Positions 1 through 64,000 of a stretch of 64,000 nt of DNA are shown piece by piece (position 1 is the stretch's first letter; the number at the start of each line of letters is the position of its first letter). Below the pieces are notes generated by a model. That model was not told where the DNA came from. It ran no database searches and saw only the letters and a list, made by a program, of their open reading frames with translations. The position numbers and the translations under genes are program-made. Source of the stretch: Thalassotalea nanhaiensis (GTDB lineage: Bacteria; Pseudomonadota; Gammaproteobacteria; Enterobacterales; Alteromonadaceae); NCBI RefSeq assembly GCF_031583575.1, contig NZ_CP134146.1, positions 992,001 to 1,056,000 on the forward strand, given 5' to 3'.

Positions 1-417
1 CAGATGGATAAAATTTCTGATGCTGTAGAACGTTTGTCAGAAGCGAATATTTTAGTCAGTCTATTTATTGATGCCGACCCTATTCAAATTGAAGCGGCAA
101 AAGCATCTGGCGCGCCTTTCATTGAAATTCATACTGGCCATTATGCCGATGCTGCTACTGAAGATGAGCAATTAAAAGAATTAGCACGCTTAACTGACGG
201 CATAAAATATGCCCACAGTTTAGGCTTAAAGGTTAATGCTGGACACGGATTGAATTACTTCAACGTAAAACCAATTGCCGCGATTGAAGAAATTATTGAG
301 CTGAATATTGGCCATGCAATTATTGCTCGTGCAGCCATTGATGGTCTAGATAAAGCCGTACGTGATATGAAGCGTTTAATGGTTGAAGCTAGAGAATCAG
401 CTAAAAACAAAAACTAA
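1..417 (+). CDS. pdxJ: Pyridoxine 5'-phosphate synthase, C-terminal part (5' end outside window)
   Basis: PdxJ condenses 1-deoxyxylulose 5-phosphate with 3-amino-2-oxopropyl phosphate to make pyridoxine 5'-phosphate, the ring-closing step of cytosolic vitamin B6 synthesis. The reading frame is open from the first base, so the 138 residues seen are roughly the last 57% of a protein that is normally about 243 residues. Family blocks are clear: [27 protein letters not shown] and the C-terminal [12 protein letters not shown] stretch that forms the TIM-barrel phosphate site. As in E. coli, acpS follows on the same strand, here after a large inverted repeat. The first ATG, at base 4, is internal and not the true start. 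Confidence 0.96.
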
Positions 418-428
418 AGGCGAAGAGC

Positions 429-508
429 AGATCCTGAAACAAGTTCAGGAATTGGGTAGGTTATTTCGTTTGACACACTAGTGTCTTCCTGAACTTGTTT
501 CAGGATCT
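429..508. repeat. Long inverted repeat (REP-pair-like) between pdxJ and acpS
   Basis: Bases 429-451 and 486-508 are perfect reverse complements (23 bp arms, 34-base spacer). Each arm also contains its own small palindrome, CCTGAA...TTCAGG around a 5-base centre. The layout of two inverted palindromic units resembles a REP doublet. It ends 22 bases before acpS, so a transcript running from pdxJ would carry a very stable hairpin close to the acpS ribosome binding site. It could act as a terminator or processing signal, or be a passive repeat. Confidence 0.85.
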
Positions 509-530
509 AGAGGTAGTAAAAAAGGTAAAT

Positions 531-911
531 ATGTCGGTAGTAGGGATCGGTAACGATATTGTTGAAATCAGCCGTATAGCAAATATGGCTGACAAAGCAC
601 GCGCACGTTTAGCGTTAAGAGTACTAACTCCGCGAGAACATGCGCATTACCTTACGTTAAAGCAACCCGAAAGATTTCTTGCGAAACGTTGGGCCGGCAA
701 AGAGGCTGCTGCGAAAGCCTTGGGACGCGGTATTGCCGATGGTATTTCTTTTCAGCACTTCGATATTGTAAGTTTATCCACAGGTCAGCCGACACTTGAA
801 ATATCAGGTCGAGCACTAGAAGTCGCCAAAACCCTGAACGCTAATTCATGGCACATCAGCTTGTCTGATGAACAAGAATATGCGTTAGCCTTTGTTGTTT
901 TATCTAATTAG
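531..911 (+). CDS. acpS: Holo-[acyl-carrier-protein] synthase
   Basis: AcpS transfers 4'-phosphopantetheine from CoA to the serine of apo-acyl carrier protein, activating fatty acid synthesis. The 126-residue protein has the usual length. It begins SVVGIGNDIVEI, with the metal-binding aspartate at D9, and carries the second family signature KRWAGKEAAAKALG at 52-65 with E58 and K62. The frame stays open upstream to base 495, but that extension lies inside the inverted repeat. The ATG at 531 follows an AAGGT ribosome binding site and matches the family N-terminus, so it is chosen. It lies downstream of pdxJ as in enterobacteria. Confidence 0.95.
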   Translation: MSVVGIGNDIVEISRIANMADKARARLALRVLTPREHAHYLTLKQPERFLAKRWAGKEAAAKALGRGIADGISFQHFDIVSLSTGQPTLEISGRALEVAKTLNANSWHISLSDEQEYALAFVVLSN

Positions 912-932
912 CCCACTATACGGCGATTTATC

Positions 933-2162
933 ATGAAAAAAGTATTAGTCATCGGTTATGTTTGGCCTGAGCCAAATTCATCGGCTGCAGGCACTCATAT
1001 GATGTCAATTTTGCGTTTGTATAAACAGCAAGGTTGGCAGGTTGAGTTTGCTACGCCTGCTCAAAAAACTGAGCATATGATTGATTTAGACAGTGAAAAT
1101 ATTTCTAGTCAAACCATTAGCCTAAACTGTGACTCTTTTGATGCCTACATTAGCGCTTTGCAACCTGATATTGTGATGTTTGATCGTTTTATGATGGAAG
1201 AACAGTTCGGTTGGCGAGTTGAAAAGAATTGCCCTTCGGCATTGAAAATATTAGACACTGAAGACTTACAATGTTTACGGCACGCTCGCCATCAAGCGCT
1301 CAAAGCAAACAAAGAATTAGATCATTCATTTCTATTTAATGATTTAGCCAAGCGTGAAATTGCAGCAATTTTGCGTTGTGATATTTCATTGATAATTTCT
1401 AGTTTTGAAATGGATTTGTTGATCAATACCTTTAACGTTGATGAGCAATTATTACATCATTTGCCGTTTATGGTTGAATTGAACAAGCTGCCACAAAATA
1501 CATTAGCCTTTAGTGAACGTAAAAATTTCATGACTATTGGTAATTTTCGCCATGCGCCAAATTGGGATGCTGTTCTTTATTTACAATCCATTTGGCCATT
1601 GATCAAAAAGCAATTACCAGACGCTGAGCTGCATATTTATGGTTCTTATCCTCCTCCTAAAGCAACAGCGTTAAACAACCCTAAAACCGGCTTTATTATT
1701 AAAGGTTGGTGTGAGGACGCATTAGCAGTAATGGAGCAAGCTCGTGTTTGTCTAGCACCTATACGATTTGGTGCTGGTATCAAAGGTAAGCTTTTAGATG
1801 CAATGATAATGCAAACACCTAATGTTACCACGTCTGTCGGTAGTGAGGGTATGCATAAAGGTAATCCATGGCCTGGTGTTATTAGCGATGATATTAATAA
1901 CTTTGCTGATGCCGCTGTTGATTTATATAACAACGAACAAACATGGCAAACCGCTCAAAATAATGCTCATAGCTTGCTTAACTCTATATACGATAGCGCA
2001 GCACTGGGTGAATCGTTAATTAATAAAATTGCAGATACTGAACAATCGTTATTAGCTCATCGCTTAAATAACTTCACTGGCGCGATGTTAAAGCACCACT
2101 CCATGGCGAGCACCAAATATATGTCACAATGGATTGCGGCTAAAAATTTGAATCAAGAATAG
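933..2162 (+). CDS. Glycosyltransferase, GT4-like
   Basis: Probable cytosolic or membrane-associated sugar transferase of the GT-B fold; donor and acceptor cannot be read from sequence. The 409-residue protein starts with a Rossmann strand (KKVLVIGYVWPEP) followed by SSAAGTHMMSIL. A second Rossmann-like half starts near residue 198 (NFMTIGNFRHAPNWDAV). The donor-site region is KGWCEDALAVMEQARVCLAP (257-276) followed by FGAGIKGKLLDAM (279-291), where glycosyltransferase 1/4 members keep a G-K-E-A-type loop; here the expected glutamate is less obvious. It stands alone 21 bases after acpS and converges on barA. There are no neighbouring polysaccharide genes to suggest a pathway. Confidence 0.75.
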   Translation: MKKVLVIGYVWPEPNSSAAGTHMMSILRLYKQQGWQVEFATPAQKTEHMIDLDSENISSQTISLNCDSFDAYISALQPDIVMFDRFMMEEQFGWRVEKNCPSALKILDTEDLQCLRHARHQALKANKELDHSFLFNDLAKREIAAILRCDISLIISSFEMDLLINTFNVDEQLLHHLPFMVELNKLPQNTLAFSERKNFMTIGNFRHAPNWDAVLYLQSIWPLIKKQLPDAELHIYGSYPPPKATALNNPKTGFIIKGWCEDALAVMEQARVCLAPIRFGAGIKGKLLDAMIMQTPNVTTSVGSEGMHKGNPWPGVISDDINNFADAAVDLYNNEQTWQTAQNNAHSLLNSIYDSAALGESLINKIADTEQSLLAHRLNNFTGAMLKHHSMASTKYMSQWIAAKNLNQE

Positions 2163-2177
2163 TGATACTGCTTTAGT

Positions 2178-2230
2178 TTCGAATACGCTGGCGCTTCGGA
2201 TACGCTATGCTTCGGATACGCTGCGCTTCG
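2178..2230. repeat. Short tandem repeat, 16-17 bp unit, three copies
   Basis: Three consecutive copies of TTCGGATACGCTNNGC (2178-2194, 2195-2210, 2211-2226) plus a partial TTCG lie between the convergent ends of the glycosyltransferase gene and barA. The first copy is one base longer and has A for G. No poly-T tract follows, so this is not an ordinary intrinsic terminator. The unit is GC-richer than its surroundings. Confidence 0.8.
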
Positions 2231-2279
2231 ATAGTTACTTCGTGATTCGAAATGCAATGTACTCGTCATTCGTTACAGA

Positions 2280-5069
2280 TTAATAAATTGCCTGAATATT
2301 TTCTAGGTATTGATCTGAATTGTCTAAAACAGCATCCATTTCGTCAAATAATTCGAAAAATTCAGGTTCAAGAGTTTCTAAAGATGCGTGCTGTTTAATT
2401 TGTGCTTCAATGCTTTTAACAATTCGTTCAAGTCTAGGTACGCCCACATAACAACACGCTCCATTGAGTTTATGGACTAAGGTACCTGTTGTCGTTATAT
2501 CTTCCAAACGAACGTTATTTTGTAACGCGACTTTCATTTCTGGTAATGATTGAATTAACATAGTAAACATTTCTAAGGCTAAATCAATTTTGTTCGCTGA
2601 GCGACTTAATGATAATTCCCAGTCATAAATACCGTTAAAGTTATTAGGCAGCTGCTCTTTATTGTCAGTTAAGAGTTCAAGTTTTTTATTTTTAATAGGG
2701 GAGATTTTTTCAATACCAGAATGATCTAAAAGGATATTTTCCAGCAGTGATTCATCAATAGGTTTGGCTAAATAGGCATCAAAACCTTCTCTGATAAATC
2801 TCTCTCTTTCACCTGGTAATGCGTGAGCAGTAACTGCCGTTATACACGTTTCTACATTTAATGAATCTTCTTTAATTTTATTCATTGCGGTTATCCCATC
2901 CATTACCGGCATTTGAATATCCATTAAAATTAAATCGAATTTTTCCTTACAACATAAATCTAATGCTTCACGACCATCTTTCGCTATTTTAACGTTAGTT
3001 ACTTTTTGGTTGAGTAAACTTTCGATGAGTTTTAAATTTGCCTCATTATCATCAACAGCGAGTACCGATAAAGGGAACTTATGGTTGACGGTTAAGGGGC
3101 TGTCTATCGATGCAAATTCAATTAGAGTGTTATTCTGCAACATGGCATTTTTCAAGTTTTTATGAGTAATTGGTTTGGTTATACAAGATTGTGCACCTGA
3201 CTTTATAAACGTGTCTTTTAGGCTTAAAGAGTTACTGTTAATAGCGATGATTATTTTTGCAGATATCTCAGATAAACGCCCAATAAGATTTTGAATGTCA
3301 GTTATATTCGTCGTTGTCACTTGTTGCCCGACTAATGCGTAATCGAACTGCTGCTTTAACTGAGACTCGCTTAATTGTGAAATATTTTCCACAGCCGTGA
3401 TCTGCATATTCCAATGTTTTAAAATGGTCTCGGTAGCTTCCCTACTATGGACATGTTTCTCAATATATAAGATTGATTTATGTTCAAGCTCAAATGGTTC
3501 AATAATATTATCAACGGGCAATTGGTTAAGTTCAGTTTTGAACGTAAAGGTAAAACTAGATCCTTTGTGGGGTTGGCTGGTAAAAGTGATGTCACCTGCC
3601 ATTTCATTTGCTAACCGTTTAGCTATAACCAAGCCTAACCCTGTACCACCATATAAACGGGTAATACTTTTGTCTGCTTGTGAAAATGCTTCAAACAAGG
3701 TTTCTTCTTGCTTACTACTAATGCCTATGCCTGTATCAGTGACGATTAATGAAATAAGAACATCTGAACTTTCTTCGATAGAGTAGTCCACATCTACTTT
3801 AATAAACCCTTGGTTAGTAAATTTAATCGCATTACCCAATAAGTTGATCAGCACTTGTTTTACCCTTAATGAATCGCCTATTAATGAGTTTGGTAAATGT
3901 GGGTTTATATTTAATGATAACTCGAGGTTTTTACTATGAGCAGAAGCTGACACTAAAGTGATGACTTCATCGACGCTTTCTCTAAAACCAAATGGAATAT
4001 GCTCAATTGCCATTCGGCCTGAGTCTAGCTTAGAGAAATCAAGAATGTCGTTAATTATTGAAAGTAAGTTATTCGCAGAATTATCTATCGTTCCTAGGTA
4101 CTCGCGTTGAGTTTCAGTTAATGGAGTTTTTAATACTTGTCTGGTAAAACCGATAACACCGTTAAGTGGCGTGCGCAACTCGTGGCTCATATTCGCCAAA
4201 AATTCAGATTTTACTCTGTTTGCATCTTGGGCTTTTTTCTTAGCGAGATCTAATTGAACGTTTTGAACTTCAAATTGTTCTAAAGCCGTTCGTAAATCCC
4301 TTGTCGCTTGTTCTATGTTTAATTCTAAATCTAATTGATAATCTTCAATAGCTTGCGCCATATTATTAATACCAATTCGTAATATATCTAATTCACCTTC
4401 AAACTCTTCATCCATACGAGCGCCGAGAACGCCTTGACGGATTTGTAATACAATATCGTTCATTTCTTTGACCGGGCCGGAAATGATTAATACTAATCTA
4501 TTCGCAAAATTAGATGATAAGAATACGGCAAAAAAGACAGCCGAAAGCACAACTAGAACAAGCATTTGTTTGTCGAAAAGGGTTTCAGCTTTGCTGATTT
4601 CTATAACAAAATAGCCGTGATATTTGGGTTTTCGTTTTTCTTCACTTTGTGTGTAATCTGTCACAATAACAGGGGTGTATACAATAAAAGTACCAGCTGT
4701 TTCTCGTGTCATTGGTTTAATGAGCAAAAAGTCATTATCTAGTTTGTAATCAAGGAAATTGTTGGTGATGTTATTGCTATACAAATTAATATTTGAAGAA
4801 TCAAATAAAAGCAAACTAAGAACGCGTTCTGAATTTGTTCCATAGATATAGTCGTGGTAAGTCTCTAATCCTTCAATATCTTCTTTTTTAAGAAAATCTA
4901 CTGCCGTTACTGACATCGTTTGAGCAATATGGATGCCCCGATTAATTAAAGTTTGATTTACTTCTTCAACTCGAGTTAGAGCAAAATAAATACCTAAAAG
5001 TGTGCTAATTATTACTGTCGGGAGAACAGCAAATAAAATAACCCAGTCCTTGATAGTTATTTTTACCAT
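2280..5069 (-). CDS. barA: BarA-type hybrid sensor histidine kinase
   Basis: Inner-membrane tripartite hybrid kinase of 929 residues (E. coli BarA, 918). Order: membrane segment about 9-30, periplasmic loop, second membrane segment about 168-186, HAMP about 188-245, coiled coil, HisKA with phospho-accepting H296 in FLANMSHELRTPLNG, HATPase with N413, DTGIGI (445-450) and GGTGLGL (474-480), a degenerate receiver (about 530-650) lacking the phosphorylatable aspartate, an intact receiver with D717 in DLILMDIQMPVMDG, and an Hpt domain with H866. In relatives BarA phosphorylates UvrY/GacA, which drives transcription of CsrB/RsmY-type RNAs that sequester CsrA. The response regulator is not in this window. 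The gene is divergent from rlmD-relA, as in E. coli, which supports orthology. Confidence 0.9.
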   Translation of the reverse strand: MVKITIKDWVILFAVLPTVIISTLLGIYFALTRVEEVNQTLINRGIHIAQTMSVTAVDFLKKEDIEGLETYHDYIYGTNSERVLSLLLFDSSNINLYSNNITNNFLDYKLDNDFLLIKPMTRETAGTFIVYTPVIVTDYTQSEEKRKPKYHGYFVIEISKAETLFDKQMLVLVVLSAVFFAVFLSSNFANRLVLIISGPVKEMNDIVLQIRQGVLGARMDEEFEGELDILRIGINNMAQAIEDYQLDLELNIEQATRDLRTALEQFEVQNVQLDLAKKKAQDANRVKSEFLANMSHELRTPLNGVIGFTRQVLKTPLTETQREYLGTIDNSANNLLSIINDILDFSKLDSGRMAIEHIPFGFRESVDEVITLVSASAHSKNLELSLNINPHLPNSLIGDSLRVKQVLINLLGNAIKFTNQGFIKVDVDYSIEESSDVLISLIVTDTGIGISSKQEETLFEAFSQADKSITRLYGGTGLGLVIAKRLANEMAGDITFTSQPHKGSSFTFTFKTELNQLPVDNIIEPFELEHKSILYIEKHVHSREATETILKHWNMQITAVENISQLSESQLKQQFDYALVGQQVTTTNITDIQNLIGRLSEISAKIIIAINSNSLSLKDTFIKSGAQSCITKPITHKNLKNAMLQNNTLIEFASIDSPLTVNHKFPLSVLAVDDNEANLKLIESLLNQKVTNVKIAKDGREALDLCCKEKFDLILMDIQMPVMDGITAMNKIKEDSLNVETCITAVTAHALPGERERFIREGFDAYLAKPIDESLLENILLDHSGIEKISPIKNKKLELLTDNKEQLPNNFNGIYDWELSLSRSANKIDLALEMFTMLIQSLPEMKVALQNNVRLEDITTTGTLVHKLNGACCYVGVPRLERIVKSIEAQIKQHASLETLEPEFFELFDEMDAVLDNSDQYLENIQAIY

Positions 5070-5163
5070 ATTTAAGCTCTTATTCGTGTTAAAATTATTT
5101 TTTTTAGGTTCTTACCAATAATGGCACCTTTTTAATGAAACTTGTAGAGTAACTGGATAATAA

Positions 5164-6498
5164 ATGGTTAATTTTTATAAACCTAAAGCGGTAAAAAAAA
5201 ATATAAATCAACAGTTAACGGTTGAAATCAATAGCCTCGATATGAATGGTGACGGCGTTTCACGCCAGGGAAAAAAAACTATTTTTGTTGAATTTGCACT
5301 GCCTGGTGAAACCGTTGAAGCTAAGGTAACACAAGAAAAATCGAAATTTTTGCGTGCGAATACAAAAAAGGTATTAGTTGCGGCAAATAATCGAGTTACA
5401 CCTCTTTGTAAACACTTTTATCAATGTGGGGGTTGTGACTTACAGCATTTGGACTATGACGGCCAACTAGCTTTTAAGCAGCAAAAGATTAATGATTTAT
5501 TTCGTAGAAACAGTAATATTGAGCAATTGCCATGGCAATCTGCACTCCATACTGATATTTGGCACTATCGCCGTAAGGCAAGAATTGGAGTGCAATACAA
5601 TAAATTAAACAAAGCCATTGTCGGTTTCCGTCAAAAAAGCTCTAATGTAATAACACCAATAAAACGCTGTCCGGTGCTTGCTGAGACATTTGCCAATGAG
5701 TTTTCTGATTTCGCTGCATTGATAAATAGCTTTAGTAGCAAACAAGCTATTTCACACATTGAAGTTATTACTGCTGAAGTATCAGTGGTCATTTTCAGGC
5801 AAGTTAGAACGTTAAGTGTTGAAGATAAACAAAAGTTGCTCAACTTTAATTTGCACAAACCTTATCAAATAGCGCTGCAACAAGATGATGGTTTACATTT
5901 CCTCGAACCACAAAGCAGTAATTACTTAAGTTACAAAGTAAGTGGATGTGAATTACAATTTACTACTACTGATTTTGTACAAGTTAATATAAATTTAAAT
6001 GCTGAAATGGTTAATCAGGCAATGCAATGGCTAGCACTTGATGTGAACGATAATGTTCTCGATTTGTTTTGTGGCCTTGGTAATTTCAGTTTGCCAATTG
6101 CCAAGCAAGTTAATTCTGTTATTGGCGTCGAAGGTGTACAGGATATGGTTGAACGAGCGACAATGAATGCTCAAACTAACCAGTTAACAAATTGTCAATT
6201 TTACCAAGCAGACTTAAATGCAGAAAAGAGCGATTGGCCTTGGCTAAATAGCAATAGTGAAAATGCCATTAACAAAATCGTATTAGATCCCGCTCGGGCC
6301 GGAGCATATAATGCAGTAAAAAATATTGTAGAACTAGAGGTAAACACTGTACTTTATATTTCTTGTGATGCTGCAACTATGGCAAGAGATGCCAAAGTAC
6401 TGCTTGATAATGGCTATACGCTAGACAAGATAAGCTTAATGGACATGTTTAGTCACACTAGGCATGTTGAAACAATGGCATTGTTTACTCGCGTGTAG
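5164..6498 (+). CDS. rlmD: 23S rRNA (uracil-1939-C5)-methyltransferase RlmD
   Basis: SAM-dependent methylase that makes m5U1939 in 23S rRNA. The 444 residues show an N-terminal TRAM domain (about 12-70), then cysteines C82, C88, C91 and C169 that hold the [4Fe-4S] cluster. The Rossmann methylase core has VLDLFCGLGNFSLPIA (298-313) for SAM binding, LDPARAGA (374-381) and the catalytic cysteine C401 in LYISCDAATMARD. All hallmarks of the RumA/RlmD family are intact. The gene is divergent from barA with about 95 bases between them, and relA follows after 54 bases, the standard gammaproteobacterial order. Confidence 0.95.
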   Translation: MVNFYKPKAVKKNINQQLTVEINSLDMNGDGVSRQGKKTIFVEFALPGETVEAKVTQEKSKFLRANTKKVLVAANNRVTPLCKHFYQCGGCDLQHLDYDGQLAFKQQKINDLFRRNSNIEQLPWQSALHTDIWHYRRKARIGVQYNKLNKAIVGFRQKSSNVITPIKRCPVLAETFANEFSDFAALINSFSSKQAISHIEVITAEVSVVIFRQVRTLSVEDKQKLLNFNLHKPYQIALQQDDGLHFLEPQSSNYLSYKVSGCELQFTTTDFVQVNINLNAEMVNQAMQWLALDVNDNVLDLFCGLGNFSLPIAKQVNSVIGVEGVQDMVERATMNAQTNQLTNCQFYQADLNAEKSDWPWLNSNSENAINKIVLDPARAGAYNAVKNIVELEVNTVLYISCDAATMARDAKVLLDNGYTLDKISLMDMFSHTRHVETMALFTRV

Positions 6499-6552
6499 AG
6501 TAATAAATTTTATATACACAGTTACTTTTAAATAACTTAGATAGGAATATTC

Positions 6553-8748
6553 ATGGTTTCAGTGAGGAAATCTCACCAGCTTAGCGCCGAAAACTTTGAT
6601 ACTTGGTTGGCAGAGTTAGATCTTAACGAACAAAAATACAATTCGTTGGAAGAGTTGTGGGCTAAGTTACACGTTCATTTCAGTAAAAATTTAATGTGTC
6701 AGCAAAAAGCCTTAGAAATGGTAGAGATTTTAGTTGGTTTGAACATGGATAAGGATTCATTATCTGCTGCCATGATTGTACCTTTAATCGAAGCTGACAT
6801 CATTTGTTTGGATGTTGTCGAAGAAACCTATGGCAAAGCAATTTACACCTTGGTAAAAGGTGTAAATCAAATGGATGCTATTCGTAGTTTACAGCAACCT
6901 AACGGCGTTCATTTAGGCAGTGGTCAAGTTGATAATATTCGTAAAATGTTACTCTCAATGGTTGAGGATGTTCGTGCGGTCGTAATTAAGCTTGCAGAAC
7001 GAGTATGCAATTTGCGTTATGTTAAAACTGCGGATGAAGAAAGCAGAGTTTTAGCCGCTAAAGAAAGCGCGAATATCTACGCTCCTCTGGCTAACCGGTT
7101 AGGAATAGGTCAATTGAAGTGGGAACTCGAAGATATATCTTTTCGCTATTTGCACCCTAATACCTATAAAAAAATCGCAAAGTTACTTGATGATAAACGA
7201 CTTGTTCGCGAAGAGTACATGACTAACTTTGTGGCCAATATTCAGCGACAATTAGACCAGTTAAATATCAAAGGTATTGTTTACGGTCGGCCTAAACATA
7301 TCTACAGTATCTGGAAAAAAATGAAACAGAAATCATTAGACTTTGATCAGCTGTTTGATGTTAGAGCAATTCGTATTGTTGTTGATGAATTGCAAGATTG
7401 TTACGGTGCTCTTGGTGTTGTCCATACAAGTTGGAAGCATTTGGCCAGCGAATTTGATGATTATGTTGCTACTCCTAAACCGAATGGTTATCAATCTATA
7501 CATACTGTTGTGCTTGGTCCTGAAGGAAAGTCGGTAGAAGTACAAATACGTACACAACAGATGCATGATGATGCTGAATTAGGTGTTGCCGCACATTGGC
7601 GTTATAAAGAAGGTAATGCGAGTGGTAAAGCAGGTAGTTTTGATGAAAAAATAAATTGGCTACGAAAACTGCTGCAATGGCAAGAAGATGTGTCGGCGTC
7701 AGAAGAGCTGGTTGATGAACTTCGTAATGAAGTGTTTGAAGACAGAATTTATGTTTTTACACCCAATGGTGATGTAATCGATATGCCAAATGGTGCAACA
7801 CCATTGGATTTTGCTTATTACATACACTCTAATGTTGGGCATTGTTGTATTGGTGCTAAAGTTGCAGGCAGAATTGTTCCATTTACCTATAAATTAAAAA
7901 CAGGTGAACAATTAGAGATCTTAACCAGTAAAAAGCCAAATCCGAGCCGAGATTGGTTAAACCCTGGGTTAGGTTATATAAACACCACAAGAGCTCGCGC
8001 TAAAGTACAAGCTTTTTTTAAGCATTTAGATAAAGATAAACACATACAAAGCGGCAAAGAAACCTTAGAGCTTGAATTACAACGTCATGATCTTATTGAT
8101 GTTGATTTTAATCCAATTTTAAAACGTTTTAATGTTAATAATCTAAAAGATTTGTATGCAGTAATTGGTAGTGGTCAAGTTAAGGTTTTACAGGTCGTAC
8201 ATCAATTGCAGTTTCAACTTGATAAGTTAAAACCCGCAGCTGAAGTCGACCCTAAAATGGTGATCCGTCAGCAGTCTGAAAAACATCAGGTTGATAGCAA
8301 TGGTATTACCGTTTCTGGAGTGGGTAACCTACTTACGCACATGGCTAAATGTTGTCAGCCAGTACCAGGGGATAATATTCAAGGATTTATTACCCAAGGG
8401 CGAGGCATTTCCGTACACAGAGGCGACTGTGATCAGCTGCAAAACTCATTGAAACAATCTCCAGAGCGTCAGGTAGATGTGCAATGGGGTGATAAAATTC
8501 AACAAAATTATCAGGTTGCAATTCAAATTACTGCAGGTGATAGACAAGGTTTGCTACGCGATGTTACAACCATTATCGCCAATGAAAAAGTTAATGTGTT
8601 GGATATGTCATCTCGCATGGATAATAAGCATCGTATTTACATTATGCAATTTAAATTAGAGCTTGCCAGCACCCAAGTGTTGGAGCGACTTGTGAGTAAA
8701 ATTGACCAACTTGATGATGTAATAGCGGTGAAGCGGTTCCACAGTTAA
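6553..8748 (+). CDS. relA: GTP pyrophosphokinase RelA
   Basis: Ribosome-associated (p)ppGpp synthetase of the stringent response, 731 residues. The N-terminal HD-like region (about 35-155) lacks the HD catalytic residues, so hydrolysis is not expected, as in E. coli RelA. The synthetase domain has GRPKHIYSIWKKM (245-257) and EFDDYVATPKPNGYQS beginning at E300; its ExDD acidic signature marks monofunctional RelA rather than bifunctional SpoT. VEVQIRT (328-334) is also present. A TGS domain follows around 395-460, then the zinc-finger region with MAKCCQPVPGD and a C-terminal ACT domain (about 655-731). It lies between rlmD and mazG as in relatives. Confidence 0.97.
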   Translation: MVSVRKSHQLSAENFDTWLAELDLNEQKYNSLEELWAKLHVHFSKNLMCQQKALEMVEILVGLNMDKDSLSAAMIVPLIEADIICLDVVEETYGKAIYTLVKGVNQMDAIRSLQQPNGVHLGSGQVDNIRKMLLSMVEDVRAVVIKLAERVCNLRYVKTADEESRVLAAKESANIYAPLANRLGIGQLKWELEDISFRYLHPNTYKKIAKLLDDKRLVREEYMTNFVANIQRQLDQLNIKGIVYGRPKHIYSIWKKMKQKSLDFDQLFDVRAIRIVVDELQDCYGALGVVHTSWKHLASEFDDYVATPKPNGYQSIHTVVLGPEGKSVEVQIRTQQMHDDAELGVAAHWRYKEGNASGKAGSFDEKINWLRKLLQWQEDVSASEELVDELRNEVFEDRIYVFTPNGDVIDMPNGATPLDFAYYIHSNVGHCCIGAKVAGRIVPFTYKLKTGEQLEILTSKKPNPSRDWLNPGLGYINTTRARAKVQAFFKHLDKDKHIQSGKETLELELQRHDLIDVDFNPILKRFNVNNLKDLYAVIGSGQVKVLQVVHQLQFQLDKLKPAAEVDPKMVIRQQSEKHQVDSNGITVSGVGNLLTHMAKCCQPVPGDNIQGFITQGRGISVHRGDCDQLQNSLKQSPERQVDVQWGDKIQQNYQVAIQITAGDRQGLLRDVTTIIANEKVNVLDMSSRMDNKHRIYIMQFKLELASTQVLERLVSKIDQLDDVIAVKRFHS

Positions 8749-8790
8749 ACCTGAAAATCAGCGCAGTTGTATAAAAATAAAGGTAGTAAA

Positions 8791-9600
8791 ATGCTAAAAA
8801 GCCCAGGGTCAATTGAAAAGTTAATTTGGATCATGGCCCAGCTCAGAGATCCCGTTAAAGGTTGCCCTTGGGATCTTAAACAAAGCTTTCAATCTATAGT
8901 ACCTTATACTCTAGAAGAGGCATTTGAGGTTGCTGAAGCAATTGAGAATCATGATTTTGATGAACTTGAAAAGGAACTTGGCGACTTACTCTTTCAAGTG
9001 GTTTTTTATGCCCAATTAGGCGTAGAAGAACAAAAGTTTAATTTTTCTGATGTGGTTAATGCCATTTGTGAAAAGCTCATTCGACGCCATCCGCATGTGT
9101 TTGCTCATTCAACGCTTTTATCGGAACAAGAAATAAAAGCTAACTGGGAGAATGAAAAAGCAAAAGAGCGTGCTCAAAAAGCTCATCTTAAAGATGATCA
9201 AATTTCTATTTTAGACGATATACCTAAAGCGTTGCCTGCTTTATCTCAAGCGGCAAAAATTCAAAAGCGTTGCTCCCATGTCGGCTTTGATTGGGATAAC
9301 ATTGAAGACGTATTAGCCAAGGTTAAAGAAGAAGTGCTGGAAGTAGAAGATGAGCTTTTAGCCGCGCACGTAAATGATGATTTAGTTGCTGAGGAAATTG
9401 GCGATTTGTTATTTGCTGTGGTTAACTTGGCTCGTCATGCAAAACAAGATCCGGAACAACTACTGCGTCAAGCAAGCCGCAAATTTACCAAACGATTTAA
9501 CTTTATTGAACAATATCATTTTGATAATAACCTTGATATTAAGCAATCAACTTTGATGCAGCTGGAAGACTTATGGCTGCAGGCGAAAACTAGGAAGTAA
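8791..9600 (+). CDS. mazG: Nucleoside triphosphate pyrophosphohydrolase MazG
   Basis: Cytosolic enzyme that hydrolyses NTPs and dNTPs to monophosphates; in E. coli it moderates (p)ppGpp effects and is cotranscribed with relA. The 269-residue protein has two MazG repeats. The first carries EEAFEVAEAIE with ELGDLLFQVVFYAQ, and the second EEVLEVEDEL with EEIGDLLFAVVNLAR; both keep the Mg-binding ExxE...ExxD pattern. The frame extends upstream to a TTG at 8767, but ATG 8791 has AAGG eight bases upstream and matches the family start (sequence beginning LKSPGSIEKL). It is 42 bases from relA and probably in the same transcript. Confidence 0.94.
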   Translation: MLKSPGSIEKLIWIMAQLRDPVKGCPWDLKQSFQSIVPYTLEEAFEVAEAIENHDFDELEKELGDLLFQVVFYAQLGVEEQKFNFSDVVNAICEKLIRRHPHVFAHSTLLSEQEIKANWENEKAKERAQKAHLKDDQISILDDIPKALPALSQAAKIQKRCSHVGFDWDNIEDVLAKVKEEVLEVEDELLAAHVNDDLVAEEIGDLLFAVVNLARHAKQDPEQLLRQASRKFTKRFNFIEQYHFDNNLDIKQSTLMQLEDLWLQAKTRK

Positions 9601-9602
9601 TT

Positions 9603-10214
9603 ATGAACAAAACCGTAAAAGTATTATCTCTATTTGCTGCAACAATTGTAAGCACCAGCTTTACTACCGCTGCAAATTCACCTGCACCTTTAGTGTCAAT
9701 TAAAAGCCAGGATGCATTTTTTAATAGTTTAAAAGCTCATTGCGGTAAAGCGTATTCTGGGCAAGTAACCATTGATAATTCATCGTCGGACAGTTTTGCC
9801 AATAAAGCCTTGGTTATGCATGTTCGAAAGTGTACAGATACAGAATTACAAGTGCCTTTTCATGTTGGTGAAGATTCATCTCGTACTTGGATCATAACGC
9901 AAACTGGCAGTGGTTTATCGCTAAAACATGATCATCGACATGAAGACGGCAGCAGTGACGTGTCAACCATGTATGGCGGTCACACAATGGATGCTGGTTG
10001 GCCACAAGTTCAATCTTTTCCCGCTGATCAATATTCAAAAGAATTATTTGTACGTCAAGGGATCCCACAATCAAATGGTAATACTTGGCAAATGTATATT
10101 TACCCTGAAGTCTTTACTTATAGAATGGTTAGGGAAGGGCGCGAATTTAGAGTTGATTTTGATTTAACCAAACCTATTACTCCACCTAGCGCTCCTTGGG
10201 GCTATAAAGACTAA
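9603..10214 (+). CDS. Exported protein of unknown function
   Basis: I do not recognise a family. The 203-residue product starts with a clear Sec signal peptide: positive MNKTVK, hydrophobic core VLSLFAATIVSTSF and an A-x-A-type cleavage site near TTAAN (residues 21-25). The mature part has two cysteines (about C47 and C77) and a histidine/aspartate-rich central segment, LKHDHRHEDGSSD, followed by TMYGGHTM. These could bind metal, but nothing establishes this. Its ATG is two bases after the mazG stop codon, so it is probably translated from the relA-mazG transcript. A periplasmic location is inferred from the signal peptide alone. Confidence 0.7.
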   Translation: MNKTVKVLSLFAATIVSTSFTTAANSPAPLVSIKSQDAFFNSLKAHCGKAYSGQVTIDNSSSDSFANKALVMHVRKCTDTELQVPFHVGEDSSRTWIITQTGSGLSLKHDHRHEDGSSDVSTMYGGHTMDAGWPQVQSFPADQYSKELFVRQGIPQSNGNTWQMYIYPEVFTYRMVREGREFRVDFDLTKPITPPSAPWGYKD

Positions 10215-10228
10215 TCCACTTACAAAGT

Positions 10229-10259
10229 GCCACCAAATTTATTTGCCATTAATGGTGGC
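10229..10259. terminator. Possible bidirectional terminator between the exported-protein gene and yjbQ
   Basis: GCCACCA (10229-10235) and TGGTGGC (10253-10259) form a 7 bp stem around an AT-rich loop of 17 bases. The right arm lies inside the last codons of yjbQ. T-rich sequence follows on both strands but is interrupted, so terminator strength is uncertain. Confidence 0.4.
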
Positions 10260-10658
10260 TATTATTCTACGCGAAGAGGCATGATCACGATGCTCGCATA
10301 AGAAAATACCTTGCCATGTGCCCATTGCTAACTGGCCATTGCAAATAGGGACAGTTATTTGACAGCCTAGAATAGATGACTTTATATGGGCAGGCATATC
10401 GTCAGGCCCCTCATAATCGTGTTGATAATAAGGGGCATTTTCAGGAACAAATTTGTTGAAGTGCCTTTCTAAATCGCCGCGCACTGTTGGGTCAGCATTT
10501 TCGTTTATTGTTAGCGATGCTGAAGTGTGCTGTAAGAATAAATGTAGCAAACCAGTTTCTACTTTTTTAATTTGTGGTAACTGGCCATTTATTTCTTCAT
10601 CAATTAAATGAAAGCCCCGGCTTTTTGCATTAAGCATTATTTGTTGTTGGTGCCACAT
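10239..10658 (-). CDS. yjbQ: YjbQ / UPF0047 family protein
   Basis: A 139-residue cytosolic protein of the YjbQ family. Some family members have weak thiamine-phosphate synthase activity, but the physiological role is not settled, so no reaction is asserted. Conserved blocks present are [32 protein letters not shown] and the C-terminal [20 protein letters not shown] followed by [13 protein letters not shown]. The conserved histidines of the putative active site are retained. The gene is on the minus strand, convergent with the mazG transcript and divergent from pyrG. Confidence 0.88.
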
Positions 10659-10746
10659 AAAAGCCTCTGTATAGGATAATTATTTGTCTCAGGATTTTAT
10701 ATTATTCTAATTGAAAAATATTATACATATCGACATAAAATCTTTA

Positions 10747-10775
10747 TTGTTGAAATGCTTCTCTTTTGCTACAAT
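10747..10775 (+). promoter_or_regulatory. Probable pyrG promoter
   Basis: TTGTTG (10747-10752), a 17-base spacer and TACAAT (10770-10775) preceded by TG at the extended -10 position. A small stem (GCTACA/TGTAGC) lies in the leader, and the pyrG start codon is about 100 bases downstream. This is a sequence match only. Confidence 0.5.
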
Positions 10776-10853
10776 ATCGCCCCGTCCTGCTACACTTGTA
10801 GCGAAAGTAAATTTAAATGTTAAATCTACTTAAAATAAACAATTTTCTGTTAA

Positions 10854-12512
<1,659 letters not shown>

Positions 12513-12520
12513 TTAAACAT

Positions 12521-12554
12521 AAAGCCGCAATCATTTTGCGGCTTTATCGTTTTT
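12521..12554 (+). terminator. Intrinsic terminator of pyrG
   Basis: AAAGCCGCAA (12521-12530) pairs with TTGCGGCTTT (12536-12545) around TCATT, followed by a T-rich tail. It lies 8 bases after the pyrG stop codon. Confidence 0.9.
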
Positions 12555-12709
12555 ACGCGTTGTTTGTTAGATGTAAACTATTGCTCAAAAGGTGATCAGT
12601 TAGATGAAAAAAAACATTTTTCAAACAAGTAAATATTAAAAGATTTCTGTCTTTTTTCCATTTACTATAACGCTAAAACTTACAAACTTATTATCTATTA
12701 AAAATTTAA

Positions 12710-14023
<1,314 letters not shown>

Positions 14024-14058
14024 TAGCTTAAGCTTTTAAATTAATTGGTTAATTTTTT

Positions 14059-14094
14059 AAAAGGCTCTTCAATTTGAAGAGCCTTTTTCTTTTC
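14059..14094 (+). terminator. Intrinsic terminator of eno
   Basis: AAAGGCTCTTC pairs with GAAGAGCCTTT around AATTT (about 14060-14086), followed by a run of T broken by one C. It lies about 35 bases after the eno stop codon. Confidence 0.92.
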
Positions 14095-14159
14095 TAGCTT
14101 ACGAGTATGGGCTATTATGTGATTAGTTAATTTTGACGTTATTTTGAGCTGTACCGTAA

Positions 14160-14801
14160 ATGCATGATTTATTATCTGACGCACTTGAACACTCTACCCA
14201 GTTTTCTGAACTGTGTAGTGCTTTATATGAGCGTGAAATAAACTTGCTTGCCAATGCGAAATTGTCGACTAAAGAGCAAATACAATCACGCTTGAAGAGC
14301 ATGAATTATTATGTGAAGCGGACTGCAGGTTCAATGCTTGCTGCACAAAGCCCACTTTTACTTGATTTACAAAATGCCAGTTGGACTGAAAAACAATCTA
14401 AACAGTTACCTATTAAAGAGCAAACTGACGCCGAGATTCAGAAATGGTATCAAAACAATAAACTTTGTTTAGGCTTGGTTGTACCTGTATTAATTAAAGA
14501 GCATGAAAAAACTCGGATTATGATTGATTGTATTGACCGTATAGATGAAGAAAATCAGCGTTTTAGAACAAATTATTGTGGTTGGTTTTATTTAAACAAA
14601 ACGCCTACTCATCAAGATGAAAACTACACTTTGCTTAAACCCAATAAAAAAGTGTTTACTGCTGCGTGCAGCGGTCACCAGTGGCAAGGTAATCGTCGTA
14701 CTCAAACCCTTACCTTACCATTAAGAGAGTTATTACTTTCTTGTCAAATAAACTGGCGTAATCTGCGTTTACCAGTATCTCTAAAATCTAGCGTTTTTTA
14801 A
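14160..14801 (+). CDS. Protein of unknown function
   Basis: I do not recognise a family. The 213-residue product has no signal peptide or membrane segment. The N-terminal third is predicted-helical and charged (ALYEREINLLANAKLSTKEQ). The C-terminal half has several aromatic/basic patches (YCGWFYL, SGHQWQGNRRTQTL). It sits between eno and ftsB, with its own upstream gap of about 65 bases after the eno terminator, and ftsB starts 99 bases later. Base composition resembles its neighbours, so recent transfer is not indicated. The start at 14160 lacks a strong ribosome binding site, so the exact N-terminus is less certain than the frame. Confidence 0.65.
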   Translation: MHDLLSDALEHSTQFSELCSALYEREINLLANAKLSTKEQIQSRLKSMNYYVKRTAGSMLAAQSPLLLDLQNASWTEKQSKQLPIKEQTDAEIQKWYQNNKLCLGLVVPVLIKEHEKTRIMIDCIDRIDEENQRFRTNYCGWFYLNKTPTHQDENYTLLKPNKKVFTAACSGHQWQGNRRTQTLTLPLRELLLSCQINWRNLRLPVSLKSSVF

Positions 14802-14900
14802 TAAAACTAATAGACTTAGTATAATATTAATGGACTTGTGATCCTTAGTATTTATAATGATTAACACAATAATAATTATTATATTTATATATATTCATTT

Positions 14901-15179
14901 ATGCGGTTAATCACAGCACTGTTGCTACTTTTTTTAGTATTACTCCAATACCGTCTTTGGTTTGGAAAAAACAGCGTGCCAGATTATCTCGAACTGAAAG
15001 AAAGTGTCGCTCGCCAAGTCGATCTAAATAATCAACTTAAGCAAAGAAATAAGCTGATTTATGCAGATATTGATGATCTTAAAAATGGCTTACAAGCTGT
15101 TGAAGAAAGAGCTCGTAATGAGCTTGGTATGATTAAAGATGGCGAAACTTTTTTCCGCATTATTCCTACAGAGAATTAA
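14901..15179 (+). CDS. ftsB: Cell division protein FtsB
   Basis: Small bitopic inner-membrane protein of the FtsQBL divisome complex. The 92 residues show a single N-terminal membrane segment (about 3-20, ITALLLLFLVLLQYRLWFG) with a short cytoplasmic tail, a periplasmic coiled coil (about 30-65) and the conserved EERARNELGMIKDGETFFRI region that contacts FtsQ. It precedes ispD by two bases between stop and start, the standard gammaproteobacterial order, and probably heads the ftsB-ispD-ispF-truD-surE-pcm transcript. Confidence 0.93.
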   Translation: MRLITALLLLFLVLLQYRLWFGKNSVPDYLELKESVARQVDLNNQLKQRNKLIYADIDDLKNGLQAVEERARNELGMIKDGETFFRIIPTEN

Positions 15180-15181
15180 CC

Positions 15182-15895
15182 TTGAATGATCAACAGACTC
15201 TAGACTCATTTTGTGTTGTATTACCTGCCGCAGGTATTGGTAAACGCATGAGTCAAACTGTTCCTAAGCAGTACCTAAAAATTAATGGCAAATGCATCAT
15301 TGAACATACCATTGAACGGTTGTTATCTCACCCTCAAATTGGTCAAGTCATTGTTACACTTGCTGAACACGACAGTATATTTTCAACATTAGTAATATCA
15401 GACAACTCTAATGTTATTGCGGTACTTGGTGGTAAAGAAAGAAGTGATTCAGTGTTAGCTGGCCTTAAAGCGGTGCCTGAACAAACGTGGATTTTAGTAC
15501 ATGACGCCGCGAGGCCTTGTTTAACCCATGAAGATATTGATGCATTAATTAGTTTTTGTTTGCACAATGATAGTGGAGCCATATTGGCAACCCCAGTTAG
15601 AGATACGATGAAACGTAGCCAAGCCAATCAGCAAATTAAACAGACAGAAATTCGTGACAACCTATGGCATGCCCAAACACCACAAATGTTTAAACATCAG
15701 CAATTAACCAGTTCTTTAGAGCGTGCTCTTGCCGAGGGTGTGGAAATTACCGATGAAGCATCGGCGATGGAATTTGCTAGTATTGACAGCTTTATCGTAA
15801 ATGGACGAGAAGATAATATTAAAATAACTCGTCCTTCAGATCTTAATTTAGCGGCATATATTTTAACTCAGCAAAAGGAAGAAGCATGCGTATAG
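15182..15895 (+). CDS. ispD: 2-C-methyl-D-erythritol 4-phosphate cytidylyltransferase
   Basis: Joins MEP and CTP to give CDP-methylerythritol in the non-mevalonate isoprenoid pathway. The 237 residues carry the nucleotidyltransferase signature [18 protein letters not shown] near residues 14-31, LVHDAARPC, and the WHAQTPQMF motif. The only start that keeps the signature is a TTG at 15182; no in-frame ATG or GTG lies upstream of the active site, and a GAGA ribosome binding site is placed about 8 bases before it. The end overlaps ispF by 10 bases, implying translational coupling of consecutive MEP-pathway steps. Confidence 0.95.
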
Positions 15896-16383
15896 GCCAT
15901 GGTTTTGATGTTCATAAATTTGGCGGCGCAGGCCCAATTGTTTTGGCCGGTGTTAATATTGATTTTGAACATGGTTTTATTGCACATTCAGACGGAGATG
16001 TGGCTATACATGCATTATGCGATGCCATCCTAGGCGCATTGGCACTTGGCGATATAGGCAATCATTTTCCTGATACCGAAGCCGAATATGAAAATATTTC
16101 TAGCCGAATTCTATTGCGTCACGTTGTTTCTTTAATGCTTGAGCGCAATCATGAAATTGGTAACGTTGATATTACCATCATTGCACAGGCTCCCAAAATG
16201 GCACCACATTTATTAGCAATGAGAGAAATTCTTAGTGCTGATTTACAAACTGAAATTGACAACGTTAATGTGAAAGCAACAACCACTGAAAAATTAGGTT
16301 TTGAAGGTCGTAAAGAAGGTATTTCAGTACACTCTATTGTGTTACTGAAACCAATCGTTGCAAAGGCTTCTAGTAATGGATAA
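15886..16383 (+). CDS. ispF: 2-C-methyl-D-erythritol 2,4-cyclodiphosphate synthase
   Basis: Cyclises CDP-methylerythritol 2-phosphate to MEcPP, releasing CMP. The 165-residue protein has metal ligands D8 and H10 in [11 protein letters not shown], the [25 protein letters not shown] block with the third ligand histidine, and [10 protein letters not shown] near the C-terminus for CDP binding. It starts inside the end of ispD and overlaps truD by 8 bases, so the three are clearly one operon. Confidence 0.97.
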
Positions 16384-17422
16384 TGCAGTAGCAGAACTTG
16401 CTTATTTGTATGGTAAACCGAACAGCCATGGCGAATTACGACGATCTGTAAGTGACTTTAAAGTCGATGAAATACTACCTTTTACCTTTAGCGGTGAAGG
16501 TGAGCATTTAATTATTCACATTCGCAAAACCGGCGCTAATACCTTATTTGTTGCCCGCCAATTGGCTAAATACTTTAAAGTAAAAGATGCATTAGTGTCT
16601 TACGCAGGTTTGAAAGATAGGAATGCGGTAACCAAGCAATATTTTGGTGTACATTTACCTGGGAAAACTCAATACGATCTTAGCGATTTAAATATTAAAG
16701 GCGTCGAAGTTTTATCTTATCAGCGACATAATAAAAAATTGAAGACTGGCGCCTTGATAGGTAACCACTTTGAATTGATGCTGCGAAACGTTGATGACAT
16801 TGAAGATGTTAAAGACAGGTGGCAAAAAATTCTATCATTAGGGGTACCGAATTATTTTGGCGAACAGCGCTTTGGTCAGCAAGGTAATAACTTAACCGCA
16901 GCAACTGAATTGTTTAATGGTAAAAAGGTAAAAGATAAGAAAAAGCGTGGTTTTTATTTATCGGCGGCGCGGTCTTTTCTGTTTAATGAATTTATCAGTG
17001 AACGCATCAAAAACAAACATTTCTCTACCGCGATAAATGGTGATGTGTATATGTTGAGTGGCTCCCGTTCTATATTTTCTCAAGATGAAGTTGATGAAAC
17101 GATAACAAAACGCTTAGCTGAAAAAGATATAAGCATTACTGCACCTCTATGGGGAGCAGGAGAGTTGGCGACCTCTAGTCAGGCTCGAGAGCTTGAGCAA
17201 GACTTAGCCAGTAACTATGAAGAATTTTGCAAGGGGCTGGCGAAGTTTGGCTTGAAACAAGAACGTCGAAGTATCAGTTTGTTTTTAGAGTCTGGTCAAT
17301 TAGAGGTTTTAGAAAATGATATTAAATTGTCATTCTTTTTACCTGCAGGCTGTTTTGCAACAACAATTTTACGAGAGTTATTGCTTTATACCGATATGTC
17401 TCAAAGCCGTGTTGAACAGTAA
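16376..17422 (+). CDS. truD: tRNA pseudouridine(13) synthase TruD
   Basis: Isomerises U13 of tRNA-Glu to pseudouridine. With the ATG at 16376 the protein is 348 residues, the family length; a TTG at 16358 would add six residues inside ispF and is less likely. The N-terminus ([23 protein letters not shown]) and the catalytic aspartate D81 in [14 protein letters not shown] are canonical. The TruD insertion domain includes [14 protein letters not shown]. It overlaps ispF by 8 bases and lies before surE, as in E. coli. Confidence 0.95.
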
Positions 17423-17443
17423 AAATAATTAAATTATAGATTA

Positions 17444-18199
17444 ATGATGAAAATATTAGTGAGTAATGATGATGGCGTAAATGCGCTGGGGATCAAGGTT
17501 CTTAACGACGAGTTAGCGAAATTTGCTGAAACGTTAGTCATTGCACCAGATCGAAACTGTAGTGGTGCGAGTAATTCTTTAACGTTGCTGAATCCCCTTC
17601 GAGCAGAAACATTGTCTAATGGCTTTGTGTCTGTAAATGGGACACCAACGGATGCGGTTCATTTAGGTATAAGTCAAATTTTTGATGGACAACCTGACTT
17701 GGTTGTTGCAGGTATTAATAATGGCGCAAACTTAGGTGATGATGTGCTTTATTCTGGTACCGTCGCTGCTGCAACGGAGGGCCGACACATGGGCCTGCCA
17801 GCTGTTGCAGTTTCATTAGTAGGCAAAGAGCAGAAACATTATCAAACGGCTGCAGTTGTTGCTGCTAAATTTATTCAGCGCTTAAAACAACATCCACTGC
17901 CCAGTGATCAAATTATTAATATTAATGTACCTGATTTGCCTTTAGCAGAATTGCAAGGTGTTCAAGTGACTAGATTAGGCAATAGACACAAAGCTGAAAC
18001 CATGCGTAAAATGTCAGATCCTTGGAAGCGTGATATATATTGGTATGGCACTTTAGGAAATGAATTAGATTGTGGTGAGGGCACTGATTTTCATGCCATC
18101 ACCAATGGTTTTGCATCTGTTACTCCGTTAACGATAGATATGACCGCCTACAGTAGTATGCAACAAATGAAAGATTGGACGAGTGAATTGAGTTTATGA
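17444..18199 (+). CDS. surE: 5'/3'-nucleotidase SurE
   Basis: Metal-dependent survival-protein nucleotidase and exopolyphosphatase acting on nucleoside monophosphates. The 251 residues begin with the metal-binding NDDG motif (about 8-11), then [19 protein letters not shown] and [20 protein letters not shown], which completes the metal site and phosphate loop. Two adjacent ATG codons (17444 and 17447) could serve as start. Its stop overlaps the pcm start in an ATGA arrangement, coupling it to pcm as in enterobacteria. Confidence 0.95.
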
Positions 18200-18852
18200 A
18201 TATGACACAAAGAATTAGCGGTAAATCTCAGCGAAGCGGAGAAATTCTTGCCCAGCACCTATATAATTCAGGCATTCGTAATAGTGCAGTGCTGAATGCT
18301 ATTGCTAATAGCCCAAGACATATATTTGTGCCTGAGATCTTAGCGCATAAGGCTTATGACAATACGGCATTGCCGATTGGACAAGGGCAAACTATTTCTC
18401 AACCTTATATTGTTGCTAAAATGACTGAGCTTATTTTAGAGCAGCAAGGTAATGAAAATGTATTAGAAATAGGTACCGGCTCAGGTTATCAAACATCAAT
18501 TTTAGCGCAGCTTTTTGGTAAAGTTTATTCTGTTGAGCGCATCAAGACATTGCAATGGCAGGCGAAACGTCGCTTACAAAAAATTGATTTGCACAACGTG
18601 TCAATGAAGCATGGCGATGGTTGGAAAGGCTGGGCCAGTAAAGGACCTTATAAAGCAATTATAGTTACCGCCGCCGCGAGTGAAATACCAACAGAGCTAC
18701 TTAATCAGCTAACCGATGGCGGCAAGTTAATTATTCCGGTGGGAGAGCAAGCACAGGTATTAAAGCTAATTACCCGTCAAGGTGATAACTTTATTAAACA
18801 AAGAATTGAAGCGGTTAAGTTTGTACCACTTGTGCCAGGCGAATTACTATGA
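18196..18852 (+). CDS. pcm: Protein-L-isoaspartate O-methyltransferase
   Basis: SAM-dependent repair enzyme that methylates isoaspartyl residues in aged proteins. The 218-residue protein has the PCMT start pattern ([30 protein letters not shown]), SAM motif [17 protein letters not shown], and [13 protein letters not shown]. The C-terminus FVPLVPGEL is slightly shorter than in some orthologues. It overlaps surE by four bases, and its stop codon overlaps another ATG (18849) that belongs to a decayed duplicate of the next gene's start. Confidence 0.94.
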
Positions 18853-18932
18853 AGATTTTTACACCGTTATACGATTGGACTATGCAACTTTGTGCTGAGC
18901 AAAAGTCTCAAGCACAATGTAAAGGGAATTAA
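18849..18932 (+). pseudogene. Truncated duplicate of the yqaA-like gene start (27-codon reading frame)
   Basis: An ATG overlapping the pcm stop as ATGA opens a 27-residue frame beginning [12 protein letters not shown] and ending at TAA 18930-18932. The first 38 bases match the start of the following gene (18934-18971) at 35 positions. After that the copy diverges and stops. The arrangement suggests that the 5' end of the membrane protein gene was duplicated, or that a paralogue was mostly deleted, leaving this stub between pcm and the intact copy. It may still be translated by coupling to pcm and pass ribosomes on to the next start two bases beyond its stop. Confidence 0.75.
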
Positions 18933-18933
18933 C

Positions 18934-19512
18934 TTGAAGATTTTTACACCGTTATACAACTGGACTATGCACTGGGCGGAACATAAGTTTGCCCCAGCGA
19001 TCCTTGCAATATTAACCTTTGCTGAATCGGTTTTTTTTCCAATACCACCTGATGTGTTACTTGCCCCTATGGTGTTATCAAAACCAGAAAGAGCATGGAG
19101 ATTAGCTGCACTTACAACGGTTTCATCTGTAATTGGTGGCGTAGTAGGGTATTTGTTAGGTTATCTATTGTTTGAACCGGTTATTCAGCCTATTTTAATT
19201 GACTTCAATTACATGGATAAATTTAATCATGCGATGGATTGGTTTGAAGAATATGGGGTTTGGGTAGTATTTATTGCAGGCTTTTCTCCAATTCCATATA
19301 AAGTTTTTACGTTAAGTGCTGGTTTTCTGCAAATGCTGTTTATTCCGTTCTTAATTGCGTCAACTGTAGGAAGAGGTTTGCGCTTCTTTTTAGTTGCTGG
19401 TTTGATTAAAGCAGGTGGAAAGCCTATGGAGATCAAAATCAGAGAGAGCGTCGATTTAATTGGTTGGGTTATTGTATTTCTAATTATCGCGTTATATTTT
19501 ATTATTAATTAA
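18934..19512 (+). CDS. YqaA/DedA-type (SNARE-associated) inner-membrane protein
   Basis: Polytopic inner-membrane protein of the VTT/DedA superfamily, YqaA-like branch; substrate unknown here, though relatives are implicated in lipid-carrier flipping and envelope homeostasis. With the TTG start at 18934 it has 192 residues. Features include FAPAILAILTFAESVFFPIP near the N-terminus, the re-entrant-loop glycine-rich stretch SSVIGGVVGYLLGYLLFEP, and FIAGFSPIPYKVFTLSAG followed by GRGLRFFLVAG. TTG 18934 is preferred because AAAGGG lies upstream and the duplicated stub begins at the corresponding codon with ATG. A GTG at 18892 would add 14 residues unlike the family. It lies between pcm and nlpD. 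Confidence 0.85.
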   Translation: MKIFTPLYNWTMHWAEHKFAPAILAILTFAESVFFPIPPDVLLAPMVLSKPERAWRLAALTTVSSVIGGVVGYLLGYLLFEPVIQPILIDFNYMDKFNHAMDWFEEYGVWVVFIAGFSPIPYKVFTLSAGFLQMLFIPFLIASTVGRGLRFFLVAGLIKAGGKPMEIKIRESVDLIGWVIVFLIIALYFIIN

Positions 19513-19529
19513 AAAATTATTATTTTTCA

Positions 19530-20381
19530 ATGGGATATGTAAATTTAAAGAGCAAAAGGAAATCTTCATTAGTCATGGTGTTGTTGACCATGACAATGTT
19601 GCTCAGTTGTGCCGATAGAACTCGCCCTGCACCAGTAGTCAACCTTTCAGGCTCAACGGTTTCGACACAAACCAATAAGAACACCTTAAGTGGTAGTCAA
19701 CACAAAGTTAAATCGGGAGAAACTTTGTACTCTATCGCTTGGCGTTCAGGTAAAGATGTGAGATCTATTGCAGCGCTAAATAATTTGTCTGCACCCTATC
19801 AAATTTATCCTGGCCAAATATTAAAACTGCAGGGAAAAGTGCAGAAAACCAGCACCTCAAGCTCAACTACAAGTAAAGTAAATGTTAAAACTAGTCAAAA
19901 AGAGCAAAAAACTAGTCCTAAAGTTGTTGCAAATCAAAAATCACAGGAGTATGGTAAATCTAGTGGTGGGAATTTCACTGATGTAAAAGTACCTTCCCTC
20001 ACTCAAAAAGTGAAACGCTGGATATGGCCTGTAAGTGGCCGTCTTATATCAAGTTTTTCCAACTCCCCACAAGGCAATAAGGGGATCGACATTAGCGGCA
20101 ATAAAGGGAAACCAATAAAAGCCGCTGCCGATGGACTTGTTGTTTATGCGGGAAATGCGTTACGAGGTTATGGCAATCTAATAATAATAAAGCACAATGA
20201 TGACTATCTAAGTGCCTATGCTCATAACGATACTCTGCGGGTTAAAGAACAACAAACCATTAAAGCAGGAACCGTAATAGCAACAATGGGTAACACTGGT
20301 ACTGATAAAACCATGTTGCACTTTGAGATACGTTTTAGGGGCAAGTCGGTAAATCCACAACGGTATTTACCGAAAAAATAA
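19530..20381 (+). CDS. nlpD: Murein hydrolase activator NlpD (lipoprotein)
   Basis: Outer-membrane lipoprotein that activates the amidase AmiC during cell separation. The 283 residues have a positively charged start and a lipobox with the lipidated cysteine at C27 (MLLSC). A LysM peptidoglycan-binding domain spans about 57-101 and a serine/threonine-rich linker follows. The M23/LytM domain (about 165-280) has GIDISG in place of the metal-binding HxGxD pattern, so it is a regulatory rather than catalytic LytM, as in E. coli NlpD. It lies directly upstream of rpoS, and in relatives a main rpoS promoter is inside nlpD. Confidence 0.93.
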   Translation: MGYVNLKSKRKSSLVMVLLTMTMLLSCADRTRPAPVVNLSGSTVSTQTNKNTLSGSQHKVKSGETLYSIAWRSGKDVRSIAALNNLSAPYQIYPGQILKLQGKVQKTSTSSSTTSKVNVKTSQKEQKTSPKVVANQKSQEYGKSSGGNFTDVKVPSLTQKVKRWIWPVSGRLISSFSNSPQGNKGIDISGNKGKPIKAAADGLVVYAGNALRGYGNLIIIKHNDDYLSAYAHNDTLRVKEQQTIKAGTVIATMGNTGTDKTMLHFEIRFRGKSVNPQRYLPKK

Positions 20382-20455
20382 TTAATCAGCTAATAAAGAG
20401 GCGAGTAAAAAAGTGAGAGTGTAATTAAATAACCGGTGAGTATTGGGAGATATCA

Positions 20456-21370
20456 ATGGTAAAAGTTAAAGAACCTGCAAAAGTAGTTGCAGACAGTGCA
20501 AAAAATGGAAAAGTAGCTGTAGAAGAAACTTCATCAAATTTAGATGCAACACAAATGTATCTAGGTGAGATTGGGTCTTCGCCCCTTTTAACTGCAAAAG
20601 AAGAAGTATACTTTTCGCGTAAAGCGTTGAAAGGTTGCGAAGCATCTCGAGCCCGAATGATTGAAAGTAACCTACGACTGGTTGTAAAGATTGCACGAAG
20701 ATATAATAATCGCGGCTTACCTTTATTAGATTTAATTGAAGAGGGCAACCTTGGCCTGATACGAGCGGTTGAAAAATTTGACCCAGAACGAGGCTTCCGT
20801 TTCTCTACCTACGCAACTTGGTGGATCCGTCAAACAATTGAACGGGCTATCATGAATCAAACCCGTACAATCCGCTTACCTATTCATGTGGTTAAAGAAC
20901 TCAACGTATATTTACGCGCTGCCCGTGAACTTATTCAAAAGCTTGATCACGAGCCTACTGCTGAAGAAATCGCAACAAAATTAGATGTTCCTGTCGCTGA
21001 CGTTAGCAAAATGTTGAAATTAAATGAACGTATTACTTCTGTTGATACACCGTTTGGTGGTGAGTCAGATAAAGCACTGCTAGACGTTATTGCTGACGAA
21101 AAAAGCCAAGGGCCAGAATCTGATTTACAAGATAACGATATAAAACAAAATATTGTACATTGGTTGAACGAACTAAATTCAAAGCAACGTGAAGTATTAG
21201 CCAGACGTTTTGGCTTGATGGGCTACGAACCTGCAACCTTAGAAGATGTTGGTCATGAAATTGGATTAACGCGTGAACGAGTAAGACAAATACAAGTTGA
21301 AGCATTAAAACGCTTACGAGATATATTATCTACTCAAAATTTATCAATTGAAGCGTTATTTCAAGCCTAG
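20456..21370 (+). CDS. rpoS: RNA polymerase sigma factor RpoS
   Basis: Stationary-phase and general-stress sigma factor. The 304 residues are shorter than E. coli RpoS (330), mainly at the N-terminal region 1.1. Region 1.2 starts near [11 protein letters not shown], and region 2 has [20 protein letters not shown] and [20 protein letters not shown]. Region 3 contains [10 protein letters not shown], and region 4 ends with the helix-turn-helix [25 protein letters not shown] ribosome binding site lies about 8 bases before the ATG. It converges on mutS. A terminator followed by a tandem hairpin array carrying CsrA-like sites lies directly downstream. Confidence 0.97.
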
Positions 21371-21394
21371 ATTTATAAAGACACTTTCAGATAA

Positions 21395-21421
21395 AAAAAA
21401 CCAGCATTACGCTGGTTTTTT
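21395..21421 (+). terminator. Intrinsic terminator of rpoS
   Basis: CCAGC (21401-21405) and GCTGG (21411-21415) flanked by runs of A and T form a bipolar hairpin around ATTAC, ending in a T tract. The repeat array starts at the next base. Confidence 0.92.
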
Positions 21422-21571
21422 ACTTCATGGACGAAGGAATGCAAATCACCATGGATGGTATTAGATTTGTAACTTCATGGACGAAGGAATGCAAATCACC
21501 ATGGATGGTATTAGATTTGTAACTTCATGGACGAAGGAATATCAATCTAACATGGATGTTAAAAGATTGAT
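21422..21571 (+). repeat. Terminator-linked tandem hairpin array after rpoS (50 bp unit)
   Basis: Two identical 50 bp units start at 21422 and 21472, and a diverged third starts at 21522. Each unit has hairpin A (CTTC-ATGGAC-GAAG) and hairpin B with CATGGATG at its tip. In units 1-2 the hairpin B arms are CAAATC/GATTTG; in unit 3 they are ATCAATCT/AGATTGAT, so both arms changed together and pairing is kept. All six loops match CANGGANG. The array reads in the sense direction of rpoS and ends 28 bases before the mutS stop codon. Confidence 0.9.
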
Positions 21572-21598
21572 TTAAATTATCTAAATACATTTAGTTAT

Positions 21599-24166
21599 TT
21601 AAACTTTGTTTTTTAATTCAAATAATAAATCCATTGCTTGTCTTGGCGTTATATCATCAATATTCAGATTTTTTAATTGAGCAATCATTGGGTGTTCCTC
21701 AACAAACATATCTTGTTGTATCTCTGCTGCCAACTGATCAGTAATAACTGTTGCTGGTGCTTGGACTTCAAGCTCATGCAAACGCTGTTTGGCGCGCTTA
21801 ATTACTGTTTTGGGTACTCCTGCAAGCTGGGCAACTTGCAAGCCGAAACTTTTACTGGCAGCGCCTTCTTGTACTGCGTGCATGAAAATAATGGTGTCAT
21901 CATGCTCCATCGCATCAAGATGAATATTCGCAAGAGTGTCAATTTGTTCTGCTAATTCTGTAAGTTCAAAATAATGACTGGCAAATAAGGTGAATGCCTT
22001 GCTGTTTATTGCTAGGTATTCGGCACAAGCCCATGCTAATGACAAGCCATCATAAGTACTCGTACCGCGCCCAATTTCATCAAGTAACACTAAAGATTGT
22101 GCTGTCGCATTGTGAAGGATATTTGCTGTTTCTGTCATTTCTACCATGAAGGTAGAGCGGCCACTGGCTAAATCATCAGAAGCACCGATACGGGTAAAGA
22201 TTCGATCAACCAGGCCTATCTCAGCACTGTCAGCAGGCACATAACTACCTACGTGAGCCAATAATGTAATTAGCGCCGTTTGTCTCATGTATGTTGACTT
22301 ACCGCCCATATTAGGGCCGGTTATAATCAGCATTTTACGCTGCTCAGACAATTCTACTGGGTTGGCAATAAACGCATCAGTTGTTACTTGCTCAACCACA
22401 GGGTGTCGACCTGCATTTATATGTATTCCTGGTGTTTTACTTAACGCTGGCTTGTTATAATTTAATGTTAGAGCGCGCTCGGCAAAGTTGTTTAATACAT
22501 CAAGGCTGGAAACGGCCTCTGAGCATAATTGTAATTGCTCAATAAACGGCGCTAGCAGATCAAATAATTCATCGTATAAACGTTTTTCTAATGCGAGATA
22601 GCGGCTTTGTGCCGTAAGCACCTTCTCTTCATGAGATTTAAGTTCTTCGGTGACAAAGCGTTCATTATTTTTAAGTGTCTGCCTGCGAATATACTCAACA
22701 GGTACCTCGTTTGACTGACTACGGCTGATCTCTATATAAAACCCATGAACTCGGTTATAGCCCACTTTAAGTGTACTAATGCCGGTTTTATCACGCTCTC
22801 GTTGTTCTAATTCGGCTAAGAAGTTACTTGCACCTTGGCTTAAATTTCTGAGTTCATCCAACTCACTATTGTAGCCAGGCGCTAACACACCTCCATCTCT
22901 GATCAGAACAGGCGGATTCTCAATAATGGCATTGGTTAACAATTCATGTAATTGCGGAATAGGGCGGCTTACTTTCGCAAGTTGCTGCATATAAGACTGG
23001 TTGTTTAACAACAACAGCTGGTTTAACTCAGGCAATAAACCTAATGCATTACGTAAGCGAGCAAAATCTCTTGGTCTTGCACTGCGAAGCGCAATACGGG
23101 CAATAATTCGTTCTATATCCCCGATGCCTTTAATGGTATCAAAAATGTCTACTTGAATATCTTCATCAATAATTGCAGCAATTGCATTTTGACGGTTCTC
23201 TAGTGCTTCAATGTTTCTTAATGGAAAGTGCAACCAGCGCTTTAAAAGTCGAGAGCCCATTGGCGATGCTGTTTTATCTAAAACTGATGCTAAGGTATTA
23301 TCACTACCACCAGAAAGGTTTTGAGTTAGCTCTAAATTTTTACGTGTTGCAGCATCTAAAATGACACCTTGGGCATAAGCTTCCGCTTTAATACTTCTGA
23401 TGTGCGGTAATTCACTGCGTTGAGTATCTTTAACATATTGCAGTAAACAACCCGCAGCGGCTAGGCCGTAATGATAGTCTTCAACACCAAAACCAACGAG
23501 CTCTTTGGTACCAAATTGCTTATTTAAAATTTTAACCGCTGTATCAAGATCGTATTCCCAGTCAGGTCGGCGTCTCTTTCCTTTGATATGTTCGATTAAG
23601 TCGAGATATTCAAAAGATTCAGGGTAAAGTAATTCAGCAGGAGATAATCGTTGTAATTCTGCTTGTAATTGCTCTTCGCTATTAGGCTGGCACACAACAA
23701 AGCGACCACTACTCATGTCTAAGTAGGCAATACCGAATTTTTCTTGCATGGCAATAATAGAAACAAGTAAATTGTCTTGTTTATCTTCTAATAATGCCTC
23801 ATCTGAAATCGTACCCGGAGTAACGATACGTACCACTTTACGTTCAACTGGGCCTTTACTGGTAGCCGGATCGCCAATTTGTTCACAAATAGCAACTGAC
23901 TCGCCCATATGTACTAAACGAGCAAGGTAGTTTTCAACTGCATGATATGGAACACCAGCCATCGGAATTGCATTACCACCAGTTTTACCTCTCGCAGTTA
24001 GAGATATATCTAAAAGCTCTGAGGCTTTTTTAGCATCATCAAAAAACAACTCGTAAAAGTCGCCCATTCGATAAAACACCAAAATATGCTTAAATTCTGA
24101 TTTAATTTTTAAATATTGGCGCATCATAGGAGTGTGGTTAGATTGCGCAAAAAGATCGTCTGTCAT
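21599..24166 (-). CDS. mutS: DNA mismatch repair protein MutS
   Basis: Recognises mismatches and small loops in newly replicated DNA and recruits MutL. The 855 residues match E. coli MutS (853). The N-terminal mismatch-reading motif F37-Y-E39 lies in [14 protein letters not shown]. The ATPase domain has Walker [14 protein letters not shown], the Walker B region [16 protein letters not shown], and FASHYFELT. The C-terminal segment ends with the helix-turn-helix and tetramerisation region. It is convergent with rpoS and divergent from recA. The rpoS-mutS adjacency is common in gammaproteobacteria. Confidence 0.98.
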
Positions 24167-24490
24167 TTATTAGCTTTTGTATTTATTAAAGTTATTTTGA
24201 GATCGGCAAATTAATTGAAAAATAGATAAAATAGGCCGTGATTCATAGCGTATATGGATGGTAAAATATTATGACTCGAAGCGCAAAGCAAGATATCACT
24301 TTTTACCAATCTAATTAACCAATAAAACTACTGTATAAAAAAGGGCATTATAAAACATAACTACTGTATAAACATTGTTAGTTCTAATTTTAAAAGCTTA
24401 GGATAAAAACTTTTAATTATACAAAGTTATTTAGTATCAATTGGTTATAGGTTGCTTTTGTTCGATTTATAAAAAAATATTAATTAATGG

Positions 24491-24518
24491 TTGATACTGT
24501 ACGATTATACAGTATACT
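24491..24518 (+). promoter_or_regulatory. SOS promoter of recA with LexA box; nearby direct repeats
   Basis: TTGATA (24491-24496) and TATACT (24513-24518) are spaced by 16 bases, and that spacer is exactly a LexA box, CTGT-N8-ACAG (24497-24512). LexA binding would block the promoter directly. The 396-base mutS-recA gap otherwise holds three direct repeats of AACTACTGTATAAA: 24326-24339, 24359-24372 and a variant with GG at 24527-24540. Each contains a CTGTAT half-site-like core, but none forms a full box. No gene is seen in the gap. Confidence 0.9.
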
Positions 24519-24562
24519 AATTCCATAACTACTGGATAAATAGAAAAACACTGGAGATTTTA

Positions 24563-25591
24563 ATGGACGCAAATAAAGAAAAGGCTTTATCAGCAGCCCT
24601 AGGACAAATTGAACGCCAATTCGGTAAAGGTTCAATTATGAAGCTGGGTGATAACCGTAGCATGGACGTAGAAACTATTTCTACTGGTTCGCTTGCGTTA
24701 GACGTTGCACTTGGTGCGGGTGGTTTGCCAATGGGACGTGTTGTTGAAATCTATGGTCCAGAATCAAGTGGTAAAACAACGCTTACACTAGAAGTAATTG
24801 CTGAAGCGCAACGCAATGGTAAAGTATGTGCGTTCGTTGATGCCGAGCATGCCCTTGACCCAATTTATGCTGAAAAGCTTGGTGTAAACATTAATGAGTT
24901 ATTGGTTTCGCAACCAGATACTGGTGAACAAGCGTTAGAAATTGTTGATATGTTAAGCCGCTCTGGTGCTGTTGACGTAATCGTAGTCGACTCTGTTGCA
25001 GCTCTTACACCTAAAGCTGAAATTGAAGGCGATATGGGCGATAGCCACATGGGTCTACAGGCTCGTATGTTGTCACAAGCAATGCGTAAGCTTACAGGTA
25101 ACCTTAAGCAATCTAATACAATGCTTATTTTTATTAACCAGATCCGTATGAAGATCGGTGTAATGTTTGGAAACCCTGAAACCACCACTGGTGGTAATGC
25201 GTTGAAGTTCTATGCATCAGTTCGTTTAGATATTCGTCGTATCGGTGCGGTTAAAGAAGGTGATGAAATCACCGGTAATGAAACACGAGTTAAAGTGGTT
25301 AAAAACAAAATTGCCCCTCCATTTAAACAAGCTGAATTCCAAATATTATACGGTCAAGGTATTAATAGTTTAGGTGAGTTAATCGACCTTGGTGTTAAGC
25401 ACAAAATGGTAGAAAAAGCGGGTGCATGGTATAGCTGTATGGGCGAACGTATCGGCCAAGGTAAAGCAAATGCGACCAAATACCTTGTAGAAAACCCTGC
25501 AATGGCAAAAGAGTTAGACGCTAAATTACGTGGCTTATTACTTACTGCCGCTAAAGATACTGAAGAAGAAGCAGTAGCTGAAACTGAATAG
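24563..25591 (+). CDS. recA: Recombinase RecA
   Basis: ATP-dependent strand-exchange protein and co-protease for LexA cleavage. The 342-residue protein has Walker [10 protein letters not shown], Walker B in [17 protein letters not shown], loop L1 with [20 protein letters not shown], loop L2 near [10 protein letters not shown], and an acidic C-terminus. A GGAG ribosome binding site lies 7 bases before the ATG. It is controlled by the LexA-box promoter upstream. recX is not next to it but about 5.2 kb downstream, after metA and metH. Confidence 0.99.
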
Positions 25592-25620
25592 TATTCAAAC
25601 AGCTCACTATGATTAATAAA

Positions 25621-25645
25621 ACCCGCTCAATTGAGCGGGTTTTTT
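25621..25645 (+). terminator. Intrinsic terminator of recA
   Basis: Perfect palindrome ACCCGCTCAATTGAGCGGGT (25621-25640) preceded by A residues and followed by T residues to 25645. It lies about 30 bases after the recA stop codon; the repeat array starts immediately after the T tract. Confidence 0.95.
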
Positions 25646-25780
25646 ACTTCAGGGACGAAGTAATGCCAACCTGACAGGGATGTTACAAGGTTGGCTCACT
25701 TCAGGGACGAAGGAATGCCAACCTGACAGGGATGTTACAAGGTTGACTCACTTCAGGGACGAAGAAATACAACCCCAACG
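25646..25780 (+). repeat. Terminator-linked tandem hairpin array after recA (52 bp unit)
   Basis: Units start at 25646, 25698 and 25750 (period 52); the third is partial. Hairpin A is CTTC-AGGGAC-GAAG. Hairpin B has arms GCCAACCT/AGGTTGGC enclosing GACAGGGATGTTACA, which contains ACAGGGATGT, identical to the core of the E. coli CsrA SELEX consensus. Five CANGGANG motifs are present. Stem B differs from the other arrays while the loop motif is constant. The rest of the recA-metA gap (25781-25929) shows nothing recognisable. Confidence 0.9.
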
Positions 25781-25929
25781 TACAGTGTTATTCATATCCT
25801 AGATAACAACTCCTGCATTATTTCATCGTCTTTAATCCAACTACTAACACATTCCTTAAAGATTCATCTATGTGAAGAATGTGTTCTCGCGTTCATCATT
25901 CTCAACTGATAATAAAAAAAATCTTATTT

Positions 25930-25969
25930 AGACGTCTATACGTTTAGATGTTGACATTTCTATACGGAT
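25930..25969 (+). promoter_or_regulatory. MetJ operator (tandem met boxes) and metA promoter
   Basis: Consecutive 8-base met boxes start with a perfect AGACGTCT (25930-25937), followed by ATACGTTT, AGATGTTG, ACATTTCT and a weaker ATACGGAT. A TTGACA -35 (25951-25956) lies inside the boxes, with a -10-like TAGTAT at 25973-25978. MetJ bound to SAM would therefore repress metA and possibly metH. MetJ itself is not in the window. Confidence 0.85.
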
Positions 25970-26009
25970 GAGTAGTATTAAGTTTTTCCTATTTAAAAGG
26001 TTTGAGTTA

Positions 26010-26921
26010 ATGCCGATTAAAATCCCTGACCAACTTCCTGCACTGGCAGTTCTCGCGAATGAGAACATCTTTGTCATGTCTGAAAATAGGGCGGTTAATC
26101 AAGACATTCGACCTATGCAAGTTGCGATATTAAATTTAATGCCGAATAAAATTGAGGCTGAGATACAAATATTGCGCATGCTTTCCAATACGCCGCTGCA
26201 AATAAATATTGAATTTGTACGTTTAAATTTGAATGAATCTAAAAATACGCCAAAGGCACACTTAGATGAATTTTACTGCTTGTTCGATGATATTAAGCAT
26301 AAGCATTATGACGGTTTAATAGTAACGGGCGCGCCTTTAGGCCAACTTAACTATGAAGATGTTTCTTATTGGGACAAAATCACCGAAGTGTTTGACTGGG
26401 CACACGCTAATGTTACTTCGACTATGTATTCCTGTTGGGCTGCACACGCTGCACTATACTATCGCTATGGGTTAAATCGTAGATTACGAGATAAAAAACT
26501 GTCAGGTGTGTACCAGCATCAAACGTTAGATTCTATGGAACCATTAACTAGGGGCTATGAAGAAGAGTTTTCAGTGCCACACTCTCGTTATGGCGAGATT
26601 GATAAAGCAATTTATAAAAGTGTGAATGAACTGAATGTACTTGCTGAGTCTGATCAGGCTGGAGTTTATCTTGTGGCGACAAAAGATAAAAAACATGTAT
26701 TTGTTACCGGTCACCCTGAGTACGATGCCAGTACGTTAAGTGATGAATACCAACGCGATGTAAAAGCAGGCCTAAGCTCTTTTATACCCGAAAATTATTT
26801 TAAATGTGATGATGTAAATATTGCCCCGAAAAACAAATGGCGGAGCCATGGCTGTTTACTCTTTAGCAATTGGCTAAATTATTATGTTTATCAAATTACT
26901 CCATACAACCTTGAAAATTAG
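26010..26921 (+). CDS. metA: Homoserine O-acyltransferase (MetA family, homoserine O-succinyltransferase)
   Basis: Acylates homoserine in the first committed step of methionine synthesis. From the ATG at 26010 it has 303 residues; the frame is open upstream to 25968, but that extension overlaps the MetJ operator and promoter, and the family start is MPIKIPDQLPA. An AAGG ribosome binding site precedes it. The catalytic cysteine is C142 in YSCWAAHAALYY, with H235 and E237 in TGHPEYD completing the triad. Succinyl versus acetyl specificity depends on one active-site residue and is not claimed from reading alone. metH follows after 42 bases. Confidence 0.95.
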   Translation: MPIKIPDQLPALAVLANENIFVMSENRAVNQDIRPMQVAILNLMPNKIEAEIQILRMLSNTPLQINIEFVRLNLNESKNTPKAHLDEFYCLFDDIKHKHYDGLIVTGAPLGQLNYEDVSYWDKITEVFDWAHANVTSTMYSCWAAHAALYYRYGLNRRLRDKKLSGVYQHQTLDSMEPLTRGYEEEFSVPHSRYGEIDKAIYKSVNELNVLAESDQAGVYLVATKDKKHVFVTGHPEYDASTLSDEYQRDVKAGLSSFIPENYFKCDDVNIAPKNKWRSHGCLLFSNWLNYYVYQITPYNLEN

Positions 26922-26963
26922 CTCAAACAGCAATTATTAAATTAAGATCCAGGAATTATTACG

Positions 26964-29900
26964 GTGAAATCTCCAACAAGCATTTTATTAGAGCAACAAT
27001 TACAAGAGCGAATTTTAGTCCTTGATGGTGCTATGGGTACCATGATCCAAGATCATAAGTTTGAAGAGCAAGACTATCGAGGTGAACGGTTTGTCGACTG
27101 GCACTGTGATGTAAAAGGTAATAATGATTTATTGTCTATAACTCAGAGTGAAGTCATTAAAGACATACATCGTCAATATTTGCTTGCTGGTGCTGATATT
27201 ATTGAAACCAATACCTTTAACTCGACTACTATTGCCATGGCCGATTACGACATGGAAGATATTAGCCGTGAAATAAACTTGGTATCAGCTCAAATTGCAC
27301 GAGAAGTTGCAGATGAAATTAGTTTAACAACGCCTACAAAACCGCGTTTTGTTGCCGGTGTGTTAGGACCAACTAACCGTACGTGTTCTATTTCTCCTGA
27401 TGTTAATAACCCGGCGTTTCGAAATGTCAGTTTTGATGAACTAAAAGATGCCTATGTAGAATCTATTGAAGCCTTGATTGAAGGTGGCGTAGATATAATC
27501 ATGCTGGAAACCATCTTTGATACGCTTAATGCAAAAGCCGCCGTGTTTGCTGTAGAGCAAGTCTTTGCAGATATTGGCTATCGTTTACCTTTGATGATTT
27601 CAGGTACGATAACCGATGCATCAGGACGAACGCTATCTGGGCAAACGACTGAAGCATTTTATAACTCGTTACGTCACGCAAATCCAATTTCATTTGGTTT
27701 AAACTGTGCCCTTGGCCCCGTTGAGCTTAGACAGTACGTAGAAGAGTTAAGCAATATTTCTGATTTTGCAGTTTCTGCCCATCCCAATGCTGGCTTACCG
27801 AACGCGTTTGGCGAATACGACTTTACTGTTGATGATATGAATAAGCATATTATTGAATGGGCTCAATCTGGATTTTTAAATATAGTTGGCGGCTGTTGCG
27901 GGACAACTCCGGCACATATTAAAGGCATTGCTGATAGTGTCGCTAATGTAACTCCACGTAGAATAGAAGCTAAAAAAATTGCCTGTCGATTATCTGGCTT
28001 AGAAGCGTTAAACCTAGATGAAAATAGTTTATTTGTTAACGTAGGCGAGCGCACTAATGTAACGGGCTCTGCCATTTTTAAACGCTTGATCACCGAAGAA
28101 AAGTACGATGAAGCCATCGCTGTTGCCCTTCAACAAGTTGAAAACGGTGCACAAATAATCGATATCAACATGGATGAAGGCATGTTGGACTCATATGGAG
28201 CAATGGTTAAATTTTTAAACTTAATCGCTGGTGAGCCTGATATCGCAAAAGTTCCAATTATGCTTGATTCTTCAAAGTGGGAGATCATGGAGGCTGGCTT
28301 AAAGTGCATTCAAGGTAAGGGCATAGTCAATTCGATAAGTTTAAAAGAAGGTGAAGAGAACTTTAGAGAACAAGCAGAATTAATTCGTCGTTACGGTGCT
28401 GCTGTTATTATTATGGCGTTTGATGAAACGGGTCAGGCCGACACCAAAGACAGAAAAGTAGAAATTTGTCAGCGCGCATATCATATTTTAGTCGATGAGA
28501 TTGGTTTTCCTCCAGAAGATATTATTTTTGATCCTAATATTTTTGCCGTTGCAACGGGAATTGAAGAGCATAATAACTATGCCGTAGATTTTATCGAAGC
28601 GACTAAAGTCATTAAAGAAACACTACCGCACGCGATGATCTCCGGTGGTGTATCTAATGTGTCATTTTCATTTAGAGGCAACAATCCGGTACGTGAAGCG
28701 ATTCACGCGGTATTTCTCTACCATGCCATTAAAAATGGCATGGATATGGGCATTGTTAATGCTGGGCAATTGGCAATATATCAAGACATTCCTGAGAACT
28801 TATTACAGGCCGTTGAAGATGTAATTCAAAATACTGATGAAGATGCGACAGAACGTTTACTCGATGTTGCCGAAGAGTTTCGCGGGAAAGGCGGTACTAA
28901 AGCTGCCGGTGCTGATTTAACTTGGCGTGAATTACCTGTCATTAAAAGGCTTGAACATGCCCTGGTAAAAGGCATAAACGAATATATTGTTGAAGATACA
29001 GAAGAAGCAAGGTTAGCGGCCAATCGTCCTTTAGACGTTATTGAAGGCCCGTTAATGGATGGCATGAATATTGTTGGTGATTTGTTTGGTGAAGGCCAAA
29101 TGTTTTTGCCACAAGTTGTAAAATCGGCGCGCGTAATGAAACAAGCGGTTGCTCATTTGCAACCCTTCATTGAGCTGGAAAAAACGGAAGCGAGTACCAA
29201 TGGCAAAGTGCTTTTAGCCACGGTTAAAGGTGATGTGCACGATATTGGCAAAAACATCGTTGGCGTAGTATTACAGTGTAATAACTACGAAGTGATTGAT
29301 CTTGGCGTGATGGTGTCTTGTGATAAAATTTTACAAGTGGCTCGCGATGAAAATGTAGACATTATTGGTTTATCAGGCTTAATTACGCCATCGCTTGATG
29401 AGATGGTCCATGTTGCTAAAGAGATGCAACGATTAGATTTTGATTTACCACTGCTAATTGGTGGTGCGACAACCTCAAAAGCACACACGGCGGTTAAAAT
29501 TGAGCAAAACTATGCCCATCCGGTAATTTATGTACCTAACGCGTCTCGCTCTGTATCGGTAGTAAATTCATTACTGACAGAAAGCTTAAAAGAAGACTTA
29601 GTTACCCGAACCGAAAGAGAATATGAAACTGTTCGTCAGCGTTATAGTAAAAAAGGCCCTCGCTCTGATTTATCATCATTGAAAGATGCAAGAGCCAATG
29701 CATTCCCTTTAAGTTTTGAACACTATAAACCGATTTCCCCGAAACAATTAGGCGTGACTGTATTAGATGATATCGACTTAAACGTGGTGCGAAACTACAT
29801 TGATTGGACGCCATTTTTCTTAACTTGGCAATTATCTGGTAAATATCCGAAAATATTAGAGCATGAACTTATTGGTGAGGAAGCTAAGAAATTATTTGCA

Positions 29901-30653
29901 GATGCCAATGCCATGCTTGATGAGGTTATTAGTAATAAAACCTTACAGGCAAAAGCGGTTTTCGGTTTGTTTCCTGCTCACAGTGTAGGGGATGATATTG
30001 AAGTGTTTACTGATGATTCTCGTAACGAGTTGTTAAATACGCTTTGTGGTTTGCGTCAACAAACTAAGAAACAAGCAGGGCAGTTTAATCGTTGTTTAAG
30101 CGACTATGTAGCGGCAAAAGACTCTGGTATTAATGATTATGTTGGTGCTTTTGCCGTATCTTCAGGCTTTGGTGCTGATGAATTAGTGCAAGAGTATGAT
30201 AGTAAGCATGATACGTATAACTCGATATTGTTAAAAGCCGTTGCCGACAGGTTAGCTGAAGCTACTGCTGAATATCTGCACGAGCGAATCCGCAAAGATT
30301 ACTGGGGCTACGCCAGTGATGAAAACTTTGATAATGAAGCGCTTATTCGTGAAAGCTATCAGGGCATTCGTCCTGCACCAGGTTATCCCGCATGCCCAGA
30401 GCACACCGAAAAGGGTACTATTTGGCAGTTGCTTGATGTTGAAAACAACATTGGTATGGAGTTAACGTCCAGCTATGCTATGTGGCCTGGAGCTGCAGTA
30501 AGTGGCTGGTATTTCGCTCATCCAGACAGTAAATATTTTGCGGTTGCTAAAATAGATAATGAACAAGTTGAAAGTTATGCAAACCGTAAAAATATGTCTA
30601 TCAAAGAAGCTGAGCGATGGTTATCACCAAACCTAGGGTATGATCCTGATTAA
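26964..30653 (+). CDS. metH: Cobalamin-dependent methionine synthase
   Basis: Transfers a methyl group from methyltetrahydrofolate via cobalamin to homocysteine. The 1229-residue, four-module protein has a homocysteine domain with zinc ligands C248, C311 and C312, a pterin domain starting near [15 protein letters not shown], a cap and B12 domain with the cobalt-ligating H759 in [12 protein letters not shown], and a C-terminal SAM reactivation domain ([16 protein letters not shown]). All modules are intact. Translation starts at GTG 26964 with AGGA nine bases upstream. It is probably cotranscribed with metA under MetJ control and lies, unusually, between recA and recX. Confidence 0.97.
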
Positions 30654-30675
30654 GTATCAGTTTTACTAACTAAAT

Positions 30676-30700
30676 TAAAAAGGACCTTAGGGTCCTTTTC
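30676..30700 (+). terminator. Intrinsic terminator of metA-metH
   Basis: AAAAAGGACC and GGTCCTTTT flank TTAG (about 30676-30698), ending in T residues. It lies 25 bases after the metH stop codon. Confidence 0.85.
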
Positions 30701-30775
30701 TTGTTTATAGCAGTATTTTTTTTACCCAAACATAGGTAGAATATGGCGAAATATACACATTGAAGTAATGCCTTA

Positions 30776-31216
30776 GTGATAAAAAAGGACGTTAAAAAAT
30801 CAGCTTATTCTTTATTAGCCAGACGAGAACATTCGCAAAAAGAGCTAATGCAGAAATTGCAGTTAAGAGAATTTGACGCTGCCGATATACAGGTTGTATT
30901 AGATGCCCTGGCTGAGCAAGATATTCAAAGTGATTTACGCTTTGGTGAAAGTATGTTGAGGCTTCGAGTTGCCAAAGGGTATGGTTGGATTTATATTGCA
31001 GCAGAACTAAAGCAAAAAGGCTTAACTAGTGATATCATAGCCGCCGTTTATGCCAGCCAACAAGTTGACTGGTTTTTGCAAGCTGAAATCGCCTATGAAA
31101 AGCGCTTTAACAGCACTGAAATTACCGACGCAAAAGATAAAGCCAAACGAGTAAGATTTTTACAATATCGCGGATATAGTTTTGAACAAATAAATGCGGT
31201 ATTGAAGCTAAGTTAA
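30776..31216 (+). CDS. recX: Regulatory protein RecX
   Basis: Small cytosolic modulator that caps RecA filaments. The 146 residues have the three-helix repeats of the family: [43 protein letters not shown] and the C-terminal [18 protein letters not shown]. The start is a GTG at 30776; the ATG eight bases earlier is out of frame and meets a stop at once. In most gammaproteobacteria recX follows recA directly. Here a methionine block with its own operator and terminator separates them, so recX cannot depend on read-through from the recA promoter alone. alaS follows after 40 bases. Confidence 0.88.
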
Positions 31217-31256
31217 TTACAAATTAAAGAATATAATTATTTATTGGATAACTACC

Positions 31257-33878
31257 ATGATTAAATCCAGTGCCGAAATTAGACAGGCATTTTTAAACTT
31301 TTTCGCGCAAAAGCAACATCAAATTGTTGCGAGTAGCTCACTTGTTCCTGGCAATGATGCAACATTATTGTTCACTAATGCCGGTATGGTGCCATTTAAA
31401 GATGTGTTTTTAGGTGCAGAAACTCGCAGTTATACCAGAGCAACGTCATCACAACGCTGTGTTCGAGCTGGTGGTAAACATAACGATTTAGAAAATGTTG
31501 GTTATACAGCCCGTCATCATACGTTTTTCGAAATGCTTGGTAACTTTAGTTTCGGTGACTACTTCAAACATGATGCGATTAATTTTGGGTGGGAATTCTT
31601 AACCTCGGTACTTGGCTTGCCAAAAGAAAAATTGTTAGTAACTGTCTATGAAACTGACAATGAAGCATTTGACCACTGGGCAAATGTGATTGGTGTTCCT
31701 GAAGATCGTATCATTCGTATTGGTGATAAATCTGCAGGCAAGAAGTTTGAGTCAGATAACTTCTGGTCTATGGGTGATACAGGTCCATGTGGTCCTTGTT
31801 CAGAGATATTTTATGATCATGGTGAAGAAATTTGGGGCGGTCCTCCAGGCTCACCTGAAGAAGACGGTGATCGTTTTATCGAAATTTGGAATTTGGTATT
31901 CATGCAGTTCAACCGTCAAGCCGACGGTACTATGGATCCATTACCTAAGCCGTCTGTTGATACCGGTATGGGTCTTGAGCGCATCGCAGCGATTATGCAA
32001 GGCGTGCATTCAAACTATGAAATTGATATTTTCCAAGCGCTGATTAAAGCTGCTGCAGATTTACTTGGCTGTGAAGATTTAGAGCATAAATCATTACGTG
32101 TAATTGCTGATCATATTCGCTCGTGTAGTTTTATGATCACTGATGGGGTTAACCCATCAAATGTAGGGCGTGGTTTTGTTTTACGTCGTATCATTCGCCG
32201 TGCAGTTCGTCATGGCCATAAACTTGAAGCGAAGTCGCACTTCTTCCATCAGTTAGTGTCAGCATTAGCAGAGCAAATGGGCGATGCATATCCTGAGCTT
32301 ATCAAGCAACAAGCAATTATTGAAAAGACATTACGCATTGAAGAAGAACAGTTTGGTCGTACTTTAGACCGAGGAATGAACTTACTAAATGATGTTATCG
32401 CAAATTTAAGTGGTGATGTTATTCCGGGTAAAGATGTGTTTAAGTTATACGACACATATGGATTCCCTGCAGATTTAACCGCAGATATCGCTCGCGAAAA
32501 AGAGTTAACTATTGACCAAGAAGGGTTTGATAGTGAAATGCAGGCACAACGTGAACGTGCTCAAAAAGCATCAAACTTTGGCACCGACTACAACGAACAA
32601 ATCAAATCAGATAAGACGACACATTTTGAAGGTTACGAAAACCACAGCTTCAGCTCAACGATTGTTGAACTGTTCAATAGCGAAGGCTCAGTATCATCAT
32701 TAAATGCGGGTGATAAAGGTGTTATTGTTTTAGACAATACACCATTTTACGCAGAATCAGGTGGTCAAGTAGGCGATACAGGTACAATTACAACAGACAG
32801 CGGAACGTTCAACGTTACTGATACTGTGAAGTTGGGTAATGCTTTTGCTCATCATGGTGTGGCTGAGTCTGCAATCCAGTTAAATGCTCGTGCGAATGCG
32901 CAAATAGACAGTGCTCGACGTAATGATATTATTAAAAATCATTCAGCAACGCATTTATTACACGCCGCACTACGTAAGGTTTTAGGGGAGCATGTGACGC
33001 AAAAAGGGTCATTATGTGACCATGAAAAGTTGCGTTTTGATTTTTCTCACTTTGAAGGTGTAACTGCTGGCGAACTTCGTCAAGTTGAACAGTTAGTCAA
33101 TGATAATATTCGTGCTAACTATGTTCGTGAAACGGCACTGATGAATATTGAAGCTGCGAAAGAAAAAGGTGCGATGGCGCTATTTGGTGAAAAATATGAC
33201 GATGAAGTTCGAGTGGTTACCTTAGGTAGTTTCTCAACGGAACTTTGTGGTGGAGTACATGTACAGCGTACTGGCGATATTGGTTTATTAAAAATTACTG
33301 CTGAAGCAGGTATTGCAGCAGGTACAAGACGTATAGAAGCTGTAACAGGTGTTGCCGCAATGGCGTACGTTGATGAGCAGGCAGATAAGCTAACCACTAT
33401 TGCAGGCCTGGTTAAATCAGATGCGGTTAATACCGTAAGTAAAGTTGAGCAGTTGATTGCTAAATCTAAGCTACTTGAAAAAGAAGTGGCTCAGCTTAAG
33501 CAAAAGCTCGCGTCACAAGCAGGTTCTGATTTAATCAATCAAGCAATCGACATTAACGGTGTTAAAGCTCTTATCGCCGATGTTGAAGGCAGCGATCCTA
33601 AAGCATTACGTGAAATGGTCGATGATCTTAAAAACAAATTAGGCTCGGGCATTGTTTTGTTAGCATTAGCAAACGGTGCAAAAGTAAGTTTAATTGCTGG
33701 TGTTACTAAAGATTTAATTGGTAAAGTTAAAGCGGGCGATTTAGTTAAAATGGTTGCCGAGCAGGTCGGTGGTAAAGGCGGTGGTCGTCCAGATATGGCC
33801 CAAGCTGGTGGTACTCAACCAGAAAATATTACTTCTGCATTAGCCAGCGTTGAAGCTTGGTTAGCTGAAAAATTATAA
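31257..33878 (+). CDS. alaS: Alanine--tRNA ligase
   Basis: Charges tRNA-Ala in the cytosol. The 873 residues comprise the class II catalytic core (motif 2 region [20 protein letters not shown], motif 3 [15 protein letters not shown]), the tRNA-recognition segment, the editing domain with zinc ligands in [11 protein letters not shown] and [14 protein letters not shown], and the C-terminal C-Ala domain with its glycine-rich [15 protein letters not shown]. Length and motifs are normal. It sits between recX and lysC, in the conserved recX-alaS-(lysC)-csrA order. Confidence 0.98.
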
Positions 33879-33910
33879 GGGTTACATTGTAAAATGGCGA
33901 TTAATCGTTA

Positions 33911-35131
33911 ATGGCAGTTATCGTACAAAAGTTTGGGGGAACCTCGGTTGGTTCCCTTGAACGAATTGAACATGTTGCTCAGCAAATAATAAAAACCAAA
34001 CAACAAGGCCACCAAGTCGTGGCTGTATTATCTGCCATGTCCGGTGAGACCAATCGTCTGACGGACCTTGCAGTTAAGCTCGATCCAAACCCTTCCGCCC
34101 GCGAACTTGATATGCTTCTCGCAAGTGGTGAACAAGTCTCTATTGCTTTACTTTCTATTGCTTTAATCAAACGTGGTTATTCCGCAGTCTCCTTGTTAGC
34201 CCATCAAATAGGTATGCAAACAGATAACCGCTTTAATAAAGCGCGTATTTTAAATGTAGACAATCAACGAATGCTACAAGAGCTTCAGCAAGGGCATATT
34301 GTTATTGTGGCCGGTTTTCAAGGGGTTGATAGTGAAGGTAATATTACTACCTTGGGTCGGGGAGGCTCTGATACATCTGCTGTGGCTATAGCAACCGCAC
34401 TACAAGCCAAAGAATGCCAGATATTTACCGATGTCGATGGTGTTTATACAACTGACCCTAGAATTGATGAAAACGCTCGAAAACTACCTTATGTAAGCTT
34501 TGAAGAAATGTTAGAGATGGCCAGTTCCGGCGCAAAAGTATTGCAATCGCGATCAGTAGAGTTTGCCGGTAAACATAAAATGCCACTAAGGGTGCTTTCA
34601 AGCTTTATTGAAGGTGAAGGCACCAGCATTACTTTTGAGCAGCAAGCAGATAAAAAACATCCAGTGTCGGCAATTACGAGTCACAAAGATGAAGCACTGA
34701 TAAGTGCAAATGGCGTAATACATGGCGAAAAATTTAGAAGTAAACTGTTAACGTTACTCGCCAAAGTAGATATTGAAATTGATATGCTTACGCAAACAGC
34801 TGAACACGTCAATAAAATTAATTTTTCCTTCACCGTTCATCGAAATGATTACGTGCAAGCTATGTGTATTGCTAAATCGTTAACTACAGAGTTTTCTGTT
34901 GATGAACTTTTTGGCAACAACAAAGTCGTAAAAGTATCAGCAATTGGTAACGGTATGCGTTCACATGCTGGCGTTGCTGCTGAGTTATTTGAATGTTTAT
35001 TTGCAAATAATATTAACGTGTTTTTAGTTTCTGCAGCTGAAATTAAAATTTCAGTGTTGGTTAAAGAAGCCGATTTAATACGTGCCGTACAAATTTTGCA
35101 CAAAAAGTTTCAATTAAATACAATAATTTAG
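33911..35131 (+). CDS. lysC: Aspartate kinase, monofunctional
   Basis: Phosphorylates aspartate at the head of the lysine, threonine and methionine pathways. The 406-residue protein begins VIVQKFGGTSVGSLERI, the kinase signature. It contains FQGVDSEGNITTLGRGGSD and DVDGVYTTDPRID for ATP and aspartate binding, and ends in two ACT domains (about 265-405) for feedback control, probably by lysine and/or threonine. There is no fused homoserine dehydrogenase. It lies between alaS and csrA, an arrangement shared by Vibrio, Shewanella and Pseudomonas but not E. coli. A short transcript with alaS is likely (32-base gap). Confidence 0.95.
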   Translation: MAVIVQKFGGTSVGSLERIEHVAQQIIKTKQQGHQVVAVLSAMSGETNRLTDLAVKLDPNPSARELDMLLASGEQVSIALLSIALIKRGYSAVSLLAHQIGMQTDNRFNKARILNVDNQRMLQELQQGHIVIVAGFQGVDSEGNITTLGRGGSDTSAVAIATALQAKECQIFTDVDGVYTTDPRIDENARKLPYVSFEEMLEMASSGAKVLQSRSVEFAGKHKMPLRVLSSFIEGEGTSITFEQQADKKHPVSAITSHKDEALISANGVIHGEKFRSKLLTLLAKVDIEIDMLTQTAEHVNKINFSFTVHRNDYVQAMCIAKSLTTEFSVDELFGNNKVVKVSAIGNGMRSHAGVAAELFECLFANNINVFLVSAAEIKISVLVKEADLIRAVQILHKKFQLNTII

Positions 35132-35239
35132 TCTCTTTTTCTGAAAATTTTGCTAAATTCTTATATGTTAAGGAAAAAATCTAGTTTATTGTTTATTAAA
35201 TGAGCCTAGGTTTGATACCATACAAATGATTTCTAACAA

Positions 35240-35256
35240 AAAGGGGCAAATGGATG
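35240..35256 (+). promoter_or_regulatory. csrA ribosome binding region with GGA motif (possible autoregulation)
   Basis: AAAAGGGGCAAATGGATG places a strong ribosome binding site six bases before an out-of-frame ATG (35250) and ten before the true csrA ATG (35254). The overlapping ATGGATG is an ANGGA core. E. coli CsrA represses its own translation by binding GGA sites in this region, so the same is plausible here. No supporting hairpin is evident, so this is inference. Confidence 0.4.
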
Positions 35257-35448
35257 CTTATATTAACAAGAAGAGTTGGTGAAACTCTTATGGTCGGTGA
35301 CGATGTTACTGTGACCGTTTTAGGGGTAAAAGGGAACCAAGTCCGTATCGGTGTCAATGCACCTAAAGAAGTGTCTGTTCATCGTGAAGAGATTTACATG
35401 CGCATACAAGCTGAAAAGGGTAATCCAGACAATGTTGGTAACGAGTAA
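35254..35448 (+). CDS. csrA: Carbon storage regulator CsrA
   Basis: Homodimeric RNA-binding protein that controls translation and mRNA stability by binding GGA-containing hairpin loops. The 64 residues begin [18 protein letters not shown]4 and R44 (in [12 protein letters not shown]), the residues that contact RNA in studied homologues, are present. Length is typical. It lies downstream of alaS-lysC and upstream of tRNA-Ser/tRNA-Arg, as in E. coli. Its natural antagonists are RNAs with many GGA loops. The arrays after rpoS, recA, secF and suhB in this window carry such loops. Confidence 0.98.
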
Positions 35449-35624
35449 TCCGCGTTATTAACAGTTTGAAGTAAATTCATTGGTATTGCTAAAAGCTTTG
35501 GCATATATTTTTGAACAATGTTGGTTTCATGTTAACTTCAGCGTTAACTCCGCATATAAATGGGCTGATATTTAAACATCTTGTTTGAAATATCAACAAA
35601 CAGAAAAAAAGACAAAAAAATCCG

Positions 35625-35652
35625 TTGACTTATTTTTCGAATCCATTAATAT
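35625..35652 (+). promoter_or_regulatory. Promoter of the tRNA-Ser gene
   Basis: TTGACT (35625-35630), 16-base spacer, TAATAT (35647-35652), then a GC-rich discriminator (GCACGCC) ten bases before the tRNA, a pattern typical of stringently controlled stable-RNA promoters. The 214-base csrA-tRNA gap holds nothing else recognisable. Confidence 0.75.
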
Positions 35653-35662
35653 GCACGCCATT

Positions 35663-35754
35663 GGTGAGGTGGCCGAGAGGCTGAAGGCGCTCCCCTGCTA
35701 AGGGAGTATAGGCGTTAAACCCTATCGAGGGTTCGAATCCCTCCCTCACCGCCA
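35663..35754 (+). tRNA. tRNA-Ser (GCT)
   Basis: A 92-nt class II tRNA with a 7 bp acceptor (GGTGAGG/CCTCACC), the anticodon loop CTGCTAA closed by CTCCC/GGGAG, a long variable arm and encoded GCCA end. Anticodon GCT reads AGC/AGU serine codons. The position after csrA matches serV in E. coli. Confidence 0.97.
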
Positions 35755-35818
35755 TTCTACTGTCATTAGACTGTTGGATGGGCAACAAAGAGTAATTAAA
35801 ATTTAATTTCTCGATTGC

Positions 35819-35895
35819 GGACGCGTAGCTCAGCTGGATAGAGTACCTGGCTACGAACCAGGCGGTCGCAGGTTCGACTCCTGCCGCGTCCGCCA
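35819..35895 (+). tRNA. tRNA-Arg (ACG), copy 1
   Basis: A 77-nt tRNA with acceptor GGACGCG/CGCGTCC, anticodon loop CTACGAA closed by CCTGG/CCAGG, TTCGACT T-loop and encoded CCA. Anticodon ACG (A34 normally edited to inosine) reads CGU/CGC/CGA. It is identical to copies 2 and 3. Confidence 0.97.
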
Positions 35896-35912
35896 CTTCT
35901 TTAAAGAAGTGG
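35893..35912. repeat. Perfect 20 bp palindrome overlapping the CCA end of tRNA-Arg copy 1
   Basis: The palindrome begins at the encoded CCA and reads CCACTTCTTT and its reverse complement. No T tract follows, so it is more likely a processing hairpin or chance than a terminator. Copies 2 and 3 have different 3' flanks with true terminators. Confidence 0.7.
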
Positions 35913-35995
35913 TCACTTCCTCAAAGTGAATAAATAATTGAGTCGTGTTGTTCGAGGTAACAACAGTGAGGTTATCACTTAAAATATACGACCGC

Positions 35996-36072
35996 GGACG
36001 CGTAGCTCAGCTGGATAGAGTACCTGGCTACGAACCAGGCGGTCGCAGGTTCGACTCCTGCCGCGTCCGCCA
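35996..36072 (+). tRNA. tRNA-Arg (ACG), copy 2
   Basis: Identical 77-nt sequence to copy 1, with encoded CCA. It is preceded at 35965-35988 by a 24 bp block that is repeated before copy 3, and followed by a strong terminator. Confidence 0.97.
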
Positions 36073-36081
36073 CATTTGAGA

Positions 36082-36114
36082 GCCCATTTTATCGAAAGAT
36101 AAAATGGGCTTTTA
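36082..36114 (+). terminator. Intrinsic terminator between tRNA-Arg copies 2 and 3
   Basis: GCCCATTTTATC (36082-36093) pairs perfectly with GATAAAATGGGC (36098-36109) around a GAAA tetraloop, followed by TTTTACTTT. This 12 bp stem should end most transcripts before the third tRNA-Arg gene. Confidence 0.88.
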
Positions 36115-36222
36115 CTTTACAACAATCTACGTTGTGCTGATTTTGTAAAGAATGCTTTAACACTTACTCAAAGTGGCTAAACAATAGAGTAGTGAGGTTA
36201 TCACTTAAAATATAACAATTGC

Positions 36223-36299
36223 GGACGCGTAGCTCAGCTGGATAGAGTACCTGGCTACGAACCAGGCGGTCGCAGGTTCGACTCCTGCCGCGTCCGCCA
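36223..36299 (+). tRNA. tRNA-Arg (ACG), copy 3
   Basis: Identical 77-nt sequence to copies 1 and 2. The same 24 bp block as before copy 2 lies at 36191-36214, so tRNA plus upstream flank were duplicated together (offset 226-227 bases). The AT-rich end of that block sits where a -10 element for a short-leader tRNA transcript would be, so it could be a duplicated promoter. Confidence 0.97.
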
Positions 36300-36306
36300 C
36301 ATTTGT

Positions 36307-36334
36307 AAAAAACCGATCTTTTGATCGGTTTTTT
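36307..36334 (+). terminator. Intrinsic terminator after tRNA-Arg copy 3
   Basis: AAAAAACCGATC and GATCGGTTTTTT flank a TTTT loop, ending in a T tract eight bases after the CCA end of the tRNA. Confidence 0.93.
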
Positions 36335-36400
36335 GCTTTCTGGAATATGAAAGCTAGGTACACTTACCTATTAATTCATATCCTCTCAGAAAAAATATAA

Positions 36401-36565
36401 CGTCATTCCTGAGGAGCATAAGCGATATCAGGGACCTCCTTGAGCGTGTTGTGGTTAACACACGGTATGGATGTTTAGCGCACGGGTATCATTACTCAAT
36501 ATTGTTTAAAAGCACGTTGTGAATTTGGGAGGTTCCAAATCTCGTTCCACTCGTTTGGAATGACG
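36401..36565. mobile_element. MITE-like palindromic element (about 165 bp, non-coding)
   Basis: CGTCATTCC (36401-36409) and GGAATGACG (36557-36565) are perfect 9 bp terminal inverted repeats. Further in, GGGACCTCC near 36431 is partly complementary to GGGAGGTTCC near 36527, so the element is an extended imperfect palindrome. It has no coding capacity and no obvious target-site duplication. It lies between the tRNA-Arg terminator and the YlqF-type gene; the remaining bases of the 392-base gap (36335-36400, 36566-36691) show nothing recognisable. Confidence 0.6.
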
Positions 36566-36691
36566 TGGTGTAAGTTAACTAACATCTCTGACATTACTCT
36601 CAATAAAATAAGCTTCTCCTTTCTCCTCGTTTCTTTTTCATTTCCTTGCTAAAATATCAGTATCTTTCAAATACCTAAGTAGTTTTCCCTA

Positions 36692-37645
36692 ATGGCAATA
36701 AACTGGTTCCCTGGGCATATGCATAAAGCCCAAAAAGAAATCAAAGAAATTATTAACCAAATTGATGTGGTTATTGAAGTCTGTGATGCAAGACTGCCAT
36801 TTAGCAGTGAAAATCCAATGATCACTGATATACGTGGCGACAAACCGCTGATTAAAATCCTAAACAAGAGTGATTTAGCTGATCCAGAGTTAACTAAAGT
36901 CTGGCTTGATTATTTTCATACTCAACATAATGTCAAAGCGATAGCATTAACTACTGAAGAGCCAAGTGGTGCAAAAAATATAGCCGCATTAATACGTAAA
37001 TTAGCGCCACACAAAAATGAAGATGGCAAGCAAATTAATGCGATGATCATGGGGATCCCCAATGTAGGTAAATCTACATTAATTAATACTTTGGTTGGTA
37101 AAACAAAAGCCAAAGTAGGTAATGAACCCGCTGTGACTAAAGCCCAACAACGTATCCGTTTGGAAGACGGGGTATATCTATATGATACACCCGGCATGCT
37201 TTGGCCTAAAATTGCTAATGAAAATAGTGGTTATCGTCTTGCTGTTTCTGGTGGTATTAAAGATACCGCTTTCGATCATGAAGAGATTGCCTGTTTCGCC
37301 GCTGAATATTTATTAGAGGCTTACCCTGAACTATTAAAAGAGCGATATAAGATCACTGAATTGCCAGAGCAAGAGGTTGAGTTCCTAGAGGAACTTGGCC
37401 GTAAGCGTGGTGCAGTAAGAAGTGGTGGTCACGTAGACTTTCATAAAGCGTCTGAAATTTTAGTAAATGAAATTCGTGATAAAACATTGGGCAATATTAC
37501 TTTTGAAACGCCCGATATGGTAGAAAAAGAGAATATCCATTTTGCTGAACTGCAAGCGCGTAAAATTGCTGAACGGGAAGCGAAGAAAGAAGCTCGCGGC
37601 AGAGGCCGAAAAAATAAACCGAAAAAGAAAAAAAGCGGTAAGTAA
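36692..37645 (+). CDS. Circularly permuted ribosome-assembly GTPase, YlqF/RbgA family
   Basis: Cytosolic GTPase with the G motifs in permuted order: NKSD (G4, about 57-60) precedes GIPNVGKSTLIN (G1) and DTPGMLWP (G3). This order and the N-terminal NWFPGHMHKAQKEI are diagnostic of YlqF/RbgA, whose Bacillus member acts late in 50S subunit assembly. The 317 residues end in a strongly basic tail (RGRGRKNKPKKKKSGK), probably for rRNA contact. The role in this organism is inferred from the family. The HIT-protein gene follows after 23 bases and is probably cotranscribed. Confidence 0.9.
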   Translation: MAINWFPGHMHKAQKEIKEIINQIDVVIEVCDARLPFSSENPMITDIRGDKPLIKILNKSDLADPELTKVWLDYFHTQHNVKAIALTTEEPSGAKNIAALIRKLAPHKNEDGKQINAMIMGIPNVGKSTLINTLVGKTKAKVGNEPAVTKAQQRIRLEDGVYLYDTPGMLWPKIANENSGYRLAVSGGIKDTAFDHEEIACFAAEYLLEAYPELLKERYKITELPEQEVEFLEELGRKRGAVRSGGHVDFHKASEILVNEIRDKTLGNITFETPDMVEKENIHFAELQARKIAEREAKKEARGRGRKNKPKKKKSGK

Positions 37646-37668
37646 TTATAACATTTTAGGAAAAGATA

Positions 37669-38106
37669 ATGAGTGATGATTTTGAACTACATAGCGATTT
37701 ACAGCGTGATGGTATTGAAATAGCAAATTTACCTTTATGTAAATTATTGCTTTGCAATGATAGTAACTATCCTTGGTTTATTATGGTACCACGCCGCACA
37801 GACGTTAAAGATATTTATCAGTTAGAATGGCAAGATCAATTACAGTTTCTTAATGAGTCGAGTGCCGTATCAGAAATTTTAATGCAATGCTTTAATGGTG
37901 AAAAAATGAATGTTGCAGCGCTCGGTAATATGACGCCTCAGTTGCATATTCATCACATTGTACGTTTTAAAGATGATCCAAGCTGGCCAAAACCGATTTG
38001 GGGACAGTTACCTTTAAAACCTTATGAAGAAAGTGAATTGCAGCTATTAAAGCAAAAGCTGCTTCCTATGCTTGAAGAAGTAATTGGAAGCAATACAACG
38101 AGCTAA
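37669..38106 (+). CDS. HIT-domain protein
   Basis: A 145-residue cytosolic protein of the histidine-triad superfamily, which hydrolyses or transfers nucleotidyl groups. The motif QLHIHHIVRFKDDPSWPKPI is a variant of H-x-H-x-H: the last histidine is shifted next to the second. The N-terminal half has the HIT strand WFIMVPRR. This subgroup is common in gammaproteobacteria but its substrate is not known to me. The gene follows the YlqF-type GTPase and overlaps the convergent panE gene by four bases. Confidence 0.82.
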   Translation: MSDDFELHSDLQRDGIEIANLPLCKLLLCNDSNYPWFIMVPRRTDVKDIYQLEWQDQLQFLNESSAVSEILMQCFNGEKMNVAALGNMTPQLHIHHIVRFKDDPSWPKPIWGQLPLKPYEESELQLLKQKLLPMLEEVIGSNTTS

Positions 38107-38996
38107 GTTGGAAGAGTTAAGCTTTTAACTTGCTTATAGAGCTTAGCATTGGTTGGGGTAGGTATGTTATGTGTTTGCCCTAACCGATAAATAAAACCAT
38201 TAATGAAGTCGATTTCTGTTTCCTGTTGTTTTAATACATCCTCACGCATCGAAGAGCTGTTGCTAGCTGTTTTATCGATAACATCATATATCGTGTTAAT
38301 TAAACCATCGTAATTAAGCAAAATCTCTTCTTGCTTCGCAACTGCAACTAATTCTTTTATTACATCTGCAATTATTTGTTTATAACTTTGTTTTTTTAAT
38401 TCGCCATTATTCACGTTGTAGATTGCAGTTAATGCATTAATTGCACAGTTAATTGCCAGCTTTGTCCATTGCAGAGTGAGTATCTGCTCAGAATAACTAT
38501 AGTGCGGAAGAGCATTTGCTAAAATATCGACAAGCTTCTGTTGATGATGACTATCTGCACTACCACTAACTAAACCCATTTGGTTTGTGCCAACCCCAGT
38601 GTGAGCGATGTGATTAGGTGAAAGTCGCTTTGCTGCCATGGTTGTTAGCAATGCATAAATAGGATTGCTTATGCTTAACTCTTGCTTGAGTTGTTCAATA
38701 ACCCCCATGCCATTATTGGTAAGTATTATCGGGCAATAGTTATTGATAAAGGGAGCTAATTCGGTGATTACATTACTAACATCATATGATTTTACACAAC
38801 AGATGACACAGTCGGCACTGGAGATTTGTTTTTTGTTTGCGCAATTTAATTGATGCTGATTGGATGAACCATCAATATTAGTAAAAGAAAATATTGATGG
38901 TGAGGCCGCTCGAGACTTGATGCTGATATTATGATCGATAAGGAAATGAGAAAATAATAGCCCCATCGCACCTCTACCAACGATTAATATATTCAA
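38103..38996 (-). CDS. panE: 2-dehydropantoate 2-reductase (ketopantoate reductase family)
   Basis: NADPH-dependent reductase that makes pantoate for CoA synthesis. The 297-residue protein has the N-terminal nucleotide-binding GRGAMG, the segment CVICCVKSYDV and TNNGMGVIEQL, and the catalytic lysine in LQWTKLAINCAINALTAI. The family includes related reductases, so exact substrate is inferred. The start overlaps the VanZ-like gene by four bases (translational coupling), and the end overlaps the convergent HIT gene by four. Confidence 0.88.
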   Translation of the reverse strand: MNILIVGRGAMGLLFSHFLIDHNISIKSRAASPSIFSFTNIDGSSNQHQLNCANKKQISSADCVICCVKSYDVSNVITELAPFINNYCPIILTNNGMGVIEQLKQELSISNPIYALLTTMAAKRLSPNHIAHTGVGTNQMGLVSGSADSHHQQKLVDILANALPHYSYSEQILTLQWTKLAINCAINALTAIYNVNNGELKKQSYKQIIADVIKELVAVAKQEEILLNYDGLINTIYDVIDKTASNSSSMREDVLKQQETEIDFINGFIYRLGQTHNIPTPTNAKLYKQVKSLTLPT

Positions 38997-39346
38997 GCGA
39001 TTTCCTTTTTAGCTTTGTTCTTATTGGCAACAACAATTACTACATAACTCAAGCAACCTAATACATCAGCGATGAAGTCAGTAACCTGACCGCTTCTAAA
39101 CTCTAAGTAAGATTGTCCGATCTCAGTTAGTCCAGCATAAATACATAAAGTAATTACGATCAATTTGAGATCAAGCTTCACTATTGAGTGTACTAGCCAG
39201 GTAAGAAATAAAAATCCTAGAAAATGTCCCGTTTTATCGAGTAAATGGTACTGATATAAAAGCTTAGAAATAAAGGTGTAGTTAATTGCCACTACACTAC
39301 AGGTAATGACGATAAATAGGTAAAGGCGGAAATTAGATATATTCAC
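38993..39346 (-). CDS. VanZ-like membrane protein
   Basis: A 117-residue inner-membrane protein with about four hydrophobic segments (about 7-25, 37-55, 60-75 and 93-108). The VanZ-type pattern DKTGHFLGFLFLTW followed by LTEIGQSYLEFRSGQVTDFIADVLG is present. VanZ itself gives low-level teicoplanin resistance, but most chromosomal homologues have no known function and none is claimed. It precedes panE with a four-base overlap on the minus strand; yajQ starts divergently 147 bases away. Confidence 0.8.
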   Translation of the reverse strand: MNISNFRLYLFIVITCSVVAINYTFISKLLYQYHLLDKTGHFLGFLFLTWLVHSIVKLDLKLIVITLCIYAGLTEIGQSYLEFRSGQVTDFIADVLGCLSYVVIVVANKNKAKKEIA

Positions 39347-39493
39347 AACTGTGCATTTTGTAAAATTTTTTTCATATTAACGGTTTAATCTAAAAAACTA
39401 AAGTTTTGTGATTGAATTAGTAAATTCATCCTAGCCCTTAAAAGATAGCTTTGTTAATCTATGTCGAAAATATTATTTTAAAGAGATTTAATT

Positions 39494-39976
39494 ATGCCTT
39501 CATTAGATATTGTATCTGAAGTTGATTTAGAAGAAATTCGTAACGCCACTGAAAATGCAAATCGTGAGCTTAGTACTCGGTTTGATTTTCGCGGTGTTGA
39601 AGCATCATTTGAGTATAAAAATCCAGATGTGACGGTGAAAGCCGAAGGCGACTTCCAAGTTCAACAAATGCTTGATATGTTGCGAACACAATTATCAAAA
39701 CGTAAAATTGACTCTAAAGCCATGACCGTTGGTGACTTTGTCCATTCAGGTAAAACCTACTCACAAAAAGTATCGTTTAAAGTTGGCGTTGAACAAGCGG
39801 TAGCTAAAAAAGTTGTGAAAGTCATTAAAGACAGCAAACTGAAAGTTCAGGCATCTATCCAAGGTGATAAAATTAGAGTGACAGGTAAAAAACGTGATGA
39901 GCTTCAAGCTGTGATGAAACTCGTACGTGACGCAGAATTAGAGCAATCCTTTCAATTTAATAATTTCAAAGACTAA
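39494..39976 (+). CDS. yajQ: YajQ family nucleotide-binding protein
   Basis: A 160-residue cytosolic protein with two ferredoxin-like halves. Family blocks include [29 protein letters not shown], the [10 protein letters not shown] loop and [21 protein letters not shown]. Homologues bind nucleotides; one in Xanthomonas binds cyclic di-GMP. The role here is open. It is transcribed alone, divergent from the VanZ-like gene and 156 bases before the sodium-dependent transporter. Confidence 0.93.
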
Positions 39977-40132
39977 ACAGTAATAAAGGCAATTTGTCGT
40001 TGCTGGTAACGATTTAATTACAAGATCAAAACTTGTTATTTTCGTTAACAACTACGATATATTGCTTATGCTGATAACTTTCATTATGGTTATCTATAAC
40101 AATACATCAATATAAAAAATATAAGAATTAAT

Positions 40133-41479
40133 ATGGCAACAGCACGTGGTGGGTTTAGCTCACGTTTAGGGTTTATTTTAGCTGCGGCAGGCTCTGCGGT
40201 AGGTTTAGGTAATATTTGGGGGTTTCCCACACAAACAGCGAGTAATGGTGGAGCTGCGTTTGTTCTCGTGTATTTAGTACTTGCGTTTAGCTTGGCTTAT
40301 CCTGCTTTTATGGCTGAGCTATTGATTGGTCGTTATGGCCAGGCAAATGCGGTTACGTCATTACAAAAAATGTCACGTAAAGCATGGCAGAAAAAATTTG
40401 CTTTTATTGTGGGTTTTGGCGGCATCATCTGTGCTGCATTGATATTGAGCTTTTACGGCATTATTGCCGGCTGGATGATGTCTTATGCGGTCGAACCGGT
40501 TGCGCAACTCGCTGGTTTGCAACAAGCTGCTGACTGGGTTATCACGCAAAACAATGTACGGAACATTCTATTTACTGCTCTATTTATGTTTTTGACGGTA
40601 TTTATCATTCGTAAAGGTGTGGAAGACGGTATCGAAAAGTGGTCAAAAAGATTAATGCCGCTGTTGATAGGGTTACTCATCATCCTTATCTTATATGTGA
40701 TGACTTTAAATGGGGCATCAGAAGGACTACAAGCTTACTTAAACCCTGACTTAGGGCGAGTTTTTCACCCAGACCTTTTGGTCAGTGCTCTTGGACAAGC
40801 GTTCTTTTCACTTTCTTTAGGTACCAGTGTCATGGTTATTTATGGCTCTTATATTTCTAAAAAAGAGAATTTAGTGACTTTAGGCGCCCAGGTTACCTTA
40901 ATTGATGTTTCAATTGCATTCTTAGCGGGCTTATTAATTATTCCTGCTATGTATGTAGCTCAACACCAAGGTGTTGCCATATTCGCTGCCGATGGTTCGC
41001 TTATTGCGGGACCTAGTATGGTGTTTACTGTTTTACCAGCATTATTCGATGGCATGGGGGCGATGGGCTTATTTGTTGCTTTCGCATTTTTTGTATTAAT
41101 GAGTGTAGCAGCGCTTACGTCATCTATATCTATGTTGGAAGGGCCTGTTTCTTATGCGGTTGAACGCCACGATATGCAACGTTCAAAAGCAACTACCCTG
41201 ATCAGCATTATTATATTCTTTATCAGTGTACTTATTATTTTTAATCTAGATTTCATGCTCGATTTTGTTGCTATGCTGGCAACGGAATATGGGCAGCCAA
41301 TTATTGCGATGTTATGTTGCGTTTTTGTTGGTTGGATATGGAGTAGAAAAGAAATATTGGATGAAATAAAACAAGGTAATGAGCAAGTAGAACATGGCCT
41401 GTTTTGGAAAATTTGGCCTTGGTACACCAAGTTTGTGTGCCCTGTTGCCATTGCAACTGTGTTTATTCATTCATTGTAA
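40133..41479 (+). CDS. Sodium-dependent transporter, NSS/SNF family
   Basis: Inner-membrane Na+-coupled symporter, probably for an amino acid; substrate cannot be read. The 448 residues form about eleven membrane helices. The first helix holds the sodium/substrate-site signature GFILAAAGSAVGLGNIWGFP (13-32), and GRYGQANAV follows. An unwound helix 6 equivalent is seen in SALGQAFFSLSLGTSVMVIY. The shorter eleven-helix form is typical of bacterial members such as MhsT and TnaT. It has its own terminator and no metabolic neighbours. Confidence 0.9.
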   Translation: MATARGGFSSRLGFILAAAGSAVGLGNIWGFPTQTASNGGAAFVLVYLVLAFSLAYPAFMAELLIGRYGQANAVTSLQKMSRKAWQKKFAFIVGFGGIICAALILSFYGIIAGWMMSYAVEPVAQLAGLQQAADWVITQNNVRNILFTALFMFLTVFIIRKGVEDGIEKWSKRLMPLLIGLLIILILYVMTLNGASEGLQAYLNPDLGRVFHPDLLVSALGQAFFSLSLGTSVMVIYGSYISKKENLVTLGAQVTLIDVSIAFLAGLLIIPAMYVAQHQGVAIFAADGSLIAGPSMVFTVLPALFDGMGAMGLFVAFAFFVLMSVAALTSSISMLEGPVSYAVERHDMQRSKATTLISIIIFFISVLIIFNLDFMLDFVAMLATEYGQPIIAMLCCVFVGWIWSRKEILDEIKQGNEQVEHGLFWKIWPWYTKFVCPVAIATVFIHSL

Positions 41480-41550
41480 GTATTCAAGCAAAAACCTAAT
41501 AGCAATTTCATTAAAAATGAACTGTTAATTAGTTAAGTTGATATAACACA

Positions 41551-41580
41551 CAAACCGCAGAAATGCGGTTTGTTCGTTTT
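41551..41580 (+). terminator. Intrinsic terminator of the transporter gene
   Basis: CAAACCGC (41551-41558) pairs with GCGGTTTG (41565-41572) around AGAAAT, followed by TTCGTTTTT. It lies about 70 bases after the stop codon. Confidence 0.85.
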
Positions 41581-41677
41581 TGCTTCATATAAACTTTAGA
41601 TATAAAGAAAAACCATAATTTTTCAGACGGCTGATAAATTTAAAAATGATTTGAATAAGCTGAGTAAAGAAAAGAAG

Positions 41678-41753
41678 TGGCAGGGGTGGAGAGATTCGAA
41701 CTCCCAACATTCGGATTTGGAATCCGACGTTCTGCCATTGGAACTACACCCCT
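41678..41753 (-). tRNA. tRNA-Trp (CCA)
   Basis: A 76-nt tRNA on the minus strand with acceptor AGGGGTG/CACCCCT, anticodon loop TTCCAAA closed by TCGGA/TCCGA giving anticodon CCA, GTTCGAA T-loop and encoded GCCA end. Overall it closely resembles E. coli tRNA-Trp. Confidence 0.96.
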
Positions 41754-41766
41754 GCAATGGCTTTGC

Positions 41767-41794
41767 ATTATACTTATCGTTTATTCACTGTAAA
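41767..41794 (-). promoter_or_regulatory. Promoter of tRNA-Trp
   Basis: On the minus strand TTTACA (41794-41789), 16-base spacer and a perfect TATAAT (41772-41767), about 14 bases before the tRNA 5' end. In the rest of the 618-base gap between the transporter and the small ORF (41480-42097), apart from the terminator and tRNA, I see only AT-rich sequence. Confidence 0.8.
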
Positions 41795-42097
41795 GAGATA
41801 ATTTAATAAAACTGTTCAACCGACTAATAATTCACCAGCTTCAACTCAGCGAGACAACTACATAACAAAATAGCAGTGATGTGTTATTAGGTAAGGACTA
41901 ATAATTTAACCCTTTGGCTATGAAATTATTGTCACCCAATTAGATGTTAAAAAAATGTAACAAAAAATTTGATAATAATATTTTTACAAACTAGTATGAA
42001 TGCTTAACAATAAAAAAGTGTTAAGTCTGCTTAAATCAGAGCATTAAAAATTGAGCTATATGAAACACTGAAAAAATTACTTAAAAGGAGTTTAAGT

Positions 42098-42277
42098 ATG
42101 AATTTTTTGAAATTCTTATCTGCCATTACTGGCTTAAAAAAACAGCAACCCAATAATAAGGTCCAGGTTGATATTAACTATGTTCAATCACATGCCAAGC
42201 CGGGGAGTTTCTTTGGCCAAACCATGGATACTACCGAGAAAGACTGCGAATCCAGTGAATCTAATGTAAATAACTGA
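42098..42277 (+). CDS. Small protein of unknown function (59 residues)
   Basis: A short frame with a near-perfect ribosome binding site, AAGGAG eight bases before ATG 42098, encodes 59 residues starting MNFLKFLSAITGLKKQQP. The first 13 residues are hydrophobic and could be a short amphipathic anchor. The rest is polar, with VDINYVQSHAKPGSFFGQTM in the middle and an acidic, asparagine-rich end. No cleavable signal peptide or known motif is recognised. It lies 133 bases before queA, with an AT-rich upstream region that could hold a promoter. The strong ribosome binding site and the absence of a competing frame support it as a gene. Confidence 0.62.
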   Translation: MNFLKFLSAITGLKKQQPNNKVQVDINYVQSHAKPGSFFGQTMDTTEKDCESSESNVNN

Positions 42278-42410
42278 TTTTAATTTTATTCAGCTATTTT
42301 TTATTTTGTTATTAATCACTTCAATGTGCAGGAAATCCACATTTTCCTTGCTATTATCAGACCTCAGCACTAAAATTACGCGTTTTATTTTTATCTAACT
42401 AGTGCTGAAT

Positions 42411-43451
42411 ATGAAAGTTTCTGACTTTTCCTTTGAATTACCTGACGAGCTGATTGCCCGTTACCCGCAAGCTGAACGTTCTGCCAGCCGATTAATGTCG
42501 GTTGATGGCGGCAATGGCGATATTGAGCACCATAAATTTAATCAAATTATTGATAAATTAGAGCCCGGCGACTTGTTGGTTTTCAACAACACTAGAGTAA
42601 TACCTGCTCGTGTCTACGGTGTTAAATCTACCGGCGGAAAAATAGAAGTGCTAGTCGAACGAGTATTAGATCAACACCGTGTTTTAGCTCATGTCAAAGC
42701 CAGTAAGTCACTTAAAGTTGGCAATGAAGTTTTATTAGAAGGTAAAGTGAATGCGACAATGGTTGCTCGTCATGACGCTTTATTTGAATTAGAGTTTCAT
42801 GGTGAACAAACGGTATTGGAAGTATTGGAAGATATTGGCCACATGCCATTACCTCCTTATATAGATCGTCCAGATGAAAATTCAGACCGAGAACGCTATC
42901 AAACAGTTTATAACGAAAAACCTGGTGCTGTTGCGGCACCAACTGCAGGGCTGCACTTTGAAAATGAATTACTTGAGCAGATTAAGGCGAAAGGTGTAAA
43001 CCTAGCCTTTGTCACCTTGCATGTTGGCGCAGGTACTTTTCAACCAGTAAAAGTTGATAATATTGCTGATCATGTGATGCATTCAGAATACGTAGAAGTT
43101 AGTAGTGACGTTATGGCTCAAGTACAAGCAACTAAGTCTGCTGGCAAACGAGTTATTGCGGTAGGTACTACTTCTGTGCGCTCTCTAGAAAGCGCGGCTC
43201 AACATGCATTAACAAATGACCAACCACTTGGCGAGTTTTATGGTGACACCGACATATTTATTACGCCTGGATATAAGTTCCAACTCATTGATGCATTAAT
43301 CACTAATTTTCACTTATCAGAGTCAACATTATTAATGCTTGTCAGTTCATTCTCTGGTTATGAACATATGATGAATGCCTATAAAGTGGCAATAGAAGAA
43401 AAATATAGATTTTTTAGTTATGGCGACGCAATGTTTTTAACAAGACAGTAA
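42411..43451 (+). CDS. queA: tRNA preQ1(34) S-adenosylmethionine ribosyltransferase-isomerase
   Basis: Adds the epoxycyclopentane group from SAM to preQ1 at tRNA position 34, the penultimate queuosine step. The 346 residues begin [18 protein letters not shown] and include [44 protein letters not shown] and [17 protein letters not shown], all family blocks. A GTG at 42402 would add three residues; ATG 42411 matches the family start. It is followed by tgt, the preceding enzyme in the same pathway, as in E. coli. Confidence 0.97.
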
Positions 43452-43534
43452 GCTAAAAAACGAATAATGAGACTATTCTTATTATTGGTGCTGTAACATC
43501 AACAAAACCTGTGGCCTGTTTCGCTACATGGTAA

Positions 43535-44680
<1,146 letters not shown>

Positions 44681-44741
44681 AAACAAAATTTTTTGTGATT
44701 TTTCAAATTTTTAAATTTTAAATTAGTAGTAAGAGGATTTT

Positions 44742-45074
44742 ATGGACTTTTTAATTAGTAAAGCTTATGCGGCAGATGCACCACAACAAGGTGGCGGCTT
44801 TGAAATGTTAATCATGTTATTAGTATTTGGTGTAGTGTTTTATTTCATGATTTACCGTCCACAAGCTAAGCGTGTTAAAGAGCACAAAGGCCTAATGGAA
44901 GCATTATCTAAAGGTGATGAAGTATTAACTCAAGGCGGTGTTGTTGGTAAAATCGTTAAAGTTTCTGCTGAAAAAGATTTCATTGTAGTTAATGTTGCTG
45001 AAGGTACTGAATTAACAGTACAAAAAGGTGCGATTACTGCTGTATTACCAAAAGGGACTATGAAGTCTCTATAA
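44742..45074 (+). CDS. yajC: Preprotein translocase subunit YajC
   Basis: Small inner-membrane partner of SecDF. The 110 residues contain one membrane segment (about 20-39, MLIMLLVFGVVFYFMIYRPQ) followed by the conserved KRVKEHKGLMEALSKGDEVL and a small beta-rich cytoplasmic domain with TQGGVVGKIVKV. It is followed by secD after nine bases and is clearly part of the same operon. Confidence 0.95.
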   Translation: MDFLISKAYAADAPQQGGGFEMLIMLLVFGVVFYFMIYRPQAKRVKEHKGLMEALSKGDEVLTQGGVVGKIVKVSAEKDFIVVNVAEGTELTVQKGAITAVLPKGTMKSL

Positions 45075-45083
45075 GGACTTGTT

Positions 45084-46934
45084 GTGTTAAACAAATATCC
45101 ATTATGGAAAACATTAATGGTGGTGTTTATTGTCGCCATTGGTGCTTTATACGCGTTACCAAATTATTATGGTGAAGATCCTGCGGTACAAATTTCGGGA
45201 ACGAAAGGTGTGCAAGCTGATCTATCTACACTTGATGCGGTAAAAGATACATTAGCGCAAGCTAATATTACTTATCAAAGCGCAGCGCTGAAGAACGGTC
45301 AAGTATTGGTACGTTTTTCTGACTATAAAACGCAGCAAACGGCAAACGAATCATTATCGACTAGTTTAGGTGATAAGTATTCAGTCGCATTAAACCTAAC
45401 GCCGGCTACCCCAGAGTGGCTTGCCAGTTTAGGTGGCGTACCAATGAAACTTGGTTTGGATTTAAGTGGTGGTGTTCACTTCCTTATGGAAGTAGACATG
45501 AAAACTGCGATGGGCCGAGCACAAGAAAATATGATTGGTGATTTTCGTACTAACTTGCGTAGTGAGAAAATCCGTTACCGTAGCGTAAAAGAGTCGGGCA
45601 ATGGCGTTGAAGTTATCTTTCGTAATGTTGATGACTTAGCAAGTGCAGAATCACTGTTGAAGCGTACCTACGGCGATTACTTGTTTGTTGATAATGAAGA
45701 TAAATTATCTTTAAAAATCACCATGACAGACGCAAAGCTTAAAGAAACCCGCGAATATGCGTTACAGCAAAATATTACCATTATTCGTAACCGTGTTAAC
45801 GAACTAGGTGTGGCAGAGCCATTAGTACAACGTCAAGGTGCTAAGCATATTGTTGTTGAATTACCTGGTGTACAAGACACCGCGAGAGCGAAAGAGATTT
45901 TAGGCGCTACTGCGACACTACAATTTCATATGGTCGATCAAGAACACGACCTTCGTGCTGCAGTGAATGGTCGCGTACCTCCTGGTTCTTTCTTAGTTAA
46001 TGACCAAAATGGTCAACCGCAACTATTGAAAAAACGCATTATGTTACGTGGTGAGCACATTATTGGCGCTGCACCGTCAAGAGATCAGCAAACTAGTCGT
46101 CCACAAGTGAGCATCGATCTTGATAGCAAAGGTGGTAGCATTTTCTCTAATGCAACTAAAGATAATATTGGTAAGCCAATGGCAACCGTATTTATTGAAA
46201 GTAAAGCAACAGGTGAGAAAAATCCAGATGGCAGCTTGAAGTTTACTCAACAACAAGAAGTTATCAGTGTTGCGACTATTCAAGCTCGTCTAGGTAGTAA
46301 GTTTGTTATTACTGGTCAAGAGTCTCCTGCTGAATCACAAAATTTAGCATTATTACTTCGCGCCGGTGCTCTTATCGCACCTATTGCGATAGTAGAAGAG
46401 CGAACGGTTGGTCCATCACTTGGTGCTGAAAACGTTCAATTAGGTATGCAAGCTATTCTTTGGGGATTTGCTTTAGTACTAATATTTATGATGGTTTATT
46501 ATCGTAAATTTGGTGTTGTTGCCAACCTTGCCTTAGCTGCTAACTTAGTACTTATTGTTGGTATTATGTCACTTATTCCTGGCGCGACTTTAACGCTTCC
46601 TGGTATGGCTGGTATTGTACTTACTGTTGGTATGGCAGTTGATGCTAACGTGCTTATATTTGAACGTATTCGTGAAGAATTACGCAGCGGTAAGACGCCT
46701 CAACAGTCAATTCATCATGGTTATGACTCAGCGTTCTCAACTATCATCGATGCAAATATTACTACCTTGATTGCAGCACTTATTTTGTTTGCTGTTGGCA
46801 CCGGTCCTATAAAAGGGTTCGCCGTTACCTTATCAATCGGTATTATTACTTCAATGTTTACTTCTATTATTGGTACCCGTGCAGTTGTAAATGCACTTTG
46901 GGGTGGCAAAAAAATAGATAAACTTTCTATTTAG
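45084..46934 (+). CDS. secD: Protein translocase subunit SecD
   Basis: RND-family membrane protein that, with SecF, uses the proton gradient to help pull exported proteins out of the Sec channel. The 616 residues have an N-terminal membrane helix (about 9-27), the large periplasmic P1 domain, signature [15 protein letters not shown], and five further C-terminal helices. The conserved [18 protein letters not shown] and [19 protein letters not shown] segments are in the C-terminal half. Translation starts at GTG 45084 with AAGGA six bases upstream. secF follows after 14 bases. Confidence 0.97.
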
Positions 46935-46948
46935 GCTAGGACGATATA

Positions 46949-47896
46949 ATGCAAATCTTAAAACTTAAAGAAACCGTAGCCTTCATGTCGTACCGAAAGC
47001 TAGCTTCTATATTTAGTATCATTTTAATCATTGCCTCGCTAACGTCATTAGCAACCAATAAGCTTAATTGGGGCCTTGATTTTACTGGTGGTACCTTACT
47101 AGAGATTGGTTTTGATCAACCTGCCGATTTAGGTAAAATTCGCACCGTTTTGGAAACGGGTGGGTTTGATGATGCGGTTGTGCAATTATTTGGTAACCCA
47201 AATGATGTACTTATTCGTCTAGGTCAACGCGAAAACCTAAAAGCCGAAATGTTAGGCAACCAAATATTAGGTGTACTTGAACAAGGCACAGGTCAAACTA
47301 TTGATATGCGCCGTATTGAATTTGTTGGTGCAAATGTAGGTGATGAGCTAACAGAGCAAGGTGGACTTGCGATGTTAACAGCGTTGATATGTATTTTAGT
47401 GTATGTTGCTTTTCGTTTTGAATGGCGCTTCGCACTAGGTTCTGTAACGGCCCTAGCTCATGATGTTATTTTAACGTTAGGCTTATTTTCATTCTTGGGT
47501 TTAGAGTTCGATTTAACCGTTTTAGCGGCAATACTTGCGGTAATTGGTTATTCACTAAATGATACGATTGTTGTTTCTGACCGTATTCGTGAAAACTTCA
47601 GAAAAGTGCGTAAAGGTACACCTGAAGAAATCATCAATATATCTTTAACTCAAACGTTAAGCCGTACAATGATCACGTCACTAACAACATTTTTAGTATT
47701 GCTTGCCTTATTCTTTAAAGGCGGGGCACTAATTCACGGTTTTTCAACCGCATTGTTGTTTGGTATCGTTGTAGGTACATACTCATCTATCTATGTAGCT
47801 TCTACTGTTGCATTGGGGTTAGGTATTTCGAAAGAAGACTTAATTCCTGAAGTGATTGAAAAAGAAGGTGCTGATCAAGAAGAGCTACGTATGTAA
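46949..47896 (+). CDS. secF: Protein translocase subunit SecF
   Basis: Second RND subunit of the SecDF complex. The 315 residues have an N-terminal membrane helix, the signature LNWGLDFTGGTLLEIGF, a periplasmic domain and five C-terminal helices with YSLNDTIVVSDRIRENFRK, the SecF counterpart of the SecD motif. It ends the queA-tgt-yajC-secD-secF cluster. A strong terminator follows, and then the longest CsrA-site-like hairpin array of the window. Confidence 0.97.
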   Translation: MQILKLKETVAFMSYRKLASIFSIILIIASLTSLATNKLNWGLDFTGGTLLEIGFDQPADLGKIRTVLETGGFDDAVVQLFGNPNDVLIRLGQRENLKAEMLGNQILGVLEQGTGQTIDMRRIEFVGANVGDELTEQGGLAMLTALICILVYVAFRFEWRFALGSVTALAHDVILTLGLFSFLGLEFDLTVLAAILAVIGYSLNDTIVVSDRIRENFRKVRKGTPEEIINISLTQTLSRTMITSLTTFLVLLALFFKGGALIHGFSTALLFGIVVGTYSSIYVASTVALGLGISKEDLIPEVIEKEGADQEELRM

Positions 47897-47920
47897 GCGC
47901 ATCTAGAAAACATAAAAAGA

Positions 47921-47944
47921 AACCAGGCATGTCCTGGTTTTTTT
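47921..47944 (+). terminator. Intrinsic terminator of the secDF operon
   Basis: AACCAGG (47921-47927) pairs with CCTGGTT (47933-47939) around CATGT, with a T tract to 47944. The repeat array begins one or two bases later. Confidence 0.9.
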
Positions 47945-47945
47945 A

Positions 47946-48206
47946 TTTCAGGGATGAAATAACTTAGAATTGCCATGGATGGCATAAATTCTGTTATCAG
48001 GGATGAAATAACTTAGAATTGCCATGGATGGCATAAATTCTGTTATCAGGGATGAAATAACTTAGAATTGCCATGGATGGCATAAATTCTGTTATCAGGG
48101 ATGAAATAACTTAGCATTGCCATGGATGGCTTAAATTCTGTTATCAGGGATGAAATAACTTAGAATTTCCATGGATGGCTCAAATTCTGTTATAAGGGAT
48201 GAAGTG
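47946..48206 (+). repeat. Terminator-linked tandem hairpin array after secF (49 bp unit, five copies)
   Basis: Five complete 49 bp units and a partial sixth. The CAGGGATG motif recurs at 47949, 47998, 48047, 48096 and 48145, with AAGGGATG at 48194. Each unit also has GCCATGGATGGC or a close variant, enclosed by AGAATT/AAATTCT arms. In units 1-3 the copies are identical; units 4 and 5 carry point changes. There are ten CANGGANG motifs. The array reads in the sense direction of secF, and the first unit has a TTTC-AGGGAT-GAAA hairpin. The 69 bases from here to the cobA end show nothing recognisable. Confidence 0.92.
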
Positions 48207-48275
48207 TGCGAGAACAAGAAACGGCCACACATTGTTCCCTTGGTTGGTCCTAATTTATTAGGACGTAATGTAAAC

Positions 48276-49127
48276 CTATCCCAATTCAGAAAGAGTTTGG
48301 ATAACGTTATTCTTAGGTGCGAAGAATGCAGGCTGCTCGGCATCGTTTACATCTGCTAATGCTTGTTGGTTTATGGCATTAACCACATCGCCTATGACTA
48401 ATAAACTTGGTGGTTTGATCTCGTTAGTCGCAACTGTATTGGGTAATTTATTTAAGGTTGTGCGCCAAACTTGCTGATCGTTTTGAGTGCCTTTGCGAAT
48501 TATTGCAACTGGAGTTTGCTCATCTCTACCATGAGCTATTAATTGCTGAGAAATAGTTGTCGCACTTTTTACTCCCATATAAAAAACGAGAGTTTGCGTT
48601 TTATCTGCGTAATTGCTCCAAGGTAGGGATAACTCACCATCATGGCTAAAATGACCAGTAATAAAACTACAACTGTGTGCAACATCACGATGAGTTAATG
48701 GAATTCCTGCATAAGTCGTTGCGCCTGAAGCTGATGTAATCCCCGGAATGACATGGCTAGCAATGCCATGCTCTAATAGGTAGTTTACTTCTTCAGAGCC
48801 ACGACCAAAAATAAAACTATCTCCACCTTTTAAACGAACAACTTTTTTACCTTTTTGTGCCCACTCAACGATTGTGTCATTAATCTTTTCTTGGGTAACG
48901 CAATGTTTATGAATCGCTTTACCCACATATATTCTGCGACAAGTTTGAGGTGTTAACATCAAAATTTCATTACTTACTAGCCGGTCATATATTACAACCT
49001 CGGCATTTTGTATAAAACGTAATGCTTTAAGTGTTAGCAATTCGGCATCTCCAGGCCCCGCGCCAATTAAGGCTACTTCGCCAGCGGAAAATTTTGATTT
49101 ACTATTTATGTTGCTAAGAATATTCAT
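48276..49127 (-). CDS. cobA: Uroporphyrinogen-III C-methyltransferase
   Basis: SAM-dependent enzyme that methylates uroporphyrinogen III twice to give precorrin-2, the branch point to siroheme and cobalamin. The 283-residue stand-alone form (not the CysG fusion) has GAGPGDAELLTLKALRFIQ, YDRLVS, VRLKGGDSFIFGRG with the SAM-binding GGD, and PGITSASGATTYAGIPLTHR. C-terminal residues after about 255 are unlike the core and probably disordered. It is convergent with secF and divergent from the M24 peptidase gene (226-base gap). Siroheme for sulfite reductase is a likely role, given no other cobalamin genes in view. Confidence 0.92.
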   Translation of the reverse strand: MNILSNINSKSKFSAGEVALIGAGPGDAELLTLKALRFIQNAEVVIYDRLVSNEILMLTPQTCRRIYVGKAIHKHCVTQEKINDTIVEWAQKGKKVVRLKGGDSFIFGRGSEEVNYLLEHGIASHVIPGITSASGATTYAGIPLTHRDVAHSCSFITGHFSHDGELSLPWSNYADKTQTLVFYMGVKSATTISQQLIAHGRDEQTPVAIIRKGTQNDQQVWRTTLNKLPNTVATNEIKPPSLLVIGDVVNAINQQALADVNDAEQPAFFAPKNNVIQTLSELG

Positions 49128-49353
49128 GTGAGCCTTTCTCTATCCCATCTCAATTGGGTTATAAGGTACATACTAACGAGTTTTTAATAACATTAAAGTA
49201 TCTAATTGAGATTGTTTATACTAATTAGTTATTAAAAATATCTCATTTTTGATTAATCCTAAATAAATCAACGTTTAAGATTAAAAATAACAACTTGATA
49301 AATCCCTTAAAAGCAATCACGATGATTAGTACCTAACTTGAAAAGATAACTTG

Positions 49354-50700
49354 ATGCAGAAAATTAATTTTTTTAAAAAACTTTATATCTTTACGACATT
49401 AATTTTTGTTAATTCGTTTACAGCTTATGCTGAACAAGATTTAGGCGAAGAATTTAATATCCTATCGATGCAGGAGCGCAGTGAGCTAGTAGACAGGATA
49501 TTGTCTAAGCGAGTAGTGCAGCTTTTACCTCAGCTTATGAGTGAAACTAATATCGATATGTGGATATTAATTTCAAGAGAAAACAATGAGGATGCAGTCT
49601 TAAAAACATTGTTGCCATCAACATGGATGGGAGCTAGACGTAGAACTATTTTAATGTTCACCAGAATGGATGATGGCACCGTTAAAGCTGAAGCCATGTC
49701 TCGATATGATGTGGGTAATGTGTTTAAAAAAGCTTGGGATAAAGAATCTCAGCCGGACCAAATGCTTGCATTAATAGAGCTGATTCAGGCTAGAGATCCA
49801 AACCGTATAGCGTTAAATCAAAGTGCGCACTATGAAATTGCTGATGGTTTAGTTGCCACAGAGAGAGATTTATTATTTTCTTATTTACCTAACAAGTACC
49901 GTGAGCGCATAGTCTCAGGGGAAGATTTAGCGGTAAGTTGGTTAGAAACTCGAATAGTCGAAGAAGTGCAAGCACATCAAGAAATGGTGGCGTTAACAAA
50001 AGCAATAATTAGAAAAGGCTTTTCAAATGCCGTTATACGCCCTCGCAAAACAACTGTAGGTGATTTAGTTTGGTGGTTTAGAGATGAAGTTAGCAAGTTG
50101 GGTTTACAAACTTGGTTCCAGCCAAGTGTACGCTTGCAACGTAAATATAAAAACATGGCCGTAAGTGAAGATCCTGACTTAATCATTTTACCCGGTGACT
50201 TATTGCATGTTGATTTTGGTATTAGCTATTTACGCTTAAATACTGACATTCAACAACATGCTTATGTGCTTAAACCTGAGGAAAAGCGGGCGCCAAAATT
50301 TTTAATTAATGCGCTTAATGTAGGGAATAAATTGCAAGATATTCTGACAAGCAATTTTGAACAAGGGATAAGCGGTAACGAGATATTATCAAAAAGTAGA
50401 GAGCAGGCATTATTAAACGGCATCAAACCAATGATATACAGTCACCCAATAGGTTTTCATGGTCATGCTGCTGGAACTACTATTGGAAAGTGGGATTCAC
50501 AACATGGTGTACCCGGCGAAGGTGATCGCTTACTACGAAATAACACCGCTTATGCGATTGAATTGAATGCGACCGTATACAGTGAAGAGTGGCAAAAAGA
50601 CATTGTCATTATGCTTGAAGAGAACGCTTTGTTCAGTCAGGGCAAAGTTAATTATTTAGCCCCGCGACAGGAAGAGCTAATATTGGTTAATTATAAATAA
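49354..50700 (+). CDS. Exported M24-family metallopeptidase (Xaa-Pro aminopeptidase-like)
   Basis: Probable periplasmic or secreted proline-type aminopeptidase homologue of 448 residues. The N-terminus MQKINFFKKLYIFTTLIFVNS through AYA is a signal peptide (cleavage near residue 26). The creatinase-like N-domain has TNIDMWILISREN. The M24 pita-bread domain keeps the two aspartates in LLHVDFGISYLRLNTDIQ, the histidine in SHPIGFHGHAAG and glutamates in AIELNATVY and in RQEELILV, so a two-metal centre is plausible. ATG 49354 is preferred to the TTG immediately before it. Substrate is not known. It is transcribed alone, divergent from cobA. Confidence 0.85.
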   Translation: MQKINFFKKLYIFTTLIFVNSFTAYAEQDLGEEFNILSMQERSELVDRILSKRVVQLLPQLMSETNIDMWILISRENNEDAVLKTLLPSTWMGARRRTILMFTRMDDGTVKAEAMSRYDVGNVFKKAWDKESQPDQMLALIELIQARDPNRIALNQSAHYEIADGLVATERDLLFSYLPNKYRERIVSGEDLAVSWLETRIVEEVQAHQEMVALTKAIIRKGFSNAVIRPRKTTVGDLVWWFRDEVSKLGLQTWFQPSVRLQRKYKNMAVSEDPDLIILPGDLLHVDFGISYLRLNTDIQQHAYVLKPEEKRAPKFLINALNVGNKLQDILTSNFEQGISGNEILSKSREQALLNGIKPMIYSHPIGFHGHAAGTTIGKWDSQHGVPGEGDRLLRNNTAYAIELNATVYSEEWQKDIVIMLEENALFSQGKVNYLAPRQEELILVNYK

Positions 50701-50730
50701 TAGCTGTTTTAAATATTTGCAAATCGTGGA

Positions 50731-50940
50731 GTTACAAACTTAAAGCGTTTTTCAACATGGATGTTGTGTATGCCGTGAACGCAAGGAAGCATAAGAACGG
50801 TCCATGGCCAAGCCCTCCCTTTGCGCCATCCATTAAGGTTACAAACTTAAAGCCATCCATGGCAGTTTGCATTCCTTCATCCCTGAAGTAAAAACAAAAA
50901 TTGCTCCATGCATTTTTGTCATATAGGCCATCCTTGGCCA
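50731..50940 (-). repeat. Terminator-linked hairpin array after suhB (diverged copies, minus strand)
   Basis: Read on the minus strand directly after the suhB terminator: GGCC-AAGGAT-GGCC; a long stem (ACAAAAAT/ATTTTTGT) with loop ATGGA; CTTC-AGGGAT-GAAG; then CAAACTGCC-ATGGAT-GGC ending in AAGTTTG; followed by degenerate copies to about 50731. Three perfect CANGGANG motifs occur on the minus strand and near matches follow. At the far end CAACATGGATGTTG (50753-50766) presents the motif on the plus strand, the sense strand of the upstream peptidase gene. This is the most degraded of the four arrays. Confidence 0.8.
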
Positions 50941-50971
50941 AAAAAAAAGGCTAAACTCTAAGAGTTTAGCC
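50941..50971 (-). terminator. Intrinsic terminator of suhB
   Basis: GGCTAAACTCT and AGAGTTTAGCC (50949-50971) form an 11 bp inverted repeat; on the minus strand it is followed by eight T residues (50948-50941). It lies about 27 bases after the suhB stop codon. Confidence 0.93.
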
Positions 50972-50997
50972 CTTTTCAAAAATATGTAGTTAAGAAA

Positions 50998-51801
50998 CTA
51001 AAGTTTCATCGCCGGCGTTAAGTGCGGACGAATGTCCGTTAAAATTTCTTTTAATAAACGTGGGCTAGCGGCAACAATATTGCCGTTTTGTGAGTGATTA
51101 TGGCCACCGACAAAATCTGTTACTAAACCACCAGCTTCAATAACCAGTAGTTCACCTGCAGAAGTATTCCAAGGCTTAAGGCCAAGTTCAAATAAACCGT
51201 CCATTCGACCAGCTGCTATATAAGCTAAATCTAATGATGGACAACCGGCACTGCGAATATCTGCAGCTTTACTAAATAATGCCTGGTACATGCCAAAGTA
51301 TGCGTCACTGCTTGCTTTTTGTTTGTACGGAAGAGCAGTTGCTAAAATAGTACCTGCTAATTCTTTATGAGCTTTAATTCGAATTCGTGAACTGTTTAGC
51401 TGTGCGCCTTTACCACGGCTTGCTGTGAATAATTCACCACGGATTGGATCATAAATAACAGCTTGGTCTAATTTCCCTTTAACTTTCAGGGCAATAGAAA
51501 CAGAAAAGTGAGGAATGCCTTTAACAAAATTAGCGGTACCATCGATAGGATCGATGATCCATTGGTAGTCAGAATCTTTGCCTGGCAAAACACCACATTC
51601 TTCACCTACGATAGAATGTTCAGGATACGATTTTCGTAACGTATCAATAATAATTTGTTCTGCTTCCAGATCGAAATTTGTAACAAAATCAAATTTACCT
51701 TTTGCTTCAACAACAACTTTATCAGTATTTTCGAAAGCACGAGCAACAACAGAACCAGCGGCACGCGCAGCGCGTATCGCGATATTAAGCATCGGATGCA
51801 T
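50998..51801 (-). CDS. suhB: Inositol-1-monophosphatase family protein SuhB
   Basis: Mg-dependent phosphatase of 267 residues. In E. coli SuhB also acts with Nus factors in rRNA transcription antitermination. The metal site is intact: VGEECG, then IDPIDGTANFVKGIPHFSVS with the D-P-x-D-G-T signature, and KPWNTSAGELLVIEAGG with the third motif. Length is the same as in E. coli. It is divergent from trmJ, as in E. coli where suhB and trmJ neighbour each other, next to the isc operon. Confidence 0.95.
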   Translation of the reverse strand: MHPMLNIAIRAARAAGSVVARAFENTDKVVVEAKGKFDFVTNFDLEAEQIIIDTLRKSYPEHSIVGEECGVLPGKDSDYQWIIDPIDGTANFVKGIPHFSVSIALKVKGKLDQAVIYDPIRGELFTASRGKGAQLNSSRIRIKAHKELAGTILATALPYKQKASSDAYFGMYQALFSKAADIRSAGCPSLDLAYIAAGRMDGLFELGLKPWNTSAGELLVIEAGGLVTDFVGGHNHSQNGNIVAASPRLLKEILTDIRPHLTPAMKL

Positions 51802-52160
51802 AATGACTACCCTAATTTTAAAAAGAACAATTTAAACCGTTACTCCCGACAGGAGCAACAAAACGGCGCGCAGTATACCAAAAGACAACAACAAAAGCGA
51901 ACCAAAGCTAAAATTGTATTATTAAGAATTATTTATAGTTCAAAAATGTACGATTGCCAGTTAAACCTTAGATAAAAACTAGCTTACAGCAGGTTAACTC
52001 AATATAAACAAAATATATTTCTAATAAATAAATGAACTAAGCCAATTAGATAAATTGATCTTTTTTGTAAAGAATTCATGCTATTTTATGCTACATATTC
52101 TCTACACTTTCGCCTTACATGTGTTAAAATCGCGGAAAATTGAACATCAAAGAAAAACAC
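51802..52160. other. Intergenic region between divergent suhB and trmJ
   Basis: This 359-base AT-rich gap must hold the suhB and trmJ promoters. A -10-like TAAAAT near 52125 is the best trmJ candidate, but no convincing -35 is visible. I see no RNA gene, operator, repeat or small reading frame with a good ribosome binding site. Confidence 0.5.
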
Positions 52161-52931
52161 ATGTTAGATAACGTACGTATAGTTTTAGTAAATACTTCTG
52201 ATTGTCGCAATATGGGCTCTGCCGCCCGTGCAATGAAAACCATGGGCCTTAAAAATTTGGTCTTGGTCGATCCAAAAGAAATGCCAAATGGGCAAGCGCA
52301 AGCTTTGGCAGCTGGCGCTACAGATGTACTTGCCAACGCTAAGGTCGTTGCAACAATGAAAGAAGCCATTGAAGATTGTGGTCTTGTCGTTGGTACCAGT
52401 GCTCGATCACGTACATTGCCTTGGCCAATGCTTGATCCAAGAAGTTGCGGCAAACAAATGTCAGAAGAGGGAAAAGAGTACCCAGTGGCGTTAGTTTTTG
52501 GTCGAGAGAGCAGTGGCTTAACTAATGATGAATTGCAATTGTGTCACTATCATGTCGCTATTCCTGCCAATCCTGAATACAGCTCTTTAAATTTGGCAAT
52601 GGCAGTACAAACGTTAAGCTATGAAATAAGAATGAACTTCTTAGAGGCAGAGCAAGCACAGTTTGAAAAACAAGAAGTATCATCAGACTCTGCTGACGCT
52701 GAACTACAAGATGGTGAAAGTAAATATCAGCTAGTTGAAGAAACTGAGCGATTTTATGATCACTTTGAAAGTGCGATGCAAAAAACAGGGTTTATACAAG
52801 CAAAACATCCGGGCATTATCATGACAAAAGTTCGCCGTTTGTTTAACCGTGCTCGTCCAGATGGCAAAGAACTAAAAATGCTTCGTGGCATATTGGCCTC
52901 GATTGACAAATCCGTAAAAAATAAAGATTAA
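52161..52931 (+). CDS. trmJ: tRNA (cytidine/uridine-2'-O-)-methyltransferase TrmJ
   Basis: SPOUT-class methylase that modifies the ribose at position 32 of several tRNAs. From ATG 52161 it has 256 residues; the frame extends to a TTG at 52140, but the family starts at the sequence [29 protein letters not shown]. The SPOUT knot motifs are [15 protein letters not shown] and [17 protein letters not shown]. The C-terminal extension binds tRNA. It precedes cysE and the isc operon, the order common in gammaproteobacteria. Confidence 0.95.
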
Positions 52932-52989
52932 TTAATGATGGTATATCGTTAATTACATTACGATAAACCAAACGATTAATAGGAATTAC

Positions 52990-53796
52990 ATGTTAAGCCG
53001 AATTCGAGAAGATATTAAAAGTGTGTTTGACCGCGATCCTGCGGCTAGAACCACATTTGAAGTATTAACCAATTACCCTGGGCTTCATGCCATTTGGGGC
53101 CACTGTATCTCGAACTGGTTATGGCAACGCAAACTTAAGTGGTTAGCACGCACGGTTTCTACGATATTTCGATGGTTAACTGGAGTCGAAATTCATCCCG
53201 GCGCAACTATTGGTCGCCGTTTCTTTATTGACCACGGTATGGGGATTGTTATTGGTGAAACTGCTGAAATAGGCAATGACTGTACTGTTTATCATGGTGT
53301 AACTTTGGGCGGTACCAGTTGGAATGCAGGTAAACGACACCCTACGTTAGAGAATAATGTAGTAATTGGCGCAGGTGCCAAAGTACTTGGGCCTCTGAAT
53401 GTTGGTGCCAATGCACGTATAGGCTCTAACGCTGTAGTAGTAAAAGATGTACCAGAAGGTGCAACTGTTATAGGTATTCCAGGGCGTATTGTCAGCAATT
53501 CAAAAGATCCCAAAGAGAGTGAGCGTAGTAAGCTTGCCAGTAAATATGGTTTTGATGCATATGCGGTAGCAAGCGATAACCCAGATCCTGTTGCTAAAGC
53601 AATTGGTAGAGTATTAGATCATGTACAGTTGATGGACTCAAAATTGCAGGAAGTGACAAAAGCCGTTAACGAAGTTGGTGGTAAAGTATGCGAAGAAGAG
53701 TTACCACCATTACACGTTAGTGAATTTGTCGAAGATGAAAAAGCAGCTGCAGAGCGACGCAAATCTGAAAAAGAATCCTTTGATCCTACAATTTAA
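52990..53796 (+). CDS. cysE: Serine O-acetyltransferase
   Basis: Acetylates serine for cysteine synthesis. The 268 residues have the N-terminal helical domain (beginning [19 protein letters not shown]) and a left-handed beta-helix of hexapeptide repeats: [54 protein letters not shown]. The active-site histidines in DHGMG and YHGVT are present. It is the short-N-terminus SAT form often placed next to iscR (epsilon-type), not the E. coli CysE location. Cysteine supply to IscS fits the neighbourhood. Confidence 0.93.
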
Positions 53797-53812
53797 TCTT
53801 GCCGTTTCACTA

Positions 53813-53869
53813 ATACCCGAGTAAAATAGTCAAGTATATAGTTGACTATTATACAAGGTTAAGTAAAAT
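53813..53869 (+). promoter_or_regulatory. iscR promoter with two type 1 IscR sites
   Basis: Bases 53813-53837 fit the 25-base type 1 IscR consensus ATASYYGACT...AGTCRRSTAT with one mismatch (G for C at 53821). A second site (53838-53862) fits the first half perfectly and the second half poorly. TTGACT (53842-53847), 16-base spacer and TAAAAT (53864-53869) form a promoter overlapping the second site. [2Fe-2S]-IscR would therefore repress its own operon, as in E. coli. Confidence 0.85.
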
Positions 53870-53969
53870 GCGCCTGTATTACCAATGAGTCAACGTGGTA
53901 TAGCTACCAAAATAAAACAATTATAAGTACCCAAAAGTACAATTTGGTATATAAATTTAAGGTGAAACA

Positions 53970-54476
53970 ATGAAATTAACTTCCAAAGGGCGTTACGCAG
54001 TAACTGCAATGCTTGATGTCGCTATTCACGCCGAATCAGGGCCTGTACCTTTGGCTGACATATCTGAGCGACAGGGTATTTCATTGTCGTATCTAGAACA
54101 GTTGTTTTCACGGTTACGTAAGCATGGATTAGTGAGCAGTGTACGTGGACCGGGCGGTGGTTACCGTTTGGGGCGTTGCTCAGCAACAATTGCCGTAAGT
54201 GATGTAATCAATGCCGTAGACGAAAGCGTTGATGCGACAAAATGTGCTGGCCAAGGTAATTGCCAAGCTGGACACAAATGTTTAACCCATGATTTATGGA
54301 ACGACTTAAGTAACCGAATCGCGGACTTTTTAAGTAGCATTACCTTGAGTGAACTTGTTAACCAAGGTGATGTACAACGAGTATCAGAGCGTCAAGATGC
54401 AGTTTATGCAGCAAACAGTAGCGAAAAGCCTGTAGGCACTTTGATTTCAACACGAAATATTATTGGCGAGTGGTAA
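53970..54476 (+). CDS. iscR: Fe-S cluster-sensing transcription regulator IscR
   Basis: Rrf2-family DNA-binding protein that senses Fe-S status. The 168 residues begin [17 protein letters not shown], with a winged helix whose recognition part is [18 protein letters not shown] and wing [12 protein letters not shown]. Cluster ligands C92, C98, C104 and H107 stand exactly where E. coli IscR has them. It is the first gene of iscRSUA-hscBA-fdx, preceded by its own operator. iscS follows after 32 bases. Confidence 0.97.
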
Positions 54477-54508
54477 TTAAACCACCGTTTATTGAGAGAG
54501 AAAAATTC

Positions 54509-55723
54509 ATGAAGTTACCTATTTATCTTGATTATTCTGCAACAACACCAGCTGATAAGCGTGTTGCAGAAAAGATGATGCAATACATGACTACCGATGG
54601 CTTTTTTGGCAACCCGGCGTCACGTTCACATAAATTCGGCTGGCAAGCAGAAGAAGCTGTTGATATTGCTCGTAATCAAATTGCTGACTTAATTAATGCA
54701 GATCCTCGTGAAATTGTATTCACATCAGGTGCTACTGAATCAGATAACCTTGCCATTAAAGGTGCTGCTCATTTTTATAACAAGCGCGGTAAGCACGTAA
54801 TTACCAGTAAAACTGAACATAAAGCAGTTTTAGATACTTGTCGTGAATTAGAGCGCCAAGGCTATGAAGTAACTTATTTAGATCCAGAAGCAAATGGGTT
54901 AATTGATTTAAATAAACTAGCAGATGCAATGCGTGAAGATACTGTATTAGTAAGTATTATGCATGTGAATAATGAAATTGGTGTTATTCAAGACATTAAT
55001 GAAATTGGTGAGCTTTGTCGTTCACGTAAAATTATTTTCCATGTAGATGCTGCACAATCTGTTGGTAAAATACCAGTTGATATGCAGGCAACTAAAGTAG
55101 ATTTAATGTCTATTTCAGCTCATAAAATGTATGGCCCGAAAGGAATTGGCGCTTTATACGTTCGTCGTAAGCCGCGTATTCGTTTAGAAGCACAAATGCA
55201 CGGTGGTGGTCATGAACGCGGTATGCGCAGTGGCACACTTGCTACTCACCAAATCGTTGGTTTTGGTGAAGCTTGTCGAATTGCCAAAGAAGAGATGGCA
55301 CAAGATTTAGCTCATGTTACTGCAATGCGTAACCGTTTATGGGAAGGCGTTAAAGACATGGAGCAAGTATTTATTAACGGTGATTCAGATAAACGCTATC
55401 AAGGTAACTTGAATATCAGTTTTAACTTCGTGGAAGGTGAATCATTGATAATGGCATTAAAAGACTTGGCTGTTTCTTCAGGCTCAGCATGTACTTCAGC
55501 AAGTTTAGAACCTTCATATGTACTACGTGCATTAGGTTTAAATGATGAAATGGCACACAGTTCAATTCGTTTCAGCTTCGGTCGTTTTACTACCAATGAA
55601 GAAATTGACTACGCAATTGATCTTATTCAAAAATCAATAAACCACTTACGTGAGATGTCACCACTTTGGGAAATGTTCCAAGATGGTATCGATTTAGACA
55701 CAGTAGAGTGGGCAGGTCACTAG
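54509..55723 (+). CDS. iscS: Cysteine desulfurase IscS
   Basis: PLP enzyme that removes sulfur from cysteine and delivers it to IscU, tRNA thiolation and other acceptors. From ATG 54509 it has 404 residues, identical to E. coli; the frame is open back to 54470, but that part overlaps iscR and lacks family similarity. The PLP lysine is K206 in [10 protein letters not shown], and the persulfide cysteine is C328 in [21 protein letters not shown] lies upstream as a ribosome binding site. Confidence 0.98.
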
Positions 55724-55767
55724 TTGCATAGGGCAACTGGTGAAATTACAGAATTTAGGGGCAAATT

Positions 55768-56148
55768 ATGGCTTATAGCGAAAAAGTAATCGATCATTAT
55801 GAAAACCCACGCAACGTAGGTTCGTTTGATAAAAATGATCCTCAAATCGCAACCGGTATGGTAGGCGCACCAGCGTGTGGTGATGTAATGAAACTACAAC
55901 TTAAAATTGATGATCAAGGTATCATTGAAGATGCAAAGTTTAAAACTTACGGTTGTGGCTCAGCCATTGCGTCTAGCTCATTAGTTACTGAGTGGGTAAA
56001 AGGCAAGTCTATTGATGAAGCTAGCGAAATCAAAAATACCGCAATTGCTGAAGAGCTAGCGTTACCGCCAGTAAAAATCCATTGTTCTATTTTAGCTGAA
56101 GATGCTATTAAAGCAGCAATTGAAGATTACAAAGCAAAACAAGGCTAG
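55768..56148 (+). CDS. iscU: Fe-S cluster scaffold IscU
   Basis: Assembles nascent [2Fe-2S] clusters. The 126-residue protein has ligands C37, C63 and C106 with D39, and the HscA-binding LPPVK motif at 99-103, all conserved. The start is SEKVIDHYENPRNVGSF. It lies between iscS and iscA. Confidence 0.98.
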   Translation: MAYSEKVIDHYENPRNVGSFDKNDPQIATGMVGAPACGDVMKLQLKIDDQGIIEDAKFKTYGCGSAIASSSLVTEWVKGKSIDEASEIKNTAIAEELALPPVKIHCSILAEDAIKAAIEDYKAKQG

Positions 56149-56157
56149 GTAAAGAAT

Positions 56158-56481
56158 ATGGCAATTTCAATGACTCCAGCGGCTACTGAACGTGTTCGCT
56201 CGTTTTTACAAAACCGTGGTAAAGGCTTAGGTTTGCGCTTAGGTGTTAAAACTACGGGTTGTTCAGGTTTAGCCTATGTGTTGGAATTTGTTGATGAGCT
56301 CAATGTCGACGATGAAGTATTTAACATTGATGATGTAAATATTATTGTTGACGGCAAAAGCTTAGTGCATATTGACGGCACACAACTAGATTTTGTTAAA
56401 GAAGGCTTAAACGAAGGCTTCAAATTTACCAACCCTAACGCTAAAGGCGAGTGTGGTTGTGGCGAAAGCTTTAACGTATAA
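56158..56481 (+). CDS. iscA: Iron-sulfur cluster carrier IscA
   Basis: A-type carrier that passes clusters to [4Fe-4S] targets. The 107 residues carry the three ligands C35, C99 and C101 (GCSGLAY and GECGCGESF). It is nine bases after iscU. Confidence 0.97.
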
Positions 56482-56505
56482 CTAATCTAACTAGCGGGCA
56501 ACACC

Positions 56506-57030
56506 TTGAACTACTACCAATTATTTGGCCTAGACGCTAAATTTAACCTCGACTTAACCGAGCTGTCTGCTACTTATCAAGCGTTACAAAAAACGGTCCA
56601 CCCGGATCGTTTTGCTCACGCTTCTTCGCAAGAACAACTATTAGCAGTGCAAAAGTCAGCTGAAATTAACGATGCTTTTCAAACGTTGAAACAGCCGATT
56701 TTGCGCGCTGAGTATCTGCTAAAATTACGCGGTACAGAACTTCCTTTAGAGCAAGAGTCTTTTGGTAACGTAAGCTTTTTAATGGAGCAAATGGAGCTTA
56801 GAGAAATGCTTGGTGATATCGCTGGTGCCAGCGATATTGATGCTGCCATTTTTTCAGCGCAAGAAACTTTAGACGTACAAGCCCAACATTTATGGCAACA
56901 AGTTGAACGCTTATTAGCAACGAATAACCAAGCGGATAACGTAAGTGCAAGCGAGCTGACACGCAAGTTAAAGTTCTATCAAAAATTACAAATTGAGCTA
57001 GATCGTATTGAAGACGATCTACTTGACTAA
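56506..57030 (+). CDS. hscB: Fe-S assembly co-chaperone HscB
   Basis: J-protein partner that presents IscU to HscA. The 174 residues begin NYYQLFGLDAKF, and the J-domain has the HPD motif at 32-34 (VHPDRF). The C-terminal three-helix bundle (about 80-170) binds IscU. The start is a TTG at 56506, since the first helix of the J-domain begins immediately and no other start lies upstream within the gap after iscA. Confidence 0.95.
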   Translation: MNYYQLFGLDAKFNLDLTELSATYQALQKTVHPDRFAHASSQEQLLAVQKSAEINDAFQTLKQPILRAEYLLKLRGTELPLEQESFGNVSFLMEQMELREMLGDIAGASDIDAAIFSAQETLDVQAQHLWQQVERLLATNNQADNVSASELTRKLKFYQKLQIELDRIEDDLLD

Positions 57031-57062
57031 GTTAAAAATTTAATCACAAAAGATATATAAAC

Positions 57063-58928
57063 ATGGCTCTATTACAAATTGCTGAACCTGGACAAAGTAC
57101 AGTTCCACACGAACACCGATTAGCGGCAGGTATCGATTTAGGTACCACCAATTCATTAGTGGCAAGTGTGAAAAGTGGTTTGGCAGAAACGTTAACTGAT
57201 TCACAAGGTAATGATATTTTACCTTCTATTGTTAGCTATCAAAGTAATGCCGTTTTAGTTGGCGACGCAGCTAAAGCACACTCCATTAGCGATCCTGAAA
57301 ACACCATCGTATCAGTAAAGCGCTTAATGGGCAGATCGCTCTCAGACATTAATGCTAAATACCCAGCCTTGCCATACCAGTTTTGTGGTGAAGACTCTCA
57401 TCCATCGTTAAATACTCGCAAGGGTCCAAAGAACCCAGTGCAAGTGTCGGCTGAAATCTTATCTAACTTGGTCGATCGAGCTAAACAATCATTAGGCGGC
57501 GACTTAGAAGGTGTAGTGATCACTGTTCCCGCATATTTTGATGACGCACAACGTCAAAGCACGAAAGATGCAGCGACCATCGCTGGTGTGAATGTTTTAC
57601 GTTTATTGAACGAACCAACAGCAGCAGCTGTTGCGTATGGTTTAGACAGCGGTCAAGAAGGTGTTATTGCCGTTTTTGATTTAGGCGGTGGCACGTTTGA
57701 TATTTCTGTATTGCGTTTAGCTAAAGGGGTGTTTGAAGTACTCGCTACTGGCGGTGATTCTGCTTTAGGTGGAGATGATTTTGATCTGGTTTTAGTTGAA
57801 CACATTCTCGAGCAAGCAAACTTGCAACGTCCGTTATCAAGTTCAATGGAGCGCCAAGTGTTACAACAGGCGTGTACTGTAAAAGAGCAACTTACCGATG
57901 CTGAATCGGCAATGGTTAATTTGACCCTAGAGTCTGGAGAGGAGTTTTCTTGTCAGTTAACACGAGAAACCTTTAATCAATTAATTAAACCGCTGGTTGC
58001 AAAAACATTACGAGCGTGTCGACGTTCATTAAAAGATGCTGATGTTAATATCAGTGATGTTAATGAAGTCATCATGGTTGGCGGTTCTACTCGCGTACCA
58101 CTCGTTCGCTCTGAAGTAGGCAGCTACTTTCAAAAAACGCCATTAACTTCAATTGACCCGGACAAAGTAGTTGCCATTGGCGCTGCGATTCAGGCTGATG
58201 TTTTAGCGGGTAACAAACCAGACAGTGACATGCTGTTACTTGACGTAATTCCTTTATCGCTTGGTTTAGAAACTATGGGCGGTTTGGTTGAAAAAGTTAT
58301 TTCTCGTAATACAACAATCCCCGTTGCTAAAGCACAAGAATTTACCACCTTTAAAGATGGTCAAACAGCGATGGCTATTCATGTGTTACAAGGCGAACGT
58401 GAATTAGTTGAAGATTGCCGCTCATTAGCTCGATTCGAATTAAGAGGTATTCCAGCGATGACCGCTGGTGCTGCACATATTCGGGTAACATTCAAAGTTG
58501 ATGCGGACGGATTATTGAGTGTTAGCGCCATGGAAAAATCTACAGGTGTTGAATCTTCCATTGAAGTGAAACCTTCATTTGGTCTTGACGAAAACGACAT
58601 TATTACCATGTTAAAAGATTCAATGAGTAATGCTAAAGAAGATATGGATGCACGCATGCTGAAAGAACAGCAAGTAGAAGCTGCCCGTGTATTCGAAAGT
58701 GTTACAGCTGCCATCAGTGAAGATGGTGAACGATTACTAACAGAGCAAGAACTTGCTGAAATAAATTCTGCACTTTCTAATTTACTTACAATCAGTCAAA
58801 CGTCCAGCATTGCGGCAATAGAAGTTGCTATAGCAGCGGTTGACAAAGTTACAGCGACTTTTGCTGAGCGTCGTATGGATTCTTCGATTCGTACGGCTTT
58901 AGCTGGTCATTCGGTAGACGAGGTTTAA
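57063..58928 (+). CDS. hscA: Fe-S assembly chaperone HscA
   Basis: Specialised Hsp70 that releases clusters from IscU with HscB. The 621 residues have the ATPase motifs [56 protein letters not shown] and [15 protein letters not shown]. The substrate-binding domain follows, and the C-terminal tail lacks the DnaK-type EEVD-like end, as expected for HscA. The cognate IscU motif LPPVK is encoded upstream. Confidence 0.97.
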
Positions 58929-58930
58929 TC

Positions 58931-59269
58931 ATGCCACAAATTATCTTTCTTCCAAACGAAGAATTATGCCCAGAAGGTTTAGTTGTAGAAGCTGAAACCG
59001 GTGAAACAGTGTTAGATGTTGCACTTAAAAATAACATTGGTGTTGAGCATGCCTGTGAAAAAGTATGTGCGTGTACAACATGTCATATGGTCATTAGAGA
59101 AGGCTTTGATTCACTGGATGAAAGTGATGAACTTGAAGATGACATGCTTGATAAAGCTTGGGGCTTAGAGCCGGAGTCACGCTTGGGTTGCCAAGCCATC
59201 ATCAGCGATGAAGACTTGGTTGTGGAAATTCCAAAATACACAGTTAATATGGTCAGTGAAAATCATTAA
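58931..59269 (+). CDS. fdx: Isc-type [2Fe-2S] ferredoxin
   Basis: Electron donor for cluster assembly. The 112 residues have ligands C42, C48, C51 and C87 (HACEKVCACTTCHM and RLGCQ), plus the extra C46 typical of adrenodoxin-like Isc ferredoxins. The start is two bases after the hscA stop codon. The operon ends here: no iscX reading frame is visible before the terminator. Confidence 0.97.
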   Translation: MPQIIFLPNEELCPEGLVVEAETGETVLDVALKNNIGVEHACEKVCACTTCHMVIREGFDSLDESDELEDDMLDKAWGLEPESRLGCQAIISDEDLVVEIPKYTVNMVSENH

Positions 59270-59283
59270 CAACTGATATTTAG

Positions 59284-59306
59284 AAAGGGCCTGATGGCCC
59301 TTTTTT
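59284..59306 (+). terminator. Intrinsic terminator of the isc operon
   Basis: AAAGGGCC and GGCCCTTT (59284-59303) flank TGAT, followed by T residues to 59306. It lies 15 bases after the fdx stop codon. Confidence 0.93.
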
Positions 59307-59357
59307 AGTTTAAGGAATAAGGAATGCAAACTTCTATTTTTAGATTTACGTTTGTAA
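59307..59357 (+). repeat. Decayed single unit of the terminator-linked hairpin repeat
   Basis: Immediately after the fdx terminator, TTTAAGGAATAA takes the place of hairpin A, then GGAATGCAAAC and, at 59350-59357, GTTTGTAA match the unit after suhB (GGAATGCAAACT...AGTTTGTAA). The inner CATGGATG tip is lost. This looks like a remnant of the same element. Confidence 0.6.
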
Positions 59358-59513
59358 ACAGCCCGCGAAAATTCATTAAACAATATCTTATATAGAAATT
59401 GTTTGTAACAAGCTGCAAAATTAATATACAACAGCTCACTGTTAAGGCAGAATACTGCCATTAAAAATTCAAACTAGTACCGCTAGTTCATAAATGTTGA
59501 CTGAGGAAAACCA

Positions 59514-60770
59514 ATGCTTAAACGTGATATGAATATTGCTGATTTTGATCCTGAATTATATCAAGCAATGACCAATGAAGTTGAACGCCAAGAACACCAC
59601 ATCGAATTAATTGCATCTGAAAACTACTGTAGCTCTCGCGTTCTTGAAGCTCAAGGTTCTCAATTGACCAATAAATATGCTGAAGGTTATCCTGGTAAGC
59701 GTTACTACGGTGGTTGTGAATACGTTGATATTGCAGAGCAATTAGCAATAGACCGTGCTAAAGAGTTATTTGGTGCCACTTATGCAAACGTACAACCACA
59801 CGCTGGTTCTCAGGCAAATGCTGCGGTATTCCAAGCACTTGTTAAGCCAGGCGGAAAAGTATTAGGTATGAGTTTGGCTCATGGTGGCCATTTAACTCAT
59901 GGTTCTCATGTAAACTTTTCTGGTAAATCTTACGAAGCATTCCAATATGGTCTTAACCCAGAAACGGGCGACATAGATTACGAAGAACTTGAGCGTTTAG
60001 CGTTTGAGCACAAACCTGAAATGATCATTGGTGGTTTTTCTGCATTCTCTGGTGTTGTTGATTGGGCAAGAATGCGTGAAATTGCTGATAAAGTAGACGC
60101 TTACTTTATGGTTGATATGGCTCACGTTGCAGGTCTTATTGCAGCTGGCTTATATCCTAACCCAGTTCCACATGCACACGTTGTAACGACTACCACTCAT
60201 AAAACGTTAGCGGGTCCTCGTGGTGGTTTAATTATTTCTGGCTGTAATGACGAAGCTATCGAGAAAAAACTAAATTCTGCGGTTTTCCCAGGCGGTCAAG
60301 GTGGTCCATTAATGCATATTATCGCTGCAAAAGCGGTAGCCTTTAAAGAAGCACTACAACCAGAATTTAAAGAGTACCAACAAAAAGTTTTAGATAATGC
60401 TAAAACTATGGTGGCGGTATTACAAGAACGTGGTTATAAAGTTGTATCTAACGGTACAGAAAACCACTTATTATTGTTAGATCTAATCGATAAAGACATT
60501 ACCGGTAAAGATGCTGATGCTGCACTTGGTCGAGCTTTTATCACAGTAAACAAAAACTCGGTTCCAAATGACCCACGTTCTCCATTTGTTACTTCAGGTC
60601 TTCGCTTAGGTACTCCAGCCATTTCTCGTCGTGGTTTTGGTACAGCTGAAACTACACTATTGACCGGTTGGATTTGTGATATTTTAGATGACTTATCTAA
60701 TGAAGATACAATTTCTACTGTTCGTGAAAATGTGATCGAGCTTTGTTCTCGTTTCCCTGTTTACGCATAA
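59514..60770 (+). CDS. glyA: Serine hydroxymethyltransferase
   Basis: PLP enzyme that interconverts serine and glycine and charges tetrahydrofolate with a one-carbon unit. The 418 residues begin [18 protein letters not shown], the usual start. They include [38 protein letters not shown] and the PLP-lysine motif [15 protein letters not shown]. It has its own terminator; nrdR follows as in E. coli relatives, where glyA and nrdR-rib genes are often neighbours. Confidence 0.98.
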
Positions 60771-60828
60771 ATTCATTGTTTAGTTTTTATTGTGGATAGG
60801 TTTCGCAATATTAAATAAATTAGATTAA

Positions 60829-60858
60829 AATAGCCGCTTATAGCGGCTATTTTTTTTT
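60829..60858 (+). terminator. Intrinsic terminator of glyA
   Basis: ATAGCCGCT and AGCGGCTAT flank a short loop (60830-60850), followed by a nine-base T tract. It lies about 60 bases after the glyA stop codon. Confidence 0.93.
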
Positions 60859-60908
60859 GCTTGCCATTGTTTATTAAAACTATAATAAAAACAAATAGTA
60901 GGAATTTT

Positions 60909-61364
60909 ATGTATTGTCCATTTTGTGCAGCAACAGATACTAAAGTAATTGACTCAAGATTAGTTTCTGACGGTCATCAAGTAAGACGTCGTCGGGAATG
61001 TTTAGATTGCAAAGAACGTTATACTACATTCGAATCAGCTGAGCTTGTTATGCCAAGGATCATCAAACGTGACGGTTCAAGAGAGCCTTTCAATGAAGAT
61101 AAGTTGCGAAATGGTTTATTAAGAGCTCTTGAGAAACGCCCGGTAAGTACCGAAAATACCGAATTAGCTATTAACAAATTAAAGTCACAACTCAGAGCAA
61201 CGGGTGAACGAGAAGTTTCAAGTGAAATGCTTGGTAATCTTATTATGGATGTACTAAAAGGTCTTGATAAAGTTGCGTATGTTCGCTTTGCTTCGGTATA
61301 CCGTTCTTTTGAAGATATCCGCGAATTCGGTGAAGAAATTGCTCGTTTAGGCGATGACGAATAG
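60909..61364 (+). CDS. nrdR: Transcriptional repressor NrdR
   Basis: Nucleotide-sensing repressor of ribonucleotide reductase genes. From ATG 60909 (AGGA six bases upstream) it has 151 residues; the frame is open to 60861, but that extension overlaps the glyA terminator. The zinc ribbon has C3, C6, C31 and C34 (MYCPFC and [12 protein letters not shown]). The ATP-cone domain (about 49-139) begins [20 protein letters not shown]. It precedes ribD by 12 bases, a widely conserved nrdR-ribD pairing. Confidence 0.96.
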
Positions 61365-61376
61365 GATCAATATTTT

Positions 61377-62525
61377 ATGCATACGTCACACACAGCTAAA
61401 CTCGACAGCCAAAGATTAAATGAACAGTATATGCAAAGGGCGATTGCTCTGGCTAAAAGAGGCGAATTCACAACATCGCCTAATCCTGTTGTCGGCTGTG
61501 TTTTAGTTAAAAATGGTGACGTTGTCGGTGAAGGTTGGCATCAAAAAGCAGGCGAAGGCCACGCAGAGGTTAATGCATTACAACAAGCTGGTGAACAGGC
61601 AAAAGGTGCTACTGCTTATGTTACGTTAGAGCCATGCAGCCACTTTGGTCGAACACCGCCGTGTGCGAAAGGGTTAATTGCTGCAGGTATTAAGCATGTG
61701 GTAATTGGCATGGTAGATCCTAATCCATTAGTTTCTGGTCGCGGTATTAAAATGCTAGAAGAAGCAGGCATAACGACAGAGGTTGCCGTTTTAGAAAGTG
61801 CGGCAAATATGTTGAACCCCGGTTTTATTAAACGAATGAAAACCGGTAAGCCATTTGTACGGTGCAAAATGGCGGCAAGCCTTGATGGCAAAACAGCTAT
61901 GGCCAATGGTGAAAGTAAATGGATAACCGGAAGCGACGCTCGCCAGGATGTACAGCGTTATAGAGCTAAAAGCTGTGCGATTATAAGCGGTGCAGATACC
62001 GTCATGATTGATGATGCCAAATTAAATGTGCGTTATAACGAATTGGGTTTTATAGCAAATGACCTAAAAGAAGATGATATTAGGCAACCTGTTCGAGTTA
62101 TAATTGACAGTCAAAATCGCCTGACACCATCTTTGGCTTTGTTCAATCAACAATCTCCGGTAATTTTAGTTCGTACAACGGTTGAAAATGAGCACCAATG
62201 GCCGCATTTTGTAAAACAGATACAAGTTAACGAACGCTTAGGTAAAGCAGACTTAACTGATTTGATCACTAAACTTGCAGAGCTTGGACTAAATACTTTA
62301 TGGCTAGAAAGCGGCGCACGTTTAGCCGGAGCTTTTATAAGGCAAAATTTGGTTGATGAACTGATACTCTATCAAGCACCTAAATTAATGGGTGAGAACA
62401 CTCGTGGCTTGTTTGATATTGAGCAATTAACAAGTTTAAAAGACGCGATATCATTAGATATCAAAGATATACGTATGATAGGCGCTGATATTAAAATTAC
62501 AGCGACTGTGAATAAACAAATTTAA
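61377..62525 (+). CDS. ribD: Bifunctional riboflavin deaminase/reductase RibD
   Basis: Performs the second and third steps of riboflavin synthesis: deamination of the pyrimidine and NADPH reduction of the ribose. The 382 residues have the cytidine-deaminase-like zinc site HAEVNALQ and TLEPCSHFGRTPPC (about residues 62-96), and a reductase domain from about 155 with RCKMAASLDGKTAMANGESK and the closing LWLESGARLAGAFI. It is probably cotranscribed with nrdR, ribE and ribBA. Confidence 0.96.
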   Translation: MHTSHTAKLDSQRLNEQYMQRAIALAKRGEFTTSPNPVVGCVLVKNGDVVGEGWHQKAGEGHAEVNALQQAGEQAKGATAYVTLEPCSHFGRTPPCAKGLIAAGIKHVVIGMVDPNPLVSGRGIKMLEEAGITTEVAVLESAANMLNPGFIKRMKTGKPFVRCKMAASLDGKTAMANGESKWITGSDARQDVQRYRAKSCAIISGADTVMIDDAKLNVRYNELGFIANDLKEDDIRQPVRVIIDSQNRLTPSLALFNQQSPVILVRTTVENEHQWPHFVKQIQVNERLGKADLTDLITKLAELGLNTLWLESGARLAGAFIRQNLVDELILYQAPKLMGENTRGLFDIEQLTSLKDAISLDIKDIRMIGADIKITATVNKQI

Positions 62526-62561
62526 CATATTAAGCAGCAATGCTTATTTGAAGGCACATTA

Positions 62562-63230
62562 ATGTTTACCGGAATTGTAGAAGCAATTGGTCAAGTAAAA
62601 GCGATAAATTTAAACGCGAACGGTGCACGAGTTGTTATCGCCATTGGTAACTTAGATTTAGCCGATGTAAAGCTTGGCGATTCGATTGCCACCAACGGTA
62701 TCTGTTTAACCGTTGTCGATTTTGATGGTGCAAGTTACAGCGCTGATGTTTCGAGTGAAACGTTAACCCGTACCGGTTTTGCCAATTATAGTACTGGCAC
62801 GAAAGTTAACCTTGAAAAGGCTATGCTTCCTACCACTCGTTTTGGCGGTCATATGGTTAGTGGCCATGTTGATGGTATTGGCAAGTTACTGTCGATAAAG
62901 CAGGTAGGTAATTCAATTGAATATTGGATTGAACTCAGCGACTCATTAAAGCAGTATGTGGCCGAAAAAGGCTCAATTACCGTCGATGGTGTAAGCTTAA
63001 CGGTTAACTCGGTTGAAGATAACCGCTTTCGGTTAACAATTGTTCCACATACCACAGAACAAACTATTATTAGTACATACCAAGTTGGGCAAAAGGTGAA
63101 TCTAGAAGTAGATTTAATTGCCCGCTATATTGAACGATTATTATTTTGCCAAGAGCAAGATAGTACAGCACAGATAAGCTCTGGCATAAGCAAAGAACTG
63201 CTATTGCGTAGCGGTTTTATAAAAGGTTAA
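62562..63230 (+). CDS. ribE: Riboflavin synthase, alpha chain
   Basis: Dismutates two molecules of 6,7-dimethyl-8-ribityllumazine to riboflavin. The 222-residue protein shows the two homologous lumazine-binding barrels: [11 protein letters not shown] at the start and, about 97 residues later, [28 protein letters not shown] and its counterpart [12 protein letters not shown] repeat in the two halves. The gene is called ribC or ribE depending on nomenclature. It follows ribD by 36 bases. Confidence 0.95.
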
Positions 63231-63236
63231 TAAACA

Positions 63237-64000
63237 ATGAAATTAAATACACCACAAGAAATTATCAACGATATCGCGCTTGGTAAAATGGTTATCTTGA
63301 TGGATGATGAAGATCGTGAAAATGAAGGTGATTTCATCATGGCGGCTGAAAAAGTTACGCCTGATGCAATTAACTTTATGGCCACACATGGTCGTGGCTT
63401 AATTTGTATGCCGATGTCACGCGAAAAATGTGAAACGTTAAAATTACCTCTGATGGTGGATAAAAACGACGCACAATTTACGACTAACTTTACTGTATCT
63501 ATTGAAGCTGCTCGTGGTGTTACTACTGGTATTTCAGCAGCTGATCGTGCAACGACTGTATTAGCAGCGTGTGATAAAGATGCAGACCACCGCTCAATTG
63601 TACAACCAGGTCATATATTTCCATTAATTGCTAAAGATGGCGGAGTACTTAACCGTGCGGGTCATACTGAAGCTGGTGTTGATTTAGCTCGTATGGCAGG
63701 TTGTGAACCAGCTGCAGTTATTGTTGAAATTTTAAATGAAGACGGCACTATGGCGCGACGTCCTGATTTAGAGTTAATTGCTGAAAAACACGATGTTAAA
63801 ATGGGTACCATTGCCGATTTAATCGAATATCGAAATGCAACTGAAACTACCATTACTCGTGTAAGCGAGTGTAAATTGCCAACTCAATTTGGTGAATTTG
63901 ATCTAGTTTCATTTACCGATACCATCGATGGTCAAACGCACTTTGCTCTTACTAAAGGTGAGATAAAGCCTGATCAACCGACTTTGGTTCGTGTACATTT
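63237..64000 (+). CDS. ribBA: 3,4-Dihydroxy-2-butanone-4-phosphate synthase, RibBA-type (3' end outside window)
   Basis: Makes the four-carbon riboflavin precursor from ribulose 5-phosphate. The frame stays open from ATG 63237 to the window end, 254 codons. The DHBP-synthase domain (about 1-200) has the catalytic [31 protein letters not shown] and the later [21 protein letters not shown]. From about residue 210 the start of a GTP cyclohydrolase II-like domain is seen ([15 protein letters not shown]). In many gammaproteobacteria that second domain is degenerate; whether it is catalytic here cannot be judged because its zinc and catalytic residues lie beyond the window. No FMN riboswitch fits in the six-base gap upstream. 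Confidence 0.93.

Follow-up and report, generated by a model that had tools for sequence, protein, structure and literature searches.

Results

An array of GGA hairpins behind the secF terminator

The window, i.e. the whole stretch of 64,000 nucleotides of the Thalassotalea nanhaiensis chromosome analysed here, carries secF on its plus strand (46949..47896; Pfam SecD_SecF_C and Sec_GG), a gene whose closest six loci by SecF similarity (84-89%) all belong to Thalassotalea. It is followed by an intrinsic terminator (47920..47944, plus strand) consisting of an AAACCAGG/CCTGGTTT stem and a 7-T run at 47938-47944, which is also terminator-like on the minus strand, the only strand listed by a generic terminator scan. 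Behind this terminator lies a tandem array of five 49-bp units (47944..48193, plus strand; TRF, site list and covariance model), each containing two hairpins with C-ANGGAT-G loops. The array holds ten CANGGANG sites across 47949-48177, with CAGGGATG at 47949, 47998, 48047, 48096 and 48145 and CATGGATG at 47974, 48023, 48072, 48121 and 48170, so that the spacing of the loop starts alternates between 25 and 24 nt; the loop letters are AGGGAT in hairpin 1 and ATGGAT in hairpin 2. A degenerate eleventh site, AAGGGATG, marks the 3′ end (48194..48201, plus strand), and TRF reports a repeat at 47948-48203 with period 49, 5.2 copies and 97% matches. Sequence and TRF thus confirm the five units and ten sites described in an earlier sequence-only reading of this DNA. 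The GCC/GGC clamp noted there is present in four of the five units, the fifth having TCC/GGC, and although no array in the window is longer, the genome has one of six units at G000:C1:2204699.

The window as a whole contains 33 CANGGANG matches compared to 14.9 +/- 3.5 in 100 shuffles (largest shuffle 26). Members of the secF-array family lie at three further positions: an array with six CANGGANG sites behind the terminator of a gene encoding Sigma70 regions 2-4 (Pfam), which size and neighbours identify as rpoS (21421..21574, plus strand; site list and covariance model), an array with five sites behind the recA terminator (25645..25761, plus strand; site list and model, RecA Pfam), and a single unit downstream of an inositol-monophosphatase (suhB-like) gene (50838..50890, minus strand; model and Pfam). 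This single unit is preceded by another GGA hairpin and fails the strict terminator test defined below. The proposed binding protein is encoded in the same window by csrA (35254..35448, plus strand; 64 aa), an assignment confirmed by Pfam CsrA with 89.6 bits. The gene read earlier as barA encodes a 929-aa hybrid histidine kinase (2280-5069) consistent with BarA, although its identity as BarA is unproven. We also observed, at 50756-50789 (plus strand), a copy of a second type of repeat that faces the minus-strand unit downstream of the suhB-like gene; the two genes converge, each having a sense-oriented hairpin repeat. A 16-bp tandem repeat, TTCGGATACGCTGCGC, is present in 3.2 copies at 2178-2230 (TRF).

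A dispersed repeat family placed at terminators

The motif CAKGGATG occurs 392 times in the 4.31-Mb chromosome containing the window (G000), compared to 121 occurrences of the reversed control. With a covariance model trained on 12 copies of the unit and matches taken at E up to 1, we identified at least 148 units there (150 candidates scored), which cluster into 92 places and hold 270 intact CANGGANG sites. Unit number differs between places by tandem copy change, with one unit in 57 places, two in 22 and three to six in 13. Only the four places named above, downstream of rpoS, recA, secF and the suhB-like gene, lie inside the window and 88 lie outside, showing that the arrays form a family dispersed over the chromosome. 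A literature search, with most subscription journals outside its coverage, found no description of such repeats.

The placement of the units is near-exact. Applying a strict terminator test (T-run of at least 4, stem of at least 5 pairs including 3 G-C), we found a terminator T-run ending at the start of the first unit in 71 of the 92 places, with an identical offset in 69, while controls at the same loci gave 31/4550 for intergenic positions, 12/4434 for random positions and 9/6532 for positions 5-40 nt off. The remaining 21 places fail the test. The secF place passes it; there the model match of the first unit begins at the final T of the run. By eye, the terminators preceding the units look unrelated in sequence. 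The same placement was observed in four other Thalassotalea genomes, in which 32 of 40 loci chosen from the best-scoring matches lie at the end of a terminator T-run (G300 18/20, G297 7/10, G301 5/5, G302 2/5; control 10/3973). The pattern TTTTTN{2,6}CANGGANG occurs 179 times in G000 compared to 12 times for the reversed control, forward counts including overlapping starts; within a sample of 393 genomes of the order that contains no Thalassotalea besides G000, the next highest by eye are G023 (55 versus 19) and G133 (43 versus 14). Terminator-linked CANGGANG placement is thus mostly a feature of G000 within this sample.

The gene upstream is sense to the GGA strand in 83 of the 92 places, with a median distance of 54 nt from its stop codon (simple ORF calls). 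The earlier suggestion of arrays dispersed behind terminators is therefore borne out genome-wide, and the arrays run sense to their upstream genes. A role as 5′ leader of the downstream gene is not favoured, since that gene has the same direction in 50 of all 92 places and the opposite direction in 42. An unlikely explanation of the arrays is a cis-acting 3′ element, in which CsrA bound to the read-through RNA would alter decay or Rho-dependent stopping of that very transcript, or shield the neighbouring gene, and no global sink would exist. The sense orientation, the convergent downstream gene in 35 of the 83 sense places and the presence of a single unit at 57/92 places are consistent with such an element, whereas the other 48 have a co-directional downstream gene. 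Moreover, the same genes in relatives often lack the element and are therefore independent of it.

Conserved loops in covarying hairpins

Each unit forms two hairpins, both with an A-N-G-G-A-N loop closed by C-G. The stem of hairpin 1 comprises 4-5 pairs. In hairpin 2, three apical pairs are combined with a lower stem of roughly six pairs and a 3′-side bulge of 3-4 nt. Counting letters only, over 116 distinct G000 units (8 of 129 rows were dropped for long inserts), positions 1, 3, 4 and 5 of the first loop are A, G, G and A in 114/114, 113/114, 112/114 and 113/114 cases; position 2 is variable (G65/T29/A18/C2) and position 6 mostly T, C or A. The second loop has A 112/113, a mixed N, G 109/112, G 103/110 and A 108/110. 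Part of this conservation is ascertainment, as intact sites were used to seed the model. In 63 distinct rows from other species the corresponding counts are A 60/60, G 61/61, G 60/60 and A 60/60 for the first loop and A 63/63, G 62/63, G 62/63 and A 61/61 for the second. Two intact, correctly spaced loops are absent from 24 of the 116 distinct G000 units.

The stems covary. For the G000 alignment, comprising 84 of the 88 loci outside the window plus the window, the covariation score is 0.363 compared to 0.149 +/- 0.007 for shuffled and at most 0.091 for slid alignments, with 253 both-sides-changed cells compared to 82.8 after shuffling, and for the other-species alignment it is 0.428 compared to 0.165 (shuffled) and at most 0.097 (slid); both alignments lean towards the model because they were fitted to it, and the copies are also related. 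G-T pairs exceed A-C pairs in the stems of both sets taken together (40 versus 17; p = 0.003, relatedness ignored) and in the other-species set (15 versus 4), the excess in G000 alone being non-significant (25 versus 13, p = 0.07; in another count 25 versus 14, p = 0.11). The G-T excess makes the GGA strand the more probable of the two to fold. A first pair count without strand signal (G-T 50 versus A-C 56) was dropped as it mixed the two hairpins.

Folding of 92 units one at a time predicts an unpaired GGA in 93% for hairpin 1 and in 90% for hairpin 2, and in 66 of the 92 the two C-G closing pairs each lie above 0.5; the folds often pair the loop A with U, leaving an NGGA tetraloop. The z-scores of single units are equal on both strands (-2.4 and -2.5). 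Folding the whole five-unit array results in long-range pairs rather than separate hairpins, with z of -2.2 for the sense and -5.8 for the antisense strand.

The loops resemble the CsrA hairpin consensus. One CsrA dimer is able to bridge about 24-25 nt between two sites, and CAGGGATG is an exact match to CARGGAUG; among the loop types listed, exact CARGGATG is present in 43/92 first and 29/92 second loops. The CsrA SELEX report gives the consensus RUACARGGAUGU, with six-nt loops in 44 of 55 ligands and ACA and GGA fully conserved (PMC7652899). The ANGGAN loops of the units, with their C-G closure, closely resemble this form; a difference is that SELEX keeps ACA before RGGA, whereas the units usually have T or C before that C and N is often T. 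Resemblance to the consensus and covariation of the stems both speak for the earlier interpretation, which is supported in part.

Comparison with CsrB-type genes and other CsrA-binding RNAs

The sequence-only reading had likened the array to CsrB/RsmZ sponge RNAs. The part of this comparison concerning GGA motifs in loops stands: the ten C-ANGGAT-G sites provide several GGA hairpin loops as found in CsrB/CsrC, and the many GGA loops with proposed CsrA sequestration are shared with CsrB, CsrC and RsmX-Y-Z (RF00018 and kin). A stretch with ten to eleven GGA loops, in a window that also encodes CsrA and a BarA-like kinase, would also suit an ordinary CsrB/RsmZ-type sRNA gene. We nevertheless regard such a gene as highly improbable. 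No sigma-70-like promoter was predicted at 47800-48400, and this region holds only the secF terminator hairpin and no terminator belonging to the array. Up to E 10, Rfam CsrB does not match the secF array, and its search over G000, the check proposed for a canonical CsrB-type RNA, yielded no match above the cut-off of 71 bits, the best being 20 bits (E 0.003) at G000:C1:613378. We rejected this candidate, which by eye is a terminator plus the end of a minus-strand gene. Two 8.7-bit CsrB matches fall on a secF-family array at 873.8-874.0 kb. The UvrY/GacA box TGTRAGN6CTYACA occurs at one place in G000 (2706422), away from the secF array and by eye without a GGA-rich stretch beside it. A CsrB/RsmZ-type gene is unsupported because neither a promoter nor an own terminator was predicted at the array, Rfam scores stay below the cut-off and the UvrY box lacks a GGA-rich stretch. 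Furthermore, among 80 named relatives no such array was found near secF; L045 alone has paired CANGGANG sites there, which differ in kind and lie on the opposite strand. Compared to CsrB, CsrC and RsmX-Y-Z, the repeat occurs in about 90 short copies behind the terminators of other genes, and the secF array comes without predicted promoter, own terminator or UvrY box.

Two further RNAs merit comparison. TwoAYGGAY RNA (RF01731), proposed as CsrA-binding (PMC4333381), has two hairpins with A-Y-G-G-A-Y loops; the repeat also has two hairpins, with ANGGAN loops that read AGGGAT (hairpin 1) and ATGGAT (hairpin 2) in the secF array. Its Rfam model includes further helices around the hairpins, whereas the repeat units stand in tandem and after terminators; the secF array reaches 23.1 bits compared to the cut-off of 43, and the model has three sub-cut-off matches in G000 (20.0-22.2 bits), all on secF-family arrays. 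The closest working precedent for a CsrA-binding read-through RNA is provided by the E. coli sRNAs RrA, RrB and RrF, which are reported to be made by read-through of a first terminator and bound by CsrA (PMC8144298). They belong to three rRNA operons only, with a second terminator following and no dispersed repeat, and their deletion has modest effects, which calls for caution in reading the repeat as a decoy. A Pseudoalteromonas Csr sRNA study reports an sRNA, Pf3, that partly matches Thalassotalea sp. LPB0316 (PMC11882849).

Presence, absence and possible mobility in Thalassotalea

Units are found in 12 of 15 Thalassotalea genomes (E up to 0.001) with 2 to 133 copies, and the family is dispensable, since three genomes have none. 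After secF, the model finds no unit in 13 of the 14 other genomes of the genus; G297 has a single unit plus another hairpin repeat. A conserved 3′ element of secF is thereby rejected. In G300 the secF gene is followed by a T-run and, within a few bases, by sequence similar to what lies past the array in G000 (GAGAAACGGCCACACG...), and in G296 by an CATCAGGGATGATG hairpin, though without a model match; the secF-downstream sequences of G301 and G302 are the same as those of Thalassotalea sp. ND16A and sp. 42_200_T64. Downstream of rpoS, units in array direction are found only in G000 among 14 genomes (G305 left out), and downstream of recA in G000 and G300 among 14 genomes (G307 left out), in different subfamilies. 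Where the same gene could be read in G000 and in another genome (ten pairs), four pairs carry different subfamilies and six similar ones. We also identified dialects whose stems differ while the loops, the 25-nt spacing and the location behind a T-run are shared: one in G298 (L293), located behind the recA terminator and missed by the model in a genome without any unit match, and one in G302 (L289/L315), located behind a mutS-side terminator and scoring 37 bits. The arrays are dispersed as proposed earlier, and what that proposal missed is that they behave like an insertion-specific repeat whose presence varies between related species.

The T-run junctions at 71/92 and 32/40 loci and the element-free secF site in G300 are as expected of insertion targeted to intrinsic terminators. 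The main rival of a CsrA decoy is accordingly a selfish repeat acting at the DNA level, whose ssDNA hairpins would be recognised by a hairpin-binding transposase or reverse transcriptase targeting terminator hairpins and whose likeness to CsrA sites would be coincidental or secondary. We consider it rather improbable. In its favour are exact placement at unrelated terminators, presence and absence between related species, different subfamilies at 4/10 readable same-gene pairs and an inverted second repeat that joins the units in the same way at 22/92 places; covariation and one folded strand are equally expected for ssDNA. Against it stand the conserved A-N-G-G-A with free N and C-G closure, which is the CsrA requirement, and the distribution of Y1 transposases (PF01797), which do not track copy number: G000, G297 and G300 have one each, and the unit-free genomes G303, G298 and G299 have two, two and one. 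A RAYT transposase was rejected as the mover, as these counts do not fit.

REP/BIME palindromes with their RAYT transposases are short, dispersed, located downstream of genes and variable between species. The repeat resembles them as a dispersed short palindromic element 3′ of genes, in sense orientation at 83/92 places, and differs in its exact terminator targeting and in a loop resembling a protein-binding RNA consensus. Group IIC introns insert next to intrinsic terminators; the repeat units, of about 50 bp, are far too short for an intron.

The junction counted above was observed with the pattern CANGG[AG]CC[AG][CT]TC, which we set ourselves (22/92 G000 places, e.g. G000:C1:1130507 and 3548426), and is a second, inverted hairpin repeat joined at the apex of a GGA hairpin. 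It lies mostly at hairpin 2, in several stem subfamilies, with a few places involving other hairpin repeats, and by eye the 3′ arm resumes after the inverted repeat in some places. Among 14 loci around Y1 genes, paired sites are found only in L272, behind a gene which we take to be galU-like. Here a 244-aa Y1-type transposase-like protein (1990-2724; 25 bits to PF01797) adjoins the galU-like gene, which is followed by a terminator and then a GGA hairpin array. Single hairpin-like sites near the Y1 gene occur in similar sequence in L272-L275 and L277.

A possible distributed decoy of CsrA

As the best explanation of these observations we favour a model according to which the secF array would be one copy of a dispersed, terminator-targeted Thalassotalea repeat family whose read-through RNA would capture CsrA as a distributed decoy, a reading whose chances we judge to be evenly balanced. 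New copies would arise at the 3′ edge of the T-run, as suggested by their position and the element-free site in a related genome, and would then grow or shrink by tandem duplication, as unit-number differences suggest. Read-through would produce a 3′ extension in which each unit contributes two putative CsrA sites; spaced by about 24-25 nt, these might be bridged by one dimer. Summed over about 90 places, these sites may act as a decoy whose strength would track expression and read-through of the genes concerned, including rpoS, recA and secF. CsrA binding, sufficient read-through RNA and summed decoy action are the inferred steps of this model; RNA yield may be small, because most transcripts should stop before the array. 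A bolder version remains tentative: a mobile terminator-targeted repeat, parasitic or domesticated, might spread CsrA-binding hairpins in stem dialects that differ between lineages, with the ANGGAN loop pair and the place after the T-run retained, and set the effective CsrA level via the summed read-through of dozens of genes.

Known CsrA decoys are few dedicated sRNA genes. If the decoy model is true, a dispersed repeat element can rewire a global regulator, terminator read-through yields a regulatory product, and a global post-transcriptional regulator is coupled to termination efficiency. A single genus with 0 to 133 units provides a natural comparison. The family may also shed light on TwoAYGGAY, an orphan in Rfam with hairpins of similar appearance.

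Related elements in other genera

The pattern CAGGGATGN{10,24}CANGGATG is present in 90 of 295 genomes of the order, a count that stands without control. The elements found in other genera resemble TwoAYGGAY, with 2 of the 20 loci given passing the cut-off, and by eye no terminator precedes them in the sequence inspected. Dispersed double-hairpin elements with CANGGATG loops were observed in G250, G101, G085, G269, G272 and G037 (L230-L241, L250-L267), often with a GAGC-like junction, and some of those in G272 recur every 392 bp. L269 contains a JUMPstart element (Rfam) on the minus strand at 70-107.
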